Shown in pieces: positions 1 through 50,201 of a DNA stretch of 50,201 nucleotides. The stretch spans positions 1-50,201 of the forward strand of contig CAMACY010000007.1 in the NCBI GenBank assembly GCA_945831585.1, in the 5' to 3' direction. Under the pieces are notes generated by a model, which was given only the letters and a program-made list of their open reading frames with translations, searched no databases and was not told the origin of the DNA. Both the position numbers and the translations under genes were made by a program. The stretch comes from an uncultured bacterium (GTDB taxonomy: Bacteria; Verrucomicrobiota; Verrucomicrobiia; Verrucomicrobiales; Akkermansiaceae). Each line of letters opens with the position of its first letter. Positions within the stretch are counted from its first letter, which is position 1.

Positions 1-2
1 AA

Positions 3-1100
3 GTGTGCATCACCCTCTACCACGCAGCGCTGATACCCGCCACCCCTGCGCAGACGCCCAAAGTTAAATGTGTTATCTGGGATTTGGATCACACCCTGTG
101 GAAGGGCATCCTCGTGGAGAATCCCCATGTGGAGCTCCGCCGAAACTTGGTGCAACTCATCCGCGAACTGGATGCACGCGGCATCGTGAACAGCATCGCC
201 TCCAAAAATAACGAGGAGCAGGCACGCGCTGTACTCAGAGAGATGGGCATAGAAGAGCTCTTCGTCTTCTGCAAAATCAACTGGCAACCCAAAAGCATCA
301 ACATACGCAACACCATATCCGAGATGAACATCAACGCCAACACGGTTGTCTTTGTGGACGACAGCCCCTTTGAGCGCGATGAGGTCAGCTCGGCTATCGC
401 GGGAATCACCTGCTTGGATCCTGCGGAGATAGAACGTTACAGCCAAACGGAGCGTTTTCAGGTACCCCTCTCGGCCGAATCAGCGGGACGGCGCCAAACA
501 TACCGCCAATTGGAGAAAATGGTATGCGATCGACAACACTGGAAGGGGAACATCGATTCTTTCCTGCTGGCCTGTAACATTCGCTTGGAAATCTTTCGCC
601 CGGCGGATGCGCAGTGGGATAGGTGCTATGAGCTCGTGCAGCGCACCAACCAACTCAACGCCTCCGGGCGCCGATTGAGCCGAGAAGAAATCCTCGCCAT
701 GGGAGCCGACAGCCACCACGACTGCTTGGCCATGCAATCGAGCGATAAGTACGGAGCCTATGGTCTTGTCGGCTTTATGATTGTGGAGAAGAGGAAGGAG
801 GGTGCCGTCATCACCGATTTTGTCATTTCCTGCCGCGTGGCCCGCAAGAAAATCGAGCAGACGCTTGTCAACCACTTGGCTCAAGTCTACGGCGGGCAAG
901 TGTTCTTCACATTCAAAGCGACCAAGGCCAACCATCCCATGAAGGAGCTGATCGAGGAACTGGGCATGACGCTTGTGAGCCGCGAGGGGGAAGCCGAGCT
1001 CTATCGCCACAGCTACAAGGAACACTACCCCGCCATTGTCCGACTCAGCGATCGCGTCTTTGCTCAGCCCGCCTCTCCACCCTCCGAGCAAGATGCCTGA
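3..1100 (+). CDS. FkbH-like HAD-superfamily protein, probably 5'-truncated by the window edge
   Basis: The HAD motif I (WDLDHTLW) lies near residues 26-33, followed by the conserved SKNNEEQA stretch and VFVDDSPFERDEV, the order expected for FkbH-type proteins. In characterised pathways these load a glyceryl unit onto a carrier protein. The C-terminal half (LVQRTNQLNASGRRLS, then DFVISCRVARKKIE) matches the acyltransferase-like half of FkbH proteins. The frame is open to base 1 and the first usable codon is a GTG at base 3, so the true start is probably outside the window; family members often carry a longer N-terminus. It ends at a TGA 200 bp before the disrupted surface-protein gene and shows no operon link to it. 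The family is clear; substrate and pathway cannot be judged. Confidence 0.8.
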   Translation: MCITLYHAALIPATPAQTPKVKCVIWDLDHTLWKGILVENPHVELRRNLVQLIRELDARGIVNSIASKNNEEQARAVLREMGIEELFVFCKINWQPKSINIRNTISEMNINANTVVFVDDSPFERDEVSSAIAGITCLDPAEIERYSQTERFQVPLSAESAGRRQTYRQLEKMVCDRQHWKGNIDSFLLACNIRLEIFRPADAQWDRCYELVQRTNQLNASGRRLSREEILAMGADSHHDCLAMQSSDKYGAYGLVGFMIVEKRKEGAVITDFVISCRVARKKIEQTLVNHLAQVYGGQVFFTFKATKANHPMKELIEELGMTLVSREGEAELYRHSYKEHYPAIVRLSDRVFAQPASPPSEQDA

Positions 1101-1229
1101 CCCGGCCATCGGAGCAACCGCTTTTCATCCCCCCAACCGCCGTAACAGGAAGCGCATCACGACTGAAAAGCCTCCTGAATCGGGAAGAATCATTATTTCA
1201 CGTTTTTCAAGTCAAAAGCTCCTTTCGGC

Positions 1230-1258
1230 TTGCTACAGCGTGACCACTTCCGTATACT
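1230..1258 (+). promoter_or_regulatory. sigma70-like promoter of the disrupted surface-protein gene
   Basis: TTGCTA (1230-1235) and TATACT (1253-1258) are separated by exactly 17 bp, with the ATG at 1304. The leader contains a small hairpin, GCCTAG-AGG-CTAGGC, at 1265-1279. The match to consensus and spacing is good, but no transcript evidence is available. Confidence 0.6.
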
Positions 1259-1303
1259 ACAATGGCCTAGAGGCTAGGCGCTCCGCATCCGACCCCAGAT
1301 ACC

Positions 1304-1906
1304 ATGAAACCGCATCTTCCTTTGTTTTTCCGCAACTTGCTTTGTTCGACTCTGGTGCTGTCCTGCGCGGGAGCCTTTGCGTATTCATCCGCCATTCTTC
1401 TTGATTTCCAACTCGAAAACATCGAGGAGCAAGAGACCGCAGCAAGCGAACAAGCCCTCGCAAGCAGCACCTCGAGCACCATCCGCACGCTGAGCACAAG
1501 CAACACGGCGCAGAGCATCTCCGTCCCGTGCCAAGCTGCCGTGAGCTCTGTACCCTCCGCCCCAAGCCAGACGGCGGCGAGCTCTGAGCCCGCCGCCCCG
1601 CCTTCGCTTGCCTCCGCAACAACGGGCATCTCCGCAGCGGTCCAGAAGACATCCCTCCCCAACAGCCCCACCTCCCTCGTTGCTGATACCCCTTCCCCCG
1701 GGAGCAACTCCGCCCCCCTGCTCCTCGCCTCGACCAACTACCCCAACGGCGACTACACCCAAGATACCCAATCTGCCGATATCCTCACTACGGATAAAAC
1801 ATGGCAGGGCTACGAAACCGCGCACTTCAAGAATAACCCAAATCAAGCCATTCGCACAAACGGCCATACAGCATCTTTTAGCAATGTATCGCCGCGCCGC
1901 ACTTGA
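1304..1906 (+). pseudogene. 5' fragment of a PEP-CTERM/Pmp-like surface protein, interrupted by the prophage
   Basis: The first ~27 residues form a Sec signal peptide (hydrophobic core LLCSTLVLSCAGAFA). A Ser/Thr/Ala/Pro-rich linker covers about residues 45-145, followed by a folded-looking segment (DKTWQGYETAHFKNNPNQ). Host sequence ends at codon 194 (AGC AAT, 1880-1885); the last seven codons and the TGA at 1904-1906 are prophage DNA. Joining codon 194 to TGC at 31708 restores an open frame through 34137 (see that entry). The fragment keeps promoter and signal peptide but lacks all repeats and the sorting signal, so any product would be a short exported peptide. Reading-frame continuity makes the interruption secure; the ancestral function (surface adhesin or autotransporter-like) is inferred from the repeat type. 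Confidence 0.85.
1880..1885. repeat. left target-site duplication (AGCAAT)
   Basis: AGCAAT here and at 31702-31707 flank the prophage. Mu-family transposition usually duplicates 5 bp. The shared string is 6 bp, so the duplication is either 6 bp or 5 bp (AGCAA or GCAAT) with one chance match. The outermost prophage base is therefore uncertain by one position at each side. Confidence 0.8.
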
Positions 1907-1932
1907 GAAACAAGCCGTGAATAAATGAGAAA
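1904..1932. repeat. left-end transposase-binding motifs (two TGAGAAA copies)
   Basis: TGAGAAA occurs at 1904-1910 and 1926-1932, 22 bp apart, about two helical turns. The first copy begins 18-19 bp inside the prophage end, matching the distance of the outermost TTTCTCA from the right end. Inverted orientation at the two ends and repeated spacing fit MuA-type end sites. Binding itself is inferred. Confidence 0.65.
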
Positions 1933-2003
1933 TTATCGGCTTAGCCTGCCAGCCACCTGCCACCAATCGGCAAGCCCTCGGCAGAGGGGCTGCCAGCCAA
2001 CTG

Positions 2004-2032
2004 AAAAGGCGTTGAGGATTTCCCCCAACGCC
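2004..2032 (-). terminator. terminator of the leftward late operon
   Basis: On the minus strand GGCGTTG (2014-2008 complement) pairs with CAACGCC around an 11-nt loop and is followed by TTTT. It lies 17 bp beyond the last late ORF stop at 2049. The plus-strand side is also followed by a T-rich run (TGATTTATTTT), so it may work in both directions and shield phage from host transcription. Confidence 0.65.
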
Positions 2033-2048
2033 TGATTTATTTTCCTGC

Positions 2049-2269
2049 TCACTCCAGCGGCCATTGATAGCTCACATACGCCACGCGGTTGTTTCTAGCC
2101 GCCCTCAGCGGGTCAATCCCGCACGCCAACAATATGCTCAAGCAATCGCGTATCAGGTCGCGCCCGGAGGCTGATGCCTGCGGCTCATGCGCCACATCCT
2201 TGGGCACAGGCCGAATCACCAGCACCCCATGTGCGCCGTCCTCTTTCGTATCGTGTATTGCTCACTCAT
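2049..2269 (-). CDS. small terminal late gene, readable only with a -1 frameshift
   Basis: An ATG at 2269 overlaps the stop of the upstream tail-tip gene (ATGA), but its frame stops after 17 codons (MSEQYTIRKRTAHMGCW). A second frame, open from just after a TGA at 2268-2266's neighbour codons to a TGA at 2049-2051, encodes a protein-like sequence (GVLVIRPVPKD, then LIRDCLSILLACGIDPLRA, ending VSYQWPLE). A -1 shift near CGAAAG would join MSEQYTIRK to EDGAHGVL and give 73 residues. It could be programmed frameshifting, an inactivating mutation, or translation from an internal GTG. Function unknown; its place after the tail-tip gene suggests a fibre-associated or assembly role. Confidence 0.45.
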
Positions 2270-4701
2270 AACTCAATCGATTGGTCTTGTAAAGAAACCG
2301 TAAACTCAGCATCGATGCTGCCGCTTCCGGCGGCGTTGTCCGGGTCGTAGTGCCAGCTTGAGTTGCCGCGCACCGCGACCACACCGCCGGCTCCTGCCTC
2401 AAAATCTGCTGCAAAGGTCGCCGGCAAGCAACCGGTCACGCCTGCGGGGCTGGTGCTGTAGTCGTTCGTGTGCGCCGTGGTCACGCTCCCTGCATCGACT
2501 GACACAACAGGCCCGCCGGATGGCTCGCCGCTGTTGTTGCCGGAGGCCGAGGCAGGGCTCACCGTGATAGTCGGTGTGGCTTTCATCGCGCGGCGCAGGG
2601 CAATACCTTTGAGTACTCCTTTTTTCAGCGCCACAGTGTAGATTTTGAAATAGCGCTTGACCCCATTGACGGAGTACAGCTTCCGGCGCCCGGTGTTCTT
2701 AAAGGATAGGATGTTGCTCTGCGGCAGGCTCTCGCTATCTGCCCAGCCGCTTTGCGGGAACTGCGCCGCCACGGTCACCGAGCCCGCCACATAGGTGCGC
2801 ACGGTGCAGCTCTTCGGGTCAGTGTCGCCGTACATATAGCTGCTGCGCCATTGCAGCGTGGCGCTCGTGCCCTCATATGATGATGCGGTAAAGCCATAAA
2901 ACATGGTGCATGCGGTGCCGTTGTAGCTGTAGCTGCCGCCGTTGCTTGTGCTCATACGCACCTCGGCCAGATATCGCGTGCCCGCTGACCAAAACAGATC
3001 CTCGGCCGTCACATCGATATCGAATCCGAATTGGATCGTCACCACATTTCCGGCGGCATTCTGCACGTTCGTGCGGGTGGCGTGGATGGCTATGTGGTTG
3101 CCCGCCGTGAAGTAATAGCCGTCTTCCGGCGTGAGGATGCCGTCATCCCCGCCCGTGTCATCATCGTCCGGTTCCGGCGGGTCTACCGTCCCCGGCACAG
3201 GTTCCGGCTCGGGAGGGTCAGGATCCGGGCTCGGGAGCGGATCCAGTCCGCTTTCCGGCCAGGGCTCCCGCCCTGTGCCCGCGCCCTGGTTCTCCGGGTC
3301 GTCCATCCCCGCGAGCGGCTCCGCAAAGTTGCTGGCCGTCAGCAGCACCCCATCGGCTGTCGTCCCGGCAATCGCCACATAGAGCGGGCCGTAGGGGCTG
3401 GTCAGAGTGGCTGCCGCCAACAGCTCATAGGGTGGTGCCACCGCCGGCCACACATCTTCACCCGGAGTGTACCAGCCCACATTGTAGCCGATGCTCACGC
3501 CCCTTCCCTCGATGCTCGCCGGGTCAAATCGGTAGTCCTGTGCCGTTTCGCAGGGTCCATCGCCAAAGCCTGGGGTGATATCTTCGGCGGCATCCACCAA
3601 ATACCCGCGCACGGCATCGCCCCAGGTCTCATAGCCGGTCGCCTCCTGCACTGTCGGCGCCACTGTCCAGTGAACCCCGCGCCAGGACGTGCCGAACATC
3701 CGCCCGTTGTGGAAGCGCCCGCAGAGGCTCACGGGAACGGCCATTGCCGGCGGCGACGGTAATCCCGGAGACCGTCCTACCCGGCCTAAATAATTCTCTG
3801 TGCCTTGCAAGCCGGGTGCTGCCTGCACCTGCACCTCATCTTCCTCCACGGCAGGTTCCGAGCCCTCTTCTTCCCACGGCAGCGCCGCCGCCCAAAAGGG
3901 TGCAAACGGCCCGCCCTCTTCCTCCAGCTTCTCGCGGGATTCCTCGCCGTCCACCTCGTAGGGCATCCCCCACGCGCTCCACTTCATACGCGCTGCGTAG
4001 GGGCCTGCCAAATGCAAATCATTCTCGTCAAAAAACCAGCTCCTTGTCGTGTAGAAACACAGCACATTGCCGCAGGGTACCGCCCAAATCGTCACCCGGT
4101 AGGCGTTTTTCCAGGTATAGCGCTCCGGGTCATCGGGGTCTACCTGATATTCCCCCGGCTCCGGGTGGTAGATGTAATTGGCCAGTACCTCCCAGCACAC
4201 ATCACCCCGCCAGCGTCCATCAGCGGCGCGCAGGAAGCGCTCGCGCTGCTCCATCGGGCAAATGTACAGTTGCGGCAGCACCGCGCGGCCGGGCGCATCC
4301 TGCGGCAGCCCATCTTTACCCGCGCAGCCAACATACCCCGCGCCGCAGCACTCCTCATCCCCTGTATCACCCGCCGAAGGAGCCTCGTTATCCTGCGTTA
4401 GGCGCAGCCATATTCTGCCCTGCCAGTACGCTACCAGCAGGCGGCCGGGTATCTGCTCACCCCCGGCAGCGTCCAGATCCGTCACCACCTCCCAGCCCGT
4501 TACTGCCGCATATTCTGCGGCCTCGCAACTACCCCAGGCCAGCGGGGCATACGCGGGCGCGCCACCGCAGCGGGTGGTGGATTGACCGCCGACGCTCACC
4601 GCGCACACGCCGAATGCCGCACCGCTGCACGGCACGATTCCCAAGCTGTCGCCCTCTTCATCGTAGCTGCCCGCCTCTTTGTATTCCTCGATATGTATCA
4701 T
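2266..4701 (-). CDS. phage tail tip / receptor-binding protein candidate (811 aa)
   Basis: This is the last large late gene and its ATG overlaps the stop of the upstream hub gene (ATGA at 4698-4701). The N-terminal ~480 residues are Trp/Tyr/Gly-rich and look beta-structured. An acidic Pro/Asp/Glu linker (about residues 480-530, PSPDPDPPEPEPVPG) leads into a C-terminal beta-rich region of about 280 residues with many Ser/Thr/Gly. A hinge-like linker followed by a distal beta domain is common in tip proteins that touch the host. No enzyme motif is visible. The assignment rests on position and architecture, not on a recognised family. Confidence 0.5.
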   Translation of the reverse strand: MIHIEEYKEAGSYDEEGDSLGIVPCSGAAFGVCAVSVGGQSTTRCGGAPAYAPLAWGSCEAAEYAAVTGWEVVTDLDAAGGEQIPGRLLVAYWQGRIWLRLTQDNEAPSAGDTGDEECCGAGYVGCAGKDGLPQDAPGRAVLPQLYICPMEQRERFLRAADGRWRGDVCWEVLANYIYHPEPGEYQVDPDDPERYTWKNAYRVTIWAVPCGNVLCFYTTRSWFFDENDLHLAGPYAARMKWSAWGMPYEVDGEESREKLEEEGGPFAPFWAAALPWEEEGSEPAVEEDEVQVQAAPGLQGTENYLGRVGRSPGLPSPPAMAVPVSLCGRFHNGRMFGTSWRGVHWTVAPTVQEATGYETWGDAVRGYLVDAAEDITPGFGDGPCETAQDYRFDPASIEGRGVSIGYNVGWYTPGEDVWPAVAPPYELLAAATLTSPYGPLYVAIAGTTADGVLLTASNFAEPLAGMDDPENQGAGTGREPWPESGLDPLPSPDPDPPEPEPVPGTVDPPEPDDDDTGGDDGILTPEDGYYFTAGNHIAIHATRTNVQNAAGNVVTIQFGFDIDVTAEDLFWSAGTRYLAEVRMSTSNGGSYSYNGTACTMFYGFTASSYEGTSATLQWRSSYMYGDTDPKSCTVRTYVAGSVTVAAQFPQSGWADSESLPQSNILSFKNTGRRKLYSVNGVKRYFKIYTVALKKGVLKGIALRRAMKATPTITVSPASASGNNSGEPSGGPVVSVDAGSVTTAHTNDYSTSPAGVTGCLPATFAADFEAGAGGVVAVRGNSSWHYDPDNAAGSGSIDAEFTVSLQDQSIEL

Positions 4702-6872
4702 TTGTCTGTTTTTTCGGGGTCACGATAAAGCACAACGGCTTCCCATTGCTTGGTGCTGCGGCTCCAGCGCGCCTTCACAAAAAACTCGCGGCCGGCCTGC
4801 CACTGCTCGCTGATATCCGTGGGCTGCACATCGATGATGCCCGCCGGGCTCGGCAGTGGGCCGCCGTTCATAATCATGCGGCCATCATCTTCCATATACA
4901 CCGCGAAAGGCTCCAGCCGCGCTGCCTTGGAATCTACCCTGTGGCCGGCGCTCGCGCTACCGCCCACCATGGGGTAGTTATCGGATTCTTCCTCACCGTC
5001 ATCCCCATCACTGCCGGAACCGCCGGGACCTTCTGTGTCCTTAACGGGCGGCAAGGTCTGACGTGCAAAATCGCTTTGCATATCTGCCAACGCCTGCATT
5101 TTGCCCACTTGCTGCCGTTGCAGGATGGCATCCACACCCACCGGGCCTCCGGCGCCTGTGGTCAGTGTCAGCTCGCCCGTGAACGGGTTCCAGCGCGCAC
5201 TCTTAAGGACTCCGAATTGATCGCCGTGGCGGTAGGCGCTTACTTCGGCTAGGCGGATGCTTCCGTGTGACCCGCCCGATCGGCTGTTGTAGTAATCAGT
5301 CAAGGCTTGGATGTAGTCGCGCTGCGAGAGTTCCGCCGTCTCCGAAGACGAGCTGCCCGAGCCGGTGGTACCGCCGGTATCGCCCGGATTCGCATCTGCG
5401 GTCGCCGCCGGCTGACCATTGGTGCCGCTCTGGTAGCGCGTGCGGCGGCGGTTGATAAAGACACCGTCCAGCGTCAACTGCGTGTAGCTCACCATGTCCT
5501 CCGCGCCATCCTCACCAGCTACTTTCATCGTTCCGGCAAAGAATGCCATCACCTCCTTGCCGCTCAGCACGCCCGTGTAGGCTTTTTTCAGCCACACATA
5601 CTGCCGCAGCGTGCCCCGGCAAAACTTCAGGCCGCTCACATTACCGCGCGAATCTGAGCTTGCGGGGAATTGCCCCTCATAGCACACATACAGCTTCTGA
5701 TTGCCGCCGGCGGTAAACTCTTCGTAGTTCGCCGGGCCATTTCGGCTCTCCAGCAGCGGCGGCTTCAACAGCTTCACTCCTGCCAGCGTGCTCGTTTCGT
5801 CATCCTCATCTGCCTCCGGGTAGGCATCTGCCACCGGCATCGGCTCAAACACCGCCGCGCCGAAAGCCAAACAACTCACATTCGTCTTGCGTATCTCCGG
5901 CAGGTAACGGCCCCAAAACTCATGGCATGCTGTTCCATTACTCACCGCCGTGCGCATATCCACCGCTTCACCATCATTCACCGTTTGCCATCCGGCCGGC
6001 ACCTCGTATCCTTTCACAATGTGCCATTCGCCGCAGGCCGCCTGCACAGCGGCGGTCTGCTGCTGATCAAGCTCGCTCTTTGTTGCGCTGTTGCGCACGG
6101 CGACAGAGACCTCTTCCACGGGCACGTGGTACACAAAGGCTCCCGGCTGGAAGATGCTCTGGCCTTCCGGCAAGGTGAACTCATAGCGCCCGCGCAGAGC
6201 CACCACCGGGGGCACCTCCCATGCGGTGGTGCTGCTGCTCGAGCTCACCACTGATCCCGGCAGGTGCTGCGCCTTCAATCTCTCCAGCGTTGGCAGTTGC
6301 AGCCCGGCGGCTTTGCTGACTGCGCCTCCCGTGCCACCCATCAAATGCAGGGTGCCTGTGCGGTGGTCATACCAGGAAGCGGCATTGGGCACCCAGCGCG
6401 CGGCGGCCAAGATGTTGCTCCACACACTTTCCGTGCCGCTGCTGAATACCGCCATGACCGAGGCCGAAATACCCACCTCCACGCTCTCCTCCGCCAGCAT
6501 CTCGCAGGAGCTCATGGAGCTCAGCGCTTGCTGCACCATGTCCGCTGCACTTTCCAGCCGCTGCTCGGAGGAGTAGCTGCTCTGTTTCACCGGCAGTACA
6601 TCCAGAACCGCCACCACATTCTGCACTTCGACGCGTGTCACCCAAACGCAGGTGTCCTGCGCACTCTCGATGCTCGTCACCCAGCCTCGGAACACACAGT
6701 CGCCATCCTGCATCACCCGCAGCGCCGCTCCAGCCGCAAAGGGCAGCGGCACCTGCGCCGTCAGTGTGCCTGAAAATTCCATGCTCAGCACATCGGCCGC
6801 CATGCTCTTGTAGTCTATGCTGAGCTGTCTGCAGCCCAGAGCCGTCAATTCTTCGAAGGTCAATTCCATCAT
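4698..6872 (-). CDS. phage tail hub / baseplate-like protein (about 724 aa)
   Basis: The frame extends to a TTG at 6881, but the ATG at 6872 (MMELTFEEL), beside the tape-measure stop at 6875, is the likelier start. The first ~120 residues (a beta-strand-rich segment with DGDCVFRGWVTSIESAQ) resemble the start of hub proteins of the gpD/gp44 type, where a small domain reports a local displacement, but similarity is weak. A Ser/Gly-rich linker near residues 490-510 (TGGTTGSGSSSSETAE) and an acidic linker near 620-635 separate three blocks. The order tape measure, hub, tip is normal for long-tailed phages. The specific role is inferred from position. Confidence 0.5.
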   Translation of the reverse strand: MMELTFEELTALGCRQLSIDYKSMAADVLSMEFSGTLTAQVPLPFAAGAALRVMQDGDCVFRGWVTSIESAQDTCVWVTRVEVQNVVAVLDVLPVKQSSYSSEQRLESAADMVQQALSSMSSCEMLAEESVEVGISASVMAVFSSGTESVWSNILAAARWVPNAASWYDHRTGTLHLMGGTGGAVSKAAGLQLPTLERLKAQHLPGSVVSSSSSTTAWEVPPVVALRGRYEFTLPEGQSIFQPGAFVYHVPVEEVSVAVRNSATKSELDQQQTAAVQAACGEWHIVKGYEVPAGWQTVNDGEAVDMRTAVSNGTACHEFWGRYLPEIRKTNVSCLAFGAAVFEPMPVADAYPEADEDDETSTLAGVKLLKPPLLESRNGPANYEEFTAGGNQKLYVCYEGQFPASSDSRGNVSGLKFCRGTLRQYVWLKKAYTGVLSGKEVMAFFAGTMKVAGEDGAEDMVSYTQLTLDGVFINRRRTRYQSGTNGQPAATADANPGDTGGTTGSGSSSSETAELSQRDYIQALTDYYNSRSGGSHGSIRLAEVSAYRHGDQFGVLKSARWNPFTGELTLTTGAGGPVGVDAILQRQQVGKMQALADMQSDFARQTLPPVKDTEGPGGSGSDGDDGEEESDNYPMVGGSASAGHRVDSKAARLEPFAVYMEDDGRMIMNGGPLPSPAGIIDVQPTDISEQWQAGREFFVKARWSRSTKQWEAVVLYRDPEKTDK

Positions 6873-6874
6873 TA

Positions 6875-8866
6875 TCAGCAAATGTTTGTGCGGTTCATGT
6901 TGGCAATCTGCTGCTGCAAGCTCAATTGCCCCTGCCGCAGTGCTTCAATCTTGGCAGCATGCACCGCCGCCGCGCCTGCCAGCTCCGTGGAGGTGGTGCT
7001 AAAGGCACCCATTGCCGCTACCGCCGCCTCACTCACCGCGCCTTGCTCCTGCATCGCCTCGGTTCCGGCGCCCAGTGCGCCGTCCAGCCCCTCCAGAGGT
7101 GCGGCACCACTTGCCGAGCTGCTGCGCCTCGCGGCGGCGGCTGCCTCCTCGGCCTGCTGCCGCGCGCGGCGCGCGGCTTCCTCTTGATCAAACACGCTCT
7201 GCCGCCGCTGCTCCTCGGCTGCCGCCGCTTCCGTCTTGTCCATGGCATCCAGCCGCCCCGCGTAATCATCCACAAAGCCCTGCTGCTGCGCAATGCGCTC
7301 CAGCAGTTGCAGAATCCCCAGCACGGCCTGATTATCCAGCCCGCTGTTGCCCAGTAGCCGCAGGTCGTTGCCATAGCGGCGGCTCTGATCATCGGACACG
7401 CTGAGTTGCGCGCTGCTGCTCATCATGGCCTCGATCTGCGCCAACACCTCCGGCTCGCGCGCCGAGCGCTCCAGCAAAGACTCCAGCGCCGCCACCGCCG
7501 GCTGCTGATCAGCGCTCGCTCGCTCGCGGAGCAGTTGCAGCTGCTCTGCCAGCAGTCGGCGCAGCTCTTGCAGCCCGGATTCCTCACCGGCCTTTTCCGC
7601 CTGCACACCGGCGCGCTCTTCCTCTCGCGTCAGCGCCGCCCGCGCCTCCGCTGCCGCTGCCTCGGCCTCTCCCGCCGCCGCTTCGGCGCGGTGCGCCAGC
7701 GTGGCATCCTCTTGGGCGCGGCGCTGCAACACGCCTTGATCCTCTTCTGCCTGCGTGCGCTCCAACTCCGCTACGCGCGCCTGTGCTTCTGCCAGCCGCT
7801 GCCGCGCGTCCTCCTCCTCCAGGCTCTGCGTTTCGGCATCCTTACCCAGTCGGGCGCGCTTTTCCTCCCATGCTACCAGCATCTTGGCCACCACTTCGTC
7901 CAGGTTGATGTCGACCATCTTGCCGTCCACTTCTTTTTGGGTCGTGATACCCAAATACTGCGCGGCGGGCAATATCTCATCGCGCAGTGAAGCGCGCCGC
8001 TGCACCGCACGCGCGTAATCTCGCTCGGCCATGGCGTTTTCATAGGCATTATTCAGCAGAGAAGTGTCCGGACCGTTCATCACCTGCTCATTTGCATCTG
8101 CCCACTGTTGCGCCAACTGCTCCCAGTAGTCGCGGCGCTCCTCGCCCCCTTGCCCCAAAATGCCCGCGCGCGTGGCCGCTTGCAGGCTGTCGCTCAGGTT
8201 TTGCATGGCCGTGCGGCTTTCCGCCGCCTGCGCATCGTACTGAGCCTGCGCCTCATCGCGTGCCGCGGTGGCCTCGCGCATCCGCTGCCCCTGCGACTCC
8301 TCGCGCGCGGCATCTTCCATGCGGCGCACGCCCTCCAAATGCTCCCGGGATGTAATCTCGCCGCGTGCCCTCTGCCCGTCCAGTATCGCCCGCTGCACCC
8401 CGCGCCGGTTGCCCTCGCGCTCCGCTTGCATCTGCGCCATATCGGCCTCAAAGGCGTGGCGCGCGCGCTGCTTCTCCAGCAAGCGCTCATTGAGCGCTAT
8501 CTGCTTTTCCAAGCTTTCATGCGGGGCTCGCATTCGCGCCGCAGCTTCTGCTTCCTGCCGCGCCAGCTTCCATTGGTTGGCCACTTTCTGCCCGGCCTTG
8601 ATAGTTTCTTCTTGCAGCTTCTGCCACCATTCCATCACCAGCCGCACCGATGCCACCACCTGATTGAACAGGCCAACAATCGCAAAGCCTTTGGTCAGGA
8701 TGTCCATCGCCCCCTTGGCCATGCCTAGCGCGGTGGTCAGCCCATCGGTAGCACTTGCCGCGCCCTGCATGGCGCCCCTGATCTCCGCCTCCGCGCGCTT
8801 TGCCTGCCCGGGCAGAGCACTCGTGTCCAGCGCTATTCTGATTTTGACATCCGGATCTTTACTCAT
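6875..8866 (-). CDS. tail tape-measure protein
   Basis: 663 residues, dominated from about residue 95 onward by charged Ala/Glu/Gln/Arg-rich coiled coil (for example ELERTQAEEDQGVLQRRA). A short N-terminal segment carries a hydrophobic stretch (GFAIVGLFNQVVASVRLVM, about residues 60-78) as in many tape measures. It lies between small tail genes and the hub protein, the standard place. If helical throughout, a chain of this length would span very roughly 100 nm, a moderate tail. There is no peptidase or lytic domain motif. The next gene's start overlaps this stop closely, suggesting coupling. Confidence 0.8.
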   Translation of the reverse strand: MSKDPDVKIRIALDTSALPGQAKRAEAEIRGAMQGAASATDGLTTALGMAKGAMDILTKGFAIVGLFNQVVASVRLVMEWWQKLQEETIKAGQKVANQWKLARQEAEAAARMRAPHESLEKQIALNERLLEKQRARHAFEADMAQMQAEREGNRRGVQRAILDGQRARGEITSREHLEGVRRMEDAAREESQGQRMREATAARDEAQAQYDAQAAESRTAMQNLSDSLQAATRAGILGQGGEERRDYWEQLAQQWADANEQVMNGPDTSLLNNAYENAMAERDYARAVQRRASLRDEILPAAQYLGITTQKEVDGKMVDINLDEVVAKMLVAWEEKRARLGKDAETQSLEEEDARQRLAEAQARVAELERTQAEEDQGVLQRRAQEDATLAHRAEAAAGEAEAAAAEARAALTREEERAGVQAEKAGEESGLQELRRLLAEQLQLLRERASADQQPAVAALESLLERSAREPEVLAQIEAMMSSSAQLSVSDDQSRRYGNDLRLLGNSGLDNQAVLGILQLLERIAQQQGFVDDYAGRLDAMDKTEAAAAEEQRRQSVFDQEEAARRARQQAEEAAAAARRSSSASGAAPLEGLDGALGAGTEAMQEQGAVSEAAVAAMGAFSTTSTELAGAAAVHAAKIEALRQGQLSLQQQIANMNRTNIC

Positions 8867-9330
8867 ACATCAATAGGCTCAGAAACATTAAAATCAAACG
8901 ACACGTGGTAGCCCACATGGCTTTCAAAGGGCGTGCTTTCGCGGTTCAGGTCTTCTGCCTGCACCGTGTTGAGCGTGGCGTGCATTTGCCATCTTACCAG
9001 AGGGGCGCTGCGCTGCCCCATAAAGGCCGTTTCATAGAGCAGCGTGCCCTCCGGGTGCCCATACAGCCAGCGCCACAGCTCATGACGCGCCGCCACCGCA
9101 CGCTCCAAACAGGCGGCCTCTGAGTAGCGGTCAAACAGCAGGCGCATACTCACATTACCCCGGCTGTGGTGAGCTGCCCAGCGCGACCGCAGCAGCGCAT
9201 CTTTCTGCACCTCGGCCGAGCCCTCAAAGCGCGGCTCGGCATCCTCCAAATCCAGCGGAGCCAACAACTCCACTGCCTCGCCGCCCTCCGGGGTGTATGT
9301 GATCCTGTGTCTGCTTAAAAATACTCTCAT
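8863..9330 (-). CDS. conserved-looking phage tail protein of unknown function (155 aa)
   Basis: The ATG at 9330 overlaps the stop of the small frame upstream, and its own stop overlaps the tape-measure ATG (8863-8866), so it is embedded in the tail operon. The sequence is a mixed alpha/beta globular protein (LEDAEPRFEGSAEVQKDAL, then ELWRWLYGHPEGTLLYETAF), with no signal peptide or membrane segment. In siphophage gene order this slot can hold a tail assembly or distal-tail component, but I do not recognise the family. Confidence 0.5.
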   Translation of the reverse strand: MRVFLSRHRITYTPEGGEAVELLAPLDLEDAEPRFEGSAEVQKDALLRSRWAAHHSRGNVSMRLLFDRYSEAACLERAVAARHELWRWLYGHPEGTLLYETAFMGQRSAPLVRWQMHATLNTVQAEDLNRESTPFESHVGYHVSFDFNVSEPIDV

Positions 9331-9425
9331 ATCCCGAGTTTGTGTTGGTAAAAGCTCAATTCATGCAAGAGCCGGCACAATGCGCGGGCGTCAAATATCT
9401 TGCCCACCTGGCCAGGCTGCCAGCC
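9327..9425 (-). other. second small frame downstream of the 48-aa ORF, possibly reached by frameshift
   Basis: This frame is open from just after a TAG to a TGA at 9327-9329, 32 codons, without an ATG. Its Leu-rich, amphipathic end (LCRLLHELSFYQHKLGI) looks like real coding sequence and leads straight into the ATG of the next gene. A further stretch in the same frame just upstream (HKGGRTVLHNGAL, then TAG) also looks protein-like. Either it belongs to a frameshifted chaperone or the locus has been damaged. Confidence 0.3.
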
Positions 9426-9537
9426 CTAAAGAGCACCATTGTGCAGCACGGTGCGGCCGCCTTTGTGCGCCGCCCATGCTCAGGTGTCCGAAAGTGCTCG
9501 CCATCAGTTCTTCAATGACGTCCTTTGCTATATTCAT
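9391..9537 (-). CDS. 48-aa ORF in the tail assembly chaperone position
   Basis: The ATG overlaps the glycosyltransferase stop (ATGA at 9534-9537), a strong sign of coupling. It reads MNIAKDVIEELMASTF onward and stops at 9391. A different frame (+1 relative to this one) covers 9425-9327 and looks protein-like (KIFDARALCRLLHELSFYQ), ending in overlap with the next gene's ATG. Long-tailed phages commonly express two tail assembly chaperones by frameshifting just upstream of the tape measure. The position fits, but here the two frames overlap only about 35 nt and no classic slippery heptamer was found. Confidence 0.4.
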   Translation of the reverse strand: MNIAKDVIEELMASTFGHLSMGGAQRRPHRAAQWCSLGLAAWPGGQDI

Positions 9538-10319
9538 AAGTCTGTTTCTCCTTCCTGCTCTTTTGCCGCCTGCTCCGCGTCAAACTCCGCCAACACCCGG
9601 CGCATGGTTTCTGCTGTCGCCGCGCGCTGCTCGGCATCTGTTTCTCCGGGGGCAATCTTATGGCCAAAATGCACCGCGCAGGAGTTGCGCCACAAATTAT
9701 AGCCCTCCTCCCAGCGGTACCAACCCACGCGACGCAACAGCCCGCTCTCCGCTTGTTGCGCCGATTGGTAACGGTGCTGCACGACGTGCCCGCCCGCGAT
9801 GCCGCAGAGGACGGTAAGCACCCGGTCGCTGTACCCGGAGCCGCTGCGCACGCGGGCGGCGATGCCCTCGTCGTCCATCAGTCGGCGCATAGGCTCCAGC
9901 ATCGTTCGGCGTATCAACATGCCACCGCCTGCGCAGTACTGCACGGCGCGCTGCATCGCCTTGTCGTCGTCCCAGCCGATTGCCTGCCCGTACATGTCGG
10001 CCTGCGCGTCGCCGAGCAGGCCAGCGCCGTCAAGCAAGAGCATGTCGCTGTCCAGCTGCATCACCCACTCATCCGTGCCGTGTGCCATGTAGGTGTCCAA
10101 CATCCCGCGCACGGCTTCCACTCCGTTCAGGTTGCCTCCGCGCGCCCACGCCGTGCGCACGTACTCCGCCGCGCCGAGGGCGAGGGCGTCTGCCTCACCC
10201 GAGCAGGCGGGGGCGTCTGCTTGGTCTACCAACACCACGCGGCCGTGACGCGCCGCCGCTGCCACGCTGTGCGGCAACATGCAGGCGTCTTTATCGTAGC
10301 CAAAAATAAAGATGTCCAT
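9534..10319 (-). CDS. phage-encoded GT-A type glycosyltransferase-like protein
   Basis: 261 residues. The N-terminus (MDIFIFGYDKDACML) looks like the first strand of a nucleotide-sugar-binding fold. The core shows GVEAVRGMLDTYMAHGTDEW followed by VMQLDSDMLLLDG, where DSD is a DxD-type metal/nucleotide-sugar motif. Later come an acceptor-loop-like CAGGGMLIRR and YSDRVLTVLCGIAGGH, with a His near the end (CAVHFGHK). The gene lies directly downstream of the collagen/YadA-like fibre (11 bp gap) and before the tape measure, inside the tail operon. The likely job is modifying a virion protein, with the adjacent Ser/Thr-rich fibre as the obvious candidate. Fold assignment is fairly good; donor and acceptor are unknown. 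Confidence 0.65.
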   Translation of the reverse strand: MDIFIFGYDKDACMLPHSVAAAARHGRVVLVDQADAPACSGEADALALGAAEYVRTAWARGGNLNGVEAVRGMLDTYMAHGTDEWVMQLDSDMLLLDGAGLLGDAQADMYGQAIGWDDDKAMQRAVQYCAGGGMLIRRTMLEPMRRLMDDEGIAARVRSGSGYSDRVLTVLCGIAGGHVVQHRYQSAQQAESGLLRRVGWYRWEEGYNLWRNSCAVHFGHKIAPGETDAEQRAATAETMRRVLAEFDAEQAAKEQEGETDL

Positions 10320-10330
10320 ATCAGTAATAA

Positions 10331-11761
10331 TTAATAGTCTTGAATGCCGCTGTAACCCTTCGGCTCGAAATCGCTCGTATGCTCCGTGCAGATGCTCGCA
10401 AGCGGAATGACCCCGCGCGAGACAATGCTGCCCGCCATGTGGTCGTAGACAATGTACCCAAGCCCTGCCTCGCCGCCGAGGTAGGTGGTAGCTAAGCCGC
10501 TCCCTTTGGCGATAAGGTACAGCTGCGTGCTGTAGCCTGAGCCGCCGTTGCCGCTCGCGCCTCCCGCATTGATTGCGACAACCCCGGCATCATTGACGTA
10601 CGCACCCGCGCCTACTGCGACAGAGCTCACGCCCTTGCTGCCGACATTGGCCATGGCACCAATCGCCGTGGAATAGTACCCGCTCGCCGTGGAGACGTGC
10701 CCGCTCGCCGTGGAGTATGTCCCGCTCGCCGTGGAGTAGTTCCCGCTCGCCGTGGAGTAGTCCCCGCTCGCCGTGGAGTAGAACCCGCTCACCGTGGAGT
10801 TGTTCCCGCTCGCCCTTGCGTAGTGTCCTATGGCAGTTGATCCACCAGCGGTGGCTTGTGCTGATGTCCCGCTGGCAGTTGAGCCGCCCCCGCTCGCTGT
10901 GGATGAGAGCCCGCTGGCAGTTGAGTTGGTACCGCTCGCCGTGGAATAGCCCCCGATCGCCGTGGAGTTGTACCCGCTCGACGTGGAGCTGCCCCCGCTC
11001 GCCGTGGAACTGTACCCGCTCGCCGTGGCAAAATTGCCGTACGCCGTGCTCCGATGCCCACTCGCCTGCGCATGCAAGCCCACGGCAACACTGTTGCTGC
11101 TGTAGGTGGTGTTTGTATTGTTAGTTTCGCTTTCGGCGCCCGTGTTCTTCCGGGTTGCCGTCGCGTCCTTGCTCTGGCTCGTGTAGGTCGCGCCCACGAC
11201 AGCCCCGAGACCCACCGCCAGCGAGTCCGCACAATACGCCACCGCCCCGGGACCTGCGGCCAAGCTGTCCAGCCCCACACTGCTGGCCAGTCCCCCCGGG
11301 TCGCCTTTTTCGCCCTTGTCACCCTTCGGACCCTGCTCACCCTGCGGGCCCTGCTCACCTTTTGGCCCTTGCGGCCCCTGCGGGCCCTGCTCACCCTGCG
11401 GTCCGGGCATACCCTCCAGCATAGTGATATTCACCTGCAGCACCTCTGCCGTGTTGTCCACATCCACGCGGTAAGTGGCCAGCCCCTCCTCACCGAAAAG
11501 CGGGCTCGGCAGCACCTCCACATGGCCATACAGCACACACACACCAGCCGCTCGCACCTCAGTCAGGTACACCCCGGCAGGCAGCGAAGGTATCGTCAGC
11601 ATATCAGCCTGCGTATTCTCCATATCCACACGCTGACCCTGTACCATCAGGGCACCGCGCAAGGCAGGCGTATCAGCCCCCTCCGGCAGCGTAAAATCAA
11701 ACAACAGCCTGCCGCTCTGCCCGGCGGTCAGGGTAAAAGGTGGTATCGCTTTCTTCTTCAT
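10331..11761 (-). CDS. collagen-like / YadA-head-like tail fibre
   Basis: 476 residues from the ATG at 11761 (MKKKAIPPF). Residues ~1-115 form a beta-rich N-terminal domain, perhaps for virion attachment. Then come 12 perfect collagen triplets ([18 protein letters not shown] types), a linker, and about 18-20 heptad repeats of the YadA head type, STASGxx with variants STAIGGY and ARASGNN. A ~95-residue C-terminal domain follows, containing [20 protein letters not shown] and no hydrophobic anchor. Both repeat types trimerise in known proteins, so a trimeric fibre is likely. Being next to a glycosyltransferase and Ser/Thr-rich, it may be glycosylated. Its position between tail tube and tape measure is unusual, since fibres normally come after the hub. 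Confidence 0.8.
10665..11055. repeat. tandem 21-bp repeats inside the fibre gene
   Basis: The plus strand repeatedly shows CCGCTCGCCGTGGA with a variable six to seven bases between, a 21-bp period encoding the STASGxx heptads on the minus strand. Several neighbouring units (10683-10800) are nearly identical at DNA level. Such arrays gain or lose units by slippage or recombination without shifting the frame, so fibre length may vary among relatives. Confidence 0.75.
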
Positions 11762-11776
11762 ACTTTCCCAAAGGTT

Positions 11777-11813
11777 GGCAGGGTGCCTGCCGGGCGGCGG
11801 CAAACACCCTGCC
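11777..11813 (-). other. intercistronic hairpin after the tail-tube gene
   Basis: GGCAGGGTG (11777-11785) and CACCCTGCC (11805-11813) form a 9-bp perfect stem, with further GC pairing possible in the loop. It begins 9 nt after the tail-tube stop on the transcript and has no T-run, so it is more likely an RNA-stabilising or attenuating hairpin than a terminator. A similar hairpin follows the major capsid gene. Confidence 0.5.
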
Positions 11814-11821
11814 GGGTAAGG

Positions 11822-12418
11822 TTAAATCGTGATATCCAGCCCGGTGTTGCTCAGCCCGTCCTTGGGCACGTCCGTTACATCCAGCCGCCAGTTGTAGGTG
11901 TCCAACTGGTTGCTGTGCTCGGGGATGTCGGCCAGACTGAGGTCGCCACGCAGGGTCAGCTCCAGTTGCTCGCCATCCTCACCGTGGGTGCGCAGCGAGT
12001 CGTACTGCCGGGCGTAGAGCCAGCCGCGCACTTGCCCGGAGGCGCTGGAAAAGGGCGCGGCGCTCTCACCCACAGCGGGCAGTGCCGCCATGCCCCACTC
12101 GGCTGCCGCCGCTTCCGGCACGCGATCCATGGAGCTAAATGTCACGGCGCATTGATCCATGATGCGCAGCTTTCGGGTGTTGTAGCGCTGGTTTTCTGTG
12201 CTTACGCCCAGCTTAGTGAGCTCGGTGTAGGTAATATCCGGCTTCCACTTCGACACTTCCCCCAGGTATTTACCGGCAGTCATGGCCTCTTCAAAAGTCG
12301 GTTTGTTGGTGCGGCTGCTCAGCTTGCTTTCGCCGTAGCTCGTGCCGTCCGGCACAAACCACACGGCCAGCCCCTGCACGGATTCTGCGCGCGTGCGGCT
12401 CTCCATTACGATAGGCAT
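11822..12418 (-). CDS. major tail tube protein
   Basis: 198 residues with a beta-rich composition and no coiled coil, signal or membrane segment. The sequence has a typical tube-protein feel (AESVQGLAVWFVPDG, then a central KLGVSTENQRYNTRK and an Asn/Asp-rich end). It comes after the head-completion and tail-terminator genes and upstream of the tape measure. Only one such gene is present and there is no sheath-sized partner, pointing to a non-contractile tail. Family-level similarity is inferred; position is the main evidence. Confidence 0.6.
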   Translation of the reverse strand: MPIVMESRTRAESVQGLAVWFVPDGTSYGESKLSSRTNKPTFEEAMTAGKYLGEVSKWKPDITYTELTKLGVSTENQRYNTRKLRIMDQCAVTFSSMDRVPEAAAAEWGMAALPAVGESAAPFSSASGQVRGWLYARQYDSLRTHGEDGEQLELTLRGDLSLADIPEHSNQLDTYNWRLDVTDVPKDGLSNTGLDITI

Positions 12419-12435
12419 CTCGCTGTTCCTTTCTA

Positions 12436-12684
12436 TTACTTATCGCCGGGTTCCACGGGCAGCACGATGCTGCCTGTATACTGAATATCGCCGCCGGCCG
12501 TCTGCGAGTAGGCAGCGGTGCAGCCCGTCATGCCGAGGGCGGCAGCAATGCCGATAGCCGCGCCCAGCACGGCTCCCACGGTTACCTTGGCCAGGGTGGT
12601 GCCCCAGCCTTTGCCGACCAGCCATGCCACGGCGCGGGTGCCGAAACCGGCGGCCAGTTCTTTTGCTTTGCTTTCTTCCATCAT
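12436..12684 (-). CDS. 82-aa phage membrane protein with a lipobox-like motif
   Basis: A hydrophobic, Gly/Ala-rich segment (VTVGAVLGAAIGIAAALG, about residues 34-51) ends in a lipobox-like LGMTGC, followed by a short polar tail. The ~33 residues before the hydrophobic stretch are too long and polar for a normal lipoprotein signal peptide, so it may be a single-pass inner-membrane protein whose cysteine is coincidental. It sits between the tail-terminator and tail-tube genes, an odd place. Holin-like function, an injection-associated membrane role or host surface modification are all possible. No family recognised. Confidence 0.5.
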   Translation of the reverse strand: MMEESKAKELAAGFGTRAVAWLVGKGWGTTLAKVTVGAVLGAAIGIAAALGMTGCTAAYSQTAGGDIQYTGSIVLPVEPGDK

Positions 12685-12739
12685 GATGGTGTTTTGTTGT
12701 GTTGTGTGTCCGCCGCCCCCTCGGCGGCAGAAAATGGTT

Positions 12740-13243
12740 TCAGGCGCTCAGGCGCAGCGGCACTTCCAGCAGCAGGGAGTCGGCATTCACATTGGCTGCA
12801 AAATCTTTGTTCACCGCGCTCAGGTCTACCTCGCCCAGGCTCATCAGGTGCGCCTTGATGCCCGGCTCGTTTTCGCCGGGGCGGTACACCCAGGCGTTGC
12901 AATACTTCAGCACGCTGAGCATCACGCGCTCGCGCAGCTCGCGGTATTCCGGGCGAACCGGGTCGTTTTGCTGGAACACATACACCGCGATACCCACGCG
13001 CAGCAGGCCGCCCTGTTTCTGCTGCCCGGCGGCGGGCAGATTGTTGTCGGCGCGGCCTACCACCACGCACACCGGCTCGGCCGCGCACAGGGCGGCGATG
13101 CTGTTGTGCTGCCTGTTCTCCAGCCACAGCTCGGGCAGCACGTAGTCGCGCAGTTCTGCGCAGCCTCGCAGCGAGGCCAGCAGGTCGCGCGCCGCTGCAA
13201 AGCCGTGCGCCGGTTCCAGTTCATTGCTTTCTTCTTCTATCAT
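12740..13243 (-). CDS. tail terminator-like protein (Mu gp37 / DUF1834 position)
   Basis: 167 residues with the layout of neck/terminator proteins: an N-terminal helix region (AARDLLASLRGCAEL), a central segment LLRVGIAVYVFQQND, a helix RELRERVMLSVLKYCN and a closing strand region (ADSLLLEVPLRLSA). In Mu-like order this slot, after the virion morphogenesis gene and before the tail tube, holds gp37-type proteins. Identification rests on gene order and fold-like pattern. A GC-rich hairpin lies just after its stop (12711-12727). Confidence 0.5.
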   Translation of the reverse strand: MIEEESNELEPAHGFAAARDLLASLRGCAELRDYVLPELWLENRQHNSIAALCAAEPVCVVVGRADNNLPAAGQQKQGGLLRVGIAVYVFQQNDPVRPEYRELRERVMLSVLKYCNAWVYRPGENEPGIKAHLMSLGEVDLSAVNKDFAANVNADSLLLEVPLRLSA

Positions 13244-13247
13244 GTGT

Positions 13248-13853
13248 TTACTGTTGCTTTAGGATTGCTCGGAGTGCCTGCCGGACACCCTCCTGCGCCT
13301 CTGCGCGCAGCGCCGCTTCGCTCGGCAGCACGCCCGGGCGCGGCCGGAATCGGGCACTCTTCACCAGCGTTCCCAGCCAAATCAGGTTGGTATGTGTTTT
13401 CTGCTGCTCGCCCGCCACCAGGATGGGGCAGCCGCGCTTGCTCTTGATTACGTGGATGCTCTCCGGCGGCAGTCCCAGCTCGGCCAGCGTGATGCCGCGC
13501 CGCCGCAGCGGCGAATCCGGAAACGGCAGCAGCAGGCTGCGGGTCGGTTTTCCGGTCACGGCCGAGGGGCGGCCGGTGGGGCGCACTTCACCACCCTTCC
13601 AGTGCAGACGCACGCCCCGTTGGGTGATCAGCACCAGCGCGCTGCCGGATTCTTCCTGCGGCGCTACCTGCACGCTGCGCGCTGCTTGGCCCCACCAGCG
13701 GCGGCTGCCGGTGGACGCTGCCAGAGCCAGCAGGTGGCGCCGCACGCTGCCCGCCACGCGGTTGGCGCCGCTCTTGCGCAGGGCTTGCGCCTCGGCCGCC
13801 CGCAGAGTCGGTATGCGGGCGCTGCCCGTGATGTGTACTTGTAACTTGATCAC
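13248..13853 (-). CDS. phage virion morphogenesis / tail completion-like protein
   Basis: 201 residues, very basic (many Arg). A GTG start overlaps the upstream stop (GTGA at 13850-13853). Segments such as IPTLRAAEAQALRKSGANRV, GVRLHWKGG and LPFPDSPLRRRGITLAELGL resemble gpG/gpS-type tail-completion proteins, which link head and tail. The next gene starts only 5 bp away. No other activity is visible. The call combines gene order with a moderate sequence resemblance. Confidence 0.5.
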   Translation of the reverse strand: MIKLQVHITGSARIPTLRAAEAQALRKSGANRVAGSVRRHLLALAASTGSRRWWGQAARSVQVAPQEESGSALVLITQRGVRLHWKGGEVRPTGRPSAVTGKPTRSLLLPFPDSPLRRRGITLAELGLPPESIHVIKSKRGCPILVAGEQQKTHTNLIWLGTLVKSARFRPRPGVLPSEAALRAEAQEGVRQALRAILKQQ

Positions 13854-14593
13854 GGCAGATGATCCGTTATCCAGTTGCTGATTTCCTCGTTCACGCCGGG
13901 TGGCGCGGCGGGCAGCTCACGCTTGCAGCCAAAGCCCGCGCGTTGCCCGCGCCCGGGTTTCTCGCCCGGTTGCAGCAGGCCCAGCGCTACCGTGGTGTCG
14001 TAGTCTACCGGCACCACATCCATGCCGGAATTGTAGTCGAACGGCGGGTAGGGGTCACCCCAGCGGCTGATGGCTCGCCAGATGGCACAGTCCGTCAGTG
14101 CCACCATGCGGTGCGGCAGGGCTTTGCGCTGCTCGGCGGGCGGCAGGCTTGCCCAGGCGTTGCGCCAGCGTGTTTGCCAGTCGCGCGGCTCCCGCGCCTG
14201 CTCAAAGCGCACTAGCGCCTGCGCCGGGTTGCCCACATCGCCGCGCATGCTCTCATACCACGCGTAGCCGGCGGCCTTGTTCACGTTGGTTTCCAGCACC
14301 AGGCGCTGGCGCGCCGTGCCGCCGGCCATATCTGTCCAGCTCCCCGGCTGCTCGGGCTGATATCCGGCCGTGCGCAGAGTTTCGCGCACCAGCCGCCGCG
14401 CTTCTGCCGCGCTCAGCGTGCCCTCGGCCAGCTTGGCCGCCGCGCGGTAGTAGGCGGCAATGATGTAGGCCTCATCCTGCCCCACGATCCAGGCACTCGC
14501 CTCGCGGAACTCCTGCGAGAGAGCGTCTACCTGCTCCGTGGTCAGCGCTACGGGGTAGATGCTCTTTCTGCGGATGTACTCTGCGGGGGTCAT
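13850..14593 (-). CDS. Mu F-like minor head / head morphogenesis protein
   Basis: 247 residues from the ATG at 14593 (MTPAEYIRRKS). Features shared with the Mu F/SPP1 gp7 group are the mid-protein TARQRLVLETNVNKAAGYAW segment and the C-terminal region with PHRMVALTDCAIWRAISRWG, then PPFDYNSGMDVVPVDYDTT and ALGLL. In Mu, F follows the portal; here it has moved behind the capsid gene. These proteins sit inside the head near the portal and are needed for genome ejection or assembly. The upstream frame extends further but overlaps the previous gene, so the ATG is preferred. Confidence 0.55.
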   Translation of the reverse strand: MTPAEYIRRKSIYPVALTTEQVDALSQEFREASAWIVGQDEAYIIAAYYRAAAKLAEGTLSAAEARRLVRETLRTAGYQPEQPGSWTDMAGGTARQRLVLETNVNKAAGYAWYESMRGDVGNPAQALVRFEQAREPRDWQTRWRNAWASLPPAEQRKALPHRMVALTDCAIWRAISRWGDPYPPFDYNSGMDVVPVDYDTTVALGLLQPGEKPGRGQRAGFGCKRELPAAPPGVNEEISNWITDHLP

Positions 14594-14609
14594 GACGGCG
14601 GGTTGGTGC

Positions 14610-15029
14610 TTACATGATGCCACCGTTTTGCGGCTGGCGGCGGTAGCGCTTGCGGCCGTAGTAGGCCGGGCGGGCTTGCGGAGTGCCATCCGCAAAGGGC
14701 ATTTCCCCCCTCGCAATCGCGTCCAGGCGCTCCTCGGCGCGAGCTGCTTCTTGCCGGCGGTCTTCCGAGACAGCGAGGCTGTAGCGCACCAGGATTTTCA
14801 CGCGGAGGATGGCCACGGCATCTGCCCGCAGGGCTTGCGGGATAGCGTTCTCCCCGCCCATGAGTCGGCAGCGGCCGTTAGCTTGCACCGCTGCGCGGAT
14901 GCGGGCGGCCAGCCCCCGGCAGATGCCCGGCACGGGGTCGGCATGGGAGCGCAGCGCCAGCAGGTCTGTGCATTCTCGATCTTGGAATGCCTCCGCCAGC
15001 AACTGTTCATTGAGATCGAACCACTCCAT
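14610..15029 (-). CDS. head completion protein, Mu gp36 (DUF1320)-like
   Basis: 139 residues from the ATG at 15029, chosen because a strong AGAGGAGG lies about 9 nt upstream, one of few good Shine-Dalgarno sites here. The helical C-terminal half (ALRADAVAILRVKILVRYSL, then EERLDAIARGEMPF) matches the pattern of gp36-type connectors, which end in a helix before a short Gly-containing turn. It comes directly after the major capsid gene, as in Mu, separated from it by a long hairpin. Confidence 0.55.
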   Translation of the reverse strand: MEWFDLNEQLLAEAFQDRECTDLLALRSHADPVPGICRGLAARIRAAVQANGRCRLMGGENAIPQALRADAVAILRVKILVRYSLAVSEDRRQEAARAEERLDAIARGEMPFADGTPQARPAYYGRKRYRRQPQNGGIM

Positions 15030-15046
15030 TGCTCTGCCTCCTCTTG

Positions 15047-15083
15047 CGCTGCCCGGTGCGCGGCGCGCGCGCACCGGGCAGCG
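15047..15083 (-). other. 15-bp perfect hairpin after the major capsid gene
   Basis: CGCTGCCCGGTGCGC and its exact complement enclose a 7-nt loop. It starts 6 nt after the capsid stop on the transcript and ends just before the Shine-Dalgarno of the next gene. There is no U-run. It probably protects the capsid mRNA 3' end or attenuates readthrough, either of which would keep capsid expression above its neighbours. Confidence 0.65.
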
Positions 15084-15088
15084 ATGGC

Positions 15089-15994
15089 TCAGCTAATCTC
15101 CAGGCGGGCACCGGCTGCCGGGCAAGTCACCTTGCGGTCGGAGCTCCAGTAGAGAGTGTCTACCATTTCCATCTTCTCCTCATCCTCGTGGGTCAGCACT
15201 TCGGGGCCGCCGGGGGTGAGGGTGAAGTCCTTGGCTACGCTTAAGTCGTTTCGAGTGGGCGCATCCTGCGTGTAGAAGCAGAACACATCCGAGCCCATCA
15301 CATAATCGAGCTCACCCTTGACACCGCGCGCGGCGGGCTGGTAGGGCATATTCGCCACCACAATGTTGATGCCGGGGTAAACCAGCATGCGCTGCACGCG
15401 CTCCACCGTCACATCCACATCAATGCCGCCGATGCGGGACAGAATCTTGGCATTGGTCTGCAGTTTTGCCCATGCGGCAAGACCCATCACGATGTGCGAC
15501 GGCATGCGAGCGATGGACTTGTTGATCTGGAGGATGAGGCTGTTGAGCTCCTCCACCGGGTTGCTGCCGGCAGCGCTCCAGTTGCCCGCCCCGCTCGTCA
15601 CGGGAATGCCGGCCTTGAAGATGCGGACAGCTTCCACCTCGCGCGAGACCAGCTGCGAGGAGAGCAGATCTTGCAGATTGCTCTCGCGCTCCTCCGCGCC
15701 GCCGTCCTGCTCCATGTCAAACTTCCAGGTGGACACCTTAAGCCCGTGGGGCTTCGCCGAGTAAAACGCCTCCTCGGCGTTTACATCAATGCTCTTGGCC
15801 GAGTTGCCGCGAGCCAGCAGCGTGTCGTAGCTGCGGAACGCGTTGCTGATGTCGCGCTTCTTGTAGGAGCCCACGGCAGTGGGCACCTTGACCAGGGGGA
15901 AAAGCAGCGTGGAAATGCTGTCTTTTTCATCGGCCACAGCGGCCTGCGCCAGCTCCGTCAGGTAGGAATTGTAGGTATGTGCGTTCTGAAACAT
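15089..15994 (-). CDS. major capsid protein
   Basis: 301 residues, no signal or membrane segment. It follows the protease/scaffold and decoration genes, the classical order. The sequence has HK97-fold style features: an N-terminal helix (TELAQAAVADEKDSI), a region rich in beta strands, HIVMGLAAWAKLQTN typical of a spine/P-domain segment, then INIVVANMPYQPAARG and VFCFYTQDAP. It is followed by a strong hairpin, consistent with high expression. Which Mu-like family (gpT type or other) it belongs to is not clear from sight. Confidence 0.7.
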   Translation of the reverse strand: MFQNAHTYNSYLTELAQAAVADEKDSISTLLFPLVKVPTAVGSYKKRDISNAFRSYDTLLARGNSAKSIDVNAEEAFYSAKPHGLKVSTWKFDMEQDGGAEERESNLQDLLSSQLVSREVEAVRIFKAGIPVTSGAGNWSAAGSNPVEELNSLILQINKSIARMPSHIVMGLAAWAKLQTNAKILSRIGGIDVDVTVERVQRMLVYPGINIVVANMPYQPAARGVKGELDYVMGSDVFCFYTQDAPTRNDLSVAKDFTLTPGGPEVLTHEDEEKMEMVDTLYWSSDRKVTCPAAGARLEIS

Positions 15995-16017
15995 TTTTGT
16001 TGTGGTCAGTTAGGTTA

Positions 16018-16410
16018 TCAGCCGAGGGTGGTGGGAGGCACCAGATAGGCCTCCAGCAACTCATTCGCCGCGCCGCTCTTCACGGCGGTGGCCACATGCG
16101 TCCCCGTGGCACCGGCTTTCACCGTGCCGTTGCCGGCCAGCACCAGCTTGGTGCCGGGGGTTACGGTGCCGGGGGTGGAGTGGAGCTTCACGCCCACAAT
16201 GCCGCCATGGTTCGGCAGAATAATGTCGGTCGGCTCACCGTTGGCACCATTGCCACCCACATGCACCACACCAAGGGTATTGGTGGCAGAGGCAGCGGCA
16301 AGGGTGGGCACGCCGCTGGCATCAACCGTCACAAAGCAGCCCTCTGCATTGCGCAGGTCGGCACTGCCGGCAGTCAGGCGCACCGTGGCGCTCTCGTGGA
16401 TAATAGCCAT
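16018..16410 (-). CDS. capsid decoration-like small protein
   Basis: 130 residues from the ATG at 16410 (MAIIHESATVRL), 14 bp after the protease gene. Gly/Ala/Val/Thr-rich and predicted all-beta (CFVTVDASGVPTLAAASATN, GTVTPGTKLVLAGNGTVKAG), as in head decoration proteins encoded between scaffold and capsid genes. A longer frame extends upstream but overlaps the protease coding region in another frame. Function inferred from size, composition and position. Confidence 0.55.
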   Translation of the reverse strand: MAIIHESATVRLTAGSADLRNAEGCFVTVDASGVPTLAAASATNTLGVVHVGGNGANGEPTDIILPNHGGIVGVKLHSTPGTVTPGTKLVLAGNGTVKAGATGTHVATAVKSGAANELLEAYLVPPTTLG

Positions 16411-16424
16411 AGGTTGCTCTCGGG

Positions 16425-16859
16425 TTACTTGTTTGCCTCCAGCTTGGCCATACCGTGCGCGCGCCAAAACGAGCAGGTGCGCCCGGCGGCGCGTTCGGCT
16501 TTCTGAATCTCCTTCGCGCGGTTGATGATCGCGCTGACCGAGGGCTTGCACCCGGTGCGCGGGGTGCCGTTCGTGGCATACCGCGGCAGGCGGGTATAAG
16601 CTCCGGCAGACCTGCGCTCCTTGTAGGCGCGGATGGTCATCAAGGCAAGGCTACGGTTGGTCACCAGCCCATCCTTGATTTCCTTTTTCTCTTCCTCCGG
16701 CAGGTCGCAGAGTCCCTCGGCGTTGAGCAGCGTCTCGGCCTCGGCATCGGCGGCGGCAGCGGCCTCGCTCTTGATGGCCTCAATGGCGGCCACGCAGTCG
16801 GCGGCGGTAGCCTCGGGGGGCAGCCCCAGGGCTTTCTTGATGTCTTCGAGTTCGTTCAT
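16425..16859 (-). CDS. nested scaffold protein, same frame as the protease
   Basis: An internal ATG at 16859 follows a low-complexity Asn/Thr/Glu linker and opens a 144-residue helical, acidic product (KALGLPPEATAADCVAAIEA, then AAAAADAEAETLLNAEGL). This matches the size and style of the Mu Z scaffold. No strong Shine-Dalgarno precedes it, but most genes here lack one. Separate expression is inferred from the Mu precedent. Confidence 0.45.
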   Translation of the reverse strand: MNELEDIKKALGLPPEATAADCVAAIEAIKSEAAAAADAEAETLLNAEGLCDLPEEEKKEIKDGLVTNRSLALMTIRAYKERRSAGAYTRLPRYATNGTPRTGCKPSVSAIINRAKEIQKAERAAGRTCSFWRAHGMAKLEANK

Positions 16860-17423
16860 GGTTGTGTTCTCGTTTTCGGTTGTGTTTTCCCCCGCCCCTG
16901 TGGCGGGGAGAAGATTGTGCGGCAGGCCGTTGGTGATGGGGCGCTGCCCTGCGCGGTTGTTGGGGTTGTTGGTGAGCGCCAGCCCCAGCAGCACCAGTGG
17001 TCGGTAGCGGTTGCCACCCAGCGGGGCGGCCAGCTCGGTCGAGTCCAGGCGGTACACCGTGGAAAAGTGTTTGTACACGCGACCCGTGACCAGCGCGCGC
17101 CCGGGCGGGGTCCACTCGATGCGCCCCGCCAACTGCATATTGCCCGCGCCATCGTCAAACAGCGCCAGCTCGCGCACCCATCCTGCCGCTGCCGTGTCCG
17201 GCACCTCAGCCACACCGGGCACGCCGCGGTGGTCAGCATCGATGGGCAGCCCCTCCTCGGGCACGCCGGCGCTCGCGATGGCCTGCATGGCGGCATTGTC
17301 CAGCACCTGCACAATCTGCTCTCCCTCGCACTGAGCGGGGTGGTCGGCGTTGCTCTCAATGTGATACCAGCCGTCGGCGGGGGCATCCATCGGCACTAAA
17401 TCGGATACTTGAATCATTTTCAT
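16425..17423 (-). CDS. Mu gpI-like prohead protease with C-terminal scaffold
   Basis: 332 residues. The N-terminal ~185 residues show LPIDADHRG (about residues 60-68, a likely catalytic His region), VRELALFDDGAG, GRIEWTPPGRA, FSTVYRLDS and LTNNPNNRAGQ, the series expected for Mu I-type serine proteases. The remainder (from MNELEDIKKALGL) is acidic and helical, as in scaffolds. In Mu the scaffold gene Z is nested in-frame in I, and a similar arrangement looks likely here. The protease trims scaffold and head proteins during maturation. Confidence is high for the family. Confidence 0.8.
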   Translation of the reverse strand: MKMIQVSDLVPMDAPADGWYHIESNADHPAQCEGEQIVQVLDNAAMQAIASAGVPEEGLPIDADHRGVPGVAEVPDTAAAGWVRELALFDDGAGNMQLAGRIEWTPPGRALVTGRVYKHFSTVYRLDSTELAAPLGGNRYRPLVLLGLALTNNPNNRAGQRPITNGLPHNLLPATGAGENTTENENTTMNELEDIKKALGLPPEATAADCVAAIEAIKSEAAAAADAEAETLLNAEGLCDLPEEEKKEIKDGLVTNRSLALMTIRAYKERRSAGAYTRLPRYATNGTPRTGCKPSVSAIINRAKEIQKAERAAGRTCSFWRAHGMAKLEANK

Positions 17424-17445
17424 GCTTGGTGGTTTTCACGCTATT

Positions 17446-17739
17446 TCAGATTTCCCCTTTGCCGAGTTTAGCAGGGGGTTGGCAGGGGGGGATGTTCCCT
17501 GCGGGCGACATCTGTGCGCCGGAGACCCTCGGCGCGTTTTTAGGGGCATTTGAGCGTTTTTCCTGCTCGCGCTCCCAGCCGGCGGCAAAGAGGAAGAGAA
17601 AGGCGGTGGCGATGGCACCTCCCCGAATGGCCAGAGCGCGCTCCAGCCAGCACCATGCTTCCGGTGCCAGCACATTCCACCCGAACACCAGCAGGGCTAC
17701 GGGCACCATCACGCCGAATAGGGCGGCGGCTACGTTCAT
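17446..17739 (-). CDS. small two-helix membrane protein, holin candidate
   Basis: 97 residues from the ATG at 17739; a GTG at 17751 is an alternative start. Two hydrophobic segments (ALFGVMVPVALLVFGW and AIATAFLFLFAAGW) are joined by a short loop, followed by a polar tail of about 40 residues. This is the layout of class II holins. Its position between portal and protease is unusual, since the amidase is 5 kb away at the start of the operon. Holin function is inferred from topology only. Confidence 0.45.
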   Translation of the reverse strand: MNVAAALFGVMVPVALLVFGWNVLAPEAWCWLERALAIRGGAIATAFLFLFAAGWEREQEKRSNAPKNAPRVSGAQMSPAGNIPPCQPPAKLGKGEI

Positions 17740-17766
17740 GCAGTCTTTCACCTTGTTTCGCGGTTT

Positions 17767-17883
17767 TTACTGTTGACTTTTTTCTAATTCCTGACTATCG
17801 TGAAGTTCCGGGTGGCACCCTCGGCAGCGCAGATGTATCAGCTGTCGTGCGTAATCTGGGACGTAAACGTCCGTGATGCCCAT
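17767..17883 (-). CDS. 38-aa ORF with a CxxCH motif and a strong ribosome-binding site
   Basis: An ATG at 17883 is preceded by GGAGG at 8-nt spacing, one of the best ribosome sites in the window. The peptide contains LIHLRCRGCHPELHD, a Cys-x2-Cys-His cluster that could bind zinc, then a Gln/Glu-rich end. It fills the 160 bp between portal and the holin-like gene. Mu's Com, also a small zinc protein, is a distant analogy only. Function unknown. Confidence 0.45.
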   Translation of the reverse strand: MGITDVYVPDYARQLIHLRCRGCHPELHDSQELEKSQQ

Positions 17884-17911
17884 CCGTAGAACCTCCGATC
17901 TTGTCGGGGGT

Positions 17912-19885
17912 TTATTTTTTTAACCAGTTTTTGCCTACTAATCGTTCGTTTGCTTTCTTGGGGTGCAGTCCTTCTCCCGGAGCAATAGATGGCTGATTTT
18001 CCGGAGCAAGAATCACTACATTTTTCTTTCTCCTCATCGTAACCTCATTTCTTCGGTCATTGCTGCGCTCTCCATGCATGAGGGTTTCAGACAAGTGCTC
18101 GGAACTTATCTTTTGAGGGTGCGCGGGCCTTTCTGCATGATGGGTACCCCAATACTCTATATCGCCAGGTGCAAGGACTACCTCATGGCTACCAACTTGC
18201 ACGCCTGTACTCACTTTTTTGCCTTTCTTCGCATCATCAAAACCACGTTGCAGCACATCTTTGACTTTTCGTTCGCTATCTCCGGGCTCGGCTAACTTCG
18301 GAGAGCCTGTTTTCCCAAGGTCTGCTTTCCCCTTACTGCCACGGCCTCCTTTTTGCTTGGGGCGCATCGCCCCGGTCACATCACCTTTGCGGGGATGCTT
18401 GGGACACCCAGGCTTTGTGCAGCCATTGGCCACTACATCCTTATCGGAGGGGTCATCCAAGTCAGCCGCCGCGCGCAGGGCTTGCTCGACCTCGGCGCGG
18501 TGTTGCTCCATGCGCTCGCGGTTGGGGTGTTTCAGGGCGGCGAATGCTGCCAGCTCGTCCTCGCTCAGCGGAGCATCGTCTCCCGGCTCGGGCTGTTGCA
18601 GGGGGGATCCGGCATTCAGCACGGGGGCGGTGGTTGTGGTGTCGGCGGCGCTGTTGATGATGCCGGGCATGGCGGCGGGGGCGGGCTCGGTATGCACTTC
18701 CATGCCCAGCTCCTCGCTCACGGCTTCATCGCCGGCGCGCCAGCGCTGCGCGGCGAGCTGGCAGAGCATGTTCACGGTGGCGGCGCGGTCGTTCACGACC
18801 GGGGCGGCGAGGTGGAAGTAGACCACCACGGGCTGCCCGGGGAATTGTGCGGTCAGATGGCGGCGCACGTATTGGCGGTTGATGCACTCGGCTATGCTGA
18901 TGGCATCATTCGCGGCAATCTGCCGGAATGCCTCCATGTGGGCAGACCCCGCCAGGGTGCCGCTGCCGCTCTCGGCCAGCACAGTGAGCAGGCCACCGGT
19001 GGCGCGGCGCACCAGCGCCTTGTCGCACCACTCGGCGCGAGACGAAAACGCATCGGCATTGGCGGCGGTGGTTTCTACGGTGTGGATTTCGCCGCCGTCC
19101 GGGTAGACACCGGCGCCATCACTGGAAATGTCTTTGACGATGGTGGCGTATTCATCGCGCTGATCATCGCTGCTGCCCGGCGGCATCTTGAAGAACAAAG
19201 CCGGGTTGCCGAACACCTCCAGGAAAGAATCCCAGCCATCGATGGCCGCTTCTTTGGCGGAGATCAGGAACATGGCCACCAGGTCGATGGGGCGGGCGAC
19301 CTCGCGCAGGATGACGGCGCTCATGTCGATGGGCTCGGCGCGGGTGCAGCTTGTTTCGGCATGTTCGTTGTAGCACCACACGCCCTCCAGCGCGGGGCGA
19401 CACAGCAGCCAGTGGTGGATGGGCAGCCAGCGTTCGCCGTTGGTGCCGGGCAGCACCTCCAGCGCGGCGTAGCGCCGAAAGTCGGCCAGCCCCAGCCATT
19501 TGATGGCATCGCTCAGGTTTTCGACCGCGCGCAGGCGGCGGGTGATGTACTCTTGCTGCGCTTCGGCCATGGCGTGCAGCGCAGCATCATCGCCCACGGC
19601 GCGGGCATCGACCAGCACCTCCCACTCCATTTCGCCCAGGGCGCTTTGGCGGCGGTGCAGCACGGTGCCCAGCATGTCATCGTATTCTTCCAGCGCGTCC
19701 CAGGCGAGCTGCACATCGGCGTATTTGCCCTCGCGATAGAGCTCGTAGAGGGTGCGCACGCGCTGCGGGTTCAGGCCGCTCAGCGGGTTTTGCACTCGCT
19801 TGGCGCGCAGCATATCGTAGCAGCTCGCGGTGCGGATGTAGCCGTGCTTGCGGATGTTTCGGTGCTTGTCTTCGGCGATGCTCAT
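17912..19885 (-). CDS. portal protein (DUF935/Mu gp29-like) with a long C-terminal extension
   Basis: 657 residues against roughly 500 for Mu gp29. Residues 1-~410 match DUF935 portals: NPLSGLNPQRVRTLYELYR, WDALEEYDDMLGTVLHRRQS, IDLVAMFLISAKEAAIDGW and FLEVFGNPALFFKMPPG. The extension has an Ala/Glu helix, a zinc-knuckle-like NGCTKPGCPKHPRKGD (about residues 485-500), a Lys/Gly linker and a final ~120-residue module with EVVLAPGDIEYWGTHHAERP and RRNEVTMRRKKNVVILAP. DNA for that module (about 17912-18300) is visibly more AT-rich than the rest, suggesting separate origin. Toxin-like nuclease modules are known at the ends of some phage head proteins; whether this is one is unproven. Confidence 0.75.
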   Translation of the reverse strand: MSIAEDKHRNIRKHGYIRTASCYDMLRAKRVQNPLSGLNPQRVRTLYELYREGKYADVQLAWDALEEYDDMLGTVLHRRQSALGEMEWEVLVDARAVGDDAALHAMAEAQQEYITRRLRAVENLSDAIKWLGLADFRRYAALEVLPGTNGERWLPIHHWLLCRPALEGVWCYNEHAETSCTRAEPIDMSAVILREVARPIDLVAMFLISAKEAAIDGWDSFLEVFGNPALFFKMPPGSSDDQRDEYATIVKDISSDGAGVYPDGGEIHTVETTAANADAFSSRAEWCDKALVRRATGGLLTVLAESGSGTLAGSAHMEAFRQIAANDAISIAECINRQYVRRHLTAQFPGQPVVVYFHLAAPVVNDRAATVNMLCQLAAQRWRAGDEAVSEELGMEVHTEPAPAAMPGIINSAADTTTTAPVLNAGSPLQQPEPGDDAPLSEDELAAFAALKHPNRERMEQHRAEVEQALRAAADLDDPSDKDVVANGCTKPGCPKHPRKGDVTGAMRPKQKGGRGSKGKADLGKTGSPKLAEPGDSERKVKDVLQRGFDDAKKGKKVSTGVQVGSHEVVLAPGDIEYWGTHHAERPAHPQKISSEHLSETLMHGERSNDRRNEVTMRRKKNVVILAPENQPSIAPGEGLHPKKANERLVGKNWLKK

Positions 19886-19905
19886 GGGGTGGGGGGAATG
19901 GGGGC

Positions 19906-21366
19906 TTATGGTTTGCGGCCGGTGCGGCGCAGGGCGCCGGCAAGGCGGTGGCGGCGGCTCCGGCGGGGCTCGTGCCGGGTATTGGCAGGCAGGCGGCAGG
20001 GCAGCGGGGTATGTCCTACGCCCGCACCTGCCCGCACGCAGAGGGCGGCGGCGGTGCAGCGGTCAGAGTGCCCATCCTTCGTGCGCGGGGCTTCGTAGCT
20101 GAATTGGCCACCGCTGCATACTTGCTGCATGGCGGAAAGGTCGGTGCGCAGGGCGGGGTCTGCCGGAATGCGCAGGCAGCACCCCTCCATCGACTCGCGC
20201 AGCTTCGGGAAGATCTCGCGCTTGAAAGAGGATGAGAACGTGCAAAGCTCCACTCGCCCGAACTTGTGCGCCTCGGGTTTGTATTCGCCAAACTCGCGCA
20301 CCAGCAGGTCGCCCATGCCGATGCCCATGCCGGTGTAGTCCATGCAGCAGCGGGCGGCTGCCGCCACGCGCTGCCGCAGGATGCTCAGTTGGTCGGCGTG
20401 GCTCATGCCGGCCAGCACCAGCACTTCGCGCGTGTAGAGGACATCGCCCAGGCGCTCGGCCGTCCAGATCACGGTCGGGTCGCTCACGCGCCCGACGTCT
20501 ACGCCCACGCGCAGGTCGCGCCCGCCGCTGAAGAGCTCGGCGGCGGGGTGCAGGGTGGCTTCCGGGCTCTCCGCGCGCAGAATCAGCTCGGTGGGCAGCA
20601 GTTGGCTTTGCGTGTCGACGAATTCGGCGTCCAACTCCTGGCGAACGGCCAGCGGATCACCGATCGCAGCGGCCAGCGTCTCATAATCCACAGGCAACCC
20701 GGCTTCGATAGCCCGGCGCAGCGGCATGCGGTGTACACTCCAGCGCATGGCCGAGCCGACACCCGAGCAAATATCGTAAAATCGTTTCCCGCGCCCGGCC
20801 TTGCCGTTGGGCGTGGACGTCAGAATCACGCGTTTCTCACCGCCGCGCAGGGGGTTGGTGATGGAGGGGAGGATGGCTTTCCACGTGGCATCCGGGTCTT
20901 CAAAAAAGGCGAACTCGTCCAGCCATACGTTGGCACTCATACCGCGCACCGTGTCCGGCTTGCCCGGCACCGCAAGGCATCGGCTCCCATTGGCCAGACG
21001 CAGCGCCCCCGCCTTGCTCTCCATACCGGCAGCCGCCTCCAGCTCCTCGGCAAAGGCGCACTCAAACGCGCGCAACCATTGCTTCACCTTATCCAGCGCC
21101 TCATAGCTCTGGCGTTCGGAGGGAGCGGCGATCATCCACATGGTGTGAGCCCCGGCAATCATCGAAGCCGCCACAATGGCCGCCGTTGCAAAACTCTTCC
21201 CCGTCTGGCGGCTCCATACACCGGCCAAAAAGCGGGAACCGTCCTCGTACCACGCGCGCTGGTAGGGCAGCAGCTTGTGCAGAGGATTCACAGATGCAGC
21301 AACCGCCCGTGGGGGGCGTTTCCGCTTCCCGTTCGCTGTGGCAGCTGCTGCATCCGCTCTCTCCAT
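19906..21366 (-). CDS. terminase large subunit (Mu gp28-like)
   Basis: 486 residues. Walker A-like GVWSRQTGKSFAT (about residues 49-61), Walker B ANVWLDEFAFF (about 145-155), coupling motif ILTSTPNGKAG. The nuclease domain shows VGVDVGRVSDPT, MDYTGMGIGMGD and a late DGHSDRCTAAALC, the three acidic clusters of the RNase H-like fold. It packages DNA into proheads, cutting host-flanked DNA in Mu-like phages. The C-terminal 35 residues are Arg/Pro-rich and may be frame drift. It lies between the gp27-like gene and the portal, as in Mu. Confidence 0.88.
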   Translation of the reverse strand: MERADAAAATANGKRKRPPRAVAASVNPLHKLLPYQRAWYEDGSRFLAGVWSRQTGKSFATAAIVAASMIAGAHTMWMIAAPSERQSYEALDKVKQWLRAFECAFAEELEAAAGMESKAGALRLANGSRCLAVPGKPDTVRGMSANVWLDEFAFFEDPDATWKAILPSITNPLRGGEKRVILTSTPNGKAGRGKRFYDICSGVGSAMRWSVHRMPLRRAIEAGLPVDYETLAAAIGDPLAVRQELDAEFVDTQSQLLPTELILRAESPEATLHPAAELFSGGRDLRVGVDVGRVSDPTVIWTAERLGDVLYTREVLVLAGMSHADQLSILRQRVAAAARCCMDYTGMGIGMGDLLVREFGEYKPEAHKFGRVELCTFSSSFKREIFPKLRESMEGCCLRIPADPALRTDLSAMQQVCSGGQFSYEAPRTKDGHSDRCTAAALCVRAGAGVGHTPLPCRLPANTRHEPRRSRRHRLAGALRRTGRKP

Positions 21367-21389
21367 GTTTGCCTTTCTGCTCTGTGGGC

Positions 21390-21890
21390 TTAACTCAGCC
21401 CGAAAATTTCCTTGATACGCGCCTCTTTTTCCTCCGCGCTCAGCGTCCTGTCCTGCATCGCCGCGGCGGCGGCATCGGCGGCGGCGGCTTTTTTCTCCAG
21501 CAGGTCGATGCGGCGCTCATCCAGCCGCTGCGCCTGCGCTTTGAGCACCAGCTCGTAGAGGGCTTTGATGTGCTTCACCTCCGCTCCGGGCGTGATGGCA
21601 AGCTCCATCGCTCGCGCACGCACGGCATCCAGCGTGGCATCGTCCAGCCCGGTGGTATCTACCGCATCCAGCTCGCGGGCTATCCGCTGCTGGCGTGCCC
21701 ATTTGAGCGGCAGCACATGGATGCTGTAGTAGTCTGACACGCTGGTTTGGCTCACGCTGTGGCCGCACTTGGACATAAACGCACGCACGTCCTCGTAGCT
21801 GCTGCCACACAGCAGCATGTCATCCACCTGCGCGAGTTGTTCCTCACTCAGGCGGGCAAAGGTGCTGTCGGCTCGGAGCTTTTTGCGCAT
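21390..21890 (-). CDS. Mu gp27-like protein (DUF3486 type), probable terminase small subunit
   Basis: 166 residues from the ATG at 21890; an upstream frame extension would overlap the preceding gene. The N-terminal third looks like a helix-turn-helix unit (LSEEQLAQVDDMLLCGSSYE, then VSQTSVSDYYSI), followed by a long Ala/Glu/Lys helix. This is the pattern of DUF3486 proteins encoded just before the Mu terminase. It probably recognises packaging DNA. The next gene starts 23 bp on. Confidence 0.65.
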   Translation of the reverse strand: MRKKLRADSTFARLSEEQLAQVDDMLLCGSSYEDVRAFMSKCGHSVSQTSVSDYYSIHVLPLKWARQQRIARELDAVDTTGLDDATLDAVRARAMELAITPGAEVKHIKALYELVLKAQAQRLDERRIDLLEKKAAAADAAAAAMQDRTLSAEEKEARIKEIFGLS

Positions 21891-21913
21891 GGTCGCTGTG
21901 TGGTGGGGGTGGG

Positions 21914-22177
21914 TCAGGCCTCGGCAATGGCGGCGCGGCCGCTGCCGGTGATGCACCAGCGCTTGGTGCCCAGGGGGGAAATGTCGCAGTGTACCATGGT
22001 ATCTGCCTCCAGCCGGGCGAGGGCGGTCTCGGTCTCGGCCTCAGTGGGCGGGGGCACGATGCTCAGGCGCAGGGAGGCCAGCAGGGCTTTTTGGGGCTGC
22101 ATATAGCGGGCGGGGGTGTTGGCCAGCTCTTCCAGTATGGCGGCGCGGATGCGGCGGCGGCGAGCGTGATTATCCAT
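21914..22177 (-). CDS. Mu gp26-position small protein, winged-helix-like
   Basis: 87 residues. RRRIRAAILEELANTPARYM, then LASLRLSIVPPPTEAETETALARLE and a final LGTKRWCITGSGRAAIAEA give a helix-helix-wing pattern typical of small winged-helix proteins. It overlaps the upstream gene by 8 bp. Its slot between the gp25-like and gp27-like genes matches Mu gp26. Function unknown. Confidence 0.5.
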   Translation of the reverse strand: MDNHARRRRIRAAILEELANTPARYMQPQKALLASLRLSIVPPPTEAETETALARLEADTMVHCDISPLGTKRWCITGSGRAAIAEA

Positions 22178-22592
22178 GGCGGGCGGTGATCAGGTCGATG
22201 ACTTTCTGTTGATTCTGGGCGATGACATCCAGCTTGCCTTTGATTTCGGCGGTGGCGCGGTCGTTGCTGTCGATGCGGCGGTGTACGCGGCGAAAGTCCT
22301 CGCGCACCTCGGCTTGGAAGGTCTCCATCTCTTTGCGGGTGGCGCAGGCGGCGATTTGGCGCACTTCCAGCGGTTGGGGCTCGATGCGGATGGCGTTCAT
22401 TTTTTTGCCGCCTTGCCAGCCCAAGGCGGTGGTGACTCCCAGGGCAGAGAGCAGGCCGGCGAGCTGATACCAGCTCAGGCCGCTGTCCTCGTGCATGGCC
22501 GGGGTGGTGGCGGCGGGAGCGGCGGTATCCTCTGCCCGGAGCGGCAGGCAGAGCAGCAGCAGGGAGATGAGGGTGAGCGCGCGCTTATTCAT
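22170..22592 (-). CDS. membrane-anchored coiled-coil protein (Mu gp25/DUF2730-like)
   Basis: 140 residues. An N-terminal signal-like segment (ALTLISLLLLCLPLRAED), a second hydrophobic stretch (WYQLAGLLSALGVTTALGW) and a C-terminal coiled coil (RKEMETFQAEVREDFRRVHR, then LDVIAQNQQKVIDLI). The second helix plus coiled coil resembles DUF2730 proteins found at this point in Mu-like phages. The extra signal peptide could instead suggest a spanin- or holin-like envelope role beside the amidase. The start overlaps the amidase stop (22589-22592). Confidence 0.55.
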   Translation of the reverse strand: MNKRALTLISLLLLCLPLRAEDTAAPAATTPAMHEDSGLSWYQLAGLLSALGVTTALGWQGGKKMNAIRIEPQPLEVRQIAACATRKEMETFQAEVREDFRRVHRRIDSNDRATAEIKGKLDVIAQNQQKVIDLITARHG

Positions 22593-23176
22593 GCTTGTTC
22601 CAGGTATCGGCGCAGCCCGGCGGCGATGGCGGCGGCTACGGCGGCGGGGTCAGTGGTGGCATCCTGCGGATTGGTGATGAAACCGCATTCGCAGAGCACC
22701 CAGGGGGCGCGCGTATGTTTCAAGATGTACAGGTCTCGGCGCTGCACGGTGGGCTGAGCACGGCCGGGCAGCAGGGCGCACAGCTCGCGAGCAACGGCGG
22801 CGGCAATGCGCTCGCCGGTGGGGCTCAGATAGCACACATGGGCGCCGCGGGGGGCGGGGTCGGGCTCGTTCCAGGTGTTGCCGAAGGTAGCGGTATTGTC
22901 TACGGGGCGGGAGGCGGCATCCATGTGCAGGGAGATGCCGCAGGTGGCGGTGGTGATGCGGTTGGCGGCGGTGGCGGTGGCCACCAGGTCGGCGGTGTTG
23001 CTGCGGTCGGGGTAGTCCAGCACGCTGACGGTGTAGCCGGTAGCGCGCAGGGCGGCGGCGAGGTGGCCGGCGATGATTTCGCAGCGGTCGTGCTCTTCCG
23101 CCCCGCAGCCGCGTGCGCCGGTGCCGCGCGCGTGGCCGATGTCGATCACGATGTGGGTGGGTGTGGTGGCGCTCAT
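22589..23176 (-). CDS. N-acetylmuramoyl-L-alanine amidase endolysin (Amidase_3 fold)
   Basis: 195 residues, no signal peptide. IVIDIGHARGTGARG holds the first zinc histidine near residue 14, with the conserved Glu in GAEEHDR. CGISLHMDA carries the second histidine (about residue 83) and VLCECGFITNP the catalytic Glu near residue 160. It cleaves the amide between MurNAc and the stem peptide, releasing phage at lysis. It is the first gene of the late operon, whereas Mu uses a muramidase-type lysozyme. Lack of a secretion signal implies holin-dependent export. Confidence 0.88.
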   Translation of the reverse strand: MSATTPTHIVIDIGHARGTGARGCGAEEHDRCEIIAGHLAAALRATGYTVSVLDYPDRSNTADLVATATAANRITTATCGISLHMDAASRPVDNTATFGNTWNEPDPAPRGAHVCYLSPTGERIAAAVARELCALLPGRAQPTVQRRDLYILKHTRAPWVLCECGFITNPQDATTDPAAVAAAIAAGLRRYLEQA

Positions 23177-23487
23177 GTGGTGCTTGCAGCTGTGGTGTGT
23201 GGTGGTGCGCGTGGCAGGCGGGGGTCCTCTCCGTGTGGTGCTCCATGTCCCCCCCGCCTGCTGTTGCGCGGGGTGCTACCCGCACGTTGGGGGCGGCGAG
23301 GTGGAATCGGTGCTCGCTCCCCCTGCGGCGGGTGCAGACTCAGGCTAGCAAATCGACCAGCGGGCGGCAGGTGCTGCGCGCGCTATGTGCGCCGGTGCGT
23401 GCTATGCGCGTTATGATTGCAGCTACGCGCCGGAATTTTTTGCAAAAAAATCCCGCATTTGCTACGCGGGTGTGTTATGATGCGCGC
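23177..23487. other. 311-bp region without a confident gene, upstream of the late operon
   Basis: No ORF here looks protein-like. It must hold the leftward late promoter, but I cannot point to a consensus -35/-10 pair, which fits a promoter needing an activator. GTTATGAT occurs at 23410-23417 and again at 23474-23481, and a CCCGC/GCGGG hairpin lies near 23452-23470. The second GTTATGAT appears to be the -10 of the rightward HTH gene. Confidence 0.4.
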
Positions 23488-23757
23488 GTGGAATCGACAG
23501 CACAGCTCAAAAGCCCCAAGGGCATCACGGTGGACGAGGCTGCCGCCCTCTTGCGCTACTCACCTGCAACGGTGCGCCGCCTCATTGCAGACCGCATTTT
23601 GGTAGCCTGGAAACCCGGCGGCCCCGGGGGGCGCAAGTATTTGATTGATGAGGTGTCGCTGGCGCGCTGGCAGGCGGCCTCCATCGCCCGCGCGCGCTCC
23701 GATGCCGCCCCGGTGCAATCCGCCATCCTCCAGGGCGAACTCCCCCTTATCTGGTAA
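23488..23757 (+). CDS. excisionase/MerR-type helix-turn-helix DNA-binding protein
   Basis: 89 residues from the GTG at 23488. GITVDEAAALLRYSPATVRR followed by LIADRILVAWKPGG and RKYLIDEVSLARWQAA is the classic excisionase-family winged helix, about residues 10-60. A -10-like TATGAT at 23476-23481 places the transcript start on or next to the GTG, so it may be leaderless; an upstream ATG near 23401 is an alternative. It is a single rightward gene with its own terminator, set between the leftward late operon and the leftward lysogeny genes. It may regulate the late promoter. Confidence 0.7.
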   Translation: MESTAQLKSPKGITVDEAAALLRYSPATVRRLIADRILVAWKPGGPGGRKYLIDEVSLARWQAASIARARSDAAPVQSAILQGELPLIW

Positions 23758-23763
23758 AATGAA

Positions 23764-23797
23764 GCGAGCCGAGGCTTTCTGCCCCGGCTCGCTTTTT
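23764..23797 (+). terminator. rho-independent terminator after the HTH gene
   Basis: GCGAGCCG (23764-23771) pairs perfectly with CGGCTCGC (23785-23792) across a 13-nt loop and is followed by TTTTT. It starts 7 bp after the HTH stop. Confidence 0.88.
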
Positions 23798-23821
23798 GCA
23801 TGCTGAGAAATTGCTGCGGTA

Positions 23822-24046
23822 TTATCCTAAAAGCTCCAAAAGGGCAATCATGCCCGCAAAGATTGAGATTATCATCGAAATCACTGTTATTTGCATGAAA
23901 ATACGCGCCCAGCGTATTAGCTGATTCAACTCGTGGATATCCAGTTTAATTCCACCTTTCCCCGCTTCGGATAAGGCTGACTCCTTCTTGCCTGCTAAAT
24001 CGGCTATATGATAAGTGTTTTTACCTCTGTTGGTCATCGCGCTCAT
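23822..24046 (-). CDS. 74-aa tail-anchored membrane protein with its own promoter (moron candidate)
   Basis: The polar N-terminus (TNRGKNTYHIADLAGKKES) leads to a single C-terminal hydrophobic helix (ITVISMIISIFAGMIALLEL, about residues 53-72). The region is AT-richer than flanking phage genes. A near-consensus promoter just upstream predicts transcription starting at the ATG. It lies two genes beyond the repressor in the same direction, where lysogens often express superinfection-exclusion or host-fitness genes. No family recognised. Confidence 0.6.
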   Translation of the reverse strand: MSAMTNRGKNTYHIADLAGKKESALSEAGKGGIKLDIHELNQLIRWARIFMQITVISMIISIFAGMIALLELLG

Positions 24047-24052
24047 ACCTGT

Positions 24053-24081
24053 ATTATGATGATCGGTCTCTTACGCGTCAA
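24053..24081 (-). promoter_or_regulatory. sigma70-like promoter giving a leaderless transcript of the 74-aa gene
   Basis: On the minus strand TTGACG (24081-24076) and CATAAT (24058-24053) have a 17-bp spacer. The expected start site is at or next to the ATG at 24046. Just upstream is a perfect palindrome GCACGCGTGC (24091-24100), with a second ACGCGT inside the -35 region, a possible operator. Confidence 0.65.
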
Positions 24082-24145
24082 GATTTTTTTGCACGCGTGC
24101 AGAAGTTCAAAGTGCTTTATAATGTCACTGCTCGGGTCTTAACCA

Positions 24146-24673
24146 TCATTTCAATGCTATCATGTGCTGAAGCTGTTTCTCGATCATTTCTTGCTCGTAG
24201 ACATTAAACACAGCATCCAAGCAATGTTGACCAACTAACGGATCGGTTGAGGAAGCAATAAGCCATTCTGCACCGCGTACTCTCCAGCAATCTTGCATCA
24301 AATTACTGCAAGCATTGTAAAAGTCGCTCATCATCGGAAAATCGGGAACAACGACCTCGCTGCGGTAGTCCGGGGGAGCACCCGTTGCCAGCTGTGCCAG
24401 ATAGGAACTGACAAGATCTATCGCAAACTGTAAACGCATATGAATATTGATCAGTTCGTCTCCTGTGAACTCTGCCTGTGCGATTGTACCGTTCCGCAGG
24501 TGTTGCAAAAACACCTTGACACACGGCTCATCCACCCTGGCTATTATCCGAGGCTTCTTCAAAATTGCATAATCCGGTCGCAGCGCGTCCAATGAAGACC
24601 TGATATCCCGCAATTTCTTGCGCCACTCCATCAGCACAAATGCCTGCTGGTCTTGATCTATTTCTGTTCTCAT
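24146..24673 (-). CDS. 175-aa protein of unknown function in the lysogeny region
   Basis: A soluble, mostly helical protein (MEWRKKLRDIRSSLDALRPD, LRNGTIAQAEFTGDELINIH, ending MIEKQLQHMIALK) without signal, membrane or catalytic motif that I recognise. Codon use and base composition are more AT-rich than the structural genes, hinting at separate acquisition. It lies between repressor and membrane protein on the repressor's strand. By position it is a candidate for superinfection exclusion or anti-phage defence, alone or with the 74-aa membrane protein. That is inference. Confidence 0.55.
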   Translation of the reverse strand: MRTEIDQDQQAFVLMEWRKKLRDIRSSLDALRPDYAILKKPRIIARVDEPCVKVFLQHLRNGTIAQAEFTGDELINIHMRLQFAIDLVSSYLAQLATGAPPDYRSEVVVPDFPMMSDFYNACSNLMQDCWRVRGAEWLIASSTDPLVGQHCLDAVFNVYEQEMIEKQLQHMIALK

Positions 24674-24713
24674 GTTCTGTATGTAGTGAGTTCAAAGTAC
24701 TTTTAATTTCGTT

Positions 24714-24732
24714 GCGGCAACAATGTTGCCGC
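24714..24732. promoter_or_regulatory. 19-bp perfect palindrome between repressor and the 175-aa gene
   Basis: GCGGCAACA-A-TGTTGCCGC. The half-site GCGGCAAC also appears at 25178-25185 inside the repressor/Cro control region, and GTTGCGGC occurs at 24711-24718 and at 25161-25168. It may be a second operator; without a U-run it is a poor terminator. Confidence 0.45.
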
Positions 24733-24744
24733 GACGTTATAAAG

Positions 24745-25131
24745 CTAAAAAATGTCGGACATCTCTGTTATAGCAGCAGCTAAATTTGAGGTGGCCTTGC
24801 GCAGTTTATTGAGTTTGTATTCAGCCGCCAACGCTCGGGTTCTCCACTCGTCAAGAGTCAACTCAGCATCAGGCGATGCCGGTTCTTTAGCTGGCTCTTG
24901 TTTTGCTATGAAGTCAGCATCCATCAAGTCATCACGCGACACTTGAAAAAATGCCTCAATTTTTTCCATAACCGTGCGCTTCGGTATCCGTTGTTCAGAA
25001 AAATAGCGGGAAAATGACACCTTGTGGATGCCTAATTTTTCGGCTATTTGGCAATCCATCAGTCTTGTTCTGTTAATTAACCAGCGCAAATTTACAAAAA
25101 AAATTGCATTTTGTTTACTTTGATCTTGCAT
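24745..25131 (-). CDS. C1-like prophage repressor with N-terminal HTH
   Basis: 128 residues from the ATG at 25131, which lies inside the inverted repeat. RLMDCQIAEKLGIHKVSFSR, then YFSEQRIPKRTVMEKIEAFF is a lambda-repressor-type helix-turn-helix (about residues 22-62). The C-terminal part is a polar linker plus a helix (AAEYKLNKLRKATSNLAAAI) suited to oligomerisation; no peptidase motif for RecA-type self-cleavage is present. Its first residues (MQD, then WLINR) parallel those of the divergent Cro-like protein. It should hold the early promoter off in the lysogen and possibly regulate itself. Confidence 0.75.
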   Translation of the reverse strand: MQDQSKQNAIFFVNLRWLINRTRLMDCQIAEKLGIHKVSFSRYFSEQRIPKRTVMEKIEAFFQVSRDDLMDADFIAKQEPAKEPASPDAELTLDEWRTRALAAEYKLNKLRKATSNLAAAITEMSDIF

Positions 25132-25154
25132 TCTGTTTACTGTTTTGCTAATTT
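25126..25154 (+). promoter_or_regulatory. predicted early (rightward) promoter
   Basis: TTGCAT (25126-25131) and TAATTT (25149-25154) with a 17-bp spacer; the -35 lies inside the left operator copy, so repressor binding there would block it. Expected leader about 55 nt. The -10 match is modest. Confidence 0.45.
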
Positions 25155-25192
25155 GCCCGTGTTGCGGCACTAAATGCGCGGCAACGGTAGAC

Positions 25193-25221
25193 AGTATAGC
25201 AAAACAGTAAACAGAATGCAA
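25193..25221 (-). promoter_or_regulatory. predicted repressor (leftward) promoter
   Basis: On the minus strand TTGCAT (25221-25216) and TATACT (25198-25193), spacer 17 bp. The -35 overlaps the start of the Cro-like gene within the right operator copy. This promoter and the early promoter face each other and their transcripts overlap by roughly 25 nt, so interference is expected. Confidence 0.55.
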
Positions 25222-25413
25222 GACGACACTATGAACATCACATGGCTCATCAATCGTGGCTACACCATACGGCAGGCTGCACGACGCATAAATCGATCTC
25301 CTAGTCATATAGCCCGTGCACTTAAGGGTGAGCGTGACATAAGACCTATTGAACAGATGCTGCGCAATCTCCCCAAGCGCAATCTTGTCCTCCGCGAGCG
25401 CACCACACACTAA
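25216..25413 (+). CDS. Cro/Ner-like HTH regulator, first early gene
   Basis: 65 residues from the ATG at 25216, which mirrors the repressor start; an ATG at 25231 (MNITWL) is an alternative. GYTIRQAARRINRSPSHIAR followed by ALKGERDIRPIEQML is a compact helix-turn-helix covering most of the protein. As the first gene of the early operon and divergent from the repressor, it should damp repressor or early transcription during lytic growth, as Ner does in Mu. Its stop overlaps the next start (TAATG at 25411-25415). Confidence 0.75.
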   Translation: MQDDTMNITWLINRGYTIRQAARRINRSPSHIARALKGERDIRPIEQMLRNLPKRNLVLRERTTH

Positions 25414-25628
25414 TGACACCGATGGCTGACCTCCTTGCCGAACTGCTCAGAGCCCTGGCCTACATAGCCACCGCGCTTTGCTTCCTCCTGACGCTCCCCT
25501 TTGTGATTTGCCATGTGGCTGATACATGGGATGCCCCCGAGTACCCGCACACGGGTTTTTGCCCGGATTGCCCCGCTTGGGATGAGGATGCTGCCACCGA
25601 TAACTCGCTGCCACCATGCCTCGATTGA
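25413..25628 (+). CDS. 71-aa early membrane protein, unknown function
   Basis: One strong hydrophobic helix (ALAYIATALCFLLTLPFVICH, about residues 14-34) followed by a cytoplasmic or periplasmic tail with FCPDCPAW, a lone CxxC. Translationally coupled to the Cro-like gene through TAATG and overlapping the next gene by 13 bp. Early membrane proteins can exclude competing phages, but there is no sequence support for a specific role. Confidence 0.6.
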   Translation: MTPMADLLAELLRALAYIATALCFLLTLPFVICHVADTWDAPEYPHTGFCPDCPAWDEDAATDNSLPPCLD

Positions 25629-25903
25629 GTCCGAGCACGCCCGCCGACAGGGCGCGGCGCGTGGCGGCGCGCCACACGGAGCAGGCGATCACCCTCTCGC
25701 TGCTGGAGGTGCCGATGTTTCGCCGCAAGGCAGGGCTGCCCCCGCGCTTCGGCGGCGATTCTCTGGCGGTGTGCGGGCGGGTGCTGGGGCTTTCGCGCGA
25801 GGCGGTGCGCTTGATTGAGCTGCGGGCGCTGCGCAAGCTGCGGGCTGCCTGCTGCTCCGACCCCGAGCTGCGCCAGGCTCTGACTCACCTTTTCAACAAA
25901 TAA
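25616..25903 (+). CDS. sigma-factor region 4-like regulator
   Basis: 95 residues. LGLSREAVRLIELRALRKLR (about residues 58-77) closely follows the RpoD region 4.2 pattern (LGLTRERVRQIEAKALRKLR in housekeeping sigmas), which contacts the -35 box. No region 2 is present, so it cannot be a full sigma factor. It could act as an anti-sigma-like competitor or an activator that binds RNA polymerase or -35 sequences. In Mu, middle and late activators are Mor and C; none is seen here, so this protein is the best candidate for late-gene switching. Confidence 0.65.
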   Translation: MPRLSPSTPADRARRVAARHTEQAITLSLLEVPMFRRKAGLPPRFGGDSLAVCGRVLGLSREAVRLIELRALRKLRAACCSDPELRQALTHLFNK

Positions 25904-25920
25904 CCTTTTCCTATAACACC

Positions 25921-26808
25921 ATGACAACGAAAAACACAGACAATACAGGGCTGGCCAATGACTACGCCGAGCCTGCAACATTCGCCGCCGGTGCTGAGGT
26001 GGTGCGAGCTGCTGAGAGTACCGCATTGGTAAACACCACTCTGCGCGAAAGCGTGCTGCTCTGCGGTACGCTCCACGGCGTGATGACTCAGGCCGTGACC
26101 GATGCTCGCCGCGCGGCATTCGTGCACCTGATGGCCACGCTCAACCTTGCCTGCGTGCTGCGCTCCCTGCAACAACAGGCCGCGGCCCAGCAAATACCGG
26201 TGCTGGCTCTCTACAAGGGCTACAAGGGCAACCCGGGCGCGCGGGAGCACGCGATGCGGCTCACGGGCGGCGCGGAATTGCCGTTTACCTATGCCACGGC
26301 GCGCAACTATATCAAGGTGCTGGAAAACGTGCAGAGCCGCATGCAGCTGGAGGGTGGCATGAGCTCGGCACAGGTCGTGCAGGTGCTCTGCGACCACTCG
26401 GCAGCCCTTACCAGCGGGGCCTATGATGACCCCGAGGCCGCCACAGAATCACTCTGGGCTCCGTTCCTCACCGCAGGATCCCTGCGCGAGGCTTACCTGG
26501 AGCTGGCTCCCGAAAAGCCGAAACTGAGCCTTGCCGATACCATAGACAAAGCCGCGTCTTCCACCGCCGCTCCGGATGACTTTGACACCGTGCGGGCCAT
26601 GTTCCTGAGCAAGTGCGGCGGCTACTTCAAGAAGCTGGATTCCTACCTGACTGACACCGCTCCGCGCGTGAAGAAAGAGGACCGCGAGATGGTTGCCTCT
26701 CGCCTGGAAGAGGTCGCCCGCAAACTCCGTGGCATGGCTACCATGCCCGTGCTGCCCGCTGCTCGCCCTGCTTCAGCCGCCCTCGCTACGGCTCCGCTCC
26801 ATTCGTAA
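25921..26808 (+). CDS. 295-aa early protein of unknown function
   Basis: An Ala-rich, largely helical protein directly upstream of the transposase (14 bp gap). Distinct segments are ALYKGYKGNPGAREHAMRLT, FTYATARNYIKVLENVQSRM and a basic C-terminal helix (VKKEDREMVASRLEEVARKL). The middle segment resembles the helix-rich DNA-binding parts of phage replication-region proteins, but I do not recognise a family. It may help transposition or transcription. No signal or membrane segment. Confidence 0.6.
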   Translation: MTTKNTDNTGLANDYAEPATFAAGAEVVRAAESTALVNTTLRESVLLCGTLHGVMTQAVTDARRAAFVHLMATLNLACVLRSLQQQAAAQQIPVLALYKGYKGNPGAREHAMRLTGGAELPFTYATARNYIKVLENVQSRMQLEGGMSSAQVVQVLCDHSAALTSGAYDDPEAATESLWAPFLTAGSLREAYLELAPEKPKLSLADTIDKAASSTAAPDDFDTVRAMFLSKCGGYFKKLDSYLTDTAPRVKKEDREMVASRLEEVARKLRGMATMPVLPAARPASAALATAPLHS

Positions 26809-26822
26809 ATCGTAAATCGCAA

Positions 26823-28901
26823 ATGAACTTCGACCCTCAGATCCGCATTGATGACTTGCCGCTGGATGATGCGGCGCGGGTGCGCATGCTCATGACCGCG
26901 TGCGAGTGGCTGGCTCGCCAGCAGTACCCCACGCACCACTTCGCCCAGGCGGCGGTGGACGTGAGTGCCAAGCTCGCGGGGCTGGAGGGTGCAGCGGCCC
27001 GCCCCCTCTCCATGCAGACCATGCGCCGCCTCTTCTATGACTGGAAGAACGGCAGGCAGGACAAGAAGACCGGGGAGGTGCTCGCTGCTCCCCGCACCTG
27101 GCTCTGCCTGGTAGACCGCCGCACGGTGGCCGCCAACAGGGCAGGCGCACGCACAGCCCAGCGGTGCTTTGTGGCTCACCTGGCCAAGCTGGCCGCTCGC
27201 CACAACCGCTCGCTGCGCACGGCTGTGCAGGAGCTCTACAATGAGTGGTACACCTGCCAGACCATACCCGGCTACGAGGGGCTGAACTACGCGCCCAACA
27301 TGCCGCTGCCCGAGGGCTGGAGCTACGACAACCTGTGCCGCCGCATGCCTGATGCCGCCGCGCTGCGCGTGCTGCATGAGGGTGTGCGTGCCGCCTACGC
27401 TGAGCTCGCCCAGGTATACTCCACCCGCGCAGGCATGTGGCCCGCTGCCGTGGTGAGCTTCGATGACGTGTGGCTCGATTGCCATGTGCAGGGCTATGAC
27501 GGCAACGGCAAGCTGCAAGTGGGCCGCCCCCTCCAGCTCGGGTGCATTGACCGCTACACAGGCATGCGCCTCTCCTGGTTCACCAAGCTGCGCACCAAGG
27601 CGGAGGATGGCCACAGCCTCCAGCTCAACTCGGACGAGATGCTCTACCTCCTGTGCAATTATCTCTTCAACGTGGGCTACTCCCCTCGCGGCACGGTGCT
27701 GGTATGCGAGCATGGCACCGCCGCCATCAGCAAGGAGGTGGAAGATGCGCTCGCCATTATCTCCGGCGGCAAAATTACCGTAGCGCGCAGCGGCATGACA
27801 GGGCGGCAGCAGGTGGGCGCGTTCGGGGGCAGGGGCGTGGGCAACCCCCGCTTCAAGGCTGAGCTGGAGTCCTGGCACAACCTGCTGCACAACCGCATGG
27901 ATGGTGTGCTCACCCAGACCGGGCGCAACCGCACCGAACCCGAGAAGCTCCACGGCCTGCTGGAGCATGAAAAAGCACTCATTAAAGCAGGCGAGAACCT
28001 TCCCGCTGAGCGAGCCCTGGCTCTTGCTCCTTTCTCCATGACCCTTGCCCAGTTGGGGGATTTGCTGGCGCAGGTGGTGGGCGGTATTAACCACCGCACG
28101 GATCATGAGTTGGAGGGCTGGGAGGAATGCGGCTTCTGCTGCCCGGAGTTTTCGTTCAACGGGCGGGATGGCTGGCAGTTGATGTCCGGCATGAGCCCGG
28201 CGGAGCTGGAGGAAGCGCAGGGGCTGATTGAGCGCAAGCCTGAGCGCATGCGCTTGCGTAAGTTGTCGCCGGCTGAGGCGTGGGACCACGCCCAGCGACT
28301 CCCCGGCAATAAGCTGGTGCGCTTCACCCCCGCCGAGTGCGTGGCCCTCATGGGTGCCCACCGCAAATTCAAACTTTCTGCCAAGGGCGGTTGCTTCCAC
28401 ATAGAATCCCGCAGCCGCCACCACCGCACGCTGCTCTTCAAGACCGAGGTGCTGGATGGACGCGGCCACGCATGGCAGCTGCCCACCGGGCAGGATTTCT
28501 TCGGTGTGCTCAACCCGTTCTCCGAGGAGCTCTTTGTGCTGGATGAGCGCAACCGCGTGCTGGGGGCCGCCCCCATCTACCACCGCGCTGCCCATGTGGA
28601 TGAGGCTGCACGCCTCCGTGTGTTCGGTGATGTGATGCACCGCCGCGCCGAAGAGCTCGCTCGAATTGAGAACATGGTGGCACCTGATACCTCTGAACAC
28701 CGCGCCCAGCTGGAGTACAACCGCGCCGTGACACGCGGAGAAGCCTTTGACCCCCTCGGCATTGCCGATGAACGCACCACCCGCAGACTCGCCAATCGCG
28801 CCAAGCGCACCCCCGAACCCGAGCCCGCGTACCGGCCCACACCCGACCCCGCCGGAATGGGCCTGCCCGATGCCTACGATGATTCTTCTTTCAATTTTTA
28901 A
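26823..28901 (+). CDS. MuA-like DDE transposase
   Basis: 692 residues (MuA is 663). An N-terminal DNA-binding part (about residues 1-190) precedes the RNase H-like core: VVSFDDVWLD (D214/D215), GCIDRYTGMRLSWFTK, VLVCEHGTAAI (E296 where Mu-type enzymes usually have Asp) and NPRFKAELESWHNLLHN (E347). The C-terminal Mu-type beta-barrel and basic tail follow (ARLEENMV-like and RRLANRAKRTPEP stretches). It joins prophage ends to target DNA for integration and replicative transposition. It lies 16 bp upstream of the MuB-like gene. The acidic substitution keeps charge and is probably active. Confidence 0.9.
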   Translation: MNFDPQIRIDDLPLDDAARVRMLMTACEWLARQQYPTHHFAQAAVDVSAKLAGLEGAAARPLSMQTMRRLFYDWKNGRQDKKTGEVLAAPRTWLCLVDRRTVAANRAGARTAQRCFVAHLAKLAARHNRSLRTAVQELYNEWYTCQTIPGYEGLNYAPNMPLPEGWSYDNLCRRMPDAAALRVLHEGVRAAYAELAQVYSTRAGMWPAAVVSFDDVWLDCHVQGYDGNGKLQVGRPLQLGCIDRYTGMRLSWFTKLRTKAEDGHSLQLNSDEMLYLLCNYLFNVGYSPRGTVLVCEHGTAAISKEVEDALAIISGGKITVARSGMTGRQQVGAFGGRGVGNPRFKAELESWHNLLHNRMDGVLTQTGRNRTEPEKLHGLLEHEKALIKAGENLPAERALALAPFSMTLAQLGDLLAQVVGGINHRTDHELEGWEECGFCCPEFSFNGRDGWQLMSGMSPAELEEAQGLIERKPERMRLRKLSPAEAWDHAQRLPGNKLVRFTPAECVALMGAHRKFKLSAKGGCFHIESRSRHHRTLLFKTEVLDGRGHAWQLPTGQDFFGVLNPFSEELFVLDERNRVLGAAPIYHRAAHVDEAARLRVFGDVMHRRAEELARIENMVAPDTSEHRAQLEYNRAVTRGEAFDPLGIADERTTRRLANRAKRTPEPEPAYRPTPDPAGMGLPDAYDDSSFNF

Positions 28902-28916
28902 CCCGAACTCAACAAC

Positions 28917-29864
28917 ATGACAGAACAACAACTGAACCACCCCGCACGCATCTGGCTGCGTGATTCCTACATGACCCAGCCCGGCATGACCAAAACCAAG
29001 GCAGCCGAGGAGCTGGGTATCTCTCACAAGGTGCTCAATGCCATCATTGAGGGTAACTACACAGGCAATGCCGACAACCAGCTGGCCAAGCTGGACGAGC
29101 AGAGAGCACGCCTCTCAGCCCTGGTGCGCGTGGAGGGTGTAGACCTTGAACACATCCCCACCGCCATGGCTCGCCGTATCTGGGCCGCAGCCGATGCCGC
29201 CAAGACCGCCCACCTCTGCGTGACGGTGTGCGGCAAGAGCCAGATTGGCAAGACCACCGCCGTGGAAAAATACAAGATGATGTACCCGGAAACCACGATA
29301 TTCTTCCGCATGCCAACGCGCCCGACCATCACCACGCTGGTGCGCGAACTCACCGAGGCCGCAGGCCTGCCGAAAGCCCGCAACGCCTGGGAGGGCATGA
29401 CCCGCCTCCGCGCTCACCTCAGCCCCCGCCACCTCATTGTGGCCGATGAGGTTCACCTCGCCCTCACCCGCCGACAGGGGGTGGACGCGCTGGATGTGCT
29501 GCGTGAACTCTTCGACCGCTGCAAGTGCGGGCTCCTCCTCATCGTCACCGACATCGGCGCACGCGAAATGACCAAGGGCCCCTTTGCCGAACGCCTCGCC
29601 CAGCTCGAACGCCGGGGCGAGTGGGAGATTTTGCCGGAAACGCCCACCAATAAGGACGTGCGTGCCGTGTGGGAAGCCTACGGCCTGCCTGAGCCCGATG
29701 CCGAAACCCAGCAGCAAATCGGTGCCATGGCCCGCAGCTCTTGCTTCGGCCAGTACGTACACCGCCTCAAACTCGCCGCCAGCTTTGCCCAGCAGGAGGG
29801 CCGCACACTCACTTGGCCGGACTTCATCCGCGCCGCCACCCGCATGGCTCGCCGCCCCGCCTGA
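28917..29864 (+). CDS. MuB-like AAA+ target-selection ATPase
   Basis: 315 residues (MuB is 312). N-terminal HTH-like segment (KTKAAEELGISHKVLNAIIE, about residues 24-43), Walker A CGKSQIGKTTA (about residues 105-115), Walker B HLIVADEVH (about 172-180), and a sensor-like LLLIVTDIG. It should bind DNA as an ATP-dependent filament, bring targets to the transposase and protect the prophage from self-insertion. The order transposase then ATPase is as in Mu. Confidence 0.9.
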   Translation: MTEQQLNHPARIWLRDSYMTQPGMTKTKAAEELGISHKVLNAIIEGNYTGNADNQLAKLDEQRARLSALVRVEGVDLEHIPTAMARRIWAAADAAKTAHLCVTVCGKSQIGKTTAVEKYKMMYPETTIFFRMPTRPTITTLVRELTEAAGLPKARNAWEGMTRLRAHLSPRHLIVADEVHLALTRRQGVDALDVLRELFDRCKCGLLLIVTDIGAREMTKGPFAERLAQLERRGEWEILPETPTNKDVRAVWEAYGLPEPDAETQQQIGAMARSSCFGQYVHRLKLAASFAQQEGRTLTWPDFIRAATRMARRPA

Positions 29865-29868
29865 TACC

Positions 29869-30201
29869 ATGATTGCCGGAAAATCACACCTCATTGCCTC
29901 CGAGATGAACGACATCTTCGCTCGCATCGGATGGCATCGTGCAGGCTTCACCGCTATGGCAACCGACCGCCACCACCTCGTGGGCATTCAGTACCGCTCC
30001 CCGAAATATGGCAAGGTGCGCATTGTGAACTGTGATGCCCTGGGGCTGACCAAGTGGCTCAAACCACGCGCAGGAAAACCCGGCTGCCGGGCAGAGTTTG
30101 AGACTCTGCTCGACCGTAAGGGAAGCGCCGATGATACCCCGGTGCAGCAGATGCTCGACCTCTCCGAACCCTTAGCCCGCCGCGCCATGCGCCCCTCATG
30201 A
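29869..30201 (+). CDS. 110-aa early protein, unknown function
   Basis: The ATG at 29869 lies 4 bp after the MuB-like stop. The sequence is mixed alpha/beta and basic (LIASEMNDIFARIGWHRAG, IQYRSPKYGKVRIVNCDA, TKWLKPRAGKPGC), suggesting nucleic-acid contact. Its stop overlaps the next ATG (ATGA at 30198-30201). Mu has several small semi-essential early genes here; no direct match is recognised. Confidence 0.55.
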   Translation: MIAGKSHLIASEMNDIFARIGWHRAGFTAMATDRHHLVGIQYRSPKYGKVRIVNCDALGLTKWLKPRAGKPGCRAEFETLLDRKGSADDTPVQQMLDLSEPLARRAMRPS

Positions 30202-30443
30202 CCTACCCGCACACAGTATCTCGCGGCCCGCTGGTGGCCACCATCTCGCAGATGCGAAGCGGCGGCTTTGCCGTGCGTGGGCAGGCCCCCTGCATGCAGG
30301 ATTGCCTCCGCCTCTACTCCGCCGCCGAAGAGCCCGAGGCTCACCGCGCCGCCAACTACTTCACCCATGCGGGATTCATCCCCTCAGACCAGATTCCCAC
30401 CATAAACAAAAAACAGAACTATGAGTACAACAACCATAAATGA
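30198..30443 (+). CDS. 81-aa early protein, unknown function
   Basis: Coupled to the upstream gene through ATGA and overlapping the gam start by 23 bp. It contains SQMRSGGFAVRGQAPCMQDC and EEPEAHRAANYFTHAGF, with no membrane segment. Placement between MuB and Gam suggests a semi-essential early role; nothing more can be said. Confidence 0.5.
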   Translation: MTYPHTVSRGPLVATISQMRSGGFAVRGQAPCMQDCLRLYSAAEEPEAHRAANYFTHAGFIPSDQIPTINKKQNYEYNNHK

Positions 30444-30951
30444 TGCCGAAACCGCCCGCAAGGTGGCGGATAAAATCGTGAACCTGATGACCTCCATCAC
30501 CGAGCAGGAATCCGCTCAGGAGCGCGAAATGAACGCCGTGGCTGCACGTTATGCAGCCGTGATTGATACCCTGAAAGCCGAGCTCAAAGAACTGCAAGCC
30601 GCATTCCAGAAATACCTCAAAAAGGCCGCCAACCAGAAAGCTCTCTTCGATGAGGGCAACCGCTCCGGCCACTCCACGCTCGCCACATTCGGCTACCGCG
30701 ACTCTGCCCCGGCGCTCAAAGCCATGCAGGGCAAGCTCACCGATGTGGTCGCCGTACTCCACGCTCAGGGCAAGAAAGAATACCTCACCATCGAAGAACC
30801 CAAGGTGTCAATCAACATCCCCGCTATCAAGGCCGCCAACCTCAGCCCGGGTGCCCTCGCTGACCTCGGCCTCCGCTGGGAGGTGAAAACCAACTTCTTC
30901 ATTGAACCCACCAACGGCACCGTGACAAGTGCCCGCACCGCCAAGGCATGA
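30421..30951 (+). CDS. gam: Mu Gam-like DNA-end protector
   Basis: 176 residues (Mu Gam is 174). A long N-terminal coiled coil (AETARKVADKIVNLMTSITE, then YAAVIDTLKAELKELQAAFQ) precedes the conserved globular part with TFGYRDSAPALKAM, KLTDVVAVLHAQGKKEY and LRWEVKTNFFIEP. Gam dimers bind double-strand ends, a Ku-like activity that blocks host exonucleases during phage growth. The stop overlaps the next ATG (ATGA at 30948-30951). Confidence 0.88.
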   Translation: MSTTTINDAETARKVADKIVNLMTSITEQESAQEREMNAVAARYAAVIDTLKAELKELQAAFQKYLKKAANQKALFDEGNRSGHSTLATFGYRDSAPALKAMQGKLTDVVAVLHAQGKKEYLTIEEPKVSINIPAIKAANLSPGALADLGLRWEVKTNFFIEPTNGTVTSARTAKA

Positions 30952-31535
30952 AAAACCTCTCCAAAACCCAGCTGTCCGTCCTCGGCCAGCTCTCCACAAA
31001 AGCCTACCGTCACCTCGTGGCGGTGGGCTACCCCTCCAACGGATATGACGAGTGGAGACACGAATTCACCGCCGACCATTGCGGCGGCATTGACTCATGG
31101 CGCAAGCTCAGCCAGCAACACTACGTGCCCCTCTGCAATGCCCTCCGCGCAATCATTGGCCTCAAACCCATGGCCGACAACACACCCAAGACCGATGCCG
31201 CCGCCCTGATATGGACGATACGCGACCGCGCCCGCTTCTGGGAACTCTCCACCGCCTACATCACCGCCATCGCCCGCGACAAATTCGGCACAGACAACCT
31301 CCAAACCCTCACCTGCCACCAATTACGCCAACTGCTCATAACCATCCAAGCGCGAGGCCGCCGCCGTACCGCCAAAATCGCCGAGCGCTTCGAGGTGGAC
31401 GCTCCCGCCGAGGTTCATACCTCCCGCTCCACAGTCCCGCCCTCACGCCTCAAAGACTGGCGCGGCGATATCGATGCCAGCCCTCGGCCAACCCGCCGCA
31501 AACGCTCGGCAGCCCCTCAGCAGACCGCCCCATGA
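30948..31535 (+). CDS. Mu gp16/GemA-like regulatory protein
   Basis: 195 residues. WTIRDRARFWELSTAYITAI followed by ARDKFGTDNLQTLTCHQLRQ and LLITIQARGRR matches the gp16/GemA pattern of small Mu-like early regulators. The C-terminal ~50 residues are basic and disordered. It is the last early gene; its TGA (31533-31535) falls inside the loop of the terminator. In Mu, GemA modulates host gene expression; the role here is assumed by homology. Confidence 0.65.
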   Translation: MKNLSKTQLSVLGQLSTKAYRHLVAVGYPSNGYDEWRHEFTADHCGGIDSWRKLSQQHYVPLCNALRAIIGLKPMADNTPKTDAAALIWTIRDRARFWELSTAYITAIARDKFGTDNLQTLTCHQLRQLLITIQARGRRRTAKIAERFEVDAPAEVHTSRSTVPPSRLKDWRGDIDASPRPTRRKRSAAPQQTAP

Positions 31536-31550
31536 TGGGCGGTTTTTTTT
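31524..31550 (+). terminator. terminator of the early operon
   Basis: ACCGCCC (31524-31530) pairs with GGGCGGT (31537-31543) around a 6-nt loop, followed by TTTTTTTT. The stop codon of the last early gene lies in the loop. It should keep early transcription from reaching the host gene. Confidence 0.92.
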
Positions 31551-31559
31551 GCCCTGCCG

Positions 31560-31683
31560 TTTCTCACTTACTTGCCAATTCAGCATCCCGCCGCTGCCCT
31601 CTTTCTCAAATACACCTCACACGGCATCGTGCTATCTAAAAGACTGATATTCAGTCTCTTCGCCCCTTTCTCACCCTTTCTCA
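31560..31683. repeat. right-end transposase-binding motifs (four TTTCTCA copies)
   Basis: TTTCTCA, the complement of the left-end TGAGAAA, occurs at 31560-31566, 31602-31608, 31667-31673 and 31677-31683. The last lies 18 bp from the prophage end, mirroring the left end. The copy near 31560 extends into TTTCTCACTTA, close to the complement of TAAATGAGAAA at the left (1922-1932). No gene lies between 31536 and 31701. Confidence 0.65.
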
Positions 31684-31701
31684 CCCCTCCTGCCTCAGCT
31701 C

Positions 31702-31707
31702 AGCAAT
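31702..31707. repeat. right target-site duplication (AGCAAT)
   Basis: An identical copy of 1880-1885. Codon phase is preserved: AGC AAT TGC GGC continues the host frame as Ser-Asn-Cys-Gly. Confidence 0.8.
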
Positions 31708-34137
31708 TGCGGCGAAGTCATCTTCAACAACAATAAATCGAACTCCAGCAGATACTCCGGTGGAGCCATTAGCGGCACTGTCACCATCAGTGACTGCGAC
31801 ACCGTCACCTTCACCGACAACCGTTCAGCCTCCCATGGCGGCGCCATTTACGGCAACACCACCATCAGTGACTGCGGCACCGTCACCTTCAACAACAACC
31901 TTTCAACCTCCCAGGGCGGCGCCATTTTCGGCGTCGTTACCATCAACCGCTGCCCCACCGTCACGTTCAGCGGCAACCGCACAGAATCCAACAGCAGCCC
32001 CGGCGGCGCCATTCAGGGCGATACCACCATCAGCAACTGCAGCACCGTCACCTTCACCGGCAATCAAGCCAAGAGCGGCGGCGCCATTTATAAGGCCACC
32101 ACCGCCATCAGCAAGTGCACCTTCGTTACCTTCAGCAACAACCAGTCTACCGAACGGGGCGGCGCCATCTATGCCTTTGATTCCTCGGACACTGCCAACA
32201 AAACAACCATCAGCGACTGCACCTCCGTTACCTTCAGCGGCAATCGTTCCGGCTCGTTCGGCGGCGGTGCCATCCACGGCTCAAGATACGGCACAATCAT
32301 CCGCGACTGCACCGCCGTCACCTTCACCGGCAATCAAGCCGATGGTGACTACGGCTATGGTGGAGCCATATATGGCAATACGACCATTAGCGACTGCACC
32401 TCCATCACCTTCAGCGGCAACCGCTCTTACCTCCAAGGCGGCGCCATCTATGCCGCGGACGAAAGCGTCATCATCATCCGTGGTGCGACCACCTTTGAGA
32501 AAAACGCCGAGGTCAAAGCCGGCACCTACCGCCTGCGCAGCATCTACCAACACACGGGCGGCACGCTGGAACTGAGCGCCGCGACAGACAAGAGCATCGA
32601 CTTCTACGACGGCATCTACTCCGACGCTAACACCGTCATCTTCAACCAAGACTACGAAAAGAGCGACGGCAGCACCCAAGCAGCCCACGGCACCATCCGC
32701 TTCAGCGGCAGGAGCACCGCTGCTGATTTGGAGGAAATCAAGGGCAGCGCCGGCACGGCGACGGAAATCACCGACTCGCGCACGAGCACCATTCAGGGCA
32801 AGGTGCAACTGTACGGCGGCACCCTGAGTATCGAAGACGAGGCCATCCTCAACACCGGCGGTCTGGACGCCGGTGCAGGCTCCACCGTCTCAATCAATAG
32901 TGCCACCCTAAACACCGAAGACCTCTCCCTCGAGGAAGGCGCGCAGTTCCGCACGCAGGGGACAAGCAGCCTGAGCTTCAACACCCTGACGCTCCACCAA
33001 GCCATCGTCAACAGCGGCTCGCTGACGCTCACCGGCACCATCGATGCCAGCGCCCTCGCACTGCAGTCCGAACTCCGCACCTATATCGACTTCGAGGGGC
33101 ACACGGCCGAGAACGGCTTTACAAAAACCTCCTACAATGCCGTTGTCGTTGTCAAGGGCGGTCAGTGCTCCGGCGGCACCGTCACCCACGCCGACCTGGC
33201 AGAGGGGCAGACGCTGGTTCTTTCCGCCGACGGCATCGCCGCCACCGCGAGTGACGACATCGACTACAGCTCCTATCACCAGAGCAACGGCAGCGTGAGC
33301 ATGAGCGCCATCCGCACGGCCTCGGGGGAAGTCTGCGACACGATTACGCTGGAGGGCGGCACCCTGGTTCTAGACGGCGGTGCCCTGGACGCCGATGTCT
33401 CCTTGGCGCAGAATGCCGCCCTCGCTTTCGGCTCGGACGCAGGCAACATCAAGGGCATGCTCATCGCCACGAGCGAGGAAGGCACCGTACTCACCACCGG
33501 AGCAGCGAGCTATGACACCACTACCAAGACCGCTACGCTGGCGGGTACGGCGGAACAAGCCCTGAGGCTCGACGGTGTGCGGGTGAACATGGCGGCGGGC
33601 ACTACGCTGTGCCTGCGGGATGTCGTGCTCGCCGCCGGAGCCACACTAACGGATGACAGCGCCAGGCTGCTGGCCGAAAACCTGACCGTGGAGGTCAGCA
33701 CGGTGAATGCCACCCTGTCGGAGGCGCAGCTCATGACGGCAACGAGCATCACCCTCTCCGGGCACGGAGTCGAGGCTGCAAACACGCAGCAAACGCCGGC
33801 GGGCAGCACGCTGCGCACGATCACCCTCAACAACATTAGCGATTTCGCCATCACGGGCAGCAACCTGTGCATCGACCTGAGCGCCTACACGCAGCTGGCG
33901 GACGCCACAGACAGCGACTACCTGGCCATCCTCTTCGCCGCGGCGACGCCGGATCTGAACACGCTGACGATCACCACCACGCTCGACGGGCAGATGCTCA
34001 CCGCCTACTACGACAGCACCCAACCGCAGGGCGTCGCCTACTTCGACCTGCGCAGCATGTCGGTGCCGGAGCCTGCGAGCTCGACACTGGCGCTTCTGGC
34101 GCTGGCAACTCTCGTCACGCGCCGCCGGCGCCACTGA
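31708..34137 (+). pseudogene. 3' part of the interrupted Pmp-like, PEP-CTERM surface protein
   Basis: An uninterrupted frame of 809 codons with no start or promoter, continuous in phase with codon 194 at 1885. Its first ~270 residues hold nine imperfect repeats combining TISDC, VTFxxN (VTFSGN, VTFTGN, VTFNNN) and GGAI, the FxxN/GGAI signature of chlamydial polymorphic membrane proteins and right-handed beta-helix adhesins. The rest is a long Gly/Ser/Thr beta-rich passenger. The end reads VPEPASSTLALLALATLV followed by TRRRRH, a PEP-CTERM-type sorting signal. Internal starts (for example the ATG at 32728) would lack export signals, so the gene should be silent in the lysogen. Confidence 0.88.
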
Positions 34138-34161
34138 GTAGGCGTTCGCACCGCATCCCCC

Positions 34162-34200
34162 GCCCCCTGCGCAGCACCAAGCCGCTGGTCTGCAGGGGGC
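34162..34200. terminator. GC-rich hairpin between the surface-protein gene and rlmN
   Basis: GCCCCCTGC (34162-34170) pairs with GCAGGGGGC (34192-34200), with a smaller ACCA/TGGT stem inside. It separates two converging genes and abuts the rlmN stop. Lacking a T-run, it would be a weak or factor-assisted bidirectional terminator. Confidence 0.45.
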
Positions 34201-35283
34201 TCAGCCCTGCGGCTCACGGGTTTTGCGCAGGCGGAGCTGGCCGCAGGCGGCGTCGATGTCGTGGCCCTTTTCGTAGCGCAGGGTAACGGGAATGCGCTCG
34301 GCCACCAGCGCTCGGCAGAAAGCGCGGCAGGCTGCCTCGCTCGGGCGCACCCAGGGCAGTCCCTCCACGCGGTTGTAGGGGATGAGGTTGACCTTGGCGC
34401 GCAGGTCGCGGGCGATGCGCGCCAGCTCGCGCGCCTGGCTCAGCTCGGCGTTCACTCCCTCGATGAGGATGTATTCCAGGGTAATCATGTGCTTACCCGT
34501 GCGGTTCCACTCGCGCAGTGCGGGCAGCAGCTCGCCCAGCGGCCATTTGCGGTTCACAGGCATGACCCGCGAGCGTACCTCGTCGCTCGCACCGTGCAGC
34601 GAGACCGCCAGGCGCAGCGGCTTGCCGAAAGCCGCCAGACGACGCAACCCGGGCACGTTGCCGCTGGTGGAGATGGTGATGTGGCGCGCACCGATGCCCA
34701 ACGCCTTGGGCTCCATGATGAGGGTGAGCGCGCGCAGCAGGTTGTCGATGTTGGCCAGCGGTTCGCCCATGCCCATGAAAACCAGATTGTCCACCCGCTC
34801 GCCCGCAATCTCCTCCGCCGCCAGGATTTGCGCCAGAATTTCCGAGGCGCTCAGGTTGCGGGTGAGTCCCAGCAGCCCGCTGGCGCAAAAGCGGCAGCCG
34901 AAGGCGCAGCCCACCTGCGAGGAGACGCAGAGGGTGAGCCGCGAGCTGTGCGCCCCACCCTGCCCCACGGCGGCAGGGATGATGACGGATTCCACGTGCT
35001 CGCCGTCCTGCAGGCGCGAGAGGAATTTGCGCGTGGTGCTGCCGCCTTGGCTTTGGCGCAGGTCGACGGGCTCCAGCGGGCGCAGGGTGTAGCGCGCGGC
35101 CAGCTCAGCGCGCAGCGCAGGCGGCAGGTTGCTCATGGCCTCGAAGTCGGTCACGCGGTGCTTCCAGATCCACTCCGCCAGTTGCGCGGCGCGGAAGGCT
35201 TTGTGCCCCAGCGAGCCCAACAGCTCGGTGAGCTCGGCGGGGCTGTACTCCAGCAGCGATGGTCGAGGCTCGGGCATACTCAC
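34201..35283 (-). CDS. rlmN: 23S rRNA A2503 methyltransferase (dual-specificity radical SAM)
   Basis: 360 residues. The radical-SAM CxxxCxxC motif is GCAFGCRFCASG (about residues 126-137), preceded by TLCVSSQVG. NLVFMGMGEPLANIDN is the SAM-binding GEP-type motif, and SLHGASDEVRSRVMPVNRKW is typical of the family; the active-site Cys lies near the end (DIDAACGQLR). It adds a methyl to C2 of A2503 in 23S rRNA and of A37 in some tRNAs. A GTG start overlaps the ftsY stop (GTGA); an ATG two codons later (35277) is possible. Last gene of the ribH operon. Confidence 0.93.
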   Translation of the reverse strand: MSMPEPRPSLLEYSPAELTELLGSLGHKAFRAAQLAEWIWKHRVTDFEAMSNLPPALRAELAARYTLRPLEPVDLRQSQGGSTTRKFLSRLQDGEHVESVIIPAAVGQGGAHSSRLTLCVSSQVGCAFGCRFCASGLLGLTRNLSASEILAQILAAEEIAGERVDNLVFMGMGEPLANIDNLLRALTLIMEPKALGIGARHITISTSGNVPGLRRLAAFGKPLRLAVSLHGASDEVRSRVMPVNRKWPLGELLPALREWNRTGKHMITLEYILIEGVNAELSQARELARIARDLRAKVNLIPYNRVEGLPWVRPSEAACRAFCRALVAERIPVTLRYEKGHDIDAACGQLRLRKTREPQG

Positions 35284-36128
35284 AATAGCTCGTCTACATA
35301 GGCACGCACGCTAAAGGGGCGCAGGTCGTCCGCCCCCTCGCCCACGCCGAGGAAAATGGGGGAGAGTTGCAGCTCATCGCGGATGGCAACGCCCACCCCG
35401 CCCTTGCCCGAGCCGTCCATTTTGGTGATGATGACGGCGGAGAGCGGCGTGGCCTTGTGGAACTCGCGCGCCTGCACCAGCGCGTTGCCGCCCGTGGTGG
35501 CATCCACCACGAGGTAGGCGGCGTGCGGGGCGGTGGGATCCTGCTTGGCGAGGGTGCGGCGGATTTTAGCCAGCTCCTCCATGAGGTTGTGGCGGGTGTG
35601 CAGGCGCCCGGCGGTGTCGCAGATGAGGTAGTCGCAGCCCGCGGCGATGGCGCGGGTCTGCGCCTCGTAGCAGACGGAGGCGGGATCCTGGTTGGGGCGC
35701 CCTTTGTACAGCGGCACCTGCAGGCGCGCCGCCCAGCTCTCCAGCTGCTCCACCGCCGCCGCGCGGAAGGTATCCGCCGCCGCCAGCAGCACCTTGCGCC
35801 CCTGCCGCTGCAGCAGGTGAGCCAGCTTGGCGCTTGTGGTGGTCTTGCCCGCACCGTTGACGCCCACCATCAGCAGGACGGCGGGGCGACCCGCCTGCGG
35901 CTCGGGCAAGCGCGGCAGCGGCTCGGGGAAGGCGGCGCGCAGCTGCTCCTTGATGTAGTCTACGATGTCGCAGGCGTCCTGGTCGTCGCGCTCGCGCAGC
36001 TCCTCCACCAGAGGCAACACGCGCTTGGCGCCGATGTCGGCAGCCACGAGGTCGGCCTCCAGCTCGTCCCAATCAATCTCGGGCTCGCCCAAGAATTTGT
36101 CAATCAGTCGGTTGAAGAAGTGCGCCAT
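35280..36128 (-). CDS. ftsY: signal recognition particle receptor FtsY
   Basis: 282 residues from the ATG at 36128 (MAHFFNRLIDKF). It lacks the long acidic N-terminal A domain of the E. coli protein and starts at the N domain, as in many bacteria. The SRP GTPase G domain is complete: GVNGAGKTTTSAKLA (P-loop, about residues 83-97), DTFRAAAVEQLE, DTAGRLHTRHNLM (G3), TKMDGSGKGG (G4 and closing loop) and GVGEGADDLRPF. It docks ribosome-SRP complexes at the inner membrane. It is 13 bp after nusB and overlaps rlmN by 4 bp. Confidence 0.95.
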   Translation of the reverse strand: MAHFFNRLIDKFLGEPEIDWDELEADLVAADIGAKRVLPLVEELRERDDQDACDIVDYIKEQLRAAFPEPLPRLPEPQAGRPAVLLMVGVNGAGKTTTSAKLAHLLQRQGRKVLLAAADTFRAAAVEQLESWAARLQVPLYKGRPNQDPASVCYEAQTRAIAAGCDYLICDTAGRLHTRHNLMEELAKIRRTLAKQDPTAPHAAYLVVDATTGGNALVQAREFHKATPLSAVIITKMDGSGKGGVGVAIRDELQLSPIFLGVGEGADDLRPFSVRAYVDELL

Positions 36129-36141
36129 GGCAGGGGGGGCT

Positions 36142-37020
36142 TCAGAGTTTCTTGCCCGCGGCGGCCAAAATGCCGTGGATGAAGGGGGCGCTGTTTCCGC
36201 CGGCGTATTCATCGGCCATCGAAATGGCCTCCGACACGACGATGGGCAGCTCCAACTTCTGCTCGAAGAGCTCGTAGAGCGCAATGCAGAGAATCGCGCG
36301 CTCCACGCCGCCGAGGCGTTCGGGCGCGTAGTGCTCCACCAGCTCCGCCAGCAGCGCCTCGGCCTTGGGGCGGTAGGCCAGCACCGCCTCCGCCAGCTCG
36401 CGCGCCGCCGGGGGCAGCTCCGCCAGCAGATGCGCGTAGCGCAGCAGCGCGCCCAGGTTGTGCGTGTCGGTCGCCGTCAGCGGGTCGGCCAGCTCCGCCA
36501 CCGCGCGCAGGGGGTACTCCAAATGGTGCAACACGCCCTCCATCGGCTGCGTCACCGTGCGGTACACGGCGGCATCCGCCAGGCGCGGCAGCAGCTCGGC
36601 ACCCAACTGCAACAGGGTCGCCGCCCCGCGCACCAGCTCCCCCGCCGTCTGCTCCACGGGCTCGGTCGAGCTCAGGCGCTTGTCCGTCAAGAGGCGGCGC
36701 AGGGTCTCCGGCAACGCCGCCCAAGCCACGGCACGACGCGTGTAGTCAGCAACGCCTTCGCGCAGCGTGCCCGTGGTCAGGTCGCCGTGCATGGCGAGCT
36801 CCAGCGCCTCCGCACGCTCGGACAACACGCGGCAGGCATCGACCGCACCGCGCGCGCGATGCATCAACGCCTTGGCCAGCTCGCGGCGGTAACGGTCGCG
36901 CTCCTTCTCCAGCGCAATCTCCCAGAACAAGGAAGCATCCACCGACCCCTCCCCGCTGCCGTACAGCGCGTAGAGATAGGTCAGGACACTCCGACGAACC
37001 AAACTGCGGAAATTCATCAT
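36142..37020 (-). CDS. nusB: NusB-domain transcription antitermination protein with a large N-terminal extension
   Basis: 292 residues, about twice the usual NusB length (~140). The C-terminal part has the NusB signature: RLGGVERAILCIALYELFEQ, LPIVVSEAISMADEYAG and SAPFIHGILAA. The first ~150 residues are helical (RRSVLTYLYALYGSGEGSVD, SLFWEIALEKERDRYRREL) and contain a divergent duplicate of the start of the fold. NusB binds boxA RNA with NusE and promotes rRNA antitermination. Placed between ribH and ftsY, 19 bp after ribH; ribH-nusB pairs are common. Identity is good; the extension's role is unknown. Confidence 0.85.
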   Translation of the reverse strand: MMNFRSLVRRSVLTYLYALYGSGEGSVDASLFWEIALEKERDRYRRELAKALMHRARGAVDACRVLSERAEALELAMHGDLTTGTLREGVADYTRRAVAWAALPETLRRLLTDKRLSSTEPVEQTAGELVRGAATLLQLGAELLPRLADAAVYRTVTQPMEGVLHHLEYPLRAVAELADPLTATDTHNLGALLRYAHLLAELPPAARELAEAVLAYRPKAEALLAELVEHYAPERLGGVERAILCIALYELFEQKLELPIVVSEAISMADEYAGGNSAPFIHGILAAAGKKL

Positions 37021-37039
37021 AAGCCAAAAGGGGAAAACG

Positions 37040-37558
37040 TTACAAACGAGCCGAGCGCGCCGCCCGGCGGCTCATGATACCCTGCTCCTCCACCGCCTCA
37101 AGCATGCGCAGCGCGCAGCGCGCCGCCTCGCACCCGCGATTGAGCTCCGCCGCCACGCAGCGGGCGTAGGCCTGCTGCTCATTGTCCAGCAGCAGCACCT
37201 CGTGAATGACGGGGGTCAGCGTCTCGCAGGAAATGGCCATGAGCTGCTGCGTCACCGCCGTGCCGATGAGGTCGGCATGCGCCGTGCTGCCGCGCAGAAT
37301 CACCCCCAGCGCCACCACGGCATCGGGCGCGGCGGCGCCGGGCCCCGCCAACACGCGGCGCACCATCATCGGCACCTCAAAGGCGCCGGGCACGCGCAGC
37401 ACCTCCACTTCGATGTGCCCCGCGGACTCCTCCAACTCCTGCCGACAATTCTCCAGCAGGGCATCCGTATATTTTTCATTGTATTGAGCCGCAACAATCA
37501 CGACGCGAGCGTGACGAAAGCGAGGCTGTTTGACGCGCGAGGGGAGCTCCTGAGACAT
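37040..37558 (-). CDS. ribH: 6,7-dimethyl-8-ribityllumazine synthase
   Basis: 172 residues from the ATG at 37558 (MSQELPSRVKQ). VVIVAAQYNEKYTDALLENC, then VLRVPGAFEVPMMVRRVL (substrate-binding PGAxExP) and VVALGVILRGSTAHADLIGT, where the His follows the family's (G)xT(x)H pattern, and later VIHEVLLLDNEQQAYAR are the familiar lumazine-synthase landmarks. It condenses 5-amino-6-ribitylaminouracil with dihydroxybutanone phosphate in riboflavin synthesis. It is first in the operon with nusB, ftsY and rlmN, preceded by a clear promoter. Confidence 0.93.
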   Translation of the reverse strand: MSQELPSRVKQPRFRHARVVIVAAQYNEKYTDALLENCRQELEESAGHIEVEVLRVPGAFEVPMMVRRVLAGPGAAAPDAVVALGVILRGSTAHADLIGTAVTQQLMAISCETLTPVIHEVLLLDNEQQAYARCVAAELNRGCEAARCALRMLEAVEEQGIMSRRAARSARL

Positions 37559-37601
37559 GGTGAGAAAATACGTTGCTGCGGTGTCTACGACCGCCGCGCG
37601 T

Positions 37602-37630
37602 ACTGTAGCATGCGCCCCCGCTGCGGTCAA
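37602..37630 (-). promoter_or_regulatory. promoter of the ribH-nusB-ftsY-rlmN operon
   Basis: On the minus strand TTGACC (37630-37625) and TACAGT (37607-37602), 17-bp spacer, leader about 40 nt before the ribH ATG. No FMN-riboswitch-like structure is apparent in the short leader. Confidence 0.6.
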
Positions 37631-37700
37631 GCGCAAAAAACATGACACACAAAGGGGCGCGCCGCCGCCGGAGGAGCGGGTCTGCACCCCCGCCGCCCCC

Positions 37701-37730
37701 TTGACGCCCGCGAGGCGCCCGTGCTAGAAT
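37701..37730 (+). promoter_or_regulatory. promoter of the leuCD operon, nearly leaderless
   Basis: TTGACG (37701-37706) and TAGAAT (37725-37730), 18-bp spacer. Predicted start near 37737, only about 6 nt before the leuC ATG at 37743, leaving no room for a ribosome-binding site or leader-peptide attenuator. Confidence 0.65.
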
Positions 37731-37742
37731 AGCCCCCGAGCT

Positions 37743-39152
37743 ATGGGCAAGACATTATACCGCAAAGTTTGGGACGCGCACACCGTCGGCACCCTGCCGG
37801 ACGGGCGCACGCAGCTCTTCATCGCCACCATGTACCTGCACGAGGTCACCTCGCCGCAGGCGTTCTCCATGCTGCGCGAGCTGGGGCTGCGCGTGCTGCA
37901 CCCCGAGCGTCTCTTTGCCACGCCCGACCACATCATCCCCACCGATGATCAGCACGAGCCCTTTGCCGACCCGCGCGCCGTCGCGATGCTCGAGGCGCTG
38001 CGCGCCAACTGCCGCGCCAACAACATCCGTCTCTTCGACCTGCCGGGCGGGCAACAGGGCATTGTCCACATGGTCATGCCCGAGCTCGGCATCACCCAGC
38101 CCGGCATGACCATCGTCTGCGGTGACTCGCACACCGCCACCCACGGCGCCATGGGAGCCGTGGCCATGGGCATCGGCACCACACAGGTGCGCGACGTGCT
38201 CGCCACGCAAACGCTGGCCATGAGCCCGCTCAAGGTGCGCAACGTGCGCGTGGAGGGTCGTCTGCGCCCCGGCGTCACCGCCAAGGATGTAGCGCTGCAC
38301 ATCATCGGCCGGCTGGGAGCCAAGGGCGGGCTGGGCTACGCCTACGAATTCGGCGGCAGCGCCATCGAGTCCATGGACATGGACGGGCGACTGACGCTCT
38401 GCAACCTCGCCATCGAGGGAGCGGCTCGCTGCGGCTACATCAACCCCGATGAAACCACCTTTGCCTACCTCAAGGGGCGTCCCTACGCGCCCAAGGGAGC
38501 CGAGTGGGATGCCGCCGTGGAGCGCTGGAAGAGTTTTGCCTCGGACCCCGATGCCGAGTATGACGATGTGGTCATCATCCCCGCCGAGGAGATTGAACCC
38601 ACGGTCACTTGGGGCATCTCGCCCGACATGAACATCGGCATCGGCGGCTGTATCCCCTCCCCCGAGGACGCGCGCGATGCCGAAACGCAGAAAGCCTATC
38701 GCACCGCGCTGGAGTACATGAAGCTCCGCCCCGGGCAGCCCATCGCCGGGCTCCCCGTGGATGTCGTGTTCATCGGCTCCTGCACCAACGGTCACATCTC
38801 GGACTTCCGCGCCGTGGCGCCCCTGCTGCGCGGGCGGCGCGTCGCTCCGGGCATCCGCGCGCTCGCCGTTCCCGGCTCGCAGATGACCGCGCGCCAGTGC
38901 GAGGAGGAGGGCATTGCCGACATTTTCCGCGCGGCGGGCTTCGAGTGGCGCCTGCCCGGCTGCTCCATGTGCCTGGCCATGAATGCTGACAAGCTCGAGG
39001 GCGACCAAATCTGCGCCAGCACCAGCAACCGCAACTTCAAGGGGCGCCAGGGCAGCCCCACGGGGCGCACCCTGCTCATGAGCCCCCTCATGGCCGCCGC
39101 CGCCGCCCTCACAGGGCGCGTGACCGACCCCCGCACCCTGTTTGAGCTCTGA
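37743..39152 (+). CDS. leuC: 3-isopropylmalate dehydratase large subunit
   Basis: 469 residues, normal family length. [13 protein letters not shown] at the N-terminus, [35 protein letters not shown] (first iron-sulfur Cys, about residue 350) and [11 protein letters not shown] (two further Cys) with the closing [10 protein letters not shown] identify an aconitase-family LeuC. With LeuD it isomerises 2-isopropylmalate to 3-isopropylmalate in leucine synthesis. It lies 38 bp upstream of leuD. Confidence 0.96.
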
Positions 39153-39190
39153 GTTTTTCCCCTTTCCTGCCATTTCCTCATTTTCCCGCT

Positions 39191-39796
39191 ATGCCTCTCA
39201 CCCGCATCACCTCCGTCACCGGCAAGGCCGTCCCCGTGCTCGGTGCCGACATGGACACCGACCGTATCATCCCCGCCCGCTTCCTCAAATGCGTCACCTT
39301 CGATGAGCTGGCCGGCACCATGTTCTACGACGAGCGCTTCAACGCCGACGGCAGCAGCAAGGGACACCCCATCGACCAAGCCTGCCACGCCGGCGCCGCC
39401 ATCATCCTCGGCGGCGAGAACTTCGGCTGCGGCTCCTCGCGCGAGCATGCCCCCCAGGCCATCAAACGCAGCGGCATCCGCGCCGTGGTGGCCGAGAGCT
39501 TTGCCGAAATCTTCTTCGGCAACAGCACGGGCATCGGCCTGCCCTGCGTCTGCGCCTCGCGCGCCGATCTGGCCGCCGCCGCCACACTCACCCAAGCCGA
39601 GCCCGACACGCTCTGGACCGTCGATTTGGAGCGCATGCAGCTGCGCTGCGACCGCGCGAGCTACCCCCTGAGCATGCCTGCCGAACCCCGCGAGGCGCTC
39701 ATGCAGGGGCGCTGGGATGCCGTGGTCGAGCTCATGAACGCGCCCGAGGCCGTGGAGCGACTGGCCGCTAGCCTGCCCCGCCCCCACCTGAGCTGA
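39191..39796 (+). CDS. leuD: 3-isopropylmalate dehydratase small subunit
   Basis: 201 residues. [35 protein letters not shown] and the later [20 protein letters not shown] are the standard LeuD swivel-domain landmarks. It forms the LeuCD complex with the preceding gene. The genes that follow (unknown protein, DeoR-type regulator) are close enough to be cotranscribed. Confidence 0.96.
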
Positions 39797-39815
39797 TTTC
39801 CCTCTGCGCCCGACC

Positions 39816-40931
39816 ATGCTCGCTCTGATTGCCCCCCTTCTCACCCGAGGGATCATCGACAATACCCGGCGCGGCTGCACCCTACTGCAGCTGCAGGGCA
39901 TTGACAAGGGCGAGCTCATCGAGCTGGCGCTGAAGGGCGACTGCCTGCGCGACATTGCCGGCTGCCGCGTCAGCTGGGACAATCAGGAGCCCACGCATGA
40001 AGTGCCGACCAAGGGTGAGCACCCCATTCTGCAAATGCTGCGCCATCCCTCGCAGGAGCCGCTCATGGGCGACATCACCCTCTCGGTGCGCCGCCGCGAT
40101 GCGGCTCCCCCGCACCACCTACACAATCTACTCTCCATCGAGTTCTTCCTCGGCACGCAATACCGCGTGCTCATCGAGCTTACGCGTTTCCGCTGCGACA
40201 TCAGCCTGCCGCAGTGGACCATGAGCTGGGAGGATGAAACCGCGCAGAGTTTCTGCAACGCCGAGGCGCTGCGCGCGCATGTAGCCCACAGCACCGAGCA
40301 GTTCGCCAGCCCCGCCATGGAGGACATCCGCCTCGGCGACTTCCCCTCCTGCGACTGGGATCTGCACCTCAACCGCGCCGAAGCGCGCATGGCCATCTAC
40401 CCATCCGTGCATGAAAAATACCGGGGACGCCCCGATGCGCGGCTCTGCGAGGCCTATGTCATGGAGCGCGAGGATCTGCTCGCCGCCTACGCCGCTGAGG
40501 ACGAGGCGCACCTGCCGCCCACCCCCGACAGTGGCAGGCTCGCCGAGCTGGCGGACTTTACGGAGCCGGAACACCGGGAAGCCATGCGCAGCGCCATGAA
40601 CCACCCGATTTTCCGCACCCTCTCCGAGCTCACCGTTCTTGTCCGCCGCCGCCTGCCGGACAGTGCGCTCAGCCCGGCCACCGAGGACTATATCCGCAAC
40701 TACTCCGCCGTGGTGTCGCACCTCTTGGCCACCCTGCTGCTCACGAACCAGGAGAAATTCCCACGCAAACTGGCGCAAAGGCGGCTGAAGCTGCTCGCCG
40801 AGCGTGTCCGTCGTCTGGTCGCCCCCTCCGAGTATGTGCCCTTCAGCCCCGAGTCGCGCCGGGATTTGCGTGCCGTCGCCGGGGATCTCCCCCAACGCAT
40901 CGCGGACTTTGCTGCCCAACTGCGCCCCTGA
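39816..40931 (+). CDS. 371-aa protein of unknown function downstream of leuD
   Basis: Soluble, no signal or membrane helix. It has a beta-rich centre (GDITLSVRRRDAAPPHHLHN, RVLIELTRFRCDISLPQWTM) and a helical C-terminal third (NYSAVVSHLLATLLLTNQEK, LAQRRLKLLAERVRRLVAP). It starts 19 bp after leuD and ends 17 bp before the DeoR-type gene, so it is probably cotranscribed. I recognise no family and see no catalytic signature. Confidence 0.65.
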   Translation: MLALIAPLLTRGIIDNTRRGCTLLQLQGIDKGELIELALKGDCLRDIAGCRVSWDNQEPTHEVPTKGEHPILQMLRHPSQEPLMGDITLSVRRRDAAPPHHLHNLLSIEFFLGTQYRVLIELTRFRCDISLPQWTMSWEDETAQSFCNAEALRAHVAHSTEQFASPAMEDIRLGDFPSCDWDLHLNRAEARMAIYPSVHEKYRGRPDARLCEAYVMEREDLLAAYAAEDEAHLPPTPDSGRLAELADFTEPEHREAMRSAMNHPIFRTLSELTVLVRRRLPDSALSPATEDYIRNYSAVVSHLLATLLLTNQEKFPRKLAQRRLKLLAERVRRLVAPSEYVPFSPESRRDLRAVAGDLPQRIADFAAQLRP

Positions 40932-40948
40932 GCCGCGCGCCCCGCACG

Positions 40949-41713
40949 ATGTACATTGCCCACGAACGCCGCGCCTACATCCTGCGCCTGTTGCAACAGC
41001 GCGGCAGTCTGCGCAGCAGCGAGCTGGCCGAGGAGCTCGGCGTCACCAACGAAACCATCCGCACCGACCTCGTGGCACTGCAGGCGCAGGGGCTGCTGCA
41101 GCGCGAGCACGGCGGCGCCCGCTACCGCTTCCCGAGCAGCGCCGCCCCGGAGGGCAGCCCCGCCGATGCGGCGGCACAGCGCGCCCTCCCGCACCTGCGC
41201 CCCGGCATGAGCCTCTACTGCGAGGACAGCCCGCTGTGCGATGCCGTCCTGCGGCGCTGCCGCTTCCCCCTATGCCTCATCACCCCCAGCCCCGCGCTGC
41301 TGCAGCGCCTCGCCGCCGCCGCCCTGCCCCACCGCCTCCTGTGCCCGGGCGGTGAGCTCGACAAGGAGAGCGCCCTGCTGCAAGGCGCGGAGCTGCCGCA
41401 ACCGCCCGATCTGGCGCTGCTCGCCCCGCCCGCCGTGCTCCCGCACGCCATCGCCTACCGCCACGCCGCCGCCGCCCGCTGGGCCGAGCTCGCCGCCCGA
41501 ACCGCCGCAAACACCCTGATTCTTGCGCCCGCCACCGCCCTGAACGACGAGGCGGCAGACGCGCCGCACCGCGTGCGCCTCTCCCGCGCGCACCTGATCA
41601 CCGAGGATGCACTGCCCCCCGCCTTTGCCGACAGTGCCTACCGCATCGAGACGGTGCCCCTCCTCAACGCCGACACCCTGCGGCAGACCGCCGAGGGCTA
41701 CGGCACCACCTAA
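40949..41713 (+). CDS. DeoR-family transcriptional regulator
   Basis: 254 residues. The N-terminal HTH_DeoR is clear: HERRAYILRLLQQRGSLRSS, ELAEELGVTNETIRTDLVAL and LLQREHGGARY (about residues 5-57). The C-terminal effector domain, usually a sugar-phosphate-binding Rossmann-like fold, is reduced and Ala/Leu-rich (LLQGAELPQPPDLALLAPPA) and lacks an obvious phosphate loop, so the ligand is unclear. It may sense a sugar phosphate or have diverged. It sits at the end of the leuCD cluster. Confidence 0.75.
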   Translation: MYIAHERRAYILRLLQQRGSLRSSELAEELGVTNETIRTDLVALQAQGLLQREHGGARYRFPSSAAPEGSPADAAAQRALPHLRPGMSLYCEDSPLCDAVLRRCRFPLCLITPSPALLQRLAAAALPHRLLCPGGELDKESALLQGAELPQPPDLALLAPPAVLPHAIAYRHAAAARWAELAARTAANTLILAPATALNDEAADAPHRVRLSRAHLITEDALPPAFADSAYRIETVPLLNADTLRQTAEGYGTT

Positions 41714-41720
41714 CAGCTCG

Positions 41721-41749
41721 TTGACAAGGCGAGAGCGGCGGGCTATACT
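41721..41749 (+). promoter_or_regulatory. consensus-like promoter of the lipoprotein hydrolase, nearly leaderless
   Basis: TTGACA (41721-41726) and TATACT (41744-41749), exact 17-bp spacer, the strongest promoter match in the window. Predicted start near 41756, 3 nt before the ATG at 41759. Confidence 0.75.
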
Positions 41750-41758
41750 GGCAGCATC

Positions 41759-43309
41759 ATGCTCTGCCGCCCCCTGCTCTGCCTCCTCATCCTGTTGCTC
41801 GCGTCCTGCGGCAGCCTGCGTCCCGCCGCGCCGGCAGCAGCACCCACGCTCACCGAGCTTCTGCGCGCCGACTGGCAGCAGCTGGCGCAGCGGCACATGG
41901 CCGACGACCGGCGCCAGGAGCTCATCGCGCGCTACAACGGCAGGCTGCTGCAACTGCTGCGCGAGGAGGGCGCCGCGCACGCACCCGAGGCCGCCCCCTA
42001 CGAGGAACTGTACCCCGCCGCCGATGTGGAGCTCCAGCGGCTCAGCGAGCGGGTGTGCAGCCCGGGACTGGGCGTGCCGATGGTGGGCGTCCTGCCCGCC
42101 GAGCCGCTGCGCGAGGGCGAGCTGGCGCGCACGCAGGGCATGGTGCGCCAGCTGACCGCCGTCCTGAGCTTCGATGCCGCGGGAAGCCCCCGCCTGCGCC
42201 TGCTGCCGCGCCGCGAGCAAGGGGACATCCGCATCGGCCCCCTGCGCTACGGGTTGGCGAGCGATGACAGCGCGCCGATGGAGCTCTACTGGTCGCTGAC
42301 GCACCCCGCCAAGGATCGACTGCTGGGGCTGCTGCGCCCGCAGAACATGCGCGTCGCCACGGGGCTGTCCTCCATGGAGGGCTACGACGCCCGCAAAATC
42401 CCCCTCATCCTCACCCACGGGCTAGCCTCCAGCGCCGAGACCTTTGCCGAGCTCGTCAATCGGCTCCAGGCGGATCCCGTGGTGCGCGAGCACTACCAGT
42501 GCTGGTTCTTCAACTACCCCACGGGAGTTTCCTGGGTGGAGACAGCCGTCTCCTACCGCCGCGCGCTGGCGGAACTTCGCCACAAGGTCGACCCGAAGCA
42601 TCGCAACCCCCGCTGGAACAAGATGGTCCTGCTGGGGCACAGCATGGGCGGGCTCATCACGCAGTACTCACAGTGCGAACAGCCCTGGCTGCTGCTGCGC
42701 AACAGCGGCAGCTTCAACCCTCAACGGCTGGAGCCGCTCATGAACGCTCGCTACATCGACCGCCCGCTGCCCAAGGCAGCAGCCGAGCCCTTCCGTACGC
42801 GTTTCTACTTCCGCCCCGTGGCGGCGGGCATGGTCATCTACCTCGCCACCCCCCACCGAGGAGCGCCGCTGGCGACCTACCGCCTCAGCGAACTGCTGAC
42901 GCGGCTCGTGCAGCTGCCGCAAAATCTGGTGGAGGAGGCGCTGCGCCTCCTGACCCTACAAGACGGCATGCTGCTCATGGAGCCACAGCGACTCACCGAC
43001 TGGTTCACCAGCGTCAGTCAGCTCTCGCCCGAGAGCTACTCCATCCGCGGGCTACAGGGGCTCGCCCTGCGGCGAGCGCCCACGCACTCCGTCATCGGCA
43101 ACCGAGGCTCGGATGCCCCGCTGCCCGAGACCTCGGACGGCATCGTGCCCTACTGGTCCAGCCACCTGCCCATCGGCAGCGAGTCCATCGTGCCCTGCGG
43201 ACACTCCGTGCAGGACGACCCCGCCACCGCCCGCATCCTCACCGACATCCTGCGCCGCTACGCCGCACCTACATCAGCTGCGCCAGCAGGGCGCGCTCGG
43301 CCTCGCTGA
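41759..43309 (+). CDS. lipoprotein alpha/beta-hydrolase (esterase/lipase-like)
   Basis: 516 residues. The lipoprotein signal ends in the lipobox LLASCG (Cys ~18). An N-terminal region of ~210 residues precedes the hydrolase: IPLILTHGLASSAETFAELV (oxyanion HG region), WFFNYPTGVSWVETA and MVLLGHSMGGLITQYS with the nucleophile Ser in GHSMG. The acid and histidine probably come from SDGIVPYWSSHL and VPCGHSVQDDP. It should hydrolyse esters or lipids while tethered to a membrane. Its 3' end overlaps the opposing thioesterase gene by 41 bp. Confidence 0.82.
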   Translation: MLCRPLLCLLILLLASCGSLRPAAPAAAPTLTELLRADWQQLAQRHMADDRRQELIARYNGRLLQLLREEGAAHAPEAAPYEELYPAADVELQRLSERVCSPGLGVPMVGVLPAEPLREGELARTQGMVRQLTAVLSFDAAGSPRLRLLPRREQGDIRIGPLRYGLASDDSAPMELYWSLTHPAKDRLLGLLRPQNMRVATGLSSMEGYDARKIPLILTHGLASSAETFAELVNRLQADPVVREHYQCWFFNYPTGVSWVETAVSYRRALAELRHKVDPKHRNPRWNKMVLLGHSMGGLITQYSQCEQPWLLLRNSGSFNPQRLEPLMNARYIDRPLPKAAAEPFRTRFYFRPVAAGMVIYLATPHRGAPLATYRLSELLTRLVQLPQNLVEEALRLLTLQDGMLLMEPQRLTDWFTSVSQLSPESYSIRGLQGLALRRAPTHSVIGNRGSDAPLPETSDGIVPYWSSHLPIGSESIVPCGHSVQDDPATARILTDILRRYAAPTSAAPAGRARPR

Positions 43310-43661
43310 AGGGAGCGGCCGAGCCGTCCGCACGATGGCGCCGCGCCGCCACCACCCGCACCACCGCCACGGGACCGGACTCGCCCGCAAGCTCGAAGCG
43401 CCAGTGCAGCGAGCTGTTGCCCAGCCGCGTGAGGCGCGCGCGCACCTCCACCCGCTCGAAAAAATGCAAGGGCGCGCTGTAGTCCACCTCCGCATGCACG
43501 CGGGGGTAGGCGTGACCATCGCGCGTCACCACCAAGCCCAGCGAGGCCAGCGCATGCGTCTCCGCCTCCTCGGCATAGTGAAAATAATTCGCAAAATAGA
43601 CAATGCCCTCGGCATCCGTCTCGTGCATCGCCACGCGGGTGGTGTAGGTAAAAGCAGGCAT
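43269..43661 (-). CDS. 4HBT-fold acyl-CoA thioesterase, YbgC-like
   Basis: 130 residues from the ATG at 43661 (MPAFTYTTRVA); an upstream TTG is less likely. MHETDAEGIVYFANYFHYAE holds the conserved catalytic Asp region of YbgC/FadM-type hotdog proteins, and VHAEVDYSAPLHFFERVEVR is the following typical segment. It hydrolyses acyl-CoA thioesters. It is last in a leftward cluster, 11 bp after the membrane-protein gene, and converges on the hydrolase gene. Confidence 0.82.
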   Translation of the reverse strand: MPAFTYTTRVAMHETDAEGIVYFANYFHYAEEAETHALASLGLVVTRDGHAYPRVHAEVDYSAPLHFFERVEVRARLTRLGNSSLHWRFELAGESGPVAVVRVVAARRHRADGSAAPFSEAERALLAQLM

Positions 43662-43672
43662 CGGCAGAACAA

Positions 43673-44791
43673 TCAACGGAAAAAGGAGCGGCGCCAGCCC
43701 GTGCCCATGCGGCGGCGCTCGGCATCATACACAGCATTCCAGCCCGCATCCTGCACCTCGGACACGTTGATGCGCTCGCCCGAGGCATCTGTGCGGATGT
43801 AGAGCAGCGCCATGTGCCCATAGCGGTCGCACAGGGTCAGGAAACGCTCGCGGCTCTCAAAAGCATTGTCCACGCTGGGAATGCTCAGGTCGCTCGCGTC
43901 GCGCAGCTGCGCGCGGTAGTCCTCGGGCAGCTCGTCCAGCCCCAGCCACGCCTCCGCCTCGCCGCGCGTCATGCCGGCAAAGCACTCGGTATCCGAGATA
44001 TGCTCCATAACCCGCAGCGCCGCATGCACCGCCGCACGCGTGGGACGCGGGCGACCCGCGCCGTCGCGCTCAAAGCACTTCATCACCCGCAAATCGCGCG
44101 CCAGCGCCTCCTGCGCCGTCGGCTGCGGGTAGCAGAGCAGCCAAAGAACGACCGCCGCCACCGCCGCGCTGTACAGCGCAAGGCGCGCCCAACGCCGGCG
44201 CACCAACGAGCGCCACACGCGCCCGAAACGCGCCACCAGCGTTCCATCCGCCTCGCCGAAGCGGAACTTCGGCTGCGGGCGCAGGGGAGCCGCCGCAATC
44301 TGCTGCACCGTGCGCGCCTTGGCGGGATCAAGCACCGCGGCATCCTCGCCCGACGGCTGCGACTCCGGCTCGGGGAAGAGGAAGTGCATCAGCAGCTGCA
44401 ACAAATAACCCCCGAAGAGCACGATAGCCATGTAGCCCAGCCCGCCCGGCAGCATAGCCCCCTGGAAAGGCAGCGAGGGGCTCACCCACTCCGGCTGCAA
44501 CGCCCGCAGCACCGGGCAGGCCAGCAGCGCCGCCAGCCACAGCCCGCCCACCGCCGCAAACCAACAGCGGAAAAAGCGCCCGCTCAGCGCCGCCGTGAAC
44601 ACGGAGACCGCCAGCGGCAACACCCACACATAGCCCCGCAGCGCGTAGAAGGACCAATCGCCCAGATACTCCTTGGCCGGGTCGGGCGGCACCACCGCAT
44701 CCGGGTAGGCCAAGCAGGCCAACAGCGCTGCCGCCGCACAAAGCGTCAGCAGCCCCGCCACCGCCGCACGCAAAACAGAGAGCAGCTTCAT
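43673..44791 (-). CDS. 372-aa membrane protein of unknown function
   Basis: Start at the ATG at 44791, preceded by GGGGGAGG. About four hydrophobic helices lie in the first 150 residues (SVLRAAVAGLLTLCAAAALL, VWVLPLAVSVFTAAL, CWFAAVGGLWLAALLACPV, YMAIVLFGGYLLQLLMHFL) and a fifth near residue 205 (LALYSAAVAAVVLWLLCY). A soluble ~170-residue C-terminal domain follows with ECFAGMTRGEAEAWLGL. Not recognised. It is cotranscribed between the adenosylhomocysteinase-like gene (15 bp) and the thioesterase. Confidence 0.65.
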   Translation of the reverse strand: MKLLSVLRAAVAGLLTLCAAAALLACLAYPDAVVPPDPAKEYLGDWSFYALRGYVWVLPLAVSVFTAALSGRFFRCWFAAVGGLWLAALLACPVLRALQPEWVSPSLPFQGAMLPGGLGYMAIVLFGGYLLQLLMHFLFPEPESQPSGEDAAVLDPAKARTVQQIAAAPLRPQPKFRFGEADGTLVARFGRVWRSLVRRRWARLALYSAAVAAVVLWLLCYPQPTAQEALARDLRVMKCFERDGAGRPRPTRAAVHAALRVMEHISDTECFAGMTRGEAEAWLGLDELPEDYRAQLRDASDLSIPSVDNAFESRERFLTLCDRYGHMALLYIRTDASGERINVSEVQDAGWNAVYDAERRRMGTGWRRSFFR

Positions 44792-44806
44792 CACCTCCCC
44801 CTCGGC

Positions 44807-45874
44807 TCAGGATGCCGCGCCGGGCATCAGCTTCTTCACATCCTCGCCGATGAGACCGCGGCTGCAGGCCACCGCCAGCAGCGCCTCCTCCACATCCGGC
44901 GGCGGCAGCAGGCAGCGGTGCGGCAAATCCGCCGTCAGCAGCTCCAGCGCGCAGGCATTGTGCAGCGCCATCGTCGTCTCGATAAAGCGCATGCTCGTGG
45001 GCTCCTCCAGCACAAAATTCAGCGGGCGCTTGTGGTTGAGCACGCGCTCCGTAGGGATATCGGGACCGAACTCGTCCTCCACGCCCAAGTTGGCCAGCAG
45101 CACCTTGGAGTTCGTGATGTCGGCCGCATGCAGCTTGCGGCGCAGCGCCCCGATGTGCCCCGTCACCGTTACCGTGCACCAAGAGTGCAAAATCGCCGCG
45201 TTAAGCGCCTCCGTATCATTCGCATCCACAAAGGACGCATCTCCCGGCAGCTCGCCGCTCTTGTCGACCACATCGGCCACCAGCACCTTCATCCCGTGCT
45301 GCCGCGCATAGTAAGCCACCCCCTGCCCCACCTTGCCGTAGCCGATGATCAACAGGGGGCGATTCGCCCAATCGGCATAGCCCAGCTGCCGCAGCGCGCG
45401 GAAAAAGCCCTCGCCCGTCCCCAAAATGGTCTCAATGCGCTTGATGCGCCCGCCATCCGCCACAAAGACGGGGTACTTGGCGTGCTCATAGCGATCCACC
45501 CCACTGCGCGTCAGCTCACAAGCACCCAGCACGGGACGCAGGCGGCGGAACTGCCCGGCGCAGTCCAGAATAATGTCAAACGCAGTATCATCGCGCCGTG
45601 CATAGCGAATGCCGAAGTCCCCCGCACGGCGCAGCATGGCGGGGTCATGCGGCAGCGCCGTCCGCGCCGGGACATACAGCTCGGCACCGCCCGCCAAGAG
45701 CGCCATGTGCTTAGCCAACGTGTTGCGGTAGAGCGGCGTAGCATCCAAAATCCGCAGCCCCTCCAGCGGGCGGGTCTGCGACCACTGCTCCGCCTGCGCC
45801 AAGAGGGTCGGCATCTCGGCCTCCGTATAAAATTCCCCCAGATAGCGGCGCAACTGTTCGGCATGCTCGTTCAT
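44807..45874 (-). CDS. adenosylhomocysteinase-like NAD-binding protein
   Basis: 355 residues from the ATG at 45874 (MNEHAEQLRRYL); an earlier TTG overlaps the promoter. LLIIGYGKVGQGVAYYARQH is the NAD-binding GxGxxG loop (about residues 180-200) as in SAHH, and TVTGHIGAL, then KVLLANLGVEDEFGPD follow the SAHH order (TxTGN..., NxGHFxxEI). It is about 80-100 residues shorter than canonical SAHH (430-480) and the substrate motifs are altered (LDCAGQFRRLRP), so substrate may differ from S-adenosylhomocysteine. First gene of the leftward cluster. Confidence 0.65.
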   Translation of the reverse strand: MNEHAEQLRRYLGEFYTEAEMPTLLAQAEQWSQTRPLEGLRILDATPLYRNTLAKHMALLAGGAELYVPARTALPHDPAMLRRAGDFGIRYARRDDTAFDIILDCAGQFRRLRPVLGACELTRSGVDRYEHAKYPVFVADGGRIKRIETILGTGEGFFRALRQLGYADWANRPLLIIGYGKVGQGVAYYARQHGMKVLVADVVDKSGELPGDASFVDANDTEALNAAILHSWCTVTVTGHIGALRRKLHAADITNSKVLLANLGVEDEFGPDIPTERVLNHKRPLNFVLEEPTSMRFIETTMALHNACALELLTADLPHRCLLPPPDVEEALLAVACSRGLIGEDVKKLMPGAAS

Positions 45875-45885
45875 ATCCGAAAGCC

Positions 45886-45913
45886 AGTCTAGTCCATGGC
45901 ACTCGAAATGCAA
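45886..45913 (-). promoter_or_regulatory. promoter of the adenosylhomocysteinase-like cluster
   Basis: On the minus strand TTGCAT (45913-45908) and TAGACT (45891-45886), 16-bp spacer; predicted start about 5 nt before the ATG at 45874. The 323-bp gap to the porin gene at 46198 otherwise holds only the porin promoter and leader; I see no small gene in it. Confidence 0.5.
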
Positions 45914-46111
45914 GCAAAAAGGCTGCCCGCTCCGTTGCGGATCACCGGGTTCCCAAAAGGAACACAGACTTCAGCCATTCTCTATTGAATGAATCTATTT
46001 GCTCCGTTGTTCCGCCTTGATCCCAACTGCCCTTATCAACGCAAACCACAAAAATGGGTGTTGACCCAAAAATCTTTGGGACACGTGTGCACCGCCGCCG
46101 CGCGGCGAGGA

Positions 46112-46139
46112 TTGTGCTTGAAAAACAAGCAGATATGGT
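46112..46139 (+). promoter_or_regulatory. probable porin promoter with a structured leader
   Basis: TTGTGC (46112-46117) and TATGGT (46134-46139), 16-bp spacer; TTGAAA with TAAGTT shifted 6 bp is an alternative pair. The ~50-nt leader has a GGGGCGG/CCGCCCC hairpin (46155-46176) just ahead of the ATG at 46198, unlike the leaderless genes nearby, so translation control is possible. Confidence 0.4.
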
Positions 46140-46197
46140 GTAAGTTGCGCCTGCGGGGCGGGCAGACTGCCGCCCCCCTTCTCCACCGAATACGACC

Positions 46198-47463
46198 ATG
46201 AACACACGCATGTTGCTCCTGATGGCGACAGCTCTTGCCGGCTCTGCCGCCGCTGCCGATGCCCCCCGCGATTGGACCCACGCCGTGCAGGATGCCCTGA
46301 CGGTGTACAAAAGCGACACGGGCGTGCTGCGCAAGGTGAAGTTTTCGTGGATGGAGCAGTTCCAGATGGCCGTGGTGCAGCCCAACGGTAGCAACGGTCT
46401 GCACCTGCGCGATGGGGCAAGCCCCTACAATTTCGAGTTCCGCCGCTCGTGGGTGGGGGTCAATGTCGACTTCTCCACCGGCACCACCTTCCACACCTGG
46501 GGGCGCATCGGCGGCTTGCCCTACCGCGAGAGTTACAGCGGCGGGCGCACGGTCAAGACTTACAGCTACACGGATCTCTTCGACCTCTGGGTGCAGCAGC
46601 AGATTCCCTCGGTGAAGGGACTCAGCGTCAAGGCGGGCAAAATCAAGCCGCTGTTCACGACGGACTACTCCACGCCCTCGTCGCAGATTCCCTGTCTGGA
46701 GCGCTCGCTGCTCAGCAATCAGTATGGGCTGGATTCCAACTGGGGTGTGGATGTGACCTACGCGCCGAACAAGCAGGACAAGTTCTACCTGCAACTCTTT
46801 GCCAATGACCGCGCTTCAGCCTCCAAGAGCATGACGCACCGCGATGTTTACCGCGACGGGCGCGGGCTGAAGGGCGAGTTCGGATGGGAGGATAAGTTCT
46901 TCGCCATCGCGGGAGTCTCGCACAAGTACGCCGTGACGGAGCGCGGCTACCGGCAGCTCTCCGCGCAGTACATGCACGACTTCGACAACAGCTACGACCA
47001 CGGCACGGCACGCGGTGCCAACTACTATGGGGCGAATGTGAAGGATGCCCTCTCCCTCGGGTACGAGTGGAAGCAGGATCGCCTGCGCGTCATCAGCAAT
47101 GTGGTCGCTTCCTTCGAGATGGCGCGCTCGGCTTCGGGCTACAGCAACAATAATCTGGGCTGGGAGTTGGAGCCGATTTACACGCTCTGCCCGCATGCGG
47201 ATTTGGTGCTGCGCTATGTGGGGATGACGGGGCGCCGCGCCTGCAAGCTGGGCGCCGACCGCTACATCACCCGCCAGTGCGACGAGGCAAGCTGGGTCGA
47301 CAGCGCGCACAGTTTTTACGTGGGTCTCGATCTCTATGCTTCTGCGGTGAACAAGAACGCGCTCAAGTGGATGTTCGGTGCGGAGTACACCACCGCCCGC
47401 CTCGGCGGCAGCGATTGCTACAACGGCTGGGAATACAGCAGCGCCATCCGCTGGAACTTCTGA
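46198..47463 (+). CDS. outer-membrane porin-like beta-barrel protein
   Basis: 421 residues. Signal peptide MLLLMATALAGSAAAADA (cleavage near residue 20). The mature protein alternates hydrophobic and polar residues throughout with Gly/Tyr/Trp-rich strands and ends in IRWNF, the terminal Phe used for outer-membrane assembly. FRRSWVGVNVDFSTGTTFHT, GLSVKAGKIKPLFTTDYSTP and LERSLLSNQYGLDSNWGVDV resemble phosphate-selective porin O/P-type barrels. Probably a nutrient channel. Single gene with its own promoter and terminator. Confidence 0.78.
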   Translation: MNTRMLLLMATALAGSAAAADAPRDWTHAVQDALTVYKSDTGVLRKVKFSWMEQFQMAVVQPNGSNGLHLRDGASPYNFEFRRSWVGVNVDFSTGTTFHTWGRIGGLPYRESYSGGRTVKTYSYTDLFDLWVQQQIPSVKGLSVKAGKIKPLFTTDYSTPSSQIPCLERSLLSNQYGLDSNWGVDVTYAPNKQDKFYLQLFANDRASASKSMTHRDVYRDGRGLKGEFGWEDKFFAIAGVSHKYAVTERGYRQLSAQYMHDFDNSYDHGTARGANYYGANVKDALSLGYEWKQDRLRVISNVVASFEMARSASGYSNNNLGWELEPIYTLCPHADLVLRYVGMTGRRACKLGADRYITRQCDEASWVDSAHSFYVGLDLYASAVNKNALKWMFGAEYTTARLGGSDCYNGWEYSSAIRWNF

Positions 47464-47481
47464 GCCAAGCGCCTTCCCCAC

Positions 47482-47511
47482 CGCCCGAGCATCGCCGCTC
47501 GGGCGTTTTTT
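47482..47511 (+). terminator. rho-independent terminator after the porin gene
   Basis: CGCCCGAG (47482-47489) and CTCGGGCG (47498-47505), 8-nt loop, then TTTTTT. It starts 19 bp after the stop codon. Confidence 0.92.
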
Positions 47512-47539
47512 GTCCGGCGGTTTTTGCTCAGCAGCGGGC

Positions 47540-48460
47540 TTAGTCTCCCCGGTCGGCGCGGGGGTGAGCCTCGCGGTAGACCTGCATGAGCCGCGCCTTG
47601 GTCACGTGCGTGTAGATCTGCGTGGTGGAGAGCGAGGCATGCCCCAGCAGCTCCTGCACGGCGCGCAGGTCGGCGCCCGCATCAAGCAGGTGCGTGGCGA
47701 AGGTGTGGCGCAGTTTGTGCGGCGAAATGTGGAAGGGAATCTCGCTGCAACGCAGGTACTTATCCAGCATGAGCTGCACGCTGCGCCCGGTCATACGCCG
47801 CCCCAGGCGGCTGATGAAGAGCGGTCCGCTCTCGCCCAGCCCGGCCATGCGGCGGTAGGTCGCCACCGCCTCGCGCGCATACTCGCCCACGGGCACGAGC
47901 CGCACCTTGCGCCCCTTGCCCAGCACGCGCAGGCAGCCGTCGCCGCTGCGCAGGGCATCCGCATCCAAGCCCACCAGCTCACTCAAGCGCATGCCACAGG
48001 CGTAGAACAGCTCCAGAATGGCCGCATCGCGGTAGGGCAGCCAGTCGGGGCTCTTCTTGTCGGGCGGCAGCTGCAGGGGCAGCGCCAGCAGCGCCTCCAT
48101 CTGCCGCAGGCTCAGGTGCACGGGCAGACTCTGCGCCGCCTTGGGCAGCCGCAGCCCCGCCAGCGGGTTAACCGCCAAGCCCTCGCGGCGCATGAGGTAG
48201 CTGTAGAAGGAGCGCAGGGCGGCGAAGCGCAGGCGGATGGTGGCGGGTTTGAGCTGCTGCTCGGTCGACTCGCAGAGCCAGGCGCGGAAGTCCTCCGCGC
48301 TGCACTCGCTCCAGGCGCGCTGCGCGGGTTGCAGCCAACGGCGGAACTGCGCGAGCGCGCGGGCGTAGGCTTCCACCGTGCGCGGCGAGGCTCCGCGCTC
48401 GGTCTCCTGGTACTCCAGAAAGCGGAGCACCAACGCCGTCTCCGGGTCGACTTCGGGCAC
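47540..48460 (-). CDS. tyrosine recombinase XerC/XerD
   Basis: 306 residues from the GTG at 48460; longer versions run into the neighbouring promoter. N-terminal SAM-like domain (GASPRTVEAYARALAQFRRW) and catalytic domain with Arg in YACGMRLSELVGL, HxxR in HKLRHTFATHLLDAG, His in LLGHASLSTTQIYTH with the Tyr just before TH. Length and motifs match Xer recombinases that resolve chromosome dimers at dif, rather than phage integrases. Which of XerC or XerD cannot be decided by sight. It is not part of the prophage. Confidence 0.9.
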   Translation of the reverse strand: MPEVDPETALVLRFLEYQETERGASPRTVEAYARALAQFRRWLQPAQRAWSECSAEDFRAWLCESTEQQLKPATIRLRFAALRSFYSYLMRREGLAVNPLAGLRLPKAAQSLPVHLSLRQMEALLALPLQLPPDKKSPDWLPYRDAAILELFYACGMRLSELVGLDADALRSGDGCLRVLGKGRKVRLVPVGEYAREAVATYRRMAGLGESGPLFISRLGRRMTGRSVQLMLDKYLRCSEIPFHISPHKLRHTFATHLLDAGADLRAVQELLGHASLSTTQIYTHVTKARLMQVYREAHPRADRGD

Positions 48461-48498
48461 GGCGCCATCATAGCACGGCGGCGCGGCGAAAAAAAGGC

Positions 48499-48527
48499 TT
48501 TTCTCCACCGCCGGGCGGGTGTACAAT
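48499..48527 (+). promoter_or_regulatory. promoter implying a leaderless GTG start for the thioredoxin-like gene
   Basis: A -10-like TACAAT (48522-48527) overlaps the first in-frame ATG (48526). Transcription would start near 48534, right at the GTG at 48535. The -35 is poor (TTTTCT at 48499-48504). Confidence 0.45.
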
Positions 48528-48534
48528 GGGCGGC

Positions 48535-49080
48535 GTGAAGCCTTGTTCCCTGCTCCTGCTGCCTGTGGCGCTCTGCCTGCTCGCCGGATGCGGCAAGTCG
48601 GAGAAGGAACGTGCCGCCCGCGCCGAGCAGTTCACCACCTCCACCAAACCCGCGCCCAACCCGCAGCGCGAGGAGCTCGAAACGCTGATTCGCCAAGACA
48701 CGGCGGCGCCCACGACCCTCCACGGCGCGCCCAAGTTCGAGCTCTACAGCGAGTACAAGGGCGAGGACATCCGCCAAGTGACGGGAGTCTCCGGGCGCAG
48801 CCTGCTGCTGTGCTTCACGGCGCCCTGGTGCCCCCACTGCACGAAGATGCGCCGCTCGCTCAAGCGGCTGGCCGAGGCGGAGCAGAGCCGGGTGCAGGTG
48901 GTGGAGGTCAACGCCGATGCCTACCCCGCGCTGGCCGAGCAGTTTTCCGTCACCAAGGTGCCCACCACCATTTTCTACACCGAGGGGGTGCGGCTGCGCA
49001 GCATCGTGGGCTCCTACACCTCCGAGAGTCTGCGCAAGTTCCTGCACAACCTGCTCTCGCGCGCCGAGGATCCTTCCTGA
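48535..49080 (+). CDS. thioredoxin-fold lipoprotein
   Basis: 181 residues from the GTG at 48535, preferred over the ATG at 48526 because the latter overlaps the predicted -10. Signal and lipobox LCLLAGCG anchor it to a membrane. The thioredoxin domain has LLLCFTAPWCPHCTKMRRSL (active site CPHC, about residue 105) and the cis-Pro loop VTKVPTTIFY. It likely reduces or shuffles disulfides in the periplasm. It is 18 bp upstream of trpS and probably cotranscribed. Confidence 0.82.
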   Translation: MKPCSLLLLPVALCLLAGCGKSEKERAARAEQFTTSTKPAPNPQREELETLIRQDTAAPTTLHGAPKFELYSEYKGEDIRQVTGVSGRSLLLCFTAPWCPHCTKMRRSLKRLAEAEQSRVQVVEVNADAYPALAEQFSVTKVPTTIFYTEGVRLRSIVGSYTSESLRKFLHNLLSRAEDPS

Positions 49081-49098
49081 ACACATCCCGATACCACC

Positions 49099-50073
49099 AT
49101 GCGATTTCTCACCGGACTTCAACCGAGCGGTCAGCTCCACATCGGCAACTATTTCGGAGCCATTCAACCCGCCGTGCAGCTGCAGGAGCAGGGCGAGGGC
49201 TTTTACTTCATCGCCAACTACCACGCGATGACCACCATGGAGAGCGCCGCCAAGCTGCGCGAGAACACCCGCGGGCTGGCCGTGGATTTCCTCGCCTGCG
49301 GGCTCGACCCCAAGAAGTCGGTTTTCTTCGCCCAGAGCGCCGTGCCCGAGGTCAACGAGCTGGCGTGGATTCTCTCTACCGTTTGTCCCATGGGGCTGCT
49401 GGAGCGCTGCCACAGCTACAAGGAGAAGATGGCCAAGGGTTTTGCCGCCTCGCACGCGCTCTTTGCCTACCCCGCGCTCATGGCGGCCGACATCCTGCTC
49501 TACAACAGCGATGCCGTGCCCGTGGGCAAGGACCAGAAGCAGCACCTGGAGGTCACGCGTGATTTGGCCGGCAAGATGAACGATACCTTCGGCGAGGAGC
49601 TCTTCAAGCTGCCCGAGCCCATCATCAGCGAGGTGACGGCGGTCGTGCCCGGGCTCGACGGGCAGAAGATGAGCAAGAGCTACGGCAACACCCTGCCCAT
49701 CTTCGGCGAGGAAAAGGCGCTGCGCAAGCTCATCAATAAGAAGGTGGTGACGGATGCCACCCCGCTGGAGGCTCCTAAGCCTACCGAGGGCTCCATCATT
49801 CTGGCGCTCTACAAGCTCTTTGCGAGCCCCGAGCAATACGCGGACATGGTGGCGCGCCACCGTGCCGGCGGTGTGGGCTACGGACAGTTCAAGAAAGAGC
49901 TCTTCGAGGCCTACTGGGAGTTCTTCCGCCCCGCCCGCGAGCGCCGCGAGCAGATTCTCGCCCATCCCGAGTATGTGGACGAGGTGCTGACGCAGGGGGC
50001 CGCCCGCGCCCGCGAGGAGGCGGCCGCCACCCTGAGCCGCGTCCGCAAGGCCGTGGGTCTGGAGTGGTTGTGA
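49099..50073 (+). CDS. trpS: tryptophanyl-tRNA synthetase
   Basis: 324 residues. TGLQPSGQLHIGNYFGA carries the HIGH-type motif (HIGN), followed by YFIANYHAMTTM, GKDQKQHLEVTRDLAGKMND and PGLDGQKMSKSYGNTLPIFG with the KMSKS loop. Class I synthetase that charges tRNA-Trp. The length matches bacterial TrpRS. Followed by a strong terminator. Confidence 0.96.
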   Translation: MRFLTGLQPSGQLHIGNYFGAIQPAVQLQEQGEGFYFIANYHAMTTMESAAKLRENTRGLAVDFLACGLDPKKSVFFAQSAVPEVNELAWILSTVCPMGLLERCHSYKEKMAKGFAASHALFAYPALMAADILLYNSDAVPVGKDQKQHLEVTRDLAGKMNDTFGEELFKLPEPIISEVTAVVPGLDGQKMSKSYGNTLPIFGEEKALRKLINKKVVTDATPLEAPKPTEGSIILALYKLFASPEQYADMVARHRAGGVGYGQFKKELFEAYWEFFRPARERREQILAHPEYVDEVLTQGAARAREEAAATLSRVRKAVGLEWL

Positions 50074-50147
50074 GAGCATCCCCCGCCGCGCATAGCCGGC
50101 CGCCGAGCCCGCCAACGGCGCGCGACCAGGCGCCTGATGCCACCAAA

Positions 50148-50190
50148 GCAAACGCGCACGCCTGAGACAGGCGTGCGCGTTTGCTCTTTT
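50148..50190 (+). terminator. strong terminator after trpS
   Basis: A 17-bp perfect stem (GCAAACGCGCACGCCTG and its complement) around the 3-nt loop AGA, followed by TCTTTT. It lies 75 bp after the stop; nothing else is seen in the remaining sequence to 50201. Confidence 0.88.
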
Positions 50191-50201
50191 CGGAAAAAGA
50201 G

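Follow-up and report, generated by a model that had tools for sequence, protein, structure and literature searches.

Tail-linked GT-A-like glycosyltransferases in Akkermansia phages and the predicted glycosylation of a phage's own tail protein

Here, we analyzed a stretch of DNA of 50,201 bp (hereafter the window, which is an entire contig of a 1.9-Mb genome) that contains a prophage with Akkermansia as host genus. The phage is Mu-like based on matches to Portal_Mu, a Mu-like protease, the MuB C-terminus, and a terminase. In its tail operon, which lies on the minus strand, a fibre gene (10331..11761, an ORF of 476 aa) is followed by a gene (9534..10319, an ORF of 261 aa) for a member of an unannotated family that AlphaFold (AF2) and Foldseek place among the GT-A glycosyltransferases (GTs). 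By sequence, the fibre stop codon and the GT start codon are separated by 11 bp (10320..10330, minus strand), and the gene pair proposed in a first-pass annotation is present as two ORFs on the same strand. We found no promoter-like site in this gap with a promoter/terminator scan that performed at chance level. Upstream of the fibre gene lies a tail gene for a 198-aa protein (11822..12418, minus strand), which is conserved in related Akkermansia Mu-like phages (50% identity in L045 and 48% in L046). Downstream of the GT gene, three-frame translation of the 203 bp on the minus strand up to the next tail gene (9331..9533) revealed neither a through-running open frame nor a trace of additional glycosyltransferases. 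This stretch is followed by a tail-module gene for a 155-aa protein (8863..9330, minus strand) and, as the next gene in the operon, by a gene for a helical 663-aa protein (6875..8866, minus strand), which by position, length, and composition is probably the tape measure protein and has weak homology with the product of the gene in the same position in L054/L055. Scans of viral contigs with the window GT, the tape measure protein, and the 198-aa tail protein as queries returned no relatives.

The fibre protein, which matches tail-fibre PHROGs, consists of a conserved N-terminal anchor (residues 1-115) with homologues in eight congeners, a collagen GXY region (residues about 116-157; PF01391, 29.4 bits, above the cut-off), a Ser/Thr-rich stretch (residues 158-230), YadA_head beta-roll repeats (residues 231-405; PF05658, 95.6 bits, E 1.7e-27), and a C-terminal domain (residues 406-476) that is common to other Akkermansia phage fibres, including those of the loci L110 and L049 described below. 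The repeats resemble those of the trimeric autotransporter adhesin YadA; however, YadA has a C-terminal membrane anchor (YadA_anchor), which is absent from the Pfam matches of the window fibre, and the phage protein has an N-terminal phage anchor instead. The fibre had initially been described as Ser/Thr-rich. This description holds in that Ser and Thr make up 35% of the YadA part; however, because much of this richness is the YadA_head repeat itself (STASGxYSTASG...), it is weak evidence on its own.

The window GT had zero matches in Pfam, PHROG, NCBIfam, and PDB at the sequence level, and other family members had only stray sub-threshold matches to profile libraries. From the LDSD motif alone (residues 89-92, with D90/D92 as the DxD motif), the first-pass annotation had guessed a GT-A-like enzyme, and the predicted fold confirms this guess. 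Specifically, the AF2 model (pLDDT 82.5, pTM 0.85) gave 236 Foldseek matches in PDB at E <= 0.001, of which the top ones are all glycosyltransferases, with LgtC as the best match (1ss9; E 8.3e-8, prob 1.00) and the UGGT catalytic domain, GlyE (5gvw), and the capsid glycosyltransferase of PBCV-1 (2p6w/2p73; E 3.3e-6) among the further matches. A fold search of BFVD matched many phage GTs. At the level of sequence, the best PDB match of the family profile is a weak one to core-1 galactosyltransferase (E 0.027). Based on the model, the window GT is a GT-A fold glycosyltransferase. It shares the GT-A fold with a DxD motif with the GT8/LgtC-type, GlyE, UGGT, and PBCV-1 enzymes, but with query TM-scores of only ~0.47-0.56, 9-17% identity, and no Pfam GT match, and by these comparisons it belongs to a separate family, which is unnamed in the libraries searched. 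We aligned the window GT with 14 relatives that are only 18-26% identical to it. This alignment, which is too divergent for a pattern search, has 10 invariant columns, i.e., D32, P37, R60, L64, G66, G72, D90, D92, G132, and D165. Residue 164, commonly E in the family, is S in the window GT, and the enzyme of L110 is an exception to the conservation of the DxD motif, with DSN replacing DSD.

The family profile matched in 26 of 76 Akkermansia genomes with up to seven copies each. To describe gene placement, we extracted the neighbourhoods of 58 copies, which group into 31 clusters at 70% identity, using heuristic gene calls with over-long starts trimmed and assigning copies to prophage or host loci by their neighbours. 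Of the 39 copies assigned to prophages, 35 have their start -4 to +23 bp behind a gene on the same strand, nearly always in the tail module, compared with only 6 of the 19 copies in host loci. Placement at this distance right behind a tail-module gene recurs in ~20 distinct clusters. Thus, the co-occurrence of fibre and GT across phages, which the first-pass annotation had suggested as a check, is borne out in Akkermansia and recurs in other Verrucomicrobia (see below). The 35 copies include the second one in L113, which itself lies behind a GT family gene; this locus (6511-8114), possibly a prophage tail region, holds two divergent family members in tandem.

The upstream neighbours of the GT genes are diverse. 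They are collagen fibres in the window, L110, L109, and L112; a tail-collar fibre in L019 (PHROG E 4.9e-21), a phage that has a baseplate J gene; tail proteins of the "HVTxxER" type, whose PHROG tail matches are weak, in L021 and L108; and large proteins beside the tape measure in L017, L020, and L024. Because many upstream genes lack a library match, their tail role rests on position, as seen from the annotated tape measure gene in Chambord (see below), a weak TMP_3 match in L025, and a terminase in L104. Many of these neighbours are tail genes by position and putative rather than proven fibres. On a tree, the GT clades track the type of the neighbouring tail gene, with 13 changes for 10 groups compared with 36.5 in shuffles, a contrast that near-copies inflate. 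Such clade-specific pairing of enzyme and tail is what a dedicated acceptor would predict. A gene after the GT in L020 that by eye resembled a sialyltransferase was dropped as a candidate since Pfam gave no match. In L029 and L030, an N6/N4 DNA methylase-like gene lies downstream of a family member in a phage tail region.

Family members are not confined to tail modules but are also present in host loci. The host-locus copies adjoin SufE/aspS, RHS-like giant genes, or a sulfatase. Giant RHS-like (YD-repeat) genes adjoin the family members in L114, L116, L117, L124, L088, and L089; in L022, L026, L086, L087, and L090, the family member lies behind SufE and near an aspartyl-tRNA-synthetase-like gene, and in L022 it is followed by a true GT11 gene (PF01531, 60 bits).

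The GT gene is accessory, and some relatives have the fibre without it. In the fibre-anchor loci of eight congeners, a GT gene is next to the fibre gene in none, although several contigs stop too early to judge; we therefore rejected the idea that the fibre anchor co-occurs with the GT. In L051 and L052, a distant homologue (26-28% identity) of the product of 8863-9330 is encoded directly 3' of the fibre gene with gaps of 70 and 23 bp, respectively, so that the window GT gene looks like an insert between the two. Similarly, a collagen/YadA-head fibre in L049 (8368-9999) has the anchor and the C-terminal domain of the window fibre but no adjoining GT. This locus rules out that the GT strictly follows the YadA head and argues that a fibre of this type does not need glycosylation.

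The family is also encoded by phages that form virions. While tblastn with the window GT against phages returned no match, the L110 GT matched four Akkermansia phage records. The phages Chambord, Chantilly, and Moulinsart each encode a family GT labelled as a "hypothetical" protein, and in Chambord, a large tail gene precedes the GT gene and the next gene is annotated in GenBank as encoding a tail length tape measure protein. The virome of OMM12 mice contained 13 induced prophages, of which these three are the ones from A. muciniphila (PMC10197239); each of the three A. muciniphila YL44 prophages seen as virions in mice thus carries a family GT. A phage-encoded GT in the genomes of virion-forming phages is, accordingly, established for the YL44 phages; the window phage is not known to form virions. 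The trait had been regarded as unusual for a transposable phage; it is not peculiar to such phages since other kinds of Akkermansia phage also have the GT. Outside Akkermansia, our sample of other Verrucomicrobiales genomes included four with the family, and the GT gene there again adjoins phage or tail-like genes. Specifically, a collagen protein is encoded 4 bp upstream of the GT in L153, a large tail-like gene adjoins it in L154, and a fibre-like gene in L155; in L156 (2390-3774), a tail-fibre-like gene and an FkbM methyltransferase gene precede the GT gene, and a second fibre-like gene flanks them.

Altogether, the GT-A fold, the conserved DxD motif, the coupling to tail genes, the repeated occurrence in prophage tail modules that are unrelated to each other, and the finding of the gene in phages that form virions lead us to predict that the phage GT probably glycosylates the phage's own tail protein. 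We favor a tail protein as the target because of the gene placement, the coupling, and the clade pairing; catalysis, the fibre as the acceptor, the site, the sugar, and the benefit are what we infer from these observations. According to this model, the GT would be a cytoplasmic GT-A enzyme expressed from the late (tail) operon and translated directly after the fibre. Using a nucleotide sugar of the host as donor and a divalent metal as cofactor, it would add a sugar to a tail protein, which in the window would be the collagen/YadA-head fibre, probably at Ser/Thr residues of the head or of the stretch 158-230, before or during tail assembly. The resulting glycan coat may alter adhesion to mucus or the host surface, or may hide the tail.

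The main alternative, which we consider unlikely, is that the GT modifies LPS or capsule as a glycan on the surface of the lysogen or the infected cell, causing superinfection exclusion or lysogenic conversion, and that its site in the tail operon is a chance insertion. Phage GTs that alter the O-antigen are common, copies of the family occur in host loci, and the presence of host GT6 and GT11 genes ~2 kb apart (see below) means that a blood-group-like host glycan may exist as an acceptor. However, the GT gene is repeatedly located -4 to +23 bp behind a tail-module gene in ~20 distinct clusters and, unlike a moron, has neither a promoter of its own nor a strong terminator in the window, as judged by the chance-level scan. 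Moreover, serotype-converting GTs of the gtr type come with a flippase and a lipid-carrier GT (gtrA/gtrB) or their own promoter, whereas the neighbours of the window GT are tail genes, and by inspection we noticed no flippase or other serotype-conversion partner beside the copies.

It is far less likely that the GT-A domain is non-enzymatic and contributes to the tail as a structural element or chaperone, or acts in the virion by binding sugars. The constant position among structural genes would fit such a role, as would the S at residue 164 and the DSN of the L110 enzyme; on the other hand, D90, D92, and D165 are invariant across the 15 aligned sequences at 18-26% identity to the window GT, as one would expect of a catalytic enzyme, and the existence of related tail modules without the GT argues that it is not an essential tail part. 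Marginally less probable still is that the GT glycosylates another phage target, i.e., the capsid, the tail tube, or modified DNA. The structural match to the PBCV-1 capsid glycosyltransferase and the link, cited in PMC11256854, between capsid glycans and phage GTs in mycobacteriophages are in line with a capsid target; yet, the copies adjoin tail fibre, hub, or tape measure genes rather than capsid genes, and for DNA the sole hint is the DNA methylase-like gene in L029 and L030.

Returning to tail protein glycosylation, an unexpected lead for glycan mimicry comes from L110, a locus on a 3,911-bp contig (G077:C22) of a sheep caecum Akkermansia. Here, closely spaced genes encode a collagen/YadA-head fibre that shares its C-terminal domain with the window fibre, an ortholog of the window GT (49% identical), a GT11-like protein, a GT6, and a RecU-like protein; the GT11-like and GT6 genes (68-1996) lie behind those for the fibre and GT and are followed by the RecU-like gene. 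The last GT is a true GT6 (PF03414, 40.2 bits with a cut-off of 25; BoGT6a, 4ayj, E 7e-35) and has the NAN motif in common with BoGT6a and the human ABO transferases; the difference from these enzymes is its location behind a fibre/GT pair in this Akkermansia genome, an arrangement that the window does not have. The GT11-like protein scored below the cut-off for PF01531 (16.8 vs 23.9 bits) but has the motifs GGLGNQLWQL, HLRGGDF, and SSSSMSWW and matches a confident GT11 with E 1e-9; its AF2 model (pLDDT 33.5) is too low in confidence for use. GT11 followed by GT6 is the order of synthesis of the H antigen and then the A/B antigens. Head genes from two phages are also present in the G077 genome, and most of them are 66-92% identical to their counterparts in the window phage. 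Judged by these genes in the same genome rather than by physical linkage, L110 is probably part of a phage of this kind. In the window's own genome, we found neither GT6 nor GT11. Host genes for GT6 and GT11 lie ~2 kb apart in Akkermansia (e.g., at 1473304 and 1475602 of G017:C1, and in other genomes), and Akkermansia itself may make blood-group-like glycans. By its gene content, the L110 cassette would support glycan mimicry. We tentatively speculate, while regarding it as rather doubtful in its full form, that verrucomicrobial phages have dedicated tail glycosylation by a private GT-A family that is matched to each tail type, and that some use a fucosyl/ABO cassette to build a blood-group-like fibre glycan that mimics the mucin on which their host feeds.

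The pair had also been likened to Ser-rich adhesins with dedicated glycosyltransferases. A Ser/Thr-rich surface fibre gene adjoining its own GT gene is indeed common to both; however, the analogy is wrong in detail, because the Gtf partners of Ser-rich-repeat adhesins are GT-B enzymes (O-GlcNAc transferases), whereas the window fibre is collagen/YadA-like and its partner a GT-A enzyme. To our knowledge, very few systems with glycosylated phage virions have been described. Among mycobacteriophages, virion glycosylation was reported for Che8 and Rita (Freeman et al. 2023, cited in PMC11256854), with the major capsid protein as the reported target, and the GTs of Maravista are encoded near the 3' genome end. 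As in our model, the proposed role of these phage GTs is to modify virion proteins of the phage that encodes them; in contrast, we find a single GT directly behind tail genes in phages of another phylum. A search of the open-licence literature turned up no report of the GT family, of its association with tail genes in phages of Verrucomicrobia, or of the GT6-bearing cassette. Our findings point to a large GT family, unnamed in the libraries searched, whose members are linked to tail genes in phages of Akkermansia, a major mucin degrader of the gut. Three GT-carrying phages form particles in gnotobiotic mice, so that material for testing tail glycosylation already exists. Host-like sugars on the tails, if present, would bear on how these phages persist in mucus, on their immune recognition, and on how they find Akkermansia.
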